From positions 1-44,734 of the forward strand of contig JAGWYG010000020.1 in assembly GCA_018969485.1 (NCBI GenBank): a DNA stretch of 44,734 nucleotides, written 5' to 3'. Both the position numbers and the translations under genes were made by a program. The DNA is from Chloroflexota bacterium (lineage in GTDB: Bacteria; Chloroflexota; Chloroflexia; Chloroflexales; Roseiflexaceae). Shown piece by piece: positions 1-44,734 of this stretch. Each line of letters starts with the position of its first letter. Positions within the stretch are counted from its first letter, which is position 1. The notes below the pieces were generated by a model. It did no database searches and was not told the DNA's origin. It worked only from the letters and a program-made list of their open reading frames with translations.

Positions 1-1
1 G

Positions 2-838
2 AAGGCGCGCCAGGAGCAGATCGTCCGTATCGTTGCGACGACGCTGTGCATCATGGGTGTGCTGATCATCCTGTTCCCGCTGGGCTGGATGATCTCGACC
101 TCGCTCAAGACCAAGGCCGAAGTCGCCAAGTTTCCGCCGGTGTGGATCCCGGCTGAGTTGCAGTGGAAGAATTACCAGGACGCGCTGACCGGCCAGAACC
201 GGTTTGACGTCTACTTCAAGAACACGATGATCTTCGCCGGTGGTGCGATGATCGGCGAGCTCCTGTCGTGCTCGCTGGTGGCCTACGGCTTCGCGCGCCT
301 GCGGGCGCCGGGCAAGAACGCGCTGTTCCTGCTGGTGCTCGCCACCATGATGCTGCCGGCCTGGGTCACACTCATTCCGCAATACATCGCGTTTGCGCGG
401 TTCGGCTGGCTCGACACCTTCTATCCGCTCATCGTACCGAAGTTCTTCGGCAGCGCCTATCTGATCTTCATGCTGCGTCAGTTCTACAAGGGCCTGCCGA
501 AGGATTACGAAGAGGCGGCGCTGATCGATGGTGCCAGCTATCCGCGCATCTGGTCGCAGATCATCCTGCCGCTGTCGCTGCCAGCGCTCGGCGCGGTCTC
601 GATCATGAGCTTCATGTATCACTACACGACGTTCTTCGAGCCGCTGCTGTATCTGACGAGCGAGAAGCACTACCCGATCTCGCTCGGCCTGCAGCAGTTC
701 CGCGCTCCGTTTGGCGGCACGTCGTTCCACCTGCTGATGGCCGCCTCGGTGACGACGATCGTCCCGCCGGTGATCCTGTTCTTCATCGCCCAGCGCTACT
801 TCATCCAGGGTATCGTGGTATCGGGCGTCAAGGGTTAG
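2..838 (+). CDS. Sugar ABC transporter permease, MalG type (5' truncated)
   Basis: Inner-membrane permease of a carbohydrate ABC importer (MalG/CUT1-like family); it forms half of the channel for sugar delivered by a binding lipoprotein. The reading frame is open to the left edge, so the true start lies outside the window. An N-terminal membrane segment (MGVLIILFPLGWMISTSL) is followed by several hydrophobic segments. The EAA loop that contacts the ATPase is clear at EEAALIDGASYPRIW, followed by ILPLSLPALG. The C-terminus (QRYFIQGIVVSGVKG) is typical of the family. The binding protein follows 128 bases downstream, so the order is permease then binding protein, with the partner permease presumably upstream. 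The exact sugar cannot be told from sequence. Confidence 0.93.
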   Translation, partial: KARQEQIVRIVATTLCIMGVLIILFPLGWMISTSLKTKAEVAKFPPVWIPAELQWKNYQDALTGQNRFDVYFKNTMIFAGGAMIGELLSCSLVAYGFARLRAPGKNALFLLVLATMMLPAWVTLIPQYIAFARFGWLDTFYPLIVPKFFGSAYLIFMLRQFYKGLPKDYEEAALIDGASYPRIWSQIILPLSLPALGAVSIMSFMYHYTTFFEPLLYLTSEKHYPISLGLQQFRAPFGGTSFHLLMAASVTTIVPPVILFFIAQRYFIQGIVVSGVKG

Positions 839-966
839 GTTGCTATCGCGCGCAAGCGCTGCACTGTATCGCCATCGCCAGAGAGGAGGCCCGCCGCTGG
901 ACATGCCCGAAGCCCACAGCATCGACGCTGGAACGACAGAATCGCAAGGTTGAAGGAGAGATGAGC

Positions 967-2460
967 ATGCAGCTCAAGAACAACTATCCGTGGTTGGTGG
1001 TGGTCGCGGCGCTCGCGCTGGTGCTGAGCGCGTGTGGTGGCGGCGCTCCGGCGACCCCGCCGGCCGAAGAGCCGGCCGCCGAGGCGACGGCTGTGCCCGA
1101 GGCGCCGGTTGCCGAAGAGATGCCGACTGCCACCGCAGTGGCAGAGTTCGCCCAGGAGCCGGCAGCAGGCCAGAAAGTCCTCGTCTGGATGGTGCGCACC
1201 GGCCAGACCGAAAACCGCTGGGAGCGCGACGTGGTGCTGCCGGCCTACGCGCAGGCCGCGCCCGACGTGTTCGTCAAGGTCATCAACATCAACCAGGACG
1301 ACATCGCCATCCGCCGCGAGGCGATGATCGCCGCCAAGGAGCCGCTGCACGTCTGGTCGCCCAACTGGGGCGGCGATGGCTTCGCCAGCGACCGCGCCCG
1401 CGGCCTGCTGACCGACCTGACGCCGCTGATCGAGCGTGACGGCTGGGATACCAGCGACTTCCTGCCCGATGTGCTGAACATCTACAACATCGAGGGCAAG
1501 CTGTACGGTATTCCGTTCCTCACGACCGGCTCGTACATCTACTACAACATGAAGCTGTTCGATGAGGCCGGGCTCCCCTACCCGACCAGCGACTGGACCG
1601 ACCAGAGCTGGACGTGGGACGCGTTCCTCGATCTGGCGAAGAAGCTGACCAAGAACTATGACGATCCGAACACTGCGGTGTACGGCGCGGCACGCTCGTT
1701 CTGGCCGCCCTTCGACTCGATCCCGATGATCTGGGGCCTGGATCCGTTCAGCGCGGACGCGCTGACGACGGGCTACTCGGAGCAGCTGTCGATCAACAAC
1801 GAGCAGTATGCGGCCGCGTTCCAGGCGATGCATGACCTGGTGTACGTGCACAAGGTTGCCCCCGACCAGGCGGCGACCGATGCGCTGAGCCAGCTTGGTG
1901 GCGCGTTCCAGTCGGGTCGCGTCGCGATGGAGCTCCAGGGCGGCTGGGGCCACTGGAACTACAAGGATCTGATCAACGATCCGAACGGCTTCTGCTGGGG
2001 CGTGGCGCCGCTGCCGTGGGGCACGCCGGAGGCCAAGATCCGCGCCACGATCTTCACTGATCCGTGGTCGATCACCGCCGGCATGAGCGCCGAGGACACC
2101 GACCTGGCCTGGAACTTCGTGAAGTTCCTCGGCTCGGCCGAGCAGCAGAAGGCCTATATCGACGCGACGGGTACCCCGCCGGTGCGCGCAAGCCTGCTGG
2201 AAGGGTATTACAAGGCGTACGAGAAGTGTGTGCCGGCCGAGCAGACCAAGCAGGCCTTCACCGGCGCCTTCAGCCATGGCCGCGAGTCGTCGAACCACCT
2301 GCTGGTCAAGTTCGACGAGCTGAGCTCGACGTGGGACAACATCCTCTCGACGTTCTGGCCGGATCCGAACGCCAAGGCGACGGACCTGCTGCCGGTGCTC
2401 GAGAGCGAGGTGAACGCGGCGATCACTCGCATCAACGAGGAAGCCGGCGTCAGCAAGTAG
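967..2460 (+). CDS. Sugar ABC transporter substrate-binding lipoprotein
   Basis: Extracellular solute-binding protein (SBP family 1, MalE/UgpB-like) that captures a sugar and hands it to the adjacent permease. The N-terminus has a lipoprotein signal: a hydrophobic run then lipobox LSAC, with Cys as the lipidated residue. A Pro/Ala/Glu-rich linker of about 50 residues tethers the binding domain. Motifs include LYGIPFLTTGSYIYYN and, later, the Trp-rich GGWGHWNYKDL, as expected for carbohydrate contacts. Two in-frame ATGs exist (961 and 967). AAGGAG at 953-958 is only 2 bases from the first but 8 from the second, so 967 is preferred. Family length is normal (about 497 residues). Expressed with the permease upstream; the specific ligand is unknown. 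Confidence 0.93.
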   Translation: MQLKNNYPWLVVVAALALVLSACGGGAPATPPAEEPAAEATAVPEAPVAEEMPTATAVAEFAQEPAAGQKVLVWMVRTGQTENRWERDVVLPAYAQAAPDVFVKVININQDDIAIRREAMIAAKEPLHVWSPNWGGDGFASDRARGLLTDLTPLIERDGWDTSDFLPDVLNIYNIEGKLYGIPFLTTGSYIYYNMKLFDEAGLPYPTSDWTDQSWTWDAFLDLAKKLTKNYDDPNTAVYGAARSFWPPFDSIPMIWGLDPFSADALTTGYSEQLSINNEQYAAAFQAMHDLVYVHKVAPDQAATDALSQLGGAFQSGRVAMELQGGWGHWNYKDLINDPNGFCWGVAPLPWGTPEAKIRATIFTDPWSITAGMSAEDTDLAWNFVKFLGSAEQQKAYIDATGTPPVRASLLEGYYKAYEKCVPAEQTKQAFTGAFSHGRESSNHLLVKFDELSSTWDNILSTFWPDPNAKATDLLPVLESEVNAAITRINEEAGVSK

Positions 2461-2503
2461 GCCGGTGCGACGGACGTCTTCCGGTCGTTGACTGGAGCGC
2501 GAT

Positions 2504-2531
2504 GGGCACGGTGACTGCGGTCGCCGTGCCC
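2504..2531 (+). terminator. Stem-loop after the binding-protein gene
   Basis: GGGCACGG (2504-2511) pairs with CCGTGCCC (2524-2531), and an inner GAC/GTC pair closes a TGCG loop. It lies 43 bases after the binding-protein stop. No T-run follows, so intrinsic termination is not certain; an mRNA-end stabilising role is equally possible. Confidence 0.55.
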
Positions 2532-2571
2532 GTCGTCGTTGTGATCGCCGGCACGAGGCGCAGAGGGTGTG

Positions 2572-4929
2572 ATGCAGATGGATTGGCGACGGGTGCGCGC
2601 GCTGGTGCTGCCGCTGGTGTTCGTGAGCGGTGCGAGCGCGCTGATCTATGAGGTGAGCTGGTTTCGCCTGGCGAGCCTGAGCTTCGGCGTGAGCGTGTAT
2701 GCGGCGAGCGCGGTGCTGATCGCGTTCATGGCGGGTCTGGCGCTGGGGAGCGCGCTGATCGGCCGGCTGGGGCGTGATGCCGAGACACTGGCGCCGCATG
2801 AGCGCCGCCGTGCCGGGCTGCGCTGGTACGCAGGATTGCAGGCCGGGATCGGGGTGTATGCGCTGGCGACGCCGTGGATCTTCCAGGCGGTCGGTGGGGT
2901 GTATCTGTGGCTCGATGACTGGCTGCAGCCCGATCGGCCGCTGACGCTGGCGCTGCGCCTGGTGCTGGCGCTGGCGGCGATGCTGCTGCCGACGACGCTG
3001 ATGGGCGCCTCGTTTCCGGCGGCGAGCCGGGCGTTTGCCCGCACCACCGGTGCGCGCGGCGGCGATCTGGGAGCGCTGTATGCGCTGAATACGCTCGGTG
3101 GGGTGGTGGGCGCACTCAGCGCCGGCCTGCTGCTTATTCCGCAGGCGGGCGTCACCGCGACGATCCTGACGGCGGGCGCGCTGGACCTGCTGGTGGCGGC
3201 GCTGGCGTGGTGGCTGGCGAGGCGCGCGCCGGCGCAGGCCAATGTGGCGCTCGAGGCCGCACGACCGCCCCGCGAGGAGCGCCGCCGCGAGGAGCGCCGC
3301 CGCGATGCGCGCCCGGCGCAGCCGCCGCCGGCGGCGGCACCGCCATGGCTCGCCCTGCCGGCGGCGCGCATCGCGCTGCTGGGCTATGCCGTGTCGGGGT
3401 TCGCCGCCCTGGCGTATCAGGTGATCTGGACCCGCATGCTGGCGATCTTCAGCCTCAATGCGGTGTACTCGTTCACCGTGATGCTGGCGGTGTTCCTCGC
3501 GGGCCTGGCGCTCGGCAGCCTGACGACGGCGCGCAGCGCCGACCGTGCTGCCGCACCGCTGCGCCGCTTCGGCCTGATGCAGCTGGCGATCGCGCTGGCG
3601 AGCACGCTGGTGCTGTACGTCTTCGCCCGGCTGCGCACGCTGCTCGACTGGTTCACGTCGCCCCAGGATCTGCTGGGTGCGCTGTGGGCCGAGACGTTTG
3701 CGGCCGGCGTGACGATGCTGCTGCCGACATTCCTGCTGGGCGCGATGTTTCCGCTGGCGGTACGGCTGTTTGTGACCGACGATGCGCGGCTGATGGCGCC
3801 GCTCGGCCGCCTGTATGCGCTGAATACGCTGGGGGCGATGGCGGGGGCATTCGTGGCCGGCTTTGTGCTGATCCCCTGGCTCGGGCTGCAGCATGCTGCG
3901 CTGGTGGCGGTGGCGCTGAATGCCGTGGTGGGGAGCGTCGCCCTGGCGGCGAGCAGCCCGCCGGCGCCGCGCACGCTGGCGGGTGCGCTCGGCGCGACGC
4001 TGCTGGCGGCTGCGCTGCTGCCGCCCGGGGTGTATCTCGGCTTCCGCGAAGGCGTCATTCCCGAGCTCAAGTTCTACCGCGAGGGCGTCGATGCCACGGT
4101 GGCGGTGTTCGAGGTACGCTCGCCGCCGCTCAAGGTGTCGTTCGTCAACGGCCGCAATGAGGTGCCGACCGATCGCGACAGCATGCAGGCGTTCTACTTC
4201 CTTGGGCATGTGCCGCCCCTGCTGCGGCCCGATGCCCGCGAGGCGCTGATGATCAGCTTTGGCAACGGCATCGCCTCCGGCGCGATGGCGACCCATGCCA
4301 TCCCCCGCATCCACGCCGTCGAGCTCGTCGCCGAGCAGGTCGCTGCGGCCGAACTCTACGAGGTCGAGAATCGTGGCATCCTGCATGATCCGCGCTTCAG
4401 CATCAGCATCGAGGATGGCCGTAATTACGCGCTGCGCAGCGATGACCAGTACGACATCATCACGGCCGATGCGACACATCCGATCAACAGCAGTTCGTGG
4501 GCGCTGTTCACCGACGAGTTCTACCGCCTGATCCGGGCGCGCCTGGCGCCGGGCGGCGTCTTCGTGCAGTGGCTGCCGTTTCACGATCTGGCGGAAGACG
4601 ACCTGCGCGCGATCATCGCCACGTTCGGTGCCGTGTTTCCCAACGCCAGCGTGTGGTATACCGGCGGGACGCACGCGTTCCTGGTGGCGACGCCGCAGCC
4701 GATCGACGCGGCAGCGGTGCGCGCGCTGGAGCCCCGGCTGCAGGCGAATGCGGCGGCGCTGGCCGATCTGGGGACGATCGATGATCTGGCCGGTGATCTG
4801 CTGTTCGATCGGGCGGAGCTCGAGGAGTACACCGCCGGCGCGCGGATTGTGCGCGACGATGATGCCTTCTTTACGCCGGCGCGCGATGTCGAGCGGATCA
4901 TCGCCAGCTTTGTGCCGTACATGCGCTGA
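2572..4929 (+). CDS. Fused membrane domain / spermidine synthase-like protein
   Basis: Large membrane protein whose N-terminal half has two blocks of hydrophobic segments (roughly residues 10-220 and 265-485) joined by a charged linker rich in Arg and Glu. The C-terminal part (about 490-780) is a spermidine-synthase-like Rossmann domain: ISFGNGIASG is the SAM-binding loop, and AVELVAEQV and VQWLPFHDL are later family motifs. In true aminopropyltransferases the catalytic Asp sits in a D-S-T-D-P motif; here the motif is D-A-T-H-P near residue 633, so polyamine synthesis is doubtful. Starts at 2569 (GTG), 2572 and 2578 are possible. AGAGGG lies at 2562-2567, and 2572 is chosen as the first ATG. 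It stands alone between the ABC genes and a reductase. Known homologues have unclear function. Confidence 0.85.
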   Translation: MQMDWRRVRALVLPLVFVSGASALIYEVSWFRLASLSFGVSVYAASAVLIAFMAGLALGSALIGRLGRDAETLAPHERRRAGLRWYAGLQAGIGVYALATPWIFQAVGGVYLWLDDWLQPDRPLTLALRLVLALAAMLLPTTLMGASFPAASRAFARTTGARGGDLGALYALNTLGGVVGALSAGLLLIPQAGVTATILTAGALDLLVAALAWWLARRAPAQANVALEAARPPREERRREERRRDARPAQPPPAAAPPWLALPAARIALLGYAVSGFAALAYQVIWTRMLAIFSLNAVYSFTVMLAVFLAGLALGSLTTARSADRAAAPLRRFGLMQLAIALASTLVLYVFARLRTLLDWFTSPQDLLGALWAETFAAGVTMLLPTFLLGAMFPLAVRLFVTDDARLMAPLGRLYALNTLGAMAGAFVAGFVLIPWLGLQHAALVAVALNAVVGSVALAASSPPAPRTLAGALGATLLAAALLPPGVYLGFREGVIPELKFYREGVDATVAVFEVRSPPLKVSFVNGRNEVPTDRDSMQAFYFLGHVPPLLRPDAREALMISFGNGIASGAMATHAIPRIHAVELVAEQVAAAELYEVENRGILHDPRFSISIEDGRNYALRSDDQYDIITADATHPINSSSWALFTDEFYRLIRARLAPGGVFVQWLPFHDLAEDDLRAIIATFGAVFPNASVWYTGGTHAFLVATPQPIDAAAVRALEPRLQANAAALADLGTIDDLAGDLLFDRAELEEYTAGARIVRDDDAFFTPARDVERIIASFVPYMR

Positions 4930-4998
4930 CGCTGCGCGTGGTGCCAGCGGGGCACCGCGCCTGCCGCGCGGCATCGGGCGGCAGCGCCGTCCCCGGGC

Positions 4999-5028
4999 TT
5001 GACCACGCATCGCCGGCGCGGCTATACT
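4999..5028 (+). promoter_or_regulatory. Sigma70-type promoter for the hydroxyisobutyrate-dehydrogenase-like gene
   Basis: TTGACC (-35, 4999-5004) and TATACT (-10, 5023-5028) are separated by 18 bases. The start codon lies 40 bases after the -10 box. Confidence 0.7.
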
Positions 5029-5067
5029 TGCGCCGGACGAATCACCGCCGCGAGCAGGAGGAACGAC

Positions 5068-5967
5068 GTGACGCTGCGCATCGGATTCATCGGGCTAGGC
5101 ATCATGGGGCGCGGCATGGCGCGCAACCTGCTGCGCGCCGGCTTCGCGCTGAAGGTCTGGAACCGCACGGCGGCACGCATGGCGGAGCTGTCGGCCGATG
5201 GGGCGATCGCCACCACCAGCCCGGCAGCGCTGGCTGCCGGCTGTGATCTGGTGATCACCTGCGTTTCGGATACCCCCGATGTCGAGCAGGTGCTGTTCGG
5301 TGCCGAGGGCGCATGCCATGGCGTCGCCGCCGGCGCCGTGGTCGTCGACATGAGTACGATCAGCCCGCAGGCTACGCGGCAGTTCGCCGGGCGGCTCGCG
5401 GCGCAGGGCGTGGCCATGCTCGACGCCCCGGTGAGCGGTGGCTCCGAGGGCGCCGCCCGCGGCACGCTGAGCATCATGGTGGGTGGCGATGCCGCCGTGC
5501 TCGAGCGCGTGCGGCCGGCGCTCGCGGCGATGGGCACGACGATCACGCATGTCGGTGCGATCGGCGCCGGCCAGACGGTCAAGCTGGTCAATCAGATCCT
5601 GGTGGTGGGCCACGCGCTGGCGATGGGCGAGGCGCTGCTGTTCGCCCAGGCTGGTGGCGTGGATCTCGAGCGCGCTCTGCAGGCGGTGGCGGGTGGCGCG
5701 GCCGGTAGCTGGATGCTGACCAACCGTGGCCCCCAGATCCTGCGGCGCGACTGGCGCCCGGGGTTCACCATCGACCTGCAGCAGAAGGACGTGCGGCTGG
5801 TCCTGGCGGCTGCCGATGAGGTGGGGGCACCACTGCCGATGACCGCGCAGATCTACCAGCTGTATCGCACGTTGCAGGCACGTGGCCTCGGGCACGAGGG
5901 CAACCACGCGCTGATCAAGGCGCTCGAGGAACTCGCCGGCTTCACGGTGGGCGCTGCCGACGCCTGA
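5068..5967 (+). CDS. NAD(P)-dependent 3-hydroxyisobutyrate dehydrogenase family reductase
   Basis: Cytosolic beta-hydroxyacid dehydrogenase (3-hydroxyisobutyrate dehydrogenase / tartronate semialdehyde reductase family), 299 residues. The Rossmann motif GFIGLGIMGRGMARNL is at residues 6-21, the substrate loop DAPVSGG at about 119-125, and the catalytic lysine is K172 in GQTVKLVNQ. The C-terminal helical domain (LQQKDVRLVL) is complete. The GTG start is chosen because AGGAGG (5056-5061) lies 6 bases upstream; a longer frame back to 4999 would swallow the promoter. Its place among sugar genes fits a role in oxidised-sugar or hydroxyacid breakdown, but the substrate cannot be fixed; tartronate semialdehyde or 3-hydroxyisobutyrate are both possible. 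Confidence 0.92.
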   Translation: MTLRIGFIGLGIMGRGMARNLLRAGFALKVWNRTAARMAELSADGAIATTSPAALAAGCDLVITCVSDTPDVEQVLFGAEGACHGVAAGAVVVDMSTISPQATRQFAGRLAAQGVAMLDAPVSGGSEGAARGTLSIMVGGDAAVLERVRPALAAMGTTITHVGAIGAGQTVKLVNQILVVGHALAMGEALLFAQAGGVDLERALQAVAGGAAGSWMLTNRGPQILRRDWRPGFTIDLQQKDVRLVLAAADEVGAPLPMTAQIYQLYRTLQARGLGHEGNHALIKALEELAGFTVGAADA

Positions 5968-6048
5968 GCCGCACGTCACACCGCGGGCAGCCGAATCCTG
6001 ACCTCATCCGTTCGGGCCAACTGGCCACCACGACGAGGAGCACCATCG

Positions 6049-7116
6049 ATGCCTCAACCGTTGAATGTCGCGATCGTCGGCTGCGGCAACATCGCCGGGC
6101 CATACGCCGAGACCCTGCGACCGTACGATCACATCACGCTGCTGGGGGCTGCCGACGTCGATCCCGCGCGGGCGGCGGCGTTTGTGGCGAAGTACGGCGG
6201 CACCGCCTACGAATCGCTCGACGCGCTGCTCGCCGATCCACGCGTCGATGTGGTCATCAACCTGACGATCCACCACGCGCATCCCGAGGTGATCACGCGC
6301 TGCCTCAATGCCGGCAAGCACGTTCACAGCGAGAAGCCGCTGGCGATGACGGTGGCCGAGGCCCAGGCGCTGGTGCAGCTCGCCGAGGCGCGTGGCCTGC
6401 GGCTCAGCTGCGCCCCGATCACCTACATGGGTGAAGCACAGCAGACCGTGTGGCGCCTCATCCGCGACGGCCGGCTCGGCACCGTGCGCGTGGTCTACGC
6501 CGAGGTCAACTGGGGCCGCATCGAGACCTGGCATCCCAATCCGCCGCCGTTCTACGATGTCGGCGCGCTGTTCGACGTCGGCGTGTATCCGCTGACGCTG
6601 GTCACCACCATGTTCGGTGCGGCCCGGCGCGTCACCGCGTTCGGCCGCGTGCTCTACCCCGACCGGGTGACCCTCGATGGTGCGCCGTTTCACATCACCA
6701 CGCCCGATTTCGTGGTGGCGGTGGTCGAGATGGCCGATGGAACCGTCGTGCGCCTGACGACCAACTTCTATGTGCCCTACGGCACCCGGCAGCAGGGCCT
6801 CGAGTTCCACGGCGATCTCGGCTCGGTGATCCTGGGGAGCTTCCAGAACTTCGACGCTCCGGTGAGCTTTGCGCGGTTCGGCGACCCGTTTGCGCCCGTT
6901 GAGCCGGTGCGCCCGGCCTACCCCGGCACCGAGTGGGTCCGGGCGGTCGTCGAGATGGGCGAAGCGATCGAGGCGGGGCGACCGCAGCGGGCCACCGGCG
7001 CGCAGGCGGCACATGTGGTCGAGATCTGCTGCGCCATCACCGAGTCGCTGCAGCAGGGGCGCCCTGTGGCGGTCGAGTCGTCGTTTCCGCGGCCGGCGCC
7101 GATGGACTGGGCCTGA
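6049..7116 (+). CDS. Gfo/Idh/MocA family oxidoreductase
   Basis: NAD(P)-dependent oxidoreductase acting on sugars, inositols or related polyols; 355 residues, normal length. The N-terminal Rossmann fold opens with VAIVGCGNIAG (residues 8-18), the conserved E-K-P (95-97) follows in HSEKPLAM, and the C-terminal alpha/beta domain has the usual DVGVYPLTLV segment. ATG at 6049 follows GAGGAG at a normal distance. It lies 81 bases after the reductase and 62 bases before the decarboxylase, in one direction, consistent with one transcription unit. A second, divergent member of the family lies at 15.0-16.2 kb. The substrate is unknown. Confidence 0.92.
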   Translation: MPQPLNVAIVGCGNIAGPYAETLRPYDHITLLGAADVDPARAAAFVAKYGGTAYESLDALLADPRVDVVINLTIHHAHPEVITRCLNAGKHVHSEKPLAMTVAEAQALVQLAEARGLRLSCAPITYMGEAQQTVWRLIRDGRLGTVRVVYAEVNWGRIETWHPNPPPFYDVGALFDVGVYPLTLVTTMFGAARRVTAFGRVLYPDRVTLDGAPFHITTPDFVVAVVEMADGTVVRLTTNFYVPYGTRQQGLEFHGDLGSVILGSFQNFDAPVSFARFGDPFAPVEPVRPAYPGTEWVRAVVEMGEAIEAGRPQRATGAQAAHVVEICCAITESLQQGRPVAVESSFPRPAPMDWA

Positions 7117-7178
7117 TGTGCGGCGCGCCGGCGGCCGCGACGACCGCCGGCGCAGCGCAGCGCGGGCGGGGAGCAGTG

Positions 7179-8432
7179 ATGCCGCGACCTCCGCTGGACG
7201 ATGTGGCGCTCGAGGCGCTGGCGCAGCGCTTCCCGACGCCGTTCTATCTCTACGACGCCGCCGGCATGGTGCGGGCGGCGCGCCGGCTGATCGATGCCTT
7301 CGCCTGGGCGCCGGGGTTCCGCGAGTACTTTGCGGTCAAGGCGACGCCGACGCCGGCGATCCTGGCGCTGCTGGCGGCGGCTGGCTGCGGCATGGACTGC
7401 TCATCGGCGGCCGAGCTTGAGCTGGTGCGTCGTCTGGCCATCACCGGCGAATCGGTGATGTTTTCGTCGAACATGACGCCGGTCGCCGAGTTTCAGGCGG
7501 CAGCGGCGCTGGGCGCGATCATCAACCTGGATCACCCGGATCTGCTCGCCGGGCTGGTCGCGGCGTGTGGCGTGCCGACGACGCTGTGTCTGCGCTACAA
7601 CCCGGGGGCCGAGCGCCAGGGCAACCGCATCATCGGCGATCCGGCCGAGTCGAAGTTTGGTGCGACGCGCGACCAACTGCTGCAGGGCTACCGCCACGCG
7701 GCGGCGCTGGGCGTGCGCCGTTTCGGCCTGCACGCGATGCTGGCGTCGAACGAGCGCGATCCGGCCTATTTTGTGGCGACGGCACGCATGCTCTTCGCGC
7801 TGGCGCATGAGATCCGGCGCGCGTGCGGCGTGACGCTGTCGTTCATCAACCTCGGCGGCGGCATCGGCATTCCGTATCGCCCCGACGAGGCGCCCGTCGA
7901 TCTGGCGGCGCTCGGCGCGGCCATCCGCGACGCCTGGGAGCAGCAGATCGCCGGAACCGACCTCGCCGGCCTGACACTGGCGCTCGAGTGCGGCCGGGTG
8001 ATCACCGGCCCGCATGGCTGGCTGGTGACGCGCGTGCGTCACGTCAAGCACACCTACCGCCACTACGCCGGCGTCGATGCCACGATGGCCGATCTGATGC
8101 GGCCGGGCATGTACGCCGCATATCACCACATCACCCTGGTCAATCCGGGCGAACGCGGCGCGCCGCGCCCGGTCGATGTCGTCGGCTCGCTGTGCGAGAA
8201 CAATGACAAGTTCGCCATCCAGCGCCCGCTGCCACCGCTGCAGCCGGGCGATCTGCTGCTGATCCACGATGCCGGCGCGCACGGCCGCGCGATGGGCTTC
8301 AACTACAACGGCAAGCTGCGCGCCGCCGAGTACCTGCTCGCCGCCGATGGCGCGGTGCACTGCATCCGCCGCGCCGAGACGCTCGATGACCTGTTTGCGA
8401 CGGTGTGTTGGCCGGCTGCGGCGCCCGGCTGA
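7179..8432 (+). CDS. lysA: Diaminopimelate decarboxylase-like PLP enzyme
   Basis: Fold-type III PLP enzyme (alanine racemase-like barrel plus beta domain) of the LysA family, which decarboxylates meso-diaminopimelate to lysine. The PLP lysine is K54 in YFAVKATPTP; the glycine-rich phosphate-binding loop is NLGGGIGIPY; ECGR replaces the usual EPGR; the active-site motif contributed by the partner subunit is CENNDKF, and DAGAHG replaces the more usual DAGAYG. These changes match the CENxD branch of LysA-like proteins, so lysine biosynthesis is likely but not certain. The ATG at 7179 has GGGGAG five bases upstream (7168-7173). Length of 417 residues is normal. Its position beside sugar genes is unusual for lysA; other lysine genes are absent from the window. 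Confidence 0.8.
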   Translation: MPRPPLDDVALEALAQRFPTPFYLYDAAGMVRAARRLIDAFAWAPGFREYFAVKATPTPAILALLAAAGCGMDCSSAAELELVRRLAITGESVMFSSNMTPVAEFQAAAALGAIINLDHPDLLAGLVAACGVPTTLCLRYNPGAERQGNRIIGDPAESKFGATRDQLLQGYRHAAALGVRRFGLHAMLASNERDPAYFVATARMLFALAHEIRRACGVTLSFINLGGGIGIPYRPDEAPVDLAALGAAIRDAWEQQIAGTDLAGLTLALECGRVITGPHGWLVTRVRHVKHTYRHYAGVDATMADLMRPGMYAAYHHITLVNPGERGAPRPVDVVGSLCENNDKFAIQRPLPPLQPGDLLLIHDAGAHGRAMGFNYNGKLRAAEYLLAADGAVHCIRRAETLDDLFATVCWPAAAPG

Positions 8433-8489
8433 TGCCTGCCAGCGGGTGGGAACCACTGGTCTGACCAGCACGTCATCTCGTCAGGCATC
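8431..8489 (+). terminator. Nested stem-loop after the decarboxylase gene
   Basis: GATGCCTG (8431-8438, overlapping the stop codon) can pair with CAGGCATC (8482-8489). Inside it CTGGT (8456-8460) pairs with ACCAG (8464-8468) over a 3-base loop. No T-run follows. It separates the metabolic genes from the tandem repeat proteins and may end or stabilise the transcript. Confidence 0.4.
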
Positions 8490-8533
8490 GCGGCCGTCCG
8501 GCGCGCGGTGCGAGAGCACGACAGGAGGGCCGT

Positions 8534-9580
8534 ATGCCAGCGACCGACGACGACATGATCCAGCAGCTTCGCCACCAGGTTGCTGCGCTCGGTGATGCCG
8601 TGGCGCAGCTCAGCGCAGCGGTACAGGCCTGCAACGCCGAGCTCGACATCCTCCGGCGTCGATGCGGTGACGTGCCCGGGCGCCCCGCAGCCGTCGCCGC
8701 GCCGGCGCGGCGCGTCGCGCTCGCCAGCATGCTCGGCGCTGCCGCCGGCATCGCCCTCGCCGCCCGGCCGGCAGCCGCCCGCCCGGCCGATCCGGCGATC
8801 GCCACTGCGGTGGACGCCGGCGGATCGGTGACGGTGTCGGGCACCACGCGGATCACCAGCACGAGCGCCATCGGCGTGGCCGGGTACAGCACCAGCACCA
8901 GCGGGGCTGGCGTGTACGGCGAGGCGACCAATGGCCTGGGCCAGGGTACGCGCGGCGTTCATGGCGTGGCAGCGAGCAACCAGGGCATCGGCGTGCTGGG
9001 CGAGAATCTCAGCAGCGGCACTGGCGCGGTCGCGATTGTGGGCCGGGCCAGCGGGCCTGAAGGGGTGGCGGTGTGGGCCGAGCAGAACCACCCGACGGCG
9101 TCGTCTGTCGCTGTCCAGGGCTTTGTTCGCAGCAGCAGCCACAAGACCATCGGCGTCTATGGCTGGGCCAGCGCACTCGATGGCAGAGGAACCGGCGTCC
9201 ACGGCAGGGCGGATGGTCCGACCGGCACCGGCGTCAAGGGGTCGGCTGCGGCCACGACCGGCCAGAACACTGGCGTCGCCGGATACGCCGTCAGCCCGCA
9301 GGGGACCGGGGTCTATGGCAGCAACACCGCGACCACGGGCACGACCTACGGTGTGCTCGGCTCGGTGGCGAGCCCGACCGGATTTGCGCTGTATGCCCAG
9401 GGCGCGCTCAAGGTCACCGGGCGTAGCTACCTGGCAGCCCCGGCCTCGACGCCGCCCAGCAGCATGATGAGCAACGGCTCGATCTCGTTCTGGGTCGATG
9501 AGGGTGGGAGTGCGCTCAAGATTGCGGTGAAGCGCGCCAGTGGCGCATCGGCGACGGTGACGCTGCCGCTGGGGAAGTGA
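8534..9580 (+). CDS. Coiled-coil / Tat-like signal / Gly-rich beta-repeat surface protein (copy 1)
   Basis: 348-residue protein without a recognised enzymatic domain. Residues about 1-48 form a predicted amphipathic coiled coil (heptad-like QQLRHQVAALGDAVAQLSA). A twin-Arg, Ala-rich hydrophobic stretch follows (RRVALASMLGAAAGIALAAR, ending ARPAAARPA), resembling a Tat signal with an unusually long N-region. Residues about 100-290 are degenerate repeats of the type G-V-x-G-x-x-x-x-x-x-G-x-G-V-x-G, suggesting a beta-solenoid or fibre-like domain. The C-terminus carries a conserved block (AQGALKVTGRSYL, then ISFW). AGGAGGG at 8523-8529 supports the ATG. The next gene is a paralogue with the same layout. 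Export and a surface role are inferences. Confidence 0.85.
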   Translation: MPATDDDMIQQLRHQVAALGDAVAQLSAAVQACNAELDILRRRCGDVPGRPAAVAAPARRVALASMLGAAAGIALAARPAAARPADPAIATAVDAGGSVTVSGTTRITSTSAIGVAGYSTSTSGAGVYGEATNGLGQGTRGVHGVAASNQGIGVLGENLSSGTGAVAIVGRASGPEGVAVWAEQNHPTASSVAVQGFVRSSSHKTIGVYGWASALDGRGTGVHGRADGPTGTGVKGSAAATTGQNTGVAGYAVSPQGTGVYGSNTATTGTTYGVLGSVASPTGFALYAQGALKVTGRSYLAAPASTPPSSMMSNGSISFWVDEGGSALKIAVKRASGASATVTLPLGK

Positions 9581-9731
9581 TCCGGCGGGCCGCCACCGGC
9601 ATCTGGGCAGGCGGCGCGCCGCCCGGACGGCTCGGGGTGGCCATCGATCCCCGGTGGGCATGCCGCATGCGCCGCAGGGTCACGGTGCTGTACGTCCCAT
9701 GCTGGCTCAACGATGTCGATCGGAGGAGACC

Positions 9732-10787
9732 ATGACAGCAGCCTTCACGGAGCCGTGCAGCGGATCGATCGCTGCGATGTCGGTCGAGGCGCTCTGGCAG
9801 CACGTGCAGACGCTTGCGGCAACCTGTGCCGCCTGGCATGCCGACCGGCAGCATCTAGCGACGCTGACGGCGGAGTGCGCCGCGTTGCGCGCCGAGCTCA
9901 CCGAGGTGCGGCGTCACATCGCCGCCATCGAGGCCGAGAACCGCGCGCTGCGCCACGCCAGCGCCGCCGGGGCGGCGACACCCGCCGCAGCCATGCCACA
10001 CCCCACCAGCCCCGCCCGCCCCGCCCGCCGCGCCGCGCTCGCCGGCATGCTCGGCGTCGCAGCCGGCCTGGCGCTGGTGCCACGCGCCGCCGCGGCCGCC
10101 AGCGGCGATCCCGTGAGGGCCGGTCAGTCGGTGGGCTGCACCGGCACCACGCAGATCACGACCACCACCGGCACCGGCCTGCGCGGCAGAGCGACGGCGA
10201 CCTCCGGCGACGTGATGGGCCTGCATGGCGTGACCGCCAGCCCCGGCGGGGCCGGGGTGTTTGGCGTCAATATGGCCTCCACGGGCGTGCCTGCCAATGG
10301 CGTCGTCGGCCAGAGCCTCTCCACTCACGGCGTCGGCGTGTATGGCGTCGCCGCTACAGCCACTGGCCCGACGATCGGCGTCCGTGGCCGAACGAACAGC
10401 CCGACCAGCACGGCCGTCAAAGGCGAGGCAGTGACCAACGAGGGGTCTGCGATTGGCGTCAGCGGCGAGTCGTCCGCGCCGGGCGGGTATGGTGTATTCG
10501 GGTATGCGAAAGCGACAGCGGGCGTGAACTACGGCGTGTACGGACGATCCGACAGCCCGACGACCGGCTGGGCGGTCTGGGCCCAGGGCCGTCTGCGCGT
10601 CACCGGCCGATCGTTTCTGCATGCGCCGAACACGCCGCCAGCGCTGGGGGCGCTGCCTAACAGCACCATCTCGTTCTGGCATGAGCCGGCCGCGAGCGGC
10701 GGCGCACCGCTGGGGCGGCTGCATGTGCAGATCAAGACCAGCGCCGGCCAGGTGTTCCGGGCCTCCATCCCGCTGGTGAACCCATGA
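9732..10787 (+). CDS. Coiled-coil / Tat-like signal / Gly-rich beta-repeat surface protein (copy 2)
   Basis: 351-residue paralogue of the preceding gene, with the same order: an N-terminal coiled coil (residues about 15-75, rich in Leu/Ala/Glu heptads), a Pro/Ala linker, a twin-Arg hydrophobic stretch (RRAALAGMLGVAAGLALV followed by PRAAAA), Gly-rich GV-x-G repeats and a C-terminal block (AQGRLRVTGRSFL, then ISFW) matching copy 1. The ATG at 9732 is chosen because GGAGGAG (9722-9728) sits just upstream; a longer frame to 9654 has no such support. The two copies are clearly diverged rather than a recent duplication. Function is unknown; a surface or secreted structural role is inferred from the signal and repeats. 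Confidence 0.85.
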   Translation: MTAAFTEPCSGSIAAMSVEALWQHVQTLAATCAAWHADRQHLATLTAECAALRAELTEVRRHIAAIEAENRALRHASAAGAATPAAAMPHPTSPARPARRAALAGMLGVAAGLALVPRAAAAASGDPVRAGQSVGCTGTTQITTTTGTGLRGRATATSGDVMGLHGVTASPGGAGVFGVNMASTGVPANGVVGQSLSTHGVGVYGVAATATGPTIGVRGRTNSPTSTAVKGEAVTNEGSAIGVSGESSAPGGYGVFGYAKATAGVNYGVYGRSDSPTTGWAVWAQGRLRVTGRSFLHAPNTPPALGALPNSTISFWHEPAASGGAPLGRLHVQIKTSAGQVFRASIPLVNP

Positions 10788-10866
10788 TGGCAGTGCGCCG
10801 GCCGCCTGCTGCCCGGCATGGTCGGCGCGTTTTCTGGCGCAGCCACCACCCCGGGCGCGGTGCCCG

Positions 10867-10875
10867 TGGTATGCT
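10867..10875 (+). promoter_or_regulatory. Extended -10 element before the GH3 gene
   Basis: TGG followed by TATGCT (10870-10875) forms an extended -10 element 30 bases before the GH3 start. No clear -35 box is seen. A similar TGG-TATACT element precedes the unknown acidic gene near 42.47 kb. Confidence 0.4.
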
Positions 10876-10905
10876 TGGGGCGCACTCGCCGCACGGAGGA
10901 GCCAC

Positions 10906-12723
10906 ATGTCAGTGACCAGCCATACCACCGCCGATGGATTCACCTGGCGCGACCTGAACCAGAACGGGCGCCTCGATCCATACGAAGACCCGCGTCGCCC
11001 GATCGACGAGCGCATCAGCGACCTGCTGGCGCAGATGACTCTCGAAGAGAAAGCCGGGCTGATGTTCCACACGATGATCGGCATGAATCCCGACGGCAGC
11101 CTGAGCGAGGATGGCGGCCCGTTTGGCGGCGCGCCCACCAGCGTGATGGTTCGCGAGCAGCATCTCACGCACTTCAACGTGCTGTTCGCCGCGCCGCCGC
11201 GCCAGATGGCCGAGTGGCACAACCGGCTGCAGCAACTTGCGCAGCAGACGCGCCTCGGCATTCCCGTGACGGTCTCGAGCGATCCGCGCCACGCCTTCAC
11301 CACCAATCCGGCGGTCAGTTTCATGGCCGGCGCGTTCTCGCAGTGGCCCGAGCCGCTCGGACTGGCCGCGATCGACGATCCGGCGCTGGTCGAAGCCTTC
11401 GCCGACATCGCACGACGCGAATACCTGGCGGTCGGCATCCGCGTCGCGCTGCATCCGCAGGTCGATCTGGCGACCGAGCCACGCTGGTCGCGCATCAACG
11501 GCACCTTCGGCGAGGATGCCGAGCGCACCGGCCGGTTGGCAGCGGCCTACGTGCGTGGCTTCCAGGGGGCCGCACTGGGCCCGCACAGCGTCGCCTGCAT
11601 GGTGAAACACTTTCCCGGCGGAGGGCCGCAGCTTGACGGTCACGATCCGCACTTCGCCTGGGGCCGCGAGCAGGTCTATCCCGGTGGCCAGTTCGAGTAC
11701 CATCTGCGTCCGTTCGCCGCCGTGCTGGCCGCCGGCGCCGCCCAGATCATGCCGTACTACGGCATGCCGGTCGGCCTCGACTACCCCGAGCTGGGCTTCA
11801 GCTTCAATCGGCCGGTCATCACCGGGCTGCTGCGCGAACGCCTCGGCTTCGACGGGGTGGTCTGCACCGACTGGGGCCTGCTGACCGACCGGGAGATCAT
11901 GGGCGAGCCGATGCCGGCGGCGAGCTGGGGCGTCGAGCAGCTGAGCCGGCCGGAGAAGATCGCGCTGATCCTCGATGCTGGCGTCGATCAGTTTGGCGGC
12001 GAAGCCTGCCCCGAGGAGCTCGTCGCGCTCGTCCGCAGCGGTCGGGTCGCCGAGGCCCGGCTCGATGTCTCGGTGCGCCGCCTGCTGCGCGACAAGTTCC
12101 GCCTGGGATTGTTCGACGCGCCGCTGGTCGATCCTGTCGCCGCCGAATCCATCGTCGGCGCCGCCGAGTTCCGCGCCGCCGGTGCGGCCGCCCAACGCGC
12201 TGCATTCGTCCTGCTGAAGGACGACGACCGGCGGCTGCCGCTGCGCGCGCGGCCACGGCTGTACCTCGAGGGGGTCGATCCGGCGCTGGCGCAGCGTGAT
12301 GCCGAGATCGTGACCGATCCCGACGAGGCGGACCTGGCGCTCATCCGGCTGCAGACGCCGCATCAGCCGGCGCCCGGCGGGCCGGCCTTCTTCGCGAGCC
12401 TGTTCCGTGGCGGCGATCTGGATGTCAAGGAGCCGGAGCGCGCCAGGATTCTGGCGCTGCTGGCACGTTGTCCGACGATCGTCGACATTGCCCTGGAGCG
12501 CCCGGCGGTCATCCCGGAGATCGCCAGCGCCTGTGCGGTGTTGCTGGCCAACTTTGGCGCCAGCGATGCGGCGCTGCTCGACGTCGTGTTCGGCCGGGCG
12601 GTGCCACGGGGCACGCTGCCGTTCGAATTGCCGTCGTCGATGGCGGCGGTGCGGCGACAGCAGAGCGATGTGCCGTATGACTCGGCCGAGCCGCTGTTTC
12701 CGTATGGTGCCGGGCTGCGCTGA
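10906..12723 (+). CDS. Glycoside hydrolase family 3 protein (beta-glucosidase-like)
   Basis: 605-residue GH3 enzyme expected to remove beta-linked sugars from non-reducing ends. The (alpha/beta)8 domain contains KHFPGGG (residues 234-240) and the nucleophile Asp322 in GVVCTDWGL; a smaller alpha/beta sandwich domain follows. No signal peptide is visible, so it is probably cytoplasmic and acts on imported oligosaccharides. Near the N-terminus DLNQNGRLDPYED (16-28) matches an EF-hand-like calcium loop (Asp16, Asn18, Asn20, Asp24, Glu27). The ATG has a good GGAGGA site upstream. A DinB-like gene follows after 23 bases. Sugar specificity cannot be read from the sequence. Confidence 0.93.
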   Translation: MSVTSHTTADGFTWRDLNQNGRLDPYEDPRRPIDERISDLLAQMTLEEKAGLMFHTMIGMNPDGSLSEDGGPFGGAPTSVMVREQHLTHFNVLFAAPPRQMAEWHNRLQQLAQQTRLGIPVTVSSDPRHAFTTNPAVSFMAGAFSQWPEPLGLAAIDDPALVEAFADIARREYLAVGIRVALHPQVDLATEPRWSRINGTFGEDAERTGRLAAAYVRGFQGAALGPHSVACMVKHFPGGGPQLDGHDPHFAWGREQVYPGGQFEYHLRPFAAVLAAGAAQIMPYYGMPVGLDYPELGFSFNRPVITGLLRERLGFDGVVCTDWGLLTDREIMGEPMPAASWGVEQLSRPEKIALILDAGVDQFGGEACPEELVALVRSGRVAEARLDVSVRRLLRDKFRLGLFDAPLVDPVAAESIVGAAEFRAAGAAAQRAAFVLLKDDDRRLPLRARPRLYLEGVDPALAQRDAEIVTDPDEADLALIRLQTPHQPAPGGPAFFASLFRGGDLDVKEPERARILALLARCPTIVDIALERPAVIPEIASACAVLLANFGASDAALLDVVFGRAVPRGTLPFELPSSMAAVRRQQSDVPYDSAEPLFPYGAGLR

Positions 12724-12746
12724 AGCCGGGCGACAAGGAGTTCATG

Positions 12747-13226
12747 ATGCATGCAGCGGCGTTCCGGCGCGTGTTCGAGTATCATCTGCGCGCCAACGAC
12801 ATGGTATGGCACCTCTGTGATGCGCTGGACGATGCCAGGTTCGATCAGCAGGACGGCTACGGCCACGGTTCGATCCGGGCCGAGCTGATGCATCTGCTCG
12901 ATGTCGATCTGGTCTGGTTCAGCGCACTGCATCGGCGCCCCCCCGGCGATGCGCTGTCGCCTGCCGCGAGCCGCGCCGAACTGCACCGGCAGCGCCACGC
13001 GGTCGCGACGATGATGCGCGCGTGGCTGGCGGCGCTGGATGATGCGCACCTGTTCCAGCAGCCGATCCGCGAGCCAGCCGAGGATCGCGGCCTGTTCGTG
13101 TGGCAGGTCCTGATCCATGTGATCAACCACGGCACGGATCATCGCGCACAGCTGCTGCGCCGGCTGCACGATCTGGGCGTGGCGACGCCGCCGCAGGATT
13201 TCATCTTCGATCTCGCCGAACACTGA
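12747..13226 (+). CDS. DinB-like four-helix bundle protein
   Basis: 159-residue member of the DinB/YfiT superfamily, small metal-binding four-helix bundles that often act as thiol-dependent transferases. Candidate metal ligands are the His in ELMHLLD and the two His in VINHGTDHRAQL, which give the usual three-His pattern. AAGGAG (12735-12740) is 3 bases from an ATG at 12744 and 6 from the ATG at 12747, so the latter is chosen. It lies just downstream of the GH3 gene and is probably co-transcribed. The substrate is unknown. Confidence 0.85.
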   Translation: MHAAAFRRVFEYHLRANDMVWHLCDALDDARFDQQDGYGHGSIRAELMHLLDVDLVWFSALHRRPPGDALSPAASRAELHRQRHAVATMMRAWLAALDDAHLFQQPIREPAEDRGLFVWQVLIHVINHGTDHRAQLLRRLHDLGVATPPQDFIFDLAEH

Positions 13227-13259
13227 TGCCGTGTCTGGTGCATCGTGCGGCCGCATGCG

Positions 13260-13289
13260 TTGACGTCCGACGCGCGCCACGCGTATACT
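13260..13289 (+). promoter_or_regulatory. Sigma70-type promoter for the ThuA-domain gene
   Basis: TTGACG (13260-13265) and TATACT (13284-13289) are separated by 18 bases. The ThuA start codon is 44 bases after the -10 box. It gives the gene its own transcription start, separate from GH3-dinB. Confidence 0.7.
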
Positions 13290-13332
13290 CTGGGCATGCC
13301 GCCCGCTGGCGTGCAGCAGAGTGAGGACATGC

Positions 13333-14055
13333 ATGAGCACCATTCGCGTCACCATCTGGAACGAATACCGTCACGAGAAGCACGCCGATCACCCGGCGAG
13401 CACCCTGTATCCCAACGGCATCCACGGCGCCATCGCCGAAGGCCTTGCTCCCGAGGGGTTCGCTGTCGGCACGGCGACGCTCGACGAGCCGGAGCACGGG
13501 CTGTCGGGCGACGTGCTGGCGAACACCGATGTGCTGATCTGGTGGGGCCACATGGCTCACCACGAGGTGAGCGACGTGATCGTCGACCGCGTGCAGCGCC
13601 GGGTGCACGAGGGCATGGGCCTGATCGTGCTGCACTCCGGGCACTTCTCCAAGATCTTCCGCCGCCTGATGGGGACCACCTGCGACCTGAAGTGGCGCGA
13701 GGCCGACGACATCGAGCGCGTCTGGGTGGTCGAGCCGGGGCATGCCATCGCGGCCGGGTTGCCAGAGTACTTCGAGCTGCCCGAGGAGATGTACGGCGAG
13801 CGCTTTGACATCCCGGCGCCCGAGAACCTGATCTTCGTGAGCTGGTTCACCGGCGGTGAGGTCTTCCGCAGCGGCGCATGCTACACCCGTGGCCTGGGCA
13901 AGGTCTTCTACTTCCGCCCGGGGCACGAGTCCTATCCTACGTATTTCGATGCGCACGTGCGGCGCGTGATCGCCAACGCGGTGCGCTGGGCGGCGCCGTC
14001 GCACGGCCCGCGGCCAGTGTTCGGCAATGCGCGGCCGCTCGAGCCACGCGCCTGA
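13333..14055 (+). CDS. ThuA-domain protein (trehalose-utilisation type)
   Basis: 240-residue class I glutamine amidotransferase-like fold of the ThuA family, found in sugar-utilisation clusters (ThuA/ThuB of trehalose and related disaccharides). Features seen are [12 protein letters not shown] at the start, the central sheet strand [13 protein letters not shown], the [15 protein letters not shown] turn in place of a nucleophile elbow, and the C-terminal [16 protein letters not shown]. The ATG at 13333 has GAGGA (13323-13327) five bases upstream. Gfo/Idh/MocA proteins are the usual ThuA partners, and two lie in this window (6.0 and 15.0 kb). The biochemical role of ThuA proteins is still not well defined. 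Confidence 0.9.
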
Positions 14056-14063
14056 TACGCCCC

Positions 14064-14102
14064 GCCGGATGCCACGCGATCCCTGGTCGCGCGACATCCG
14101 GC
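14064..14102. terminator. Strong stem-loop between convergent genes
   Basis: GCCGGATG (14064-14071) pairs with CATCCGGC (14095-14102); within it CGCGA (14075-14079) pairs with TCGCG (14087-14091) around a 7-base loop, with a small symmetric internal loop. It starts 9 bases after the ThuA stop and lies between convergent genes, so it may act on both strands. No clear T-run is present. Confidence 0.6.
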
Positions 14103-14168
14103 CGCACCGTCGCCCGCCGGGCTGGTGCGGCGGCCGAGGCGTCCGGCCGCGCAGCGGCGCATCAGCCT

Positions 14169-14188
14169 GCGCGACCGGCCGGTCGCGC
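14169..14188. repeat. Perfect 20-base palindrome
   Basis: GCGCGACCGG is followed directly by its reverse complement CCGGTCGCGC with no loop. It sits in the 252-base gap between the convergent ThuA and HD-domain genes. It could be a cruciform, a protein-binding site or part of a terminator. Otherwise this gap shows no gene. Confidence 0.7.
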
Positions 14189-14307
14189 CAGCATCGACGC
14201 GATGGCTGCATCGATCGGCGCCGGTGTGCGCCGCGTCATCGGAACGCAGCACCAGGCGCGCGGTGGCATGCTGCTCGCGGCCGTGGCAGCGGCAGGCGCA
14301 GCCGCCA

Positions 14308-15045
14308 TCACAGCAGCTGCACCTCGTTGATCACCAGGCTGAAGCGGCAGCCGAGATACTCGGCCGCACGCCGGCACATCAGCATGCGCGACAGAAAGAT
14401 CTCGAAATAGTCCATCACCGACGCGATGGCCGCATCGATCGTCAGCGTCAGCGTCAGCGTGTGCGCCTCGTGATCGATATGCATCACCGAGCGCGTCGTG
14501 GCATGATTCACGCGGTCGTGAATGTCGAAGCTGGCGGGATCGGGATTGTGCACCCGCGAGCGATGGACATCGGCCTTGTCGGCGAGGATGAGCGCCGCCG
14601 CCACCGGGCTGATCGCATGGCCACGCTCCTCCTCATGGTTGCCGATCGCGCCCATGATCGTCACCGTCTCATCGATCGGCATGCCGAGGGCGAACAGGAC
14701 GTCGTGGGCGAGCAGGGCGCCTACCTGGCCGTGATTCTGGCGGTTGACCAGATTGCCGATATCGTGCAGCAGCCCGGCGATTGCGACAAGCTCGCACTGG
14801 CGTGGCGAATACCCCAGCTGACGCAGCAATTCGGCCGCGCTTCGTGCGACGACGCTGGCGTGGCGCTGGCCGTGTTCGGTATAGCCGATCTGGCGCAGGC
14901 TGTCGTTGGCCACCCGTACGTAGGCCTGCACCCGCGGATGGCCCCAGACCTGCTCCGGCGTCACCCGGTCCGCCACCCGGTCGTCGGCGACGCCATCGGC
15001 GGGCAGGTCGGCGACGACGATCAGCCGCTGGTCATCGCGCTGCAT
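14308..15045 (-). CDS. HD-domain phosphohydrolase
   Basis: 245-residue HD-superfamily metal-dependent phosphohydrolase. The metal-binding residues are visible: His62 in QRHAS, the His94-Asp95 pair in GLLHDIGN, His105 in NQNHGQ-like context, the NHEEE segment and ADKADVHRSR. Members act on nucleotides or cyclic nucleotides; the substrate is not predictable here. The start is set at 15045 by AGGAGG just upstream; a longer frame to 15177 would run deep into the preceding gene. It overlaps the end of the upstream Gfo/Idh/MocA gene by 14 bases, implying translational coupling. Confidence 0.87.
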   Translation of the reverse strand: MQRDDQRLIVVADLPADGVADDRVADRVTPEQVWGHPRVQAYVRVANDSLRQIGYTEHGQRHASVVARSAAELLRQLGYSPRQCELVAIAGLLHDIGNLVNRQNHGQVGALLAHDVLFALGMPIDETVTIMGAIGNHEEERGHAISPVAAALILADKADVHRSRVHNPDPASFDIHDRVNHATTRSVMHIDHEAHTLTLTLTIDAAIASVMDYFEIFLSRMLMCRRAAEYLGCRFSLVINEVQLL

Positions 15046-16192
15046 CAGCGGCCTCCTGATCGCCCGCGAATGCTGCGAGCTCCACGGCGATGCCACCATG
15101 CGCCGCAGAGTATCGCGCCGCCGCGAGCGCACGATCGACTGCCAGCCCGGCGGCGAGGCTGGCGGTGGTCGTCCCACCAGCGATCAGATCGGCGAGCGCG
15201 GCGGCATGCCACTGCAGGACCCCCGTCGGCATCTCGGGCGATGGCAGCGCCGCGGCTGGCTGGACACGGCTCGCGGTCACCCGGCGCAGCGTCGTCGCCG
15301 CGGCTCCGCCAGTCGCCAGCTCGAGGCTATTGGGATCGCGCGAGTCGTAGCGACAGCTGCCCAGCGCGCCGTACGCCTCGATGACGATCTCGTCGCCCGC
15401 GCCGGGAACAACCTTGGAGACCTCGATGGTGCCGTATGCGCCGTCGTCGAGCTCGATCGTCAGCCACGCGATGTCGTCGGCCGTCACTGGCACCAGCGCG
15501 CCGCTGGCATCGGGCCGTTGCGCGACGACGGTGCGCAGCCGCGCCGAGATGCGGCGAATCGGGCCGAGCAGGTATTCGACGAGATCCAGCAGATGGCTGC
15601 CCAGATCGATCAGCACACCGCTGCCGGCGCCGGCCGTGCGCCACGAGACCGGGCGGTCCCCGCGCAGATTGCTGGCGCGGTAGTAGCGCATGTGAACGCT
15701 GCGCACGGTGCCGAGCGCGCCGCTGGCAACGTGCTGCCGCAGCTGCTGGATCGCCGGCACGTGCCGATTGTGATAGTTCACGCCGGCGCGCACGCCCTGC
15801 GCTGCGGCCTGCGCGACCAGCCGCGCCGATTCGGCCGGATCGGCCGTAAGTGGCTTCTCCATGAACAGATCGCGGCGGCTGGCCAGCACCGCGTCGCCGA
15901 TCCAGCCATGCGCGCCGGTGGGGGCGCAGCAGTCGACCAGGGTCACCGCCGGATTGGCCAGCAGCGCGTCGATCGAGGTGCCACAGGCGACGCCGTCGCC
16001 CAGCTCGCGCTGCGCCCGTGCGGCCGAAGCGTCGCTGGCAGTGGCGACTGCGACCAATCGCGGTATGCCGGGGAGCCCCGGGTACATCAGGGGTACCATG
16101 CGGATGACGAGCGCATGAAGCCGCCCGATGCCGCCGTAGCCAATCAGACCGATGCCGATGTGCTGCGCGTCGCTCTGCCCACGCTGAATCAC
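15032..16192 (-). CDS. Gfo/Idh/MocA family oxidoreductase (second copy)
   Basis: 386-residue NAD(P)-dependent oxidoreductase of the Gfo/Idh/MocA family. The Rossmann loop is GIGLIGYGGIGRLH, the conserved E-K-P sits in FMEKPLTADP, and the C-terminal domain has LIDLGSHLLDLVEYLLG, typical of the family. An ATG exists at 16207, but the sequence ATGAGGAGC that follows supplies an AGGAG seven bases before GTG at 16192; that GTG is therefore taken as the start. The HD hydrolase overlaps its 3' end. It differs strongly from the 6.0 kb copy, so it is not a recent duplicate. The substrate is unknown. Confidence 0.9.
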   Translation of the reverse strand: MIQRGQSDAQHIGIGLIGYGGIGRLHALVIRMVPLMYPGLPGIPRLVAVATASDASAARAQRELGDGVACGTSIDALLANPAVTLVDCCAPTGAHGWIGDAVLASRRDLFMEKPLTADPAESARLVAQAAAQGVRAGVNYHNRHVPAIQQLRQHVASGALGTVRSVHMRYYRASNLRGDRPVSWRTAGAGSGVLIDLGSHLLDLVEYLLGPIRRISARLRTVVAQRPDASGALVPVTADDIAWLTIELDDGAYGTIEVSKVVPGAGDEIVIEAYGALGSCRYDSRDPNSLELATGGAAATTLRRVTASRVQPAAALPSPEMPTGVLQWHAAALADLIAGGTTTASLAAGLAVDRALAAARYSAAHGGIAVELAAFAGDQEAADAAR

Positions 16193-16312
16193 GTCACTGC
16201 TCCTCATGTTCGTATCGCAGCCGGTCGATGACGCCCCATGGCGCGCGATGCCTGCGATGCGCGGATTCTGCCGATCGCCCGCCGGGATCGGCGCTCCATC
16301 GACTGCTGCGGA

Positions 16313-17638
16313 TCAACGATGCACCGTGCGTGCGCCTGATCGCCCGCGGTGCTGCCTCAGCGCACGCGCACCGAGCGTCACCGCCAGCAGCGCGATGCCC
16401 CACCACGGGAGCCCTGAGCTGGTCTCCGGCAGACTTGCCGCAGGTGGTACCGCTTTTGATGACAGCGCCTGCGCACTGGGCGTGACGGCGACGCTGGGCG
16501 TGGCGATGACGCTGGGCGTGGCGATGACGCTGGGCGTGGCGATGACGCTGGGCGTGGCGATGACGCTGGGCGTGGCGATGACGCTGGGCGTGGCGATGAC
16601 GCTGGGCGTGGCGGCGACGCTGGGCGTGGCGGCCGGGCTATCGACGGTGACGCTGACGAGCGATGAGAACAGCGGGGCAGGTACGCCGGTGAATACCAGT
16701 TGCGACTGCGCCGTGATCACGTCGCTGGCAGCGACGCCAGTGCGCACCATCACCTGGATCTGCAGCTCGATCGCCTCGCCAGATGCGAGGCGCGGCACCA
16801 GTGCCCGCACATGCTGACCACTGACCAGGGCGACGCCCCCCGCTGCGGGCATGTAGTCGGGCGCAAACGCGGCAGACTCAACCGACAGCGCGTCGGGCAA
16901 GACGCTCGACAGCTGTACCTCGTCGAGCGCACGCTCGGGATGATCATTCATGACCATCACGTAGTACGTCAGCGGCTGGTCAGCATACACGGTCGACCAG
17001 TCGCTGGTCATGGTGAATGCCAGGTCGCGCGTCACATCGAACGGTGCCAACTCGGGCGTGGCCAAACCCGCGGTGGCCGTGGTCGCGACACCATCGACCG
17101 CCACGCTGAGCGCAGGTGAGCGTGCCGAGAAGTTGCGCTCGTCGAGCGCTTCGGCCTGAAGCACCAGCGCCGGGGGCGGTTGCACGGCATCGGCGCTGAG
17201 CGTGACGGTGACGGTAGCGTCGGTGGCGCGGCCCGCGGTGACGTCGCAGGCGATCTGCATGGCATCGTAGCTGCAGCTTCCGCCGGCGGCCTGCGCCGAC
17301 TGCACCACCGCGCCGCGGCCGAGCGGCATGCGGAGCGCCACGCGAACCGGCGTCGCGGCGTCGCCGGACACGACGAAGCTGAACGCGACCGGCTGGCCCG
17401 GTGCGATGCTGTTCGCGGCGACCTGCCCCGTGACGCGCAGCGGCGCCGCGGCATCGGTGGGCTGTGGCTGGGCCGCCGGCGCGAGCGGCGGATCGACCCA
17501 GCGCCAGATCTCGCCGGCGAGCGGCATGATGATCAACCCGATGCTGAGCAGCACCAGTATCACCTCGTAGCGCGTCCAGCCGGTGCTGCGTGGCACCGGC
17601 CTGGCGATCGTCCGACTGGTGCGTGGGCGCAAGGGCAT
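16313..17638 (-). CDS. LPETS-bearing surface stalk protein with DUF11-like domains
   Basis: 441-residue membrane-anchored surface protein and probable substrate of the sortase encoded just upstream. A signal-anchor segment lies at residues about 24-42. Two beta-sandwich regions follow (about 60-185 and 195-335, DUF11-like, with Cys122 and Cys131 a possible disulfide). Residues 338-390 are a Thr-Pro-Ser stalk of nine hexapeptides, six of them identical (TPSVIA). The C-terminus is a classic sorting-signal layout: LPETS (403-407), a hydrophobic segment (409-427) and a basic tail (RQHRGRSGAR). The last motif residue is Ser rather than Gly. AGGAGG five bases before the ATG supports the start. The gene begins 9 bases after the sortase stop. 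Confidence 0.85.
   Translation of the reverse strand: MPLRPRTSRTIARPVPRSTGWTRYEVILVLLSIGLIIMPLAGEIWRWVDPPLAPAAQPQPTDAAAPLRVTGQVAANSIAPGQPVAFSFVVSGDAATPVRVALRMPLGRGAVVQSAQAAGGSCSYDAMQIACDVTAGRATDATVTVTLSADAVQPPPALVLQAEALDERNFSARSPALSVAVDGVATTATAGLATPELAPFDVTRDLAFTMTSDWSTVYADQPLTYYVMVMNDHPERALDEVQLSSVLPDALSVESAAFAPDYMPAAGGVALVSGQHVRALVPRLASGEAIELQIQVMVRTGVAASDVITAQSQLVFTGVPAPLFSSLVSVTVDSPAATPSVAATPSVIATPSVIATPSVIATPSVIATPSVIATPSVIATPSVAVTPSAQALSSKAVPPAASLPETSSGLPWWGIALLAVTLGARALRQHRGRSGARTVHR
16485..16628 (-). repeat. 18-bp in-frame tandem array coding for the TPSVIA stalk
   Basis: Six perfect 18-base copies (16503-16610, unit GCGATGACGCTGGGCGTG on the plus strand) are flanked on each side by a copy that differs mainly at the variable codon. 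Each unit codes for Thr-Pro-Ser-Val-Ile-Ala on the minus strand. The identity of the copies at the DNA level implies recent expansion or homogenisation. Confidence 0.97.
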
Positions 17639-17647
17639 GGCGACCTC

Positions 17648-18469
17648 CTATCGGCCGATCGGTACGGCAGCGGCGAGACGGGCGGCGACCACCAGTCGGC
17701 GGGTGTCCCAGTCGGTGCAGGTCAGCAGCACGAGCGTCGGCTCGGCACGCGGCGCGAGGACCTCGACGTGTGTCGGCAGGACGCTGAAGATCTCGGTGAC
17801 GCGATAGGTGTAGCGCCAGCCGTCGGCATCGACGAGGATCTCGTCGCCGATGGTGATCGCGCCCAGATCGCGAAAGACGGCCCCGCGCACGCCGGCGTGA
17901 CCAGCCAGCGCCATGGTGCCTGGCTCGCCGGGGCGCCCGGTTCCATGAAGGTATCCGGCGATGTCGTCGAGCACCTGCCATGCGCCGTCGACGATGCGCA
18001 TCTCGCCGACGGGGGTGTCGAGCCCGATCGCCGGCACCACGAGCCGCTCGGGGGCGCTGGTGTGCGCCACCGGGCGTGGCGCGACGTCGCGTCGGCGCGG
18101 CGCGACGAACTCTGCCGGTGCAGGTGGTGCCGCGCGGGAGGGCAATGGCACGCTGGCGACGGCCGCTGGCGCGGCGGGCGGCGGCTGCGCGGCGATCTGC
18201 GCCACCGCCGGCTGTGACAGCACGCCGCGCCACCACGGATAGAGCGGCCCTTCGATCGTCCAGTGCGCCAGCAGAAGGACCAGCGCCAGCGCTGCGCCGC
18301 GCTCGAGTGCCACCAGGAGTGTGGCGATCTGGTCGGGGGGGCGCCGCCCGAGTGCCCCCGCGATCAGCGACTGCCGGGCGACGCCGGCGTGCGCCACCGG
18401 TGGCATCGCCAGCAGGCCACGCAGCATTCGCGTCGGATCGTCTGAGACCGTCCTGATTCGCCGGCGCAT
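17648..18469 (-). CDS. Sortase (cysteine transpeptidase)
   Basis: 273-residue sortase that cuts a sorting motif in surface proteins and joins them to the cell envelope. A membrane segment lies at about 50-70, a Pro/Ala-rich linker at about 95-135, and the sortase barrel at 140-273. The catalytic triad is visible as His191 in LAGHAG, Cys251 in LLTCTDW and Arg257 or Arg258. The N-terminal extension before the membrane helix (about 50 residues) is longer than usual. GGGGAG seven bases before the ATG supports the start. The next gene carries an LPETS sorting signal, so the pair is a dedicated enzyme-substrate cassette. The exact sortase class cannot be assigned by eye. Confidence 0.92.
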   Translation of the reverse strand: MRRRIRTVSDDPTRMLRGLLAMPPVAHAGVARQSLIAGALGRRPPDQIATLLVALERGAALALVLLLAHWTIEGPLYPWWRGVLSQPAVAQIAAQPPPAAPAAVASVPLPSRAAPPAPAEFVAPRRRDVAPRPVAHTSAPERLVVPAIGLDTPVGEMRIVDGAWQVLDDIAGYLHGTGRPGEPGTMALAGHAGVRGAVFRDLGAITIGDEILVDADGWRYTYRVTEIFSVLPTHVEVLAPRAEPTLVLLTCTDWDTRRLVVAARLAAAVPIGR

Positions 18470-18525
18470 GTCGGCACTCCCCGTGATGCTTCATCGTACG
18501 ACATACTGTCGCAGGTGTCATGAGG

Positions 18526-18554
18526 ATTATAGCCGCAGCATCTGCGCCGCGCAA
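18526..18554 (-). promoter_or_regulatory. Promoter of the sortase cassette
   Basis: On the minus strand TATAAT (18526-18531) is a consensus -10 box, and TTGCGC (18549-18554) is a weak -35 box 17 bases upstream. The sortase ATG lies about 57 bases downstream, leaving a short leader. Confidence 0.65.
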
Positions 18555-18640
18555 CCGGAATCGTGCTGATGCCCTGATGCGGCGACGCTGCGGCCCGCCC
18601 GGCGCCGCGTGAGCTAGCCGCCCCGCTGCAGCGATCCCGC

Positions 18641-19780
18641 TCAGCAGCGCGCCACCTGCCGGTAGAGCGCATCAAGCTGTGCCACCGCATGCGTCAGATC
18701 AAACTGCCGTGCCACATGCGCGCGCCCGGCCCGCCCCAGCGCACGGCGCAGCGCCGGCTGCCGCCACAGGTCGATCACTGCCGCCGCCAGCGCTGCCGCA
18801 TCACCTTCGGCGACCAGCCGCCCGGCGATGCCATCGGGCACCACCTCGGGGATGGCCGCGTGATTGGTCGCAACCACGGGTACTTCGTGCGCGAGTGCTT
18901 CCATCAGCACCACCGGAGCGCCCTCGGCATCGCCATCGGACGCCGTCTGGCTCGGCGCGATCAACAGATCGGCGCGGGCCAGCGCGGCCAGCGTCGCGTG
19001 GTGTGGCAGCGCGCCGCAGAACTCGACGTACGGCGCCAGGCCGTCGCGGCGCACCTGGGCGTGCAGGGCAGCACGCTGCGGCCCATCGCCGATGAGCGTC
19101 AGCCGCGTGCCGGGAAGCGGCGCCTGGAGCATGCGCAGCGCTTCGAGTGCGACGGCGAAGCCTTTCTTTGCGGTGAGCCGGCCGATGGCGATCAGGTGCG
19201 GCGCAGCGGCGGAGGCGGCGCGCGGCGCCGGCGCCGCGGGGAGCACGACGCCCGTCGGGATGTAGTGGACGCGCTCGGCGGGTGCGCCCAGCGCGATCAG
19301 CTGGCGCACCATGCGCTGGCTCACGGCCGTGAACGCTGCGCCGCCGGCGAACAGCGCACGGTAGCGCCAGGCAGTCTGGTGGCGGATCGCCATCGCCACG
19401 TCGCGCCCGTGGAATGATGTGATCAGCGGGCAGCCGGTGCGCTGCGCGAGATGCCACGCCGCCGGGCCAGCCTCGCCGTGATGTGCGTGCAGCAGCGGTG
19501 CGCGACGCAGCGCCGCCAGCAGCGTCGGATCGGCGACGAATGGCGCCCGGATCGTCTGGTCGCCGACGCGCTGGCGCGCCAGCGCCGCCAGGCCTCGGCG
19601 TATCAGCGATGGCCGACGCAACTGATGGCATGCTGCGAGTGGGAAGACATCGAGGTTGGCAAACTGTTCGGCGCACACCAGCGCCGGCCAGCGCGTGAGC
19701 GACCGGATCCAGGCGGCGACGAAGGTCTCCGACTGCGGCAGCCAGATCGTCTTCAGCTGGATGACCGGCGCGTCAGCCAT
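18641..19780 (-). CDS. Glycosyltransferase family 4 protein
   Basis: 379-residue GT-B glycosyltransferase (GT4 family) predicted to transfer a sugar from a nucleotide-sugar donor to a cell-surface or lipid acceptor. The C-terminal donor domain shows IAIGRLTAKKGF, LIGDGPQR and the E-x7-E motif in EGAPVVLMEALAHEVPVVA. The N-terminal acceptor domain contains HAHHGEAGPAAWHLA and SFHGRDV. Its ATG overlaps the stop of the upstream methyltransferase gene by 8 bases, so the two are translationally coupled. It is the last gene of the unit that begins with secA. The donor and acceptor are unknown. Confidence 0.93.
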   Translation of the reverse strand: MADAPVIQLKTIWLPQSETFVAAWIRSLTRWPALVCAEQFANLDVFPLAACHQLRRPSLIRRGLAALARQRVGDQTIRAPFVADPTLLAALRRAPLLHAHHGEAGPAAWHLAQRTGCPLITSFHGRDVAMAIRHQTAWRYRALFAGGAAFTAVSQRMVRQLIALGAPAERVHYIPTGVVLPAAPAPRAASAAAPHLIAIGRLTAKKGFAVALEALRMLQAPLPGTRLTLIGDGPQRAALHAQVRRDGLAPYVEFCGALPHHATLAALARADLLIAPSQTASDGDAEGAPVVLMEALAHEVPVVATNHAAIPEVVPDGIAGRLVAEGDAAALAAAVIDLWRQPALRRALGRAGRAHVARQFDLTHAVAQLDALYRQVARC

Positions 19781-20483
19781 CGCATCGCCGGCGCGCGGCC
19801 AGCACTAGCTGGTAGCCGAACAGGTTTGGCCGACGGCGCGCCAGCCAGTCGCGCCCGACGGCCGGCAGGAGGCGGAGCGGCGGCGGCAGGATGAACTGAC
19901 CATCGAGCGCCGTCGCCACGAAGCCAGCCCCCTCGAGCACCTGGATGAACCGGGGCAGCGTGAACCACTGGATGTGCTCGGCAGCGTCGTAGAGCGTATA
20001 GCCCGACGGCAGGCCACCAGCCAGAACGCTGAGCCGATGACGCCACCAGGCGATGTTGGGGAATGAGGCGACCAGCATCCCGCCCGGTGCCAGCGCGACA
20101 TGGCAGCGCCGCAGTGCCGCCGAGGGATCGAACAGGTGCTCGAGGACCTCGAGCGCCACGATGGCATCGAAGGGGGCATCGGGCAGGGATGTCAGCGCAT
20201 CGCGCTCCAGGTCCAGCCGATGTATCGCATGGTAGTGCGGCGCAGCCAGTTCCAGCGCCGCATCGGCAACATCACCGCCCACCAGCCGCCACGCGCCGGT
20301 CGGCGCCAGCGCCTGGCCCAGCGTACCGTCGCCGCACCCGACATCGAGCAGCCGGCCACGACCGCCTGCGAGCAGCCGCCGCGCGGCGACGACGCGGGGT
20401 GCGATGGCGGCAGTGCGACCATCGGCCTGGCGGCGCTGCCAGTACGTCTGGTAGTACCCCGCGATATCCGGGCCGTCAGGCAC
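19773..20483 (-). CDS. Class I SAM-dependent methyltransferase
   Basis: 236-residue methyltransferase with SAM motif I LLDVGCGDGTLG, the acidic post-motif GGDVAD, and motif IV region FDAIVALEVLEHLFDP. The C-terminal part (AEHIQWFTLPRF) resembles methyltransferases that act on small molecules or glycolipids (UbiG/Methyltransf_11-23 type). The start is a GTG that overlaps the udk stop by 8 bases (GTGCCTGA). It is coupled to a glycosyltransferase downstream, so a joint role in modifying a surface glycan is plausible but not shown. Confidence 0.9.
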   Translation of the reverse strand: MPDGPDIAGYYQTYWQRRQADGRTAAIAPRVVAARRLLAGGRGRLLDVGCGDGTLGQALAPTGAWRLVGGDVADAALELAAPHYHAIHRLDLERDALTSLPDAPFDAIVALEVLEHLFDPSAALRRCHVALAPGGMLVASFPNIAWWRHRLSVLAGGLPSGYTLYDAAEHIQWFTLPRFIQVLEGAGFVATALDGQFILPPPLRLLPAVGRDWLARRRPNLFGYQLVLAARRRCDG

Positions 20484-21120
20484 GCGCGCGATCCCCCAGC
20501 AACCCGCTCACGATCCGGTCGATGCGCCCCAGAAACGCCTCATACCCCTGAGGTTCGAGCGAGTCATTCGGAATGATCACATCAGCGAAGCGCCGCGACG
20601 TCTCGACGAACGCGTCATGCATCGGCCGCACCGTGCGCAGATACTGCTCGATCACCGACTCTGCCGTGCGGCCGCGCTCGTGCACATCGCGCTGGATGCG
20701 CCGGATGAGCCGGACGTCGCCGGGCGCATCGACGAAGACCTTCACATCGATGCGTTCGCGCAACGCCGGGTCGGTATAGATCAGAATGCCCTCGACGACG
20801 ATCAGTGGCTGCGACGCGATCGCCACCGTCTCGGCACGTCGCGTATAGTCGGTGAAGTCATATGTCGGCACGGCGACCGACTGGCCGGCGCGCAACGCAT
20901 CAAGCTGCGTCACGAACAGCGACGTCTCCAGCGCATCGGGATGATCAAAGTTGAGACTGACGCGTTCGGCGAACGGCAGATGCGAGAGATCGCGGTAGTA
21001 CAGGTCGTGCGGCACATAGGCCACGCGCGCTGCACCGAAGCGCCGCAGGATCACCTGCGAGACCGTGGTCTTCCCCGAACCGCTGCCGCCGGCCACGCCG
21101 ATCACCAATGGGCGATTCAC
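20476..21120 (-). CDS. udk: Uridine kinase
   Basis: 214-residue uridine/cytidine kinase that phosphorylates uridine and cytidine in pyrimidine salvage. The P-loop is GGSGSGKTT (residues 10-18), then the substrate motif PHDLYYRDLSHLP, FDHPDA, and TYDFTDYTRR. The DVRLIRRIQRDVHERGR lid region is present. The GTG start is supported by GGGAGG six bases upstream; a longer frame back to 21171 has no such site. It lies 28 bases after folD and overlaps the methyltransferase gene by 8 bases. Confidence 0.93.
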   Translation of the reverse strand: MNRPLVIGVAGGSGSGKTTVSQVILRRFGAARVAYVPHDLYYRDLSHLPFAERVSLNFDHPDALETSLFVTQLDALRAGQSVAVPTYDFTDYTRRAETVAIASQPLIVVEGILIYTDPALRERIDVKVFVDAPGDVRLIRRIQRDVHERGRTAESVIEQYLRTVRPMHDAFVETSRRFADVIIPNDSLEPQGYEAFLGRIDRIVSGLLGDRARA

Positions 21121-21148
21121 CTGCTGCCTCCCGGATGCTGGCGGCGCA

Positions 21149-22009
21149 TCACGCTGCGCCTGCCGCGGCATCCACCACCTGCTGCAACACGATCGCGGTG
21201 GTCATGGGCCCGGTGCCACCGGGCACCGGCGTGATCGCGGCGGCATGTGTGCTGACGGCGGCGAAATCCACATCGCCGACGATCGTGCCGTCGGCCAGCA
21301 CATTGATGCCGAAATCGACCACGACCGCGCCCGGCCGGACCATTTCGCCGGTGATGATGCCGGCGCGACCGGTGGCGCTCACGACGATGTCGGCGCAGCG
21401 CACGAGTGCCGCCAGGTTGGCGGTGCGCGAGTGGGCCAGGGTGACGGTGGCGTGCGCGTGCGACAGCAGCAGCGCCATCGGCCGACCGACCACGGCACTG
21501 CGGCCGATGACGACGGCGTGGCGGCCGACCAGCGGGATCTGGTAGTGGCGCAACAGCGCCATGCCCCCCGCCGGTGTGGCCGGGAGCAGCGCCGCGCGGC
21601 CATGGCTCAGCTCGCCGGCGTTCCACGGGCTCACGCCATCAACGTCCTTGCTGGCGGCGACCGCGCGCGATACCTCGGCAGCGTCGCAGCCGACCGGCAG
21701 CGGCGTCTGCACCATGATGCCGTCGATCTGCGGATCGCCATTGAGCTGTGCGAGTTGCGCCAGCACCTGCGCCCGGGTGGTGTCGGCGGCGAGCGGCACG
21801 ATCCGGCAGGTGATGCCGACATCGGTGGCGGCGCGGACGAGCGCGCGCACATAGCTGCGCGCTGCCGCGTCGTCGGTCGGATGCAGCACGGCCAGCGCCG
21901 GGCTGCGGCCACGCTGCGCGGTGACGCGCTCGGCAGCCTGGCGCGTGTCAGCCCGCATCGCGCGCGCCACGACGCGCCCATCGAGGATCATCGCAGACAC
22001 GCTGTTCAC
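21149..22009 (-). CDS. folD: FolD-like methylene-tetrahydrofolate dehydrogenase/cyclohydrolase homologue
   Basis: 286-residue homologue of the bifunctional folate enzyme FolD (NADP-dependent methylene-THF dehydrogenase and methenyl-THF cyclohydrolase). Clear family motifs are DGIMVQTPLP (with the conserved Gln), SKDVDG, PATPAGGM, VVIGRSAVVGRPMA, DFGIN and ITPVPGGTGPMT. However, the catalytic lysine of the YVxxK motif is replaced: the sequence is Tyr-Val-Arg-Ala-Leu (53-57). In characterised FolD enzymes that lysine is needed for cyclohydrolase activity. The assignment therefore holds for the fold, but the activity may be dehydrogenase only or something else. The GTG start at 22009 shares a GTGA overlap with the upstream gene; an ATG at 21991 is an alternative. 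Confidence 0.82.
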   Translation of the reverse strand: MNSVSAMILDGRVVARAMRADTRQAAERVTAQRGRSPALAVLHPTDDAAARSYVRALVRAATDVGITCRIVPLAADTTRAQVLAQLAQLNGDPQIDGIMVQTPLPVGCDAAEVSRAVAASKDVDGVSPWNAGELSHGRAALLPATPAGGMALLRHYQIPLVGRHAVVIGRSAVVGRPMALLLSHAHATVTLAHSRTANLAALVRCADIVVSATGRAGIITGEMVRPGAVVVDFGINVLADGTIVGDVDFAAVSTHAAAITPVPGGTGPMTTAIVLQQVVDAAAGAA

Positions 22010-22707
22010 CCCGCTCTGACCCGCTCCACCAGCCGCGTCACCTTCGCGGCATCGAGCTCGGTGAAGCTCACGCTCACCCCGGTCGCGACCAGGAAGGCAT
22101 CGGCGTAGGGCAGATATGCGCCGACATTCTCTGGCGTGATGCCGCTGGCGATCGCCAGCGGCGCCTGGCCGAGCGCTGCGCGCATCGTCCGGATCTTGGC
22201 GACATCGGCCGCCATGCCGGTGCCCGGCCCGCTGGTCGTCACCACATCGACGTATGGCACCGCGGCATGACAGGCTGCCACCAGGTCATCGACCGTGCGC
22301 CGGTACTTGAACGCGACCCCGCCGAAGTGCAGCGCGTCTGGCGCATGCTGGCGCTGCGCCGCCACGATCGCCGCCGCTTCCGGCTGCGCCGCGACGCGCT
22401 CGTCGACCAGCGCGTCGTCGCTCCAGATGGCGTCGACCAGGCTGCCGAGCAGGGCGATGCTCTCGGCCGGCGTGCGATCGAGGCAGTTGGCACCGATGAA
22501 CCAGGCAGGCCAGCGCGCGCGCGCCTGGGCGACGATCGGGCGCAGCGCGTCGCTGCTGATCGCGTGGTTGATCAGGAATACACCATCGGCGCCGGCATCG
22601 TGCGCGATCGCGGCATTGCGCCCGGCCTGCCCGGCGTCTTCGGCATGTACCACGATGAAGACGCGGGATGCGGCACCGAAGCGCGCCCGGTAGCGTGAGT
22701 CAGTCAT
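22006..22707 (-). CDS. BtpA/SgcQ-like TIM-barrel protein
   Basis: 233-residue protein with the layout of a TIM barrel. Segments VFIVVHAEDAG, AGADGVFLINHAIS, FIGANCLDRTP, DALHFGGVAFKYR, VDVVTTSGPGTGM, and IASGITPENVGAYLPYADAF fit successive beta strands and a phosphate-binding end, as in the BtpA/SgcQ group. Members have been linked to photosystem I assembly or sugar metabolism, but the reaction is unknown. It overlaps gpmI by 8 bases and folD by 4 bases, so it is tightly coupled to both. The family assignment is from motif pattern only. Confidence 0.65.
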   Translation of the reverse strand: MTDSRYRARFGAASRVFIVVHAEDAGQAGRNAAIAHDAGADGVFLINHAISSDALRPIVAQARARWPAWFIGANCLDRTPAESIALLGSLVDAIWSDDALVDERVAAQPEAAAIVAAQRQHAPDALHFGGVAFKYRRTVDDLVAACHAAVPYVDVVTTSGPGTGMAADVAKIRTMRAALGQAPLAIASGITPENVGAYLPYADAFLVATGVSVSFTELDAAKVTRLVERVRAG

Positions 22708-24265
22708 CGCCCCCTCGCACGATCAGTGAGCGGCCGGTCATCGCCGATGCCGGCGTCAGCCCCAGCAACTCCAGCAGCGTCGGCGCGACATCGGCCAGCC
22801 GCCCGGCGCGCAGCCGCACGCCATCGAAGCCCGACGCGGCATCGGCGATCAGCAGACACGGCACCGGGTTGGTCGTGTGGGCGGTATGCGGCCCGCCTGT
22901 CAGCGGATCGATCAACTGTTCGGCGTTGCCGTGATCGGCCGTGATCAGCGCCACGCCGCCACGCTCCAGCACCGCCGGCACGATCGCCCCCAGGCACGCA
23001 TCGACGGTCTCGACCGCCGCGATCGTCGCCGGGAGCACACCCGTATGGCCGACCATGTCGGCGTTGGCGAAGTTGACGATGATGAAATCGTAGGTGTCTT
23101 CGGCCAGCGCCTGCAGGATGCCATCGCGGATGGCCAGCGCGCTCATCTCCGGCTTCAGGTCATACGTGGCGACATCGCGCGGCGACGGCACCAGCAGGCG
23201 ATCCTCGCCGGGGTATTCGCGTTCACGGCCGCCGTTGAAGAAGAACGTCACATGGGCATACTTCTCGGTCTCGGCGACGTGAAGCTGGCGCAGACCGGCA
23301 TCGCTGATCACCTGCGCCACCGGCACCTCGATATCGCGGATGTCAAACGCCACCGATACCGGCAGGCCCTTCTCGTACTCGCGCATCGCCACGTACAGCA
23401 GATCCTGCAGCGCAGCCCGCGCAAATCCGCTGAACTCCGGCAAGACGAACGCCTGGGTCAGCTGGCGCGCACGGTCCGCCCGGAAGTTGAAGCAGATCAC
23501 CGAGTCGCCGTCGCCGATCGTCGCCAGCGGCCGGCCATCGTCGAGGATCACGGTCGGCTCGATGAACTCGTCGGTGATCCCCGCGTCGTAGGCGTGCCGA
23601 ATCGCCGCCCCGGCGGACGCGGCGGACGCGCCGACGCCATCGACCAGCGCCTCGTAGGCGCGCCGGGTGCGCTCCCAGCGCCGGTCGCGATCCATCGCAT
23701 AGTAGCGGCCAGTCACGCTGGCCACCCGGCCGACGCCCAGCCCGGCCATGGTGCGCTCGAGGTCCTGCAGGTAGCCGAGCGCGCTCTGCGGCATCGTGTC
23801 GCGGCCATCGGTGAACGCGTGCACGAAGACATGCTGCAGCCCGGCGCGGCGTGCCAGTTCGAGCAGGGCCTTCTCGTGGCGGATGTGGGCGTGAACGCCA
23901 CCGCTGCCGAGCAGGCCGATGATATGCAGCCGCGAGCCGCGCGCCCGGACATGCTCCACCGCGGCGATGAACGCTTCGTTCTCGAAGAAGCTGCCATCAT
24001 CGATCTGGCTGTCGATGAACGTGATCGACTGGATCACCACGAACCCGGCGCCGAGATTGAGATGGCCAACTTCGGAGTTGCCCATCTGGCCCGGCGGCAG
24101 GCCGACATCGCGCTCGGCGGCATGCAGCAGACTCCAGGGGCGGCTGGCACGCCAGGCATCGATGTTGGGCGTCTGCGCCAGGCGAATCGCGTTACCCTCG
24201 GTCTCCTCACGCTCACCCCAGCCATCGAGGACGGCCAGCAACACCGGTCGGGGACGCTTCGGCAC
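22700..24265 (-). CDS. gpmI: 2,3-bisphosphoglycerate-independent phosphoglycerate mutase
   Basis: Cofactor-independent phosphoglycerate mutase (glycolysis, 3-PG to 2-PG), 521 residues, normal length. It uses two metal ions and a phosphoserine. The start region LLAVLDGWGERE carries the first metal Asp; GNSEVGHLNLGAG carries the catalytic Ser; VHAFTDGRDTMP, SVTGRYYAMDRDRRW, CFNFRADRARQ, EKYAHVTFFFNGG and TADHGNAE are all family signatures. Two adjacent GTG codons (24268 and 24265) are possible starts; GGAG lies six bases before the second, which is chosen. It follows secA by 44 bases and overlaps the next gene. Confidence 0.96.
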   Translation of the reverse strand: MPKRPRPVLLAVLDGWGEREETEGNAIRLAQTPNIDAWRASRPWSLLHAAERDVGLPPGQMGNSEVGHLNLGAGFVVIQSITFIDSQIDDGSFFENEAFIAAVEHVRARGSRLHIIGLLGSGGVHAHIRHEKALLELARRAGLQHVFVHAFTDGRDTMPQSALGYLQDLERTMAGLGVGRVASVTGRYYAMDRDRRWERTRRAYEALVDGVGASAASAGAAIRHAYDAGITDEFIEPTVILDDGRPLATIGDGDSVICFNFRADRARQLTQAFVLPEFSGFARAALQDLLYVAMREYEKGLPVSVAFDIRDIEVPVAQVISDAGLRQLHVAETEKYAHVTFFFNGGREREYPGEDRLLVPSPRDVATYDLKPEMSALAIRDGILQALAEDTYDFIIVNFANADMVGHTGVLPATIAAVETVDACLGAIVPAVLERGGVALITADHGNAEQLIDPLTGGPHTAHTTNPVPCLLIADAASGFDGVRLRAGRLADVAPTLLELLGLTPASAMTGRSLIVRGGDD

Positions 24266-24309
24266 CACGTGCTCCAGTCATTCAGGGCGCGCCATCACCG
24301 GCGCGCGGC

Positions 24310-27231
24310 TCATTTCTTGCGGCCACGGGTCGGCTGGGGCGTCGGCGCCTGGCGGCCACGCGACGGACGCGCGCCGCCGGCGGTGGCTGCCGCGGCGCCG
24401 TCCGGTCGTGCCTGCAGCAGCGCCGTCAGCTCAGCCTCGCGCCCCAGATGGCAGACCTTGAATTTCCGCCCGCTGCCGCACGGGCAGGGATCGTTGCGGC
24501 CGACATCGGCGCTGACCGGCTTGCGCGCCGCCGGCGCCGACTGCGGCTCGGCACCGGCGACGCCGGCCCGGGCGGCGATCAGCTGGCGCTGGCGCGTCTC
24601 GGCCTCGATCTGGCGTAGCTGCTGCTCGTACTGCAGCGAGATCGGAAACAGCTGAGCCACCACCGTTCGCTGGATCGTCTCTTTCAGCTCGTCGAACATC
24701 TTGAAGGCATTGCGCTGGTACTCGATCAGCGGGTCGCGCTGCGCGATCGCCTGCAGGCCAATCTCCTGCCGCAGATCCTCCATGCCGGTGAGATAGTCGA
24801 TCCACTGCCGGTCGATCACCGACAGCAGCACGCGCTGCTCGACATAGTGCATCTTCTCGGCGCCGATCGCCGCCTCGCGCCGCTCGTAGGCCTCCTCGAC
24901 CGAGTCGAGCAGGACGGCGACGATCTCGTCGTGTGAGAGCGGATCGAGGTCCGCCTCGGCGACGGGCGCGACCGGGTTGATGGCACGCCAGGCGCGCAGC
25001 AGCCCGACCAGGTCGCGCTCGGGTTCCTCGGCGCCTGTCGCCTGGTCGATGTACTGACTGACCAGGGGCGTGATCTCTTCCTCGAACATCTCCATCAGGC
25101 GGCCGCGCAGGTTGTGCCCCTGGAGGATGGCGCGGCGATCGGCGTAGATGATCAGGCGCTGCTTGTTCATCACATCGTCGAACTCGACGGTATGCTTGCG
25201 GATGTCGAAGTTGTATCCCTCGACGCGCGTCTGTGCACCCTCGATCGAACGGTTGATCAGCCGCGCCGAGATCGGCACATCGTCTTCGACGCCGAGCCGC
25301 TCCATCAGCCCCTTGACCCGGTCGACCGGGCCGAAGCGGCGCATCAGGTCGTCTTCGAGCGACAGGAAGAAGCGCGATGAGCCCGGATCGCCCTGGCGAC
25401 CGGCGCGGCCGCGCAGCTGATTGTCGATGCGGCGCGACTCATGACGCTCGGTGCCGATGATGTGCAGCCCGCCGAGCCGCTTGACGTCGTCGCCTTCGGC
25501 ACGGGTGATCGCCCGCGCCTGCTCGAGCGCGGCGCGGCGCTGCTCGCTGCTGGCGTCGGCCAGCGTCAGGTGCTGGGCCTCGAGCAGCTCTTCGAGCAGC
25601 CCGTCGGGATTGCCGCCGAGCAGGATGTCGGTGCCACGGCCGGCCATGTTGGTGGCGATGGTGACGCTGCCGCGCCGCCCGGCCTGGGCCACGATGCGCG
25701 CCTCGCGCTCGTGGAACTTGGCATTGAGCACGTGATGCTCGATACCGGCCTGGCGCAGGATCGTGCTCAGGCGCTCGGACGTCTCGACTGAGGTGGTGCC
25801 GATGAGCACCGGCCGCCCGACCGCGTGGACGTCCGCGACATCACGGGCGACGGCATGGAACTTGGCGATCTCGGTGCGGTAGATCTGGTCGTCGAGGTCG
25901 ACGCGCACCATCGGCCGGTGTGGCGGGACAGGCACGACGTCCAGGTTGTAGATCTTGCCGAACTCCTCGCGCTCGGTGTAGGCCGTGCCGGTCATGCCGG
26001 ACAGCTTGCCATACATGCGGAAGAAGTTCTGGAAGGTGATCGTCGCCATGGTGATGTTTTCCTGGCGCAGCCGTACCCCTTCCTTGGCCTCGACCGCCTG
26101 GTGTAGCCCATCGCTCCAGCGCCGCCCCGCCATCTTGCGGCCAGTGAATTCGTCGACGATCACGACGTCGCCATCGGCTTCAACGATGTAGTCGCGATCG
26201 CGATGGTAGACATACTCGGCACGCAGCGCATTCTCGACGTAGTGGGTGAGCCGGGAGTGCTGCGGATCATACAGGCTCTCGTGCGCGGGGATGCGCAACA
26301 GCCGCTCGATCTTCTGGATGCCGGCATCGGTGAGCAGGATGGCTTTGCTGCGCGGGTCGATCATGAAGTCGCCATCGGGATCGATGCCCTGCTTCTTGAC
26401 TTCGTCGGGGGTGGTGGTGCCGGGGCGCAGCTGCCGCACCAACTGGGCGAAGCGCCGGTACTCATCGCTGCTCTGCTGCGCCGGCCCCGAGATGATCAGC
26501 GGCGTACGCGCCTCGTCGATCAGGATGTTGTCGACTTCGTCGACGATGGCGTAATGCAGCTCGCGCTGATTGAGCTGGGCCAGGTCGGTGGCCATGTTGT
26601 CGCGCAGGTAATCGAAGCCGAACTCGTTGTTGGTGCCATAGACGATATCGGCGGCATACGCCTCGCGCCGCGTCACCGGGCGCCAGTGGATCAGCCGGTG
26701 ATCCTCCTGGTCGGCGCGCGGGTCGATGTACTCCTCATCGTAGATCGCCGAGAGGTCGTGCGCGATCACGCTGACGCTCAGGCCGAGCCGCCGGTAGACC
26801 GGGCCCATCCAGCCGGCGCCGACGCGCACGAGGTAGTCGTTGACGGTGATCAGGTGGCACCCTTTGCCCAGCAGTGCGTTGAGATACAGCGGCAGCGTGG
26901 CGACGAGCGTCTTGCCCTCGCCGGTGCGCATCTCGGCGATCCTGCCCTGGTGGAGCACGATGCCGCCGATGAGCTGGACATCGTAGTGGCGCTGGCCGAT
27001 GGCGCGCCGCGCCGCCTCGCGGACGCTGGCGAACGCCTCGGGCAGGAGCTCGTCGAGCGTGGTGCCCCCGGCGATGCGCTCGCGGAAGCGAGCCGTCTGG
27101 TTGCTCAGCTGATCGTCGCTGAGGGCCATCATCGCGGGCTCGAGCGCGTTGATCGCTGCGACGAGCGGTTGAAGCCTCTTGATGGCGCGCTCCGGGCCGA
27201 ACCCGAAGAGACGCTCGAACAAAGCACGCAT
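24310..27231 (-). CDS. secA: Preprotein translocase ATPase SecA
   Basis: 973-residue ATPase that drives protein export through SecYEG. Walker A MRTGEGKT is at residues 101-108, the DEVD box is in IVDEVDNILIDEART, GTDILLGGN and the QLRGRAGRQGDPGSSRF segment are NBD2 signatures, and the C-terminus has the zinc-binding SEC-C motif DPCPCGSGRKFKVCHLG for SecB or lipid contacts. A Pro/Arg/Lys-rich tail follows. ATG at 27240 is directly against GAGGAG, while ATG at 27231 is 10 bases away; 27231 (MRALFERLFGFGPERA) matches the usual start. It leads a seven-gene unit on this strand. Confidence 0.98.
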   Translation of the reverse strand: MRALFERLFGFGPERAIKRLQPLVAAINALEPAMMALSDDQLSNQTARFRERIAGGTTLDELLPEAFASVREAARRAIGQRHYDVQLIGGIVLHQGRIAEMRTGEGKTLVATLPLYLNALLGKGCHLITVNDYLVRVGAGWMGPVYRRLGLSVSVIAHDLSAIYDEEYIDPRADQEDHRLIHWRPVTRREAYAADIVYGTNNEFGFDYLRDNMATDLAQLNQRELHYAIVDEVDNILIDEARTPLIISGPAQQSSDEYRRFAQLVRQLRPGTTTPDEVKKQGIDPDGDFMIDPRSKAILLTDAGIQKIERLLRIPAHESLYDPQHSRLTHYVENALRAEYVYHRDRDYIVEADGDVVIVDEFTGRKMAGRRWSDGLHQAVEAKEGVRLRQENITMATITFQNFFRMYGKLSGMTGTAYTEREEFGKIYNLDVVPVPPHRPMVRVDLDDQIYRTEIAKFHAVARDVADVHAVGRPVLIGTTSVETSERLSTILRQAGIEHHVLNAKFHEREARIVAQAGRRGSVTIATNMAGRGTDILLGGNPDGLLEELLEAQHLTLADASSEQRRAALEQARAITRAEGDDVKRLGGLHIIGTERHESRRIDNQLRGRAGRQGDPGSSRFFLSLEDDLMRRFGPVDRVKGLMERLGVEDDVPISARLINRSIEGAQTRVEGYNFDIRKHTVEFDDVMNKQRLIIYADRRAILQGHNLRGRLMEMFEEEITPLVSQYIDQATGAEEPERDLVGLLRAWRAINPVAPVAEADLDPLSHDEIVAVLLDSVEEAYERREAAIGAEKMHYVEQRVLLSVIDRQWIDYLTGMEDLRQEIGLQAIAQRDPLIEYQRNAFKMFDELKETIQRTVVAQLFPISLQYEQQLRQIEAETRQRQLIAARAGVAGAEPQSAPAARKPVSADVGRNDPCPCGSGRKFKVCHLGREAELTALLQARPDGAAAATAGGARPSRGRQAPTPQPTRGRKK

Positions 27232-27315
27232 GGGTCGCATTCTCCTCAGTGTCGTCGGGCATGCGGACCGACGCGGCGGGCGCACCGCGTGGGGTGGGCG
27301 CAGCCGATCACCGCC

Positions 27316-27321
27316 ATTATA
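27316..27321 (-). promoter_or_regulatory. -10 box of the secA unit
   Basis: TATAAT on the minus strand, about 85 bases before the secA start. No convincing -35 box is seen at 16-18 bases. It lies back-to-back with the promoter region of the DUF2723 gene. Confidence 0.6.
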
Positions 27322-27362
27322 GCACACGCACCCCGGCGGACCGACCTGCGCGCCAGATGGCG

Positions 27363-27368
27363 TACAAT
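27363..27368 (+). promoter_or_regulatory. Possible -10 box of the DUF2723 gene
   Basis: TACAAT, 36 bases before the start codon. Only a weak -35 candidate (CCGACC, 27341-27346) lies upstream. It makes the short gap with secA a divergent promoter region. Confidence 0.4.
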
Positions 27369-27403
27369 TCGGCGTGCTGTTGCCGGCTCGATGGAGATGG
27401 TCG

Positions 27404-28864
27404 ATGATGAGTCTGCCCCCGCTGCCACGCTGGTGGCCGGCGCTGCTGCCGGTGCTGGGCTGCGCCATGCTGTATCTCGCGACGATGTCGCCCGATGTGC
27501 AGGCCGGCGATTCGGCCGAGTTCCAGCTGGCTGCGGTGATCGGCGGCGTGCCACACCCGACCACGTATCCGCTGTATGTGCTGCTGGGCCGCGCGAGCGC
27601 GATGCTGGTCCCCTGGGGTGTGCCGGCGTGGCGGGTGACGCTGGTCTCGGTGGTGTGCGCTGCGCTGGCGCTGGCGGTGCTGTGGCGGCTGCTGTGGCGC
27701 CTGGGCGAGTCGCGCGCCGCGGCGACGCTGGCGGTGCTGGCGCTCGGGCTGGCGCCGGGCGTGTGGCATGCCGCGACGATCGCCGAGGTATATGCGCTGC
27801 TGCTGCTGCTGCTGCTGGCATTCGCCGGCGCGCTGCAGCAGTTGCTGGCCGGCGACCGGCGCGCGTACGTGCCGGTGGTCGGTCTGGGCGTGCTCGGCAG
27901 CCTGCACCACGGGCTGTTTGTGGTGTGTGCGGCGCTGCCGGGCGCGCTGGCGCTGTGGTGGGCGTGGCGCCGCCTGCAACTGACGCCACCCTGGCGGCCG
28001 GTGCTGATGGCACTGATGTTGGGGATGGCGCCGCAGATCTATCCGCTGGCGCAGTTCGCCCGCCTGGGGCCGTTCGATGGCCACGACTATGGCCTGCCGG
28101 CGGGCTACTTCTGGGGGGCACCGCGCACGTGGGGGGAAGTGCTGGACCTGATGACCGGCGGTGCGGTCCGGCGTGGCATCTTCGCCTGGCCCGATGCCAC
28201 CGGCGCTGCGCTGCTGCTGGCCGGCATCGCGCGGCGCCTGCTGTTCGAATTTGGCCCGGCTGGCGTGGCTGCCGGCGCGTGCGGGCTGTGGCTGCTGGCG
28301 CGCGAGCGGCCACGCTGCCTCGCGCTGGTGCTGGCACTGGCCGTGCCGGCGCTGGGTTACCTGCTGGCGCTCGGCCCGGCGGTCGGCGACTGGCCGGTGT
28401 TCACGCTGCCGCTGCTGATCCCGTGGACGCTCGGGATCGCGTGGGGGGTGCGCTGGATCGCGCGGCATGCCGGACGCCGCCGCCGCACGCTGCTGCTGCT
28501 CGCGATGGTCCTGGTGCTGGCCTGGGGCGCGACGCGCTATCGCGTCTCGGCCAAACAACACCTGACGCTCTATCGCGAGTTTGCCGCAGCGGTCCATCAG
28601 GTGCTGCCAGCCGATGCGGTGGTGGTCACCCACTGGGAACAGGGCATGACGCTGCAGTACCTGCGGTTCGCCGAGGGCCGCCGCGCCGATGTGTGGATCG
28701 ATGTGGTGGAGCCCGGCGACGATCCGTGGCTGGCGCGGGCGCGGCGCCGCTACCCCGGCCGACCGGTGTTCTTCGTCGGCCAGCCGGCCAGCGTGGCGGG
28801 CTTGCCGGTCACGCTGCTGCTGGATGCGCCGTACGCCGATGTGTACCGCCTCGACCCCGAGTGA
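27404..28864 (+). CDS. DUF2723 polytopic membrane protein
   Basis: 486-residue integral membrane protein of the DUF2723 family, whose members resemble GT-C glycosyltransferases that use lipid-linked sugars. The N-terminal segment has the conserved acidic motif PDVQAGDSAEFQ just after the first membrane helix (a likely catalytic or metal-binding site), followed by ten or so hydrophobic segments and a soluble C-terminal portion (VVVTHWEQGMTLQYL). GGAG at 27393-27396 supports the ATG at 27404. The gene stands divergently from secA and is followed by a carbonic anhydrase gene. A role in glycosylation of surface proteins is inferred from the family only. Confidence 0.85.
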   Translation: MMSLPPLPRWWPALLPVLGCAMLYLATMSPDVQAGDSAEFQLAAVIGGVPHPTTYPLYVLLGRASAMLVPWGVPAWRVTLVSVVCAALALAVLWRLLWRLGESRAAATLAVLALGLAPGVWHAATIAEVYALLLLLLLAFAGALQQLLAGDRRAYVPVVGLGVLGSLHHGLFVVCAALPGALALWWAWRRLQLTPPWRPVLMALMLGMAPQIYPLAQFARLGPFDGHDYGLPAGYFWGAPRTWGEVLDLMTGGAVRRGIFAWPDATGAALLLAGIARRLLFEFGPAGVAAGACGLWLLARERPRCLALVLALAVPALGYLLALGPAVGDWPVFTLPLLIPWTLGIAWGVRWIARHAGRRRRTLLLLAMVLVLAWGATRYRVSAKQHLTLYREFAAAVHQVLPADAVVVTHWEQGMTLQYLRFAEGRRADVWIDVVEPGDDPWLARARRRYPGRPVFFVGQPASVAGLPVTLLLDAPYADVYRLDPE

Positions 28865-28907
28865 TGCTGGTCGGCGTTGCACGCCGATCGCCCAGAGGAG
28901 CATGCTG

Positions 28908-29435
28908 ATGATGCCGATTCCCGGCCCCGATGCCGCCTTCGAGATCGATCCGAGCGCGTATTGCTCGCCCCATGCCGTCATCCTCGGCAGCGTGACCATC
29001 GGCGCCGACAGCAGCGTCTGGCCGATGGCGGTGATTCGCGGTGACAATCACCGGATCGTCATCGGCGCCCGCAGCAACATCCAGGACGGCGCCATCCTGC
29101 ATGCAGATCCCGATGCCCCGCTGACCATCGGCGACGAGGTCAGCATCGGCCATGCGGCGATCATCCACGGCTGCACCATCGAGTCACAGGTGCTCATCGG
29201 CATGGGGGCCGTGATCCTGAACCATGCGCGCATCGGCGCCGGCAGCCTGGTCGCGGCGCGCGCCCTGGTGCCCGAGGGGATGGTGGTGCCGCCGGGCTCC
29301 CTGGTGGTCGGCATACCCGGTACGGTGCGGCCGCTGCGCGAGGATCATCGTGCGCGCATCCTGCGCGCCGCGCGCAGCTACGTGGCATTGCAGGCGCGGT
29401 ATCGCGCCAGCGCTCAGGGTTCGGCCAGTTTGTAG
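28908..29435 (+). CDS. Gamma-class carbonic anhydrase-like hexapeptide-repeat protein
   Basis: 175-residue left-handed beta-helix protein of the gamma-carbonic anhydrase family (trimer, Zn at the subunit interface, CO2 hydration). The metal ligands are His65 (ILHAD), His82 and His87 (GHAAIIHG), with the usual H-x4-H spacing, and the supporting Arg45 of RGDNH and Gln59 of NIQD. Hexapeptide repeats are evident through ARIGAGSLVAARALVPEG. GAGGAG (28895-28900) lies 7 bases before the ATG at 28908; ATGs at 28902 and 28911 are also in frame. The 3' end overlaps the convergent response-regulator gene by 22 bases. Activity is not guaranteed, as many homologues are inactive. Confidence 0.9.
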   Translation: MMPIPGPDAAFEIDPSAYCSPHAVILGSVTIGADSSVWPMAVIRGDNHRIVIGARSNIQDGAILHADPDAPLTIGDEVSIGHAAIIHGCTIESQVLIGMGAVILNHARIGAGSLVAARALVPEGMVVPPGSLVVGIPGTVRPLREDHRARILRAARSYVALQARYRASAQGSASL

Positions 29436-30151
29436 CCGACCCCCCGCACCGTCAGGATGATCCGCGGCTTCGATGGCTCTTCCTCGATCTTCTCCCGCAG
29501 CCGACGGACACAGACATCGACCAGGTTGGTCTCGCCGACGTACTCGTAGCCCCACACTTCCTGGAAGAGCGTCTCGCGGTCGAAGACGGTGCCGGCGCTC
29601 ACGGCGAGGAAGAAGAGTAGCTCGAACTCCATCGGCGTGAGATTGACCATGCGCCCCCGTACGGTGACCCGGTGGCGCGGCTCGTCGATCTCGATGTCGC
29701 CGACCCGCACGATGGTGGGAACACTGCGCCGGCGCAGTCCCTCGACGCGGCGCAGGATGGATTCGACCCGCGCGATCAGTTCGACGGTCTTGAATGGCTT
29801 GGTGATGTAGTCGTCGGCACCGAGCGAGAATCCGTGGACGATGTCGTCGGTGCCGTCGCGGGCGGTCAGCATCAGGATCGGGACGTCGGATTGCTGGCGG
29901 ATGCGCTGGCACGCCTCGAAGCCGTCGACGTAGGGCATCATCACGTCGAGGATGATGACGTCGTAGCGGCTGGCTTCGAATGCCTGCAACGCCTCGAGAC
30001 CGTTGCGCACTGCCTCGATGACATAGCGCGGGTCTTTCAGCGTCACCTGGATGAGCGTCGCGATCGAGGGGTCGTCGTCGGCGATCAGGATTCGCCGGGT
30101 CGGACCGCCCTCGTCGCCGGAACGATCGGTTGTTCGCCGTATCGCGCGCAT
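29414..30151 (-). CDS. OmpR/PhoB-type response regulator
   Basis: 245-residue two-component regulator. The receiver domain shows the acidic pocket ADDDP, phosphoacceptor Asp69 (ILDVMMP), TARD and TKPF; the C-terminal winged helix (about 145-242) has LTPMEFELLFFL, VDVCVRRLREK and TVRGVGYKL. The start at 30151 is chosen because a longer frame to 30211 would begin inside the promoter at 30184-30211. No histidine kinase gene is adjacent, so it is an orphan in this window. A short N-terminal tail rich in Arg precedes the receiver. It is divergent from gltB across 577 bases and overlaps the carbonic anhydrase gene by 22 bases. Confidence 0.93.
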   Translation of the reverse strand: MRAIRRTTDRSGDEGGPTRRILIADDDPSIATLIQVTLKDPRYVIEAVRNGLEALQAFEASRYDVIILDVMMPYVDGFEACQRIRQQSDVPILMLTARDGTDDIVHGFSLGADDYITKPFKTVELIARVESILRRVEGLRRRSVPTIVRVGDIEIDEPRHRVTVRGRMVNLTPMEFELLFFLAVSAGTVFDRETLFQEVWGYEYVGETNLVDVCVRRLREKIEEEPSKPRIILTVRGVGYKLAEP

Positions 30152-30183
30152 GCTGGTACCACTGATATTCGTACGATGTCGAT

Positions 30184-30211
30184 AGTATACCCTGAAACAC
30201 GTGCGATGCAA
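30184..30211 (-). promoter_or_regulatory. Promoter of the response-regulator gene
   Basis: On the minus strand TATACT (30184-30189) and TTGCAT (30206-30211) are separated by 16 bases. Transcription would start shortly before the ATG at 30151. Confidence 0.6.
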
Positions 30212-30728
30212 CTATGGTGCGGTGCAGCGGTGCGATCACGGTCGTGCCCCGTGATGCATGCGCCCTCGTGGCGCGAAGACCCCGGCGCGCACCATCCCCG
30301 CACCGCGCTGGTGCGGCCGCGGGAGCAGTTCCCCGAGCACGGCTCAGCGCGGGCGGTCGGGCCGCAATCGTGCCCCGCCGGCGACGGCGCCCGGCAGCAT
30401 CGACCGGTTCTGCGGCACTGGCGCGATCCAGGCTCCTCGCATCTCCGCCGTCACAGTTGACATGGACCGATACCTGCTTGTATGATCTGCGGAAATTCTT
30501 GAGCTCTGTTGGCACTGGCGCCCACAGCAGCCTTGTGTATGCACGAGGTTTCTGTGGGGTTTTGTCATCTTCGGGCGATCAGCAGGCGGGCCAATCGACC
30601 GGGAATCGTGCCCGACCACAGATCCCGACGACGCAGCGCCGCGTAGTGCTGGCAACGACCGCTGCTGCGCCGTGCCAGGAGTGTGGCGGCACATCGACGA
30701 CCTGAACAGCGACCGAGGGGAAAGCAAG
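30212..30728. other. Gene-free region between the regulator and gltB
   Basis: About 500 bases without a convincing gene. It holds the gltB promoter (30457-30486) and a leader of about 235 bases. No known riboswitch motif was recognised. Short frames here lack ribosome sites and codon character. Confidence 0.6.
30457..30486 (+). promoter_or_regulatory. Sigma70-type promoter of gltB
   Basis: TTGACA (30457-30462, perfect) and TATGAT (30481-30486) are 18 bases apart. The predicted start of transcription is near 30493, giving a leader of about 235 bases before gltB. Confidence 0.75.
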
Positions 30729-33700
30729 ATGAATGACCCGCTCCACCAGCCATCGCGCGGCCTCTACGATCCGCGCTTCGAGCATGACGCGTGCGGCATC
30801 GGTTTTGTGGTGCGCCTCTCAGGCGAAGCCAGCCACGATATCCTGACGCAGGCGCTGACTGCCGTCGGGCACATGGCACACCGTGGGGGCGTCGCTGCCG
30901 ACAACAAGAGCGGCGATGGTGCGGGGGTTCTGACGCAGATTCCGCGGGTCCTGTTCGCCCGCGAGCTGGCAGAACGCGGGCTGTCCGAGCACCTCGATCA
31001 GCTGGCCGTGGCGATGTGCTTTCTGCCGGCCGACGCGGCGCGCGCCGCACGCAGCCGCGAGCTGGTCAGCGCCGAATGCCAGCGCTTCGGGCTGCGGGTC
31101 CTCGGCTGGCGCGTCGTCCCGGTCGATCGTGACAGCCTGGGGGCGAGCGCGCTGGCCAGCTGCCCCACCATCGAGCAGGCGCTGATCGTCCCCGACGGGA
31201 CCGTCATGCTGAGCGCAGCCGGCCGCGAGCGGGCGCTGTACATCGCGCGCAAGGCGATCGAAGCCGCGGCGCTGCGGCAGGATCTGGGCGATCTGGCCAT
31301 CCCGTCGATGTCGGGGCGGACGATCGTGTACAAGGGGCTGCTGATCGCACCGCTGCTGCCGGCGTTCTACGCCGACCTGCGCGATCCGCTGTACACCACC
31401 GCGATCGCGGTCTTTCACCAGCGCTACTCGACCAACACGTTTCCCACCTGGCCGCTGGCGCAACCCTTCCACATGCTGTCGCACAACGGCGAGATCAACA
31501 CGCTGTGGGGCAACCTGACCTGGATGCAGGCCCGCGAGGCCGAATGGCGGCGCATGCCGGTGCCCGCGATCGACGGCGAGCCACCTGCCGGCGCCGCGCT
31601 GGCCGCCAGCATCGTCGGCGTCGGTACGGTCGTCGATCCGCGTGGCAGCGACTCGGCCATGCTCGACAACGTGCTTGAGCTGCTGGTGATGGGTGGGCGC
31701 GATGTGCGTCACGCCATGGCCATGCTGGTGCCCGAAGCCTGGGAGCGGGTCCACGACATGCCGGCGGAGTGGCGCGCCTTCTACCAGTACCACGCCGGCC
31801 TGATGGAGCCATGGGACGGGCCGGCAGCACTGGTCTTCTGCGACGGCGACACCGTCGGGCTGGCGCTCGATCGCAACGGGCTGCGGCCGGCGCGGTTCCT
31901 CGTCACCGATGATGGCCTGGTGATCTGCGGGTCTGAAGTCGGCGCCGTGCCGATCGACGAAGCCCGCATCGTCCGCAAGGGCAAAGTCGGGCCAGGGCAG
32001 ATGATCGCCGCCGACCTGCGCACCGGCACGTTCGCCGAAAACCACGAAGTCAAGCACGCGCTGGCGAGCGGCAAGCCGTACGCCGCCTGGCTCACATCGC
32101 AGGTACAGGTGCTCGCGCCGGCCGGCGCCGCCCGCTACGGCGGCCAGTCCGCCGAGCATGACCAGACCACCCGGACTGCGCGGTCGGCGCTGCTGGGCGA
32201 GCTGCAGCAGGCATTCGGCTATACTGCCGAAGAACTGGCCGTCATCCTGCGGCCGATGTCGCGCGACGGCGTCGAGCCGGTCGGCTCGATGGGCGACGAT
32301 ACGCCGCTCGCAGTCTTCGCCGAGCGTGCCCGCCCGCTCTACAGCTACTTCAAGCAGCGCTTCGCCGAAGTGACCAATCCGCCGATCGATCCGCTCCGCG
32401 AGGAACTAGTGATGTCGCTCTCGTTCGCGCTGGGCCGGCGTGGCAACCTGCTCGAGGAGCGCCCGGAGCACGCCCACCTGATCCGCCTGGCCGGGCCGGT
32501 GCTGACCGACGAGCATCTGGCGACCATCCGGGGGCTGGCCGATCCGGCGTACCGGAGCGTCACGCTGCCGGCCGTGTTTCGTGCGGCCGATGGTCCCGAT
32601 GCCATGCTCGGCGCGCTCATCCGCCTATGCCGCGCCGCCGAGGCGGCAGCGCGCGATGATGCGGTCCTGCTGATCCTCAGCGATCGCGGCGTGGACGAGG
32701 AGCATGTGCCCGTCCCGGCGTTGCTGGCGCTCGGGGCGGTCCATCAGCATCTGATCCGTGCGGGTGTGCGCACCATGGTGAGCCTGATCGTCGAGAGCGG
32801 CGAGCCGCGCGAGGTGCATCATCTGGCGTGCCTGATCGGCATGGGCGCCGAGGCGGTGAACCCGTACCTGGCGCTCGCCACCGTGCGTGCGCTGGCCGTC
32901 GAGCGCGATCGCGCCGAGGAGCGCAGCCGCCGCGCGGCGCCGGCCGTCGGTCCCGAGGCCAATGCCCAGATCGCCGTCGAGGCGGAAGTCAACTACATCC
33001 ATGCGCTCGAGAAGGGCCTGCTGAAGGTCATGTCGAAGATGGGCATCGCGACCGTGGACAGCTACTGCGGTGCGCAGATCTTCGAGGCGATCGGCCTGGC
33101 CGACGCCGTGATCGAACGCTGTTTCACCGGCGTGCCGGCGCGGCTCGGCGGTTTTGGCTTCCACAAGCTGGCCAGCGACGTGCTGGAGCATCACGACGCG
33201 GCGTTCGCCAACCGCCTGCCGCTGGTGGCATCCCGCTCGACGCTGGCGCATCCTGGTTTTTACAAGTTCAAGAAGGACGGCGAGTACCACGCGTTTGCGC
33301 CGACAGTGGTACATGCCCTACAGAAAGCCGCCAGCGGCGGCAGCTACGATGACTATCGGGCCTACAGCCGGCTGGTGCATCAGCGGCCGCCCACCGAGCT
33401 GCGCGACGTTCTCGAGATCCTGCCGCTCGGCCCGGCACTGCCGCTCGAGGCGGTCGAGCCGCTCGAGTCGATCGCGATGCGCTTCTCGACGGCGGCAATG
33501 TCACATGGCTCGACCAGCGCCGAGGCGCATGAGGCGCTGTCGGTGGCGATGAATCGCATCGGCGGCCTGAGCAACTCCGGCGAGGGTGGCGAAGACCCCG
33601 CGCGCTACCACGACGAGCGCAACAGCACCATCAAGCAGGTCGCGTCCGGGCGTTTCGGCGTCACTCCCGCGTACCTGGCGTCCGGTCGCGAGCTGCAGAT

Positions 33701-35360
33701 CAAGATGGCGCAGGGCTCCAAGCCCGGCGAGGGCGGCCAGATTCCCGGGCAGAAAGTCACCGAGGAGATCGCGCGCAATCGCTACACCACGCCCGGCGTG
33801 CCGCTGATCTCGCCGCCGCCGCACCACGACATCTACAGCATCGAGGACCTCGCCCAGCTGATCTATGACCTGAAGCAGGTCAACCCGCGCGCGGCCGTCT
33901 CGGTGAAGCTGGTGGCCGAAGCTGGCGTCGGCACCGTGGCCGCCGGCGTGGCCAAGGGCGGTGCCGATGTGGTGCACATCTCGGGCCATTCGGGCGGGAC
34001 TGGCGCCTCGCCGCTGTCGTCGATCAAGAATGCCGGGGTCAACTGGGAGCTCGGTCTGGCCGAATCGCAGCAGACGCTGGTGATCAACGATCTGCGCGGC
34101 CGGGTGCGCCTGCGCGTCGATGGTGGCCTGAAGACGGGCCGCGACGTGGTGCTGGCGGCGCTGCTCGGCGCCGATGAGTTCTCGTTCGGCACGGCAGCGC
34201 TGGTCGCCGAGGGGTGCGTCATGGCGCGCACCTGTCATTCGAACAATTGCCCGGTGGGCATCGCGACCCAGCGCCCCGAGCTGCGGGCCAAGTTCACCGG
34301 CACCCCCGAGGATGTGGCGCACTTCTTCATGCATGTGGCGCTGGAAGTGCGCGAGCTGCTGGCCGAGCTCGGCGCCCGCTCGGTCGCCGAGCTGGTCGGA
34401 CGCAGCGATCGGCTGCGCCAGGTCTCGCGTGGCGTCGCCGGCAGCGATGTAGTCGACCTGACGCGCCTGCTGCAGCGGGTCGATGTGGCTGATGCGGCGA
34501 TCCGCAACGCCCAGCCGGCCAATGGTCGCATCGGCGTCGATGTGCTCAATGCGCGGCTGCTCGCCGACGCGGCGCCGGCGCTGGACGATGGCGTGACGAC
34601 GGAGTTGGCGTACCCGATCGGCAATGTCGATCGCACGATCGGGGCGACGCTGGCGGGCGAGATCGGGCGGCGCTTCGGCGTGCAGGGGTTGCCCGAAGGC
34701 ACGATCACCGTAGCATTCCAGGGCAGCGCCGGCCAGAGCTTCGGGGCGTTCCTTGCGCCGGGCATGCGCCTGGTGCTGACGGGCGAGTCGAACGACTATG
34801 TCGGCAAGGGGATGGCCGGCGGCGAGATCGTGGTGCGGCCGTCGCCGGCGGCGCGCTACGTCTGGCACGAGAGCTCGATCATCGGCAACACCTGCCTGTA
34901 TGGCGCGACTGGCGGGGCGCTCTACGCTGCGGGCCGCGCAGGCGAGCGCTTCGCGGTGCGCAATTCGGGTGGCATCGCCGTCGTCGAGGGCGTCGGCGAT
35001 CATGGGTGCGAGTACATGACCGGCGGCGTGGTGCTGGTGATCGGCGCGACCGGCCGGAACTTCGCGGCGGGTATGACGGGCGGCCTGGCGTATCTGTACG
35101 ATGAGCACGGCAACGTGGCGACATCGTGCAATCCTGAGATGGTCACGCTCGAGCCGCTCGAGGCGCAGGACGAGGCAAACGTGCGGGCGCTGCTGGTGCG
35201 GCATCACGAGACGACTGCGAGCCCGCGCGCTGCGGAGCTGCTGCAGCAGTGGGATGCGGTGCGCAGCCGGTTTGTGCGGGTGCAGCCGCGCGGCCTGGCG
35301 GTGGTGCGCCTGCCGCAGGCGTTGCTGGCGGTGCGCGAACGCGCCGATGCGCGGCGCTGA
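30729..35360 (+). CDS. gltB: Glutamate synthase large subunit
   Basis: 1543-residue large subunit of glutamate synthase (GOGAT), which moves the amide of glutamine to 2-oxoglutarate. A short propeptide precedes Cys22 of DACGIGFV, the nucleophile of the glutaminase domain (about 22-430). RYSTNTFPTWPLAQPFH and HNGEINT are glutaminase motifs. The FMN-binding domain includes GAEAVNPYLA, KMGIATVDSYCGAQ, and KVTEEIARNRYTTPGVPLISPPPHHDIYSIEDL. The 3Fe-4S cysteines are in CVMARTCHSNNC (C-x5-C-x4-C). The C-terminus is the GXGXG beta-helix. GAGGGG upstream supports the ATG. gltD (small subunit) is not adjacent; the next gene is convergent. Confidence 0.98.
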   Translation: MNDPLHQPSRGLYDPRFEHDACGIGFVVRLSGEASHDILTQALTAVGHMAHRGGVAADNKSGDGAGVLTQIPRVLFARELAERGLSEHLDQLAVAMCFLPADAARAARSRELVSAECQRFGLRVLGWRVVPVDRDSLGASALASCPTIEQALIVPDGTVMLSAAGRERALYIARKAIEAAALRQDLGDLAIPSMSGRTIVYKGLLIAPLLPAFYADLRDPLYTTAIAVFHQRYSTNTFPTWPLAQPFHMLSHNGEINTLWGNLTWMQAREAEWRRMPVPAIDGEPPAGAALAASIVGVGTVVDPRGSDSAMLDNVLELLVMGGRDVRHAMAMLVPEAWERVHDMPAEWRAFYQYHAGLMEPWDGPAALVFCDGDTVGLALDRNGLRPARFLVTDDGLVICGSEVGAVPIDEARIVRKGKVGPGQMIAADLRTGTFAENHEVKHALASGKPYAAWLTSQVQVLAPAGAARYGGQSAEHDQTTRTARSALLGELQQAFGYTAEELAVILRPMSRDGVEPVGSMGDDTPLAVFAERARPLYSYFKQRFAEVTNPPIDPLREELVMSLSFALGRRGNLLEERPEHAHLIRLAGPVLTDEHLATIRGLADPAYRSVTLPAVFRAADGPDAMLGALIRLCRAAEAAARDDAVLLILSDRGVDEEHVPVPALLALGAVHQHLIRAGVRTMVSLIVESGEPREVHHLACLIGMGAEAVNPYLALATVRALAVERDRAEERSRRAAPAVGPEANAQIAVEAEVNYIHALEKGLLKVMSKMGIATVDSYCGAQIFEAIGLADAVIERCFTGVPARLGGFGFHKLASDVLEHHDAAFANRLPLVASRSTLAHPGFYKFKKDGEYHAFAPTVVHALQKAASGGSYDDYRAYSRLVHQRPPTELRDVLEILPLGPALPLEAVEPLESIAMRFSTAAMSHGSTSAEAHEALSVAMNRIGGLSNSGEGGEDPARYHDERNSTIKQVASGRFGVTPAYLASGRELQIKMAQGSKPGEGGQIPGQKVTEEIARNRYTTPGVPLISPPPHHDIYSIEDLAQLIYDLKQVNPRAAVSVKLVAEAGVGTVAAGVAKGGADVVHISGHSGGTGASPLSSIKNAGVNWELGLAESQQTLVINDLRGRVRLRVDGGLKTGRDVVLAALLGADEFSFGTAALVAEGCVMARTCHSNNCPVGIATQRPELRAKFTGTPEDVAHFFMHVALEVRELLAELGARSVAELVGRSDRLRQVSRGVAGSDVVDLTRLLQRVDVADAAIRNAQPANGRIGVDVLNARLLADAAPALDDGVTTELAYPIGNVDRTIGATLAGEIGRRFGVQGLPEGTITVAFQGSAGQSFGAFLAPGMRLVLTGESNDYVGKGMAGGEIVVRPSPAARYVWHESSIIGNTCLYGATGGALYAAGRAGERFAVRNSGGIAVVEGVGDHGCEYMTGGVVLVIGATGRNFAAGMTGGLAYLYDEHGNVATSCNPEMVTLEPLEAQDEANVRALLVRHHETTASPRAAELLQQWDAVRSRFVRVQPRGLAVVRLPQALLAVRERADARR

Positions 35361-35390
35361 GGTGCTGGCGCGTGACATGCCGGCGCATGC

Positions 35391-36050
35391 TCACGACGAT
35401 GGCTGGCGGGGGCTGCGGCTGCGCGCCAGCGCCAGCCCGGTGATGGTGCGTGCCCCTGCGGCGCGGAGCGCCTCGCCGCAGGCGTGCATCGTCGCGCCGG
35501 TGGTGAGCACGTCGTCGACCAGGATCACGTGCGCCGGCGGTGGAATACCACGCCAGGCGAAGGCGTCTGCGACGTTGGCCTGGCGCTCGCGGGCGTCGAG
35601 GTGTGCCTGTGGCGGCGTATCGCGCTGGCGCACCAGTTGGTCGAGCAGGCGCCCGCGGCTGATGCCGGCGAGCGCACCCGCCAGCAGGGCAGCCTGGTTG
35701 AATCCGCGGCGCGCCAGCCGGGTGGCGTGCAGCGGCACCGGCACAAACGCGCTGCCGGGCGTCAGGCACTCGGGAACGCGCTGCGCGATCAGGGTGCCGG
35801 CGAGCCGTGCCACGCGCCGCTCGCGGCGATACTTGAGCCGATGGACGATCTGGCGCATGGTGTGGTTGTACACGTACGCGATGTGCGTCGCCTGCTGCGC
35901 CGCCAGCAGCATCGGCGGCGGCTCGTCGTACCATTCCAGCGTGCGCCGGCAGCCGGCGCACAGGCTGCCGGCGTGGCGCTCGCAGGCGACGCAGCGCTCG
36001 GGAAAGATCCAGGCCAGCCAGCGCTCACACCATACGTCGATCCAGGACAT
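35391..36050 (-). CDS. comF: ComF-family phosphoribosyltransferase-like protein
   Basis: 219-residue ComF/GntX family protein, linked to DNA uptake in competent bacteria. The N-terminal zinc finger uses Cys20, Cys23, Cys31 and Cys34 (CVAC, then CAGC). The PRTase domain has the PRPP-binding signature VILVDDVLTTGAT, and FVPVPLHATRLARRGFNQA is the family motif. The start at 36050 (MSWIDVWCERW) is preferred over the frame start at 36122 because an N-terminus close to the zinc finger is usual. It lies 30 bases from the convergent gltB end. Confidence 0.92.
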   Translation of the reverse strand: MSWIDVWCERWLAWIFPERCVACERHAGSLCAGCRRTLEWYDEPPPMLLAAQQATHIAYVYNHTMRQIVHRLKYRRERRVARLAGTLIAQRVPECLTPGSAFVPVPLHATRLARRGFNQAALLAGALAGISRGRLLDQLVRQRDTPPQAHLDARERQANVADAFAWRGIPPPAHVILVDDVLTTGATMHACGEALRAAGARTITGLALARSRSPRQPSS

Positions 36051-36257
36051 CCTGCCCCCCGATATCATGCCGGCGCATCGCACCACCGCGCGCCCGCCGC
36101 CTGCCGATGGCGTCCTGATCATCGCTGGTTCGGGACGCCCGGGCTATCCCCCGCGCGGGTGATGCGCCGCGATCCGCCCGACGCCAGCGGGCGGGACGCA
36201 CCGCAGCCGCATGCGGTGGCGCCGGCCGGCCCAGAGCAGACCGGCGGGTCCGGCGGC

Positions 36258-36285
36258 CTGACGATGGCTGCGGCACGGGTATAAT
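36258..36285 (+). promoter_or_regulatory. Promoter of valS
   Basis: CTGACG (36258-36263) and a consensus TATAAT (36280-36285) are 16 bases apart. The start codon is 36 bases after the -10 box, so no room exists for a T-box leader. Confidence 0.7.
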
Positions 36286-36321
36286 AGGCACAGGGCTCCG
36301 TTGAAAGCGATGGTGGGAATC

Positions 36322-39054
36322 ATGACAGCACCCGGGATAGCGCGCCCGACCGAGATGGCACGGGCGTACGAGGCGCAACAGATCGAAGAGCGGCTCTACG
36401 CATGGTGGCAGGACAGCGGGTGGTTCCAGCCAGCCGGCGATGCTGCGCGTGCGCCGTTCGTCGTATCGATGCCGCCCCCCAACGTCACCGGCGAGCTGCA
36501 CATGGGGCACGCCATGTTCGTCACGATCGAAGACGTGCTGGTGCGCTGGCGCCGCATGTGCGGCGATGCTGCGCTGTGGCTGCCCGGCACCGATCACGCC
36601 GGCATCGCCACCCAGTCGCAGGTCGAGAAGCTGCTGCGCAGCGAGGGCAGCAGCCGCGAAGCCGTCGGCCGCGAGGAGTTCCTGCGCCGCACCTGGGCCT
36701 GGAAAGCGCGCTACGGCGGCGAGATCACGCGCCAACTGCGGCGTCTGGGCGCATCGTGTGACTGGTCGCGCGAGCGGTTCACCCTCGATCCGGGATTGTC
36801 GTACGCGGTGCGCGCGGCGTTCAAGCGGCTGTACGACGACGGCCTGATCTACCGCGGCACCTATCTCGTCAACTGGTCGCCCGCCCTGCAGACCGCCGTG
36901 AGCGATCTCGAGGTCGAGCACGAGGAGCGTCAGGTGAGCCTGGCGCATCTGCGCTATCCGCTGGTGCCGCTCGACGGCCCGCCGCCCGGCACGGCATCGT
37001 GGGGCTCGGGCGCGTGGGCGGCGCCAGCCACCGAGTTCATCACCGTGGCGACGACGCGCCCCGAGACGCTGATGGGCGATACCGCCGTCGCGGTCAATCC
37101 CGCCGATGAGCGCTACCGGGCCCTGATCGGGCGCGATGTGCTGCTGCCGGTCGTGGGCCGGCGCATTCCGATCATCGCCGATGACTACGCCGATCCGGCG
37201 TTCGGCAGCGGTGCGGTGAAGATCACGCCGGCGCACGATCCGAACGACTACCAGGTGGCGCTGCGCCACGGGTTGCCGATGATCAACGTGATGAACCGCG
37301 ATGCGACCCTCAATGAGCATGCGGGCTGCTACGCCGGCCTCGAGCGCTTCGCCGCGCGCCGCGCGGTGCTCGCCGATCTCGAGCGCGAGGGCTTGCTGGC
37401 GGGCATGCAGCCCCACACCATGTCGGTCGGGATCAGTCAGCGCGGCGGCGAGATCATCGAGCCGCTGCTCAGCGAGCAGTGGTTCGTGCGCGCCCGCCCG
37501 CTGGCCGAGCTGGCGGCGGCCGCCGTGCGTGATGGCGCGGTGCGCATCGTGCCCGAACGCTTCGAGAAGGTGTACTTCCACTGGATGGACACCATCCAGG
37601 ACTGGTGCATCAGCCGGCAGTTGTGGTGGGGGCATCGCATTCCGGTGTGGTACGCCGCCGATGGCACCATGATCGTGCCCGGCCCCGATGATCCTGAGCC
37701 ACAGGGGCCAGGCATCACCCAGGATCCGGACGTCCTGGATACCTGGTTCTCGAGCGGGCTGTGGCCGTTCTCGACGCTCGGCTGGCCGCATGCGACGGCC
37801 GATCTGCAGCGCTTCTACCCGACGAGCGTGATGGAGACCGGCTACGACATCCTGTTCTTCTGGGTGGCGCGCATGATGATGCTCGGCTGCTACCTCACCG
37901 GCCAGGCGCCGTTCCACACGATCTATCTGCACGGGCTGGTGCGCGATCGCGATGGGCGGAAGATGAGCAAGAGCTATGGCAATGTGGTCAACCCGCTCGA
38001 GGTGATGGACCAGTACGGCACCGATGCGCTGCGCTATACGCTGGTGACCAGCAGCACGCCGGGGCAGGATCTCAACCTCAATCCCGAGCGCATCGAGGCG
38101 GCGCGCAACTTTGCCAACAAGATCTGGAATGTGACGCGCTTCGTGCTCACGAAATGCGACGAAGTCGCGGCGGTGGCACCTGCGCCGGCGACGCTGGCGG
38201 ATCGCTGGATCCTCGCCGGGTACGATCGCTGCTGTGGTGAGGTGCAGCGCCTGCTGTCGGCCTATCAGTTCGGCGAGGCTGGCCGCCAGATCCACGAGTT
38301 CTTCTGGTCGGAGTTGGCCGACTGGTACGTGGAGGTGGCCAAGGTGCAACTCGAGGGCGATGCGCCACGGCGCGTGGCGACACAGCAGACGCTGCTGCGG
38401 GTGCTCGAGGGTAGCCTGCGCCTGCTGCATCCGTTCATGCCGTTCGTGACCGAGGAAGCCTGGCAGTATCTGACGCGCGCCGTGCGGCAGGTGTGGCCCG
38501 GCCGCGCGCTGCCGCCGAGTGTGATGATCGCGGACTACCCGCAGGCCGCGGATCTGGACGACGACGCGGCGCTGCGCGGGTTTGCCCTGGTGCAGGAGAT
38601 CATCCGCGGGATCCGCAATGTCCGCAACGAGTACCGCGTCGAGCCGGCACGCTGGGTGACGGTGAGCATCGCGGCGGGCGCACAGACCGAACTGCTCGAG
38701 ACGCAGCGCGCGCTCATCGGGCGCCTCGCGCGGGTCGCCGACGACCATCTCGCTATCGTGCCGGCATTCGCGACGCCGCCGCGCGCCGCGGCGACGGTGG
38801 TCATCGGCAGCGTGGAGGTGTCGCTGCCGCTGGCCGGGTTGATCGACCTGGCTGCCGAACGCGCCCGGCTGGCCCGCGAACTGGAGGCCGCCGACGCCGA
38901 TGTGACACGACGCGAGGCGCGCCTCGGCAGCGAACAGTTCGTCGCCCGCGCCCCGGCTGCTGTAGTGCAGCGCGAACGCGATGGGCTTGCAGCGGCACGC
39001 GAGGCCGTCGCACGCCTGCGCCAGCGGCTGGACGACGTGAGCGACCCGGCGTGA
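36322..39054 (+). CDS. valS: Valyl-tRNA synthetase
   Basis: 910-residue class I aminoacyl-tRNA synthetase that charges tRNA-Val. The HIGH motif appears as HMGH (60-63) in GELHMGHAMF, KMSKS is in GRKMSKSYGN, the editing domain includes TTRPETLMGDTAVAVNP and the ATP site WWGHRIPVWY; the C-terminus is the tRNA-binding coiled coil (about 840-905). ATG 36322 is preferred: GGTGGGA lies upstream, while ATG 36310 and TTG 36301 have weaker sites. It is the first of four plus-strand genes running to 41.5 kb. Confidence 0.98.
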   Translation: MTAPGIARPTEMARAYEAQQIEERLYAWWQDSGWFQPAGDAARAPFVVSMPPPNVTGELHMGHAMFVTIEDVLVRWRRMCGDAALWLPGTDHAGIATQSQVEKLLRSEGSSREAVGREEFLRRTWAWKARYGGEITRQLRRLGASCDWSRERFTLDPGLSYAVRAAFKRLYDDGLIYRGTYLVNWSPALQTAVSDLEVEHEERQVSLAHLRYPLVPLDGPPPGTASWGSGAWAAPATEFITVATTRPETLMGDTAVAVNPADERYRALIGRDVLLPVVGRRIPIIADDYADPAFGSGAVKITPAHDPNDYQVALRHGLPMINVMNRDATLNEHAGCYAGLERFAARRAVLADLEREGLLAGMQPHTMSVGISQRGGEIIEPLLSEQWFVRARPLAELAAAAVRDGAVRIVPERFEKVYFHWMDTIQDWCISRQLWWGHRIPVWYAADGTMIVPGPDDPEPQGPGITQDPDVLDTWFSSGLWPFSTLGWPHATADLQRFYPTSVMETGYDILFFWVARMMMLGCYLTGQAPFHTIYLHGLVRDRDGRKMSKSYGNVVNPLEVMDQYGTDALRYTLVTSSTPGQDLNLNPERIEAARNFANKIWNVTRFVLTKCDEVAAVAPAPATLADRWILAGYDRCCGEVQRLLSAYQFGEAGRQIHEFFWSELADWYVEVAKVQLEGDAPRRVATQQTLLRVLEGSLRLLHPFMPFVTEEAWQYLTRAVRQVWPGRALPPSVMIADYPQAADLDDDAALRGFALVQEIIRGIRNVRNEYRVEPARWVTVSIAAGAQTELLETQRALIGRLARVADDHLAIVPAFATPPRAAATVVIGSVEVSLPLAGLIDLAAERARLARELEAADADVTRREARLGSEQFVARAPAAVVQRERDGLAAAREAVARLRQRLDDVSDPA

Positions 39055-39193
39055 GCCGAGCGCGGGCGTTGGGGCTTCGACGATATCCACTGCCGGCGGT
39101 GCGTCCGCCGGAGCGTACCCGACTGATCCGGCATCACGGTGTCGGACGCATGCCGCCGGGCAGCACCCCTGCCTGGCGGACGAAGCAGGAGCG

Positions 39194-40237
39194 ATGAGCG
39201 CACACCATGTCCTGATCACCGGCGGCGCCGGCTTTCTGGGAATCAACCTCACCCGCGCGCTGCTGCGCCACGGCATGCAGGTCACGTCGCTCGACATCGC
39301 GCCGTTCGACTATCCCGAGCGCGATCGCGTGCGCTGCGTGCCGGGGGATATCCGCGATCGGGCGGCGGTCGACCAGGCGATGCACGGCGTCGATCTGGTG
39401 GTGCATACTGCGGCGGCGCTGCCACACTACCGACGCGAGGATATCTTCACCACCGATATCGATGGCACGCGCACGGTCATGCAGTCGGCGCTCGATCATG
39501 GCGTGCAGCGGGCGGTGCATATCTCCTCGACGGCCGTCTACGGCATCCCCGATCATCATCCCCTCGTCGAGGATGATCGCCTGCAGGGCGTCGGGCCGTA
39601 TGGCGAGGCCAAGGTGCGCGCCGAGGCGGTCTGCCTCGAGTTTCGCGAACGGGGCCTGTGCGTGCCGATCATCCGGCCCAAGTCGTTCATCGGGCCCGAG
39701 CGGCTCGGCGTGTTCGCACTGCTGTACGACTGGGCTCACGACGGTCGTGGCTTTCCGATGATCGGCAGCGGCACCAATCGCTATCAGTTGCTCGATGTCG
39801 CCGACCTGTGCGATGCGATCATCCTCGCGCTGACGCTCGATGCCGCCCGCGTCAACGACACCTTCAACATCGGTGCCCGTGATTTCACGACGATGCGCGA
39901 GGACTATCAGGCGGTGCTTGATGACGCCGGCTTCGGCAAGCGCATCGTGCCCCTACCGGCGGCCCCCGTCATCTGGACGCTCCGCTTTCTCGAGGTGCTG
40001 CGCCTCTCGCCGCTGTACAAGTGGGTCTATGAGACCGCTGCCACCGACTCGTTCGTGTCGATCGAGAAGGCCGAGCGCGTGCTCGGCTGGGATCCGCGCT
40101 ATTCCAACAAAGATGCGCTGGTACGCAACTATCGCTGGTATGTCGAGCATCTCGACAGTTTCGCCGGACGGTCGGGCGTCTCGCATCGGGTGCCGTGGAA
40201 GCAGGGCATCCTGGCGCTGGCGAAGGTGTTCTTCTAG
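39194..40237 (+). CDS. NAD-dependent epimerase/dehydratase (extended SDR)
   Basis: 347-residue extended short-chain dehydrogenase acting on nucleotide-sugar or sterol-like substrates. The NAD site is ITGGAGFLGINLTRALL, the active site has ISSTAVYG and Tyr136-x3-Lys140 (GPYGEAK). The C-terminal half has TFNIGARDFTTM and WDPRYSNKDAL. GCAGGAG just upstream supports the ATG. The stop codon is 10 bases before the next start, so the two are co-transcribed. The substrate is not fixed by sequence. Confidence 0.92.
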   Translation: MSAHHVLITGGAGFLGINLTRALLRHGMQVTSLDIAPFDYPERDRVRCVPGDIRDRAAVDQAMHGVDLVVHTAAALPHYRREDIFTTDIDGTRTVMQSALDHGVQRAVHISSTAVYGIPDHHPLVEDDRLQGVGPYGEAKVRAEAVCLEFRERGLCVPIIRPKSFIGPERLGVFALLYDWAHDGRGFPMIGSGTNRYQLLDVADLCDAIILALTLDAARVNDTFNIGARDFTTMREDYQAVLDDAGFGKRIVPLPAAPVIWTLRFLEVLRLSPLYKWVYETAATDSFVSIEKAERVLGWDPRYSNKDALVRNYRWYVEHLDSFAGRSGVSHRVPWKQGILALAKVFF

Positions 40238-40246
40238 GAGGCGATG

Positions 40247-41011
40247 ATGGAGCTCCGGTTTGATGATCGCGTGGTGCTGATCACGGGGGCGAGCACGGGC
40301 ATCGGCGCGGCGCTGGCGCGTGGCTTCGCCGGGGCTGGCGCCGCGGTGGTGGTGCACTTTGGCCAGAGCGGCGCGGCGGCGGCGGCGGTGGCCGATGAGA
40401 TCGCCGCGGCCGGCGGGCAGGCGCTGCTCCACCAGGCGGATGTGCGCGACGGCGCGGCGCTGGCCGGGCTGCGCGACGCGGCGCTGGCCCGCTTCGGCCG
40501 CATCGATGTGCTGATCAACAATGCTGGCAGTATGGTGCGCCGCATGCCGATCGCCGACGCCGATGATGCGCTGCTGCACGAGGTGATCGACATCAACTTC
40601 ACCGCGACGGTGGCGCTGTCGCGGCTGGTGATCCCGACGATGCGGGCGCAGGGTGGCGGCACGATCATCAATGTGACGTCTGTGGCGGCGCGGCATGGCG
40701 GTGGCGCCGGCGCCGTGCTGTATGCGGCCAGCAAGGGCGCCGTGAGCACGTTCACCCGGGGGTTGGCCAAAGAACTGGCAGGATCACGCATCCGCGTCAA
40801 TGCGCTCGCGCCGGGCGTGATCATCACCCCATTCCATGACCGCTTCACCAACGAGCAGCAGATGGCGGCAATGGTAGCGACCATCCCGCTGGGCCGTGCG
40901 GGGACGCCCGACGAGTGCGTCGGCGCGGCGCTGTTCCTCGCGTCGGATGCGCTCAGCGGCTATATCACCGGGCAGATCATCGAGATCAACGGTGGGCAGT
41001 ACATGCCCTGA
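40247..41011 (+). CDS. SDR-family oxidoreductase
   Basis: 254-residue classical SDR (FabG-like fold). The cofactor loop is TGASTGIG (13-20), NNAG appears as INNAGSMVRR, and the catalytic Tyr159 and Lys163 sit in LYAASKGAV after the Ser of NVTSVAA. The C-terminal GQIIEINGGQYMP is typical. AGGAGG (40236-40241) is 2 bases from ATG 40244 and 5 bases from ATG 40247, so the second is chosen. It directly follows an epimerase gene and may act on a related sugar or keto-acid; the substrate is unknown. Confidence 0.93.
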   Translation: MELRFDDRVVLITGASTGIGAALARGFAGAGAAVVVHFGQSGAAAAAVADEIAAAGGQALLHQADVRDGAALAGLRDAALARFGRIDVLINNAGSMVRRMPIADADDALLHEVIDINFTATVALSRLVIPTMRAQGGGTIINVTSVAARHGGGAGAVLYAASKGAVSTFTRGLAKELAGSRIRVNALAPGVIITPFHDRFTNEQQMAAMVATIPLGRAGTPDECVGAALFLASDALSGYITGQIIEINGGQYMP

Positions 41012-41114
41012 ACCGCTCGGCGCCGGCGGTGCGCAGGCTGCCGCCGCGCGTGGCCTGCGCCGCCGCGGCGGGTTCGCGGGCGTGCGGCATTCCCGCGGTC
41101 ATCAAGGAGGTATC

Positions 41115-41522
41115 GTGGACATCATTCGCGCCGAAACGCGCACAGCCGGCCCGGGATCACCGGCATGGTTCACCGGCGTGGCCAACGTCGAGGCGCTGTT
41201 CGCTGCGCCGGAGCCGGCGCGCGTCGCGCTCGTCAGGGTGACATTCGACCCGGGCGCGCGGACTGCCTGGCACACGCATCCGCTCGGGCAGACGCTGATC
41301 ATCACCGAGGGGTGTGGCTGGGTGCAGCGCTGGGGGAGCCCGGCTGCGGCCGTGTATCCCGGCGACGTGGTATGGTTTGCCCCCGGCGAAAAGCACTGGC
41401 ATGGCGCGACGGCGACGGGCGCGCTGACGCATGTCGCAATCCAGGAGCGTCAGGATGGCCAGACGGTCGAGTGGCTCGAGCCGGTGAGCGATGCGACGTA
41501 CGCAGCCGTCGATCAGGCGTGA
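41115..41522 (+). CDS. Cupin-domain protein
   Basis: 135-residue single-domain cupin. Likely metal ligands lie in WHTHPLGQTLIITEG (two His, one Gln/Glu) and in the second motif PGEKHWHGA. Small cupins of this type act on aromatic or sugar intermediates or are dioxygenase-like. The GTG start has AAGGAGG (41104-41110) four bases upstream. It lies downstream of the SDR gene by 103 bases and may be part of the same unit. The function is not known. Confidence 0.9.
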   Translation: MDIIRAETRTAGPGSPAWFTGVANVEALFAAPEPARVALVRVTFDPGARTAWHTHPLGQTLIITEGCGWVQRWGSPAAAVYPGDVVWFAPGEKHWHGATATGALTHVAIQERQDGQTVEWLEPVSDATYAAVDQA

Positions 41523-41599
41523 GGCCCGCGGGCGCGCCGCTGTCGCGGCGAATGGAATCAGACGACGCGATGCCGGCCAGCCGACACCGCGTCATCCAT

Positions 41600-41674
41600 T
41601 GGAGCGGGAGACGAGACTCGAACTCGCAACCCTCTGCTTGGGAAGCAGATGCGCTGCCATTGCGCCACTCCCGC
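41600..41674 (-). tRNA. tRNA-Gly (CCC anticodon)
   Basis: Read on the minus strand. The acceptor pairs GCGGGAG with CTCCCGC, followed by a U discriminator and an encoded CCA (41600-41602). The D arm is GCGC/GCGC, the anticodon stem is TCTGC/GCAGA with loop TTCCCAA giving anticodon CCC, and the T arm is GCGAG/CTCGT with loop TTCGAGT. The body is 72 bases without CCA. No intron or variable arm is present. Confidence 0.96.
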
Positions 41675-41682
41675 ATGGCCGC

Positions 41683-41712
41683 ATTGTAGCAGCGATCCCG
41701 CCATCCTGTCAA
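41683..41712 (-). promoter_or_regulatory. Promoter of tRNA-Gly
   Basis: On the minus strand TTGACA (41707-41712, perfect) and TACAAT (41683-41688) are 18 bases apart. The mature tRNA begins 9 bases after the -10 box. Confidence 0.75.
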
Positions 41713-41800
41713 GAATCGCCGGCGTCGCCAGGGCACCGTCAGCCTCAGCGGCCCAGCGGGGCCGATCCGGGTGAACTGCCACGCTCGCCGGAGGTGTCTG

Positions 41801-42175
41801 ATGAACCGGCCGCAGGAACGCACGCTGCCGGCCGTGTTGGCCGCTCTCCCGGACCCGCGCAGCGCACGTGGAACATGCCGTATCTGGGTGCTGTTGCTCA
41901 CGCTGCCCGCAGCCGGCCTGGCCAGCAGGCGCCGAACTACACTCAACAGGCTGCACGCGCACGCAGGAACACCACCGTCCTTGCCGTACCCGGGGGTGCC
42001 ATCCTGGGCACTCGCACGGCGTGCGTCCTACGCATCACGGTACGGCAGCGCACCTGTCTGGCATCATCGGGCACACTACATCACGATGCCAGCCGGCGGG
42101 CTGCTGGACGATCGTGGATCGGTCGTTGGCGGGCGGCGCACGCGTGGGCCGAACGGCTGCCCACGGCCCACGTAA
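41801..42175 (+). pseudogene. Possible ISAs1/H-repeat transposase N-terminal remnant
   Basis: A 124-codon frame with GGAGGTG upstream of the ATG begins MNRPQERTLPAVLAALPDPR, followed by SARG and a hydrophobic stretch. The LPDPRSxRG motif and position match the start of ISAs1/H-repeat-associated transposases, which have PDPRS-x-RG then a Leu/Ala-rich helix. After about 45 codons the resemblance ends. No catalytic core or terminal inverted repeats were seen. It is probably a decayed fragment next to the tRNA-Gly gene; an unrelated short protein cannot be excluded. Confidence 0.45.
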
Positions 42176-42468
42176 CTGGATGCATATGCGGGGTACCCCG
42201 ACGGTGTCGCCCGCATCACGATCGCCCGCCCGTGGGTAGCGGCGATGTTCCGCAGTAGCATCTGCAGGTCGTGGATGATTGCCGCCAACGCGCAGCCTTC
42301 GGGATGCGGCGAGTCTGCTGATCCACCGTCTGCCAGGATAGCACGTCGTTCGGCAACATTCGCCGCCGCGCCCCACTCGTCCCGCAGGCCATCGATCGCA
42401 CGCGAATCCGGCCCGCGCGCCTGAGTTGCGACACGCGCTGGTAGCCCGCCCCACACCCCGCGGTGCCG
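42176..42468. other. Gene-free stretch downstream of the transposase remnant
   Basis: About 300 bases with no frame of good coding character. Small overlapping frames occur on both strands but carry no recognisable motif. It may be further decayed mobile DNA. Confidence 0.5.
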
Positions 42469-42477
42469 TGGTATACT
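42469..42477 (+). promoter_or_regulatory. Extended -10 element before the acidic unknown gene
   Basis: TGG followed by TATACT (42472-42477). No clear -35 box. The start codon at 42621 lies 143 bases downstream, so the leader is moderately long. Confidence 0.45.
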
Positions 42478-42620
42478 GACGCCGTGGTGGTGTACGGAAT
42501 GCATTGGCCCTCGCGTGGTGCGACGGGTGCGGGTCGGCCCGACCGGCAAACGCACAGGCCGGAGCCAATCGGCGTGTGCAATCGCCGGAAACAGACATGG
42601 TACAAGGAGCAAGGCAGGCA

Positions 42621-43271
42621 ATGGCTGAGCGGAACGACATGACCGAGATCGATCTGCTCGTCGGGTCGATGTGCACGACATCGCCCAAAGAAGACCGTGA
42701 GACCTACGAGGAAGAGCAGTCCTGGTTGAGCGACATTCAGGAACTGTTGCTCGAGGAAGGAATCGAAGTCGATCTATTGTCGCGACCCGGCGTAGAGATC
42801 TGGGAGGGGGGCATCGCCCGCTTCAACGATCTGTACAGCCTGCGGCTGGCCGCAGCCCGTCTTGAGGAAGGGCATGGCGTCGGCGAACTGCCCGACGTCG
42901 ACGATGTCGAGACGCCTGACCCGGTGCTGGTGGCGATCTTCGAGGGGACAAAGCCGACGCGGTTTGCGCATCTGATCAATCACCAGGGCGAGGGTGGCTA
43001 CTATCTGCCGGTTGACTTTCCCGAGCCGATCTGGATCGAGTTCGGCGATGATGAGGAGTTCGACGACGAAGAGTCGTCTGATGACGAGCCGGAAGACATG
43101 GTGGTAAGCTTCGGCTCGTCGGTGGGCCTGCAGCGCGAGCTCCTCGAGCTCGAATCGCTCCTGCAGCGTGACGGCGTACCTGCCGAGCACCGCATCGTGC
43201 GGTGCCTGCGCGTATTGCGCAACGCCGCCGATCAGAGTGTGGCCAACGAGCTGCCGATCACAGTCTGGTGA
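42621..43271 (+). CDS. Acidic protein of unknown function
   Basis: 216-residue protein not recognised. It is very acidic, with a run of Asp/Glu/Ser at about 138-157 (GDDEEFDDEESSDDEPED) between two ordered parts. The N-terminal part includes EIDLLVGSMCTTSPKEDR, an EGIEVDLLSRPGVEIWEGG segment and LVAIFEGTKPTRFAHLI; the C-terminal part is helical (LQRELLELESLLQRDGV). No membrane segment or signal is visible. ATG 42621 is chosen because AAGGAG and a second AGG-rich element precede it; a longer frame to 42504 lacks support. It is preceded by mobile-looking DNA and followed by stem-loops, so it appears to be a stand-alone gene. Confidence 0.8.
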   Translation: MAERNDMTEIDLLVGSMCTTSPKEDRETYEEEQSWLSDIQELLLEEGIEVDLLSRPGVEIWEGGIARFNDLYSLRLAAARLEEGHGVGELPDVDDVETPDPVLVAIFEGTKPTRFAHLINHQGEGGYYLPVDFPEPIWIEFGDDEEFDDEESSDDEPEDMVVSFGSSVGLQRELLELESLLQRDGVPAEHRIVRCLRVLRNAADQSVANELPITVW

Positions 43272-43354
43272 CATCGCAAGGGGTGTCACGCCCGCGCCAG
43301 CATGGGCGTCTCGGAGCACGCGAGACGCCCCGAACCGGCCGATGACGGCCGGTT
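43268..43354 (+). terminator. Three consecutive stem-loops after the acidic gene
   Basis: GTGACA/TGTCAC (43268-43273 and 43284-43289), GGGCGTCTCG/CGAGACGCCC (43304-43313 and 43321-43330) and AACCGGCC/GGCCGGTT (43333-43340 and 43347-43354). The first overlaps the stop codon. The second has a perfect 10-base stem. No long T-run follows, so the set is either a terminator for this gene or a structured end. Confidence 0.6.
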
Positions 43355-43565
43355 GCTCCTCGCTCGTTGCGGCCCGAGATGCCGCGCATCCTGTGGTGGC
43401 GCCGCTCCCGCCAGCACGATTGTCGCCAGGCGAAACTCCCGATGCATCGGGCGCCTGTGCCTGAAGCGGCCGGTTGTATGATCCCGGTCGCCCGTCCGCC
43501 ATCACCGCGGGCGACGCCTGCTACCAGCACGGTCCACCGCATGGTGTGGTGGACGAGGAGATATC

Positions 43566-44734
43566 GTGAGTCCCGAACGATTACAAAAAGTCCTGGCGAC
43601 AGTGGGGGTCGCCTCGCGCCGTGATTGCGAGCTGCTCATCGCCGAAGGGCGCGTGATGGTGAATGGCCGTGTGGTCACCATCCCCGGCACGCGGGTGGAC
43701 CCCGAGACCGACGAGATCACCGTCGATGGCACGGTGCTCGGTCGTGCCGAACCGCGGACCTATGTGGTGCTGCACAAGCCAGAGAACGTCGTCTCAACCG
43801 TTGACGATCCCCAGGGACGACCGACGGTGATCGATCTGGTCGATGTCCCGGCGCGGGTGTTTCCGGTCGGTCGGCTTGATCTCGACAGTGAAGGATTGCT
43901 GATCCTGACTGACGATGGCGAGTTGACGCAGCGCCTGACGCATCCGCGGTTCAACATCGAGAAAGAGTATCGAGTCCTGCTCGATCGTGCACCTGACGAG
44001 GATGTGATTCGTGAGTGGCGCGAGGGCGTGCTGCTCGAAGGTGAGCCGACGGCGCCAGCCTGGGTGGAGCTCCTGACCATCACTGACGACGGCGCGTGGG
44101 TCAGGGTCGTGCTGCGCGAGGGCCGGAAGCGCCAGATTCGCGCGGTCGCGCAACTGCTGGGATACATGGTCCTGCGCCTGATCCGTGTGCGTGAGGGGCC
44201 GTTGCGCCTGGGTGATCTGCCGTCGGGAACATGGCGACGGCTGTCTGATGATGAGGTCGCTGCGCTGTACGCGCACGCGGCGGAACTGGAGCGTGAGAAG
44301 TTGTCCGAAGATCGACGTGAGGAGCGCGCTGCACGGCGCGACCGGATCCGGCGCGTGGTGCGCCCCGGCCAGCGGGCTGTGCCTGCGAGCGCTGATGAGG
44401 ATCCGACCCGGGAGGCCGATGCCCTGACTGCGTATGATGATGATGTGGCGCCGTTGCCCGTCGTCGAATCAGGTGCTGCATCGCCCCAGATGGCGGCGCC
44501 CGCCGCGGATGACCAACCGGCGCCCGATGGTATCGTGGATGCCGACGATGATGCGTCGCATGCGGCCGAGCCTGATGATGCTGGTGATGACGACGATGAG
44601 CAGCCCTCGTCGACCCGTGCGCCGTCGCGGCGTGAGGGCGGCTACGGCAGCCCGCGGCGCGAGGGCGGCTACGGCGGCCCGCGGCGCGACGATGGCCCGC
44701 GGCGCGAGGGTGGCTTCGGTGGCCCGCGACGCGA
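43566..44734 (+). CDS. rluB: RluB-type 23S rRNA pseudouridine synthase with disordered tail (3' truncated)
   Basis: Pseudouridine synthase of the RsuA/RluB family that modifies rRNA. An S4 RNA-binding domain is at residues about 3-60 (RLQKVLATVGVASRRD). The catalytic Asp105 sits in VGRLDLDSEGLLILTDDGEL; KEYRVLLD, EGRKRQIRAV and LIRVREGPLRLGDLPSGTWR complete the catalytic domain. From about residue 250 the chain becomes a low-complexity tail: a charged helix, then Asp/Ala/Pro-rich acidic sequence, then RREGGYG-type repeats that run off the window, so the protein is incomplete here. GTG is supported by GAGGAG five bases upstream. RluB versus another RsuA-family member is not certain. Confidence 0.92.
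   Translation, partial: MSPERLQKVLATVGVASRRDCELLIAEGRVMVNGRVVTIPGTRVDPETDEITVDGTVLGRAEPRTYVVLHKPENVVSTVDDPQGRPTVIDLVDVPARVFPVGRLDLDSEGLLILTDDGELTQRLTHPRFNIEKEYRVLLDRAPDEDVIREWREGVLLEGEPTAPAWVELLTITDDGAWVRVVLREGRKRQIRAVAQLLGYMVLRLIRVREGPLRLGDLPSGTWRRLSDDEVAALYAHAAELEREKLSEDRREERAARRDRIRRVVRPGQRAVPASADEDPTREADALTAYDDDVAPLPVVESGAASPQMAAPAADDQPAPDGIVDADDDASHAAEPDDAGDDDDEQPSSTRAPSRREGGYGSPRREGGYGGPRRDDGPRREGGFGGPRR
44628..44734 (+). repeat. RGG-like tail repeats of the pseudouridine synthase
   Basis: In-frame units of about 27 bases code for RREGGYGSP, RREGGYGGP, RRDDGP and RREGGFGGP before the window ends. The pattern matches RNA-binding RGG/YGG boxes. The total number of units cannot be known here. 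Confidence 0.9.

Follow-up and report, generated by a model that had tools for sequence, protein, structure and literature searches.

The window, i.e. the whole stretch of 44,734 nucleotides analysed here (contig 51 of a 4.02-Mb genome, 95.6% complete), carries a sortase gene and the gene of a protein with a C-terminal sorting signal, which very probably form a two-gene operon whose sortase cleaves its own substrate and joins it to the wall. What is observed directly is the pair of genes, the anatomy of each, and their adjacency and joint conservation. The pair represents an order-wide system of a sortase with its own substrate, in which a residue other than glycine at P1' of the sorting motif is the rule and in which the substrate possibly has the topology of a tether. 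The sole statement on Chloroflexus sortases found in the open-access literature dates from 2006 and mentions one sortase-like protein, with 'no evidence that it acts as a sortase' (PMC1586193).

The sortase gene (17648..18469, minus strand, stop codon included) encodes 273 residues. It matches PF04203 with E=3.6e-26 and a score of 91.8 bits, against a curated cut-off of 26.6; the gene is real, with the coordinates and the gene order that had been claimed. This is the single PF04203 match of its own genome. The catalytic domain spans residues 143-265 (17675..18043, minus strand). Three residues, His191 (17897-17899), Cys251 (17717-17719) and Arg258 (17696-17698), all on the minus strand, are the catalytic residues and are invariant in an alignment of 25 sortase homologues. 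The original prediction had named His191, Cys251 and Arg257/258; the first two and Arg258 stand, but not Arg257, since position 257 is Gln in most relatives and Arg in the window sequence. A low-confidence model, from which only the helix call was kept, places an N-terminal membrane helix at about residues 46-72 (18254..18334, minus strand). The structure prediction, made from two alignment rows, reached a pLDDT of 43 and was not used for a fold search. The region of about 45 residues ahead of this helix is conserved and probably cytoplasmic.

The substrate gene (16313..17638, minus strand, stop codon included) encodes 441 residues. Its N-terminal membrane segment, beta-domains and repeat stalk, as read in the original prediction, were all recovered on the minus strand. 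Model and alignment place a membrane helix at about residues 21-48 (17495..17578; model helix 23-48), with a W-T-x-x-E ... P-L signature, and a first beta-sandwich domain at about residues 67-165 (17144..17440), in which Cys122 and Cys131 are invariant. They are followed by a DUF11 domain at residues 205-306 (16721..17026; PF01345, E=9e-11), which is matched by 14 of 17 substrate homologues, and by a TPSVIA repeat stalk (16476..16631; 18 nt x 8.7). The LPETS sorting motif occupies residues 403-407 (16418..16432), with a predicted cleavage between T406 and S407, and the hydrophobic helix and basic tail claimed behind it are found at residues 412-441 (16316..16405; model helix 412-431). This C-terminus, LPETSSGLP...RQHRGRSGARTVHR, is conserved in 44 distinct homologues of the window's order; the C-terminal sequence of the substrate is SLPETSSGLPWWGIALLAVTLGARALRQHRGRSGARTVHR. 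PF00746 (Gram_pos_anchor) gave no match above its cut-off in the own genome, the window substrate included. The structure model of the substrate is usable for the N-terminal helix and the first beta-domain only, with a pLDDT mostly of 63-84 over residues 81-150. The fold search pointed to no function; its matches were generic beta-sandwiches, one of them being the CLIPPER adhesin domain 9ifr (E 0.015, TM-score 0.57 by target length). In another Chloroflexota species, DUF11 domains are the 'beads' of a surface filament (PMC13319060), which fits a structural, extended role of the substrate.

Both ends of the substrate are better conserved than its ectodomain. In the substrate alignment, the sorting motif reaches a mean pairwise identity of 0.68, the tail 0.61 and the N-terminal helix 0.51, compared to 0.35-0.40 for the two beta-domains and 0.30 for the stalk. 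As the best-conserved segment of the protein, the sorting signal goes beyond chance. At the other end, W21, E25 and P39 are invariant in 18 sequences from two orders, and the signature W-[T/S/A]-x-x-E ... P-[L/V] is common to the substrates of both.

The sortase comes first and the substrate gene lies downstream, with a gap of 9 bases that had been given correctly by the original prediction. The Shine-Dalgarno sequence of the substrate gene, AGGAGG (17644..17649, minus strand), overlaps the sortase stop codon, AGGAGGT sharing bases with the TAG. This overlap suggests that the two genes are translationally coupled, and they are probably co-transcribed. A consensus TATAAT promoter of their own had also been proposed, which is partly borne out. 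An exact TATAAT is present as a -10 hexamer in the intergenic region upstream of the sortase ATG at 18469 (18526..18531, minus strand); the window has 3 such hexamers where 0.71 would be expected. However, the best -35 at 17-nt spacing is a poor one, TTGCGC (3/6), and the consensus promoter scanner reported a different, weak site.

We then turn to other genomes, where the sortase was found in 62 of the 82 genomes of the order with the family profile, and the substrate in 60 of the 82 with the C-terminal sorting-signal profile, the latter giving exactly one strong match per genome having a substrate. Strong matches to both were present in 55 genomes, to neither in 15, to the sortase only in 7 and to the substrate only in 5. 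The seven sortase-only loci are all fragmentary or close to the end of a contig, and in one of them (L175) a divergent LPETSTGFG partner adjoins the sortase; the three substrate-only loci inspected, out of five, have frames that run off the contig. Eleven of the 15 genomes with neither gene belong to one small-genome genus of the same family (g8, with G008, G011, G018, G020, G021 and others). Peptidoglycan synthesis genes are kept in five of five tested g8 genomes without strong matches to the pair and, as these genomes still make peptidoglycan, a wall does not require the pair.

The two genes are adjacent in four families of the order and in a sister order, and the sortase adjoins a sorting-signal protein in almost all cases where the contig continues. 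The intergenic spacing is mostly -4 to +34 nt, the few larger values, up to about 130 nt, being due to start-codon choice or to real gaps. In neighbourhoods of up to 20 kb from 12 other genomes, no third partner was found across families: the neighbouring genes differ between families and the pair alone is common. A search of contigs with a single-protein query found one locus; the nearest genome is the uncultured Chloroflexi MAG LaPlata_bin-0339, of the same genus, with a sortase 70% identical. In the maximum-likelihood tree, the sortases of the order form one clade (98/97), separate from the other sortases that the same genomes encode, and the window sortase falls among those of its own genus and family. 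This single clade and this placement suggest vertical inheritance, and the sortase and its partner were apparently passed on in this way in the window's order and the sister order. The gene pair that had been expected in relatives is thus found in the sister order and in 55 of the 82 genomes of the window's order. No substrate homologue lacks the sorting signal: all 44 distinct C-termini of the order have it, as do all 5 of the sister order. Sortase homologues do stand beside such proteins, the exceptions being additional paralogues in three of the order's genomes (L065:2521-3513, minus strand; L180; L181), beside which no sorting-signal gene was found. More distant sortases of the phylum (e.g. 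in G245 and G070) have no adjoining sorting-signal gene. Since the pair is common to the whole order and the sister order, covalent protein anchoring in Chloroflexota becomes testable in relatives with complete genomes.

The 44 distinct substrate C-termini of the order, counted after seven chance matches had been removed by eye, follow the pattern [L/N]-P-x-T-(not G)-x-G, usually continued by [V/I]-P, with Pro at P3 and Gly at P3' in all 44. The P1' residue is Ser in 35, Arg in 3, Asn in 3, Glu in 2 and Asp in 1, and Gly in 0/44. The original prediction had proposed a non-standard motif with Ser for Gly; the absence of Gly is borne out, but Ser itself is not the specificity, S, R, N, E and D all being found. 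The five genomes of the sister order carry the same pair with LPKTGGELP, LPASGGELP, LPQSGGELP (two) and IPKSGGELP, i.e. with Gly at P1' in 5/5. Their canonical LPKTG form supports the homology of the LPxTS site to the LPxTG sorting motif, and the simplest reading of these sequences is that the Gly of a canonical LPx[T/S]G would have been lost when the window's order arose, P1' becoming permissive afterwards. The two orders offer a natural before-and-after comparison (P1' Gly versus non-Gly) for the change of a sortase leaving-group residue. On the enzyme side, the Cys-to-Arg stretch of the order reads CTNWDTQR or CTAWDTQR, with CTDWDTRR for the genus of the window, while the sister order has CTPVGLATRR, and Asp255 (Cys+4) is invariant in the 25 aligned sortases. 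In class A sortases this stretch contacts P1', and S. pyogenes SrtA has Glu212 at Cys+4, near the P1' Ser (PMC9520033). By analogy, we infer that the order-specific stretch and Asp255 may be linked to the non-Gly P1'. Both LPxTS and LPxTR have been reported as variant motifs in S. uberis (PMC2657157), and a P1' Ser makes a competent sortase substrate, which spySrtA binds and processes (SrtA-LPATS structure, PMC9520033). LPxTS itself is already reported in streptococci; the order-wide absence of a P1' Gly is the new part.

Comparison with the class A-F models gave no assignable class: by the NCBIfam cut-offs, the window sortase fits none of the named classes, and the generic sortase model is the sole one above its cut-off. 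The best class score is that of class E (NF033747), with 61.7 bits against a cut-off of 160, and classes D, C and F are all below theirs (45.3/165, 44.8/160 and 42.9/166 bits, score/cut-off). The same NCBIfam families are matched by all 25 sortase members. Of the Streptomyces class E sortases (SrtE1, SrtE), SrtE1 shares with the window sortase a conserved N-terminal region before the membrane helix (PMC5148588). However, a hallmark Tyr in the beta3/beta4 loop of class E reads Ala at P3, and its position in 5go6 aligns with Arg195, invariant in the window sortase family; class E substrates carry LAxTG, whereas those of the window's order carry LPxT. The best solved-structure match of the family profile is 4d70 of Clostridium perfringens (E=1.5e-22), which we take to be a class D sortase, its entry itself saying only 'sortase family protein'. 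The window family differs from 4d70 in its Cys-to-Arg stretch, in its substrates and in its low score with the class D model. One sortase for one substrate, as here, is also the arrangement of Staphylococcus aureus SrtB and IsdC (PMC3297441). The motif of the class B enzyme SrtB is NPQTN, and a divergent family of the present set (f3) uses NPATN; nevertheless, no class B model is among the NCBIfam matches of the window sortase and, unlike IsdC, the window substrate combines DUF11/Ig-like domains with a conserved N-terminal membrane helix and has no NEAT domain by Pfam. Streptococcal class A sortases accept LPxTS, as here (PMC2657157, PMC9520033), but in streptococci it is a minority motif of a general housekeeping enzyme, whereas in the window's order a non-Gly P1' is the rule and the enzyme adjoins its substrate.

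Further substrates were sought in the whole own genome, as had been proposed, with the C-terminal profile, the N-terminal profile and PF00746, and no second convincing substrate was found by these profiles, which diverged signals can escape. The N-terminal signature profile gives one strong protein per genome, which is the substrate. With the same profile, second proteins were found in three genomes of the same family (L192:2545-3855, minus strand; L193:2613-4208, minus strand; L194:3379-4845, plus strand), presenting a WTxxE N-terminal helix and LPNTS, LPSTS or LPDTG followed by a helix. A conserved, coiled-coil-like tail of about 50 residues, probably cytoplasmic, follows this C-terminal helix. 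No sortase was found near the three genes, and the C-terminal profile caught one of the three proteins, weakly. The description of the pair as 'dedicated' agrees with the own genome, as far as profiles see, but is qualified by the second LPxT[S/G] protein of these three genomes.

The cleavage, its site and the acceptor are predicted from established sortase biochemistry. After export, the N-terminal helix of the substrate would sit in the membrane, its two beta-domains and the Pro/Thr-rich stalk would lie outside, and its other end would be held by the C-terminal helix and basic tail. The membrane-anchored sortase, with His191, Cys251 and Arg258, would cut between T406 and S407, form a thioester with the substrate and pass it on to a cell-wall amino group, probably that of L-ornithine in peptidoglycan or lipid II. 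The own genome has genes for penicillin-binding proteins and Mur ligases, and L-ornithine is the usual peptidoglycan diamino acid in members of the phylum, including Herpetosiphon (PMC3368417), which makes the ornithine side-chain amine, or a bridge attached to it, the likely nucleophile.

Other roles for the two proteins were considered. It is unlikely that the sortase mainly serves other proteins in trans, the adjacent gene being one of several substrates: the second proteins with the same signature in three genomes of the family would suit such a role, but the own genome has no other convincing substrate by profiles, and most genomes of the order show the adjacent substrate only. Could the C-terminal LPxTS region instead be a relic, in a protein that stays as an unprocessed double-pass membrane protein? 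The non-canonical P1' points that way, and so does the tail, whose conservation extends right to its end, as would be unusual in a peptide that is thrown away. We nevertheless hold this to be very improbable, as [L/N]-P-x-T is kept in 44/44 substrates of the order, the neighbouring sortase has all its catalytic residues, and a P1' Ser is bound and processed by spySrtA (PMC9520033). There is hardly any likelihood that the sortase is a class C-like pilin polymerase whose substrate polymerises into a fibre; its weak class C similarity (NCBIfam 44.8 bits, cut-off 160) and the Ig-like domains of the substrate would be in keeping with this, but the cassette has no second pilin subunit gene. Pilin polymerisation was also rejected at the level of the lysines: the window substrate has a single one, K395 in the stalk region, and its homologues do not keep their lysines at common positions.

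For the preferred operon with cleavage and wall attachment, the fate of the N-terminal helix allows two topologies. If the helix is retained and the C-terminus is joined to the wall, the substrate would be a covalent membrane-to-wall tether, not a freely displayed surface protein. We propose this topology tentatively, rating it as possible and somewhat short of probable, because conservation is higher in the N-terminal helix than in the ectodomain; such a link would be unusual. On this reading, the C-terminus would be joined to ornithine-containing peptidoglycan, and the order would have exchanged LPxTG for LPxT-(not Gly)-x-G along the way. To our knowledge, Chloroflexota have no recognised lipid outer membrane and their envelope is poorly understood. 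The chances are close to even that the helix is a cleaved signal peptide with WTxxE...PL as a targeting code, which would leave a conventional one-end wall anchor and retain the sortase reaction. Many homologues have an AxA-like sequence (APAQ, APAA) after the helix, and in cocci the YSIRK-G/S motif already shows that signal peptides of sortase substrates can contain a conserved motif (PMC7644249, PMC3297441). However, the helix is unbroken to residue 48 in the model, and W21, E25 and P39 are kept in both orders. In the window substrate, about a dozen residues also separate the AxA-like A53-P54-A55 from the end of the hydrophobic core, a distance that exceeds the usual signal-peptide c-region.

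Additionally, a 1514-aa frame with three DUF11 domains was noted in the own genome (G000, contig 61, 61725-62729; L113), with no sorting signal found in the fetched stretch. In another genome (G042), a 301-aa protein on a 340-kb contig (L147:5684-6589, minus strand), near another sortase match, ends with FPVTASDDG, a helix and PRRLA; this end appears to be a different, sorting-like signal. Near the contig end, the window contains a 27-nt tandem repeat (44626-44689; 2.4 copies, 94% match).
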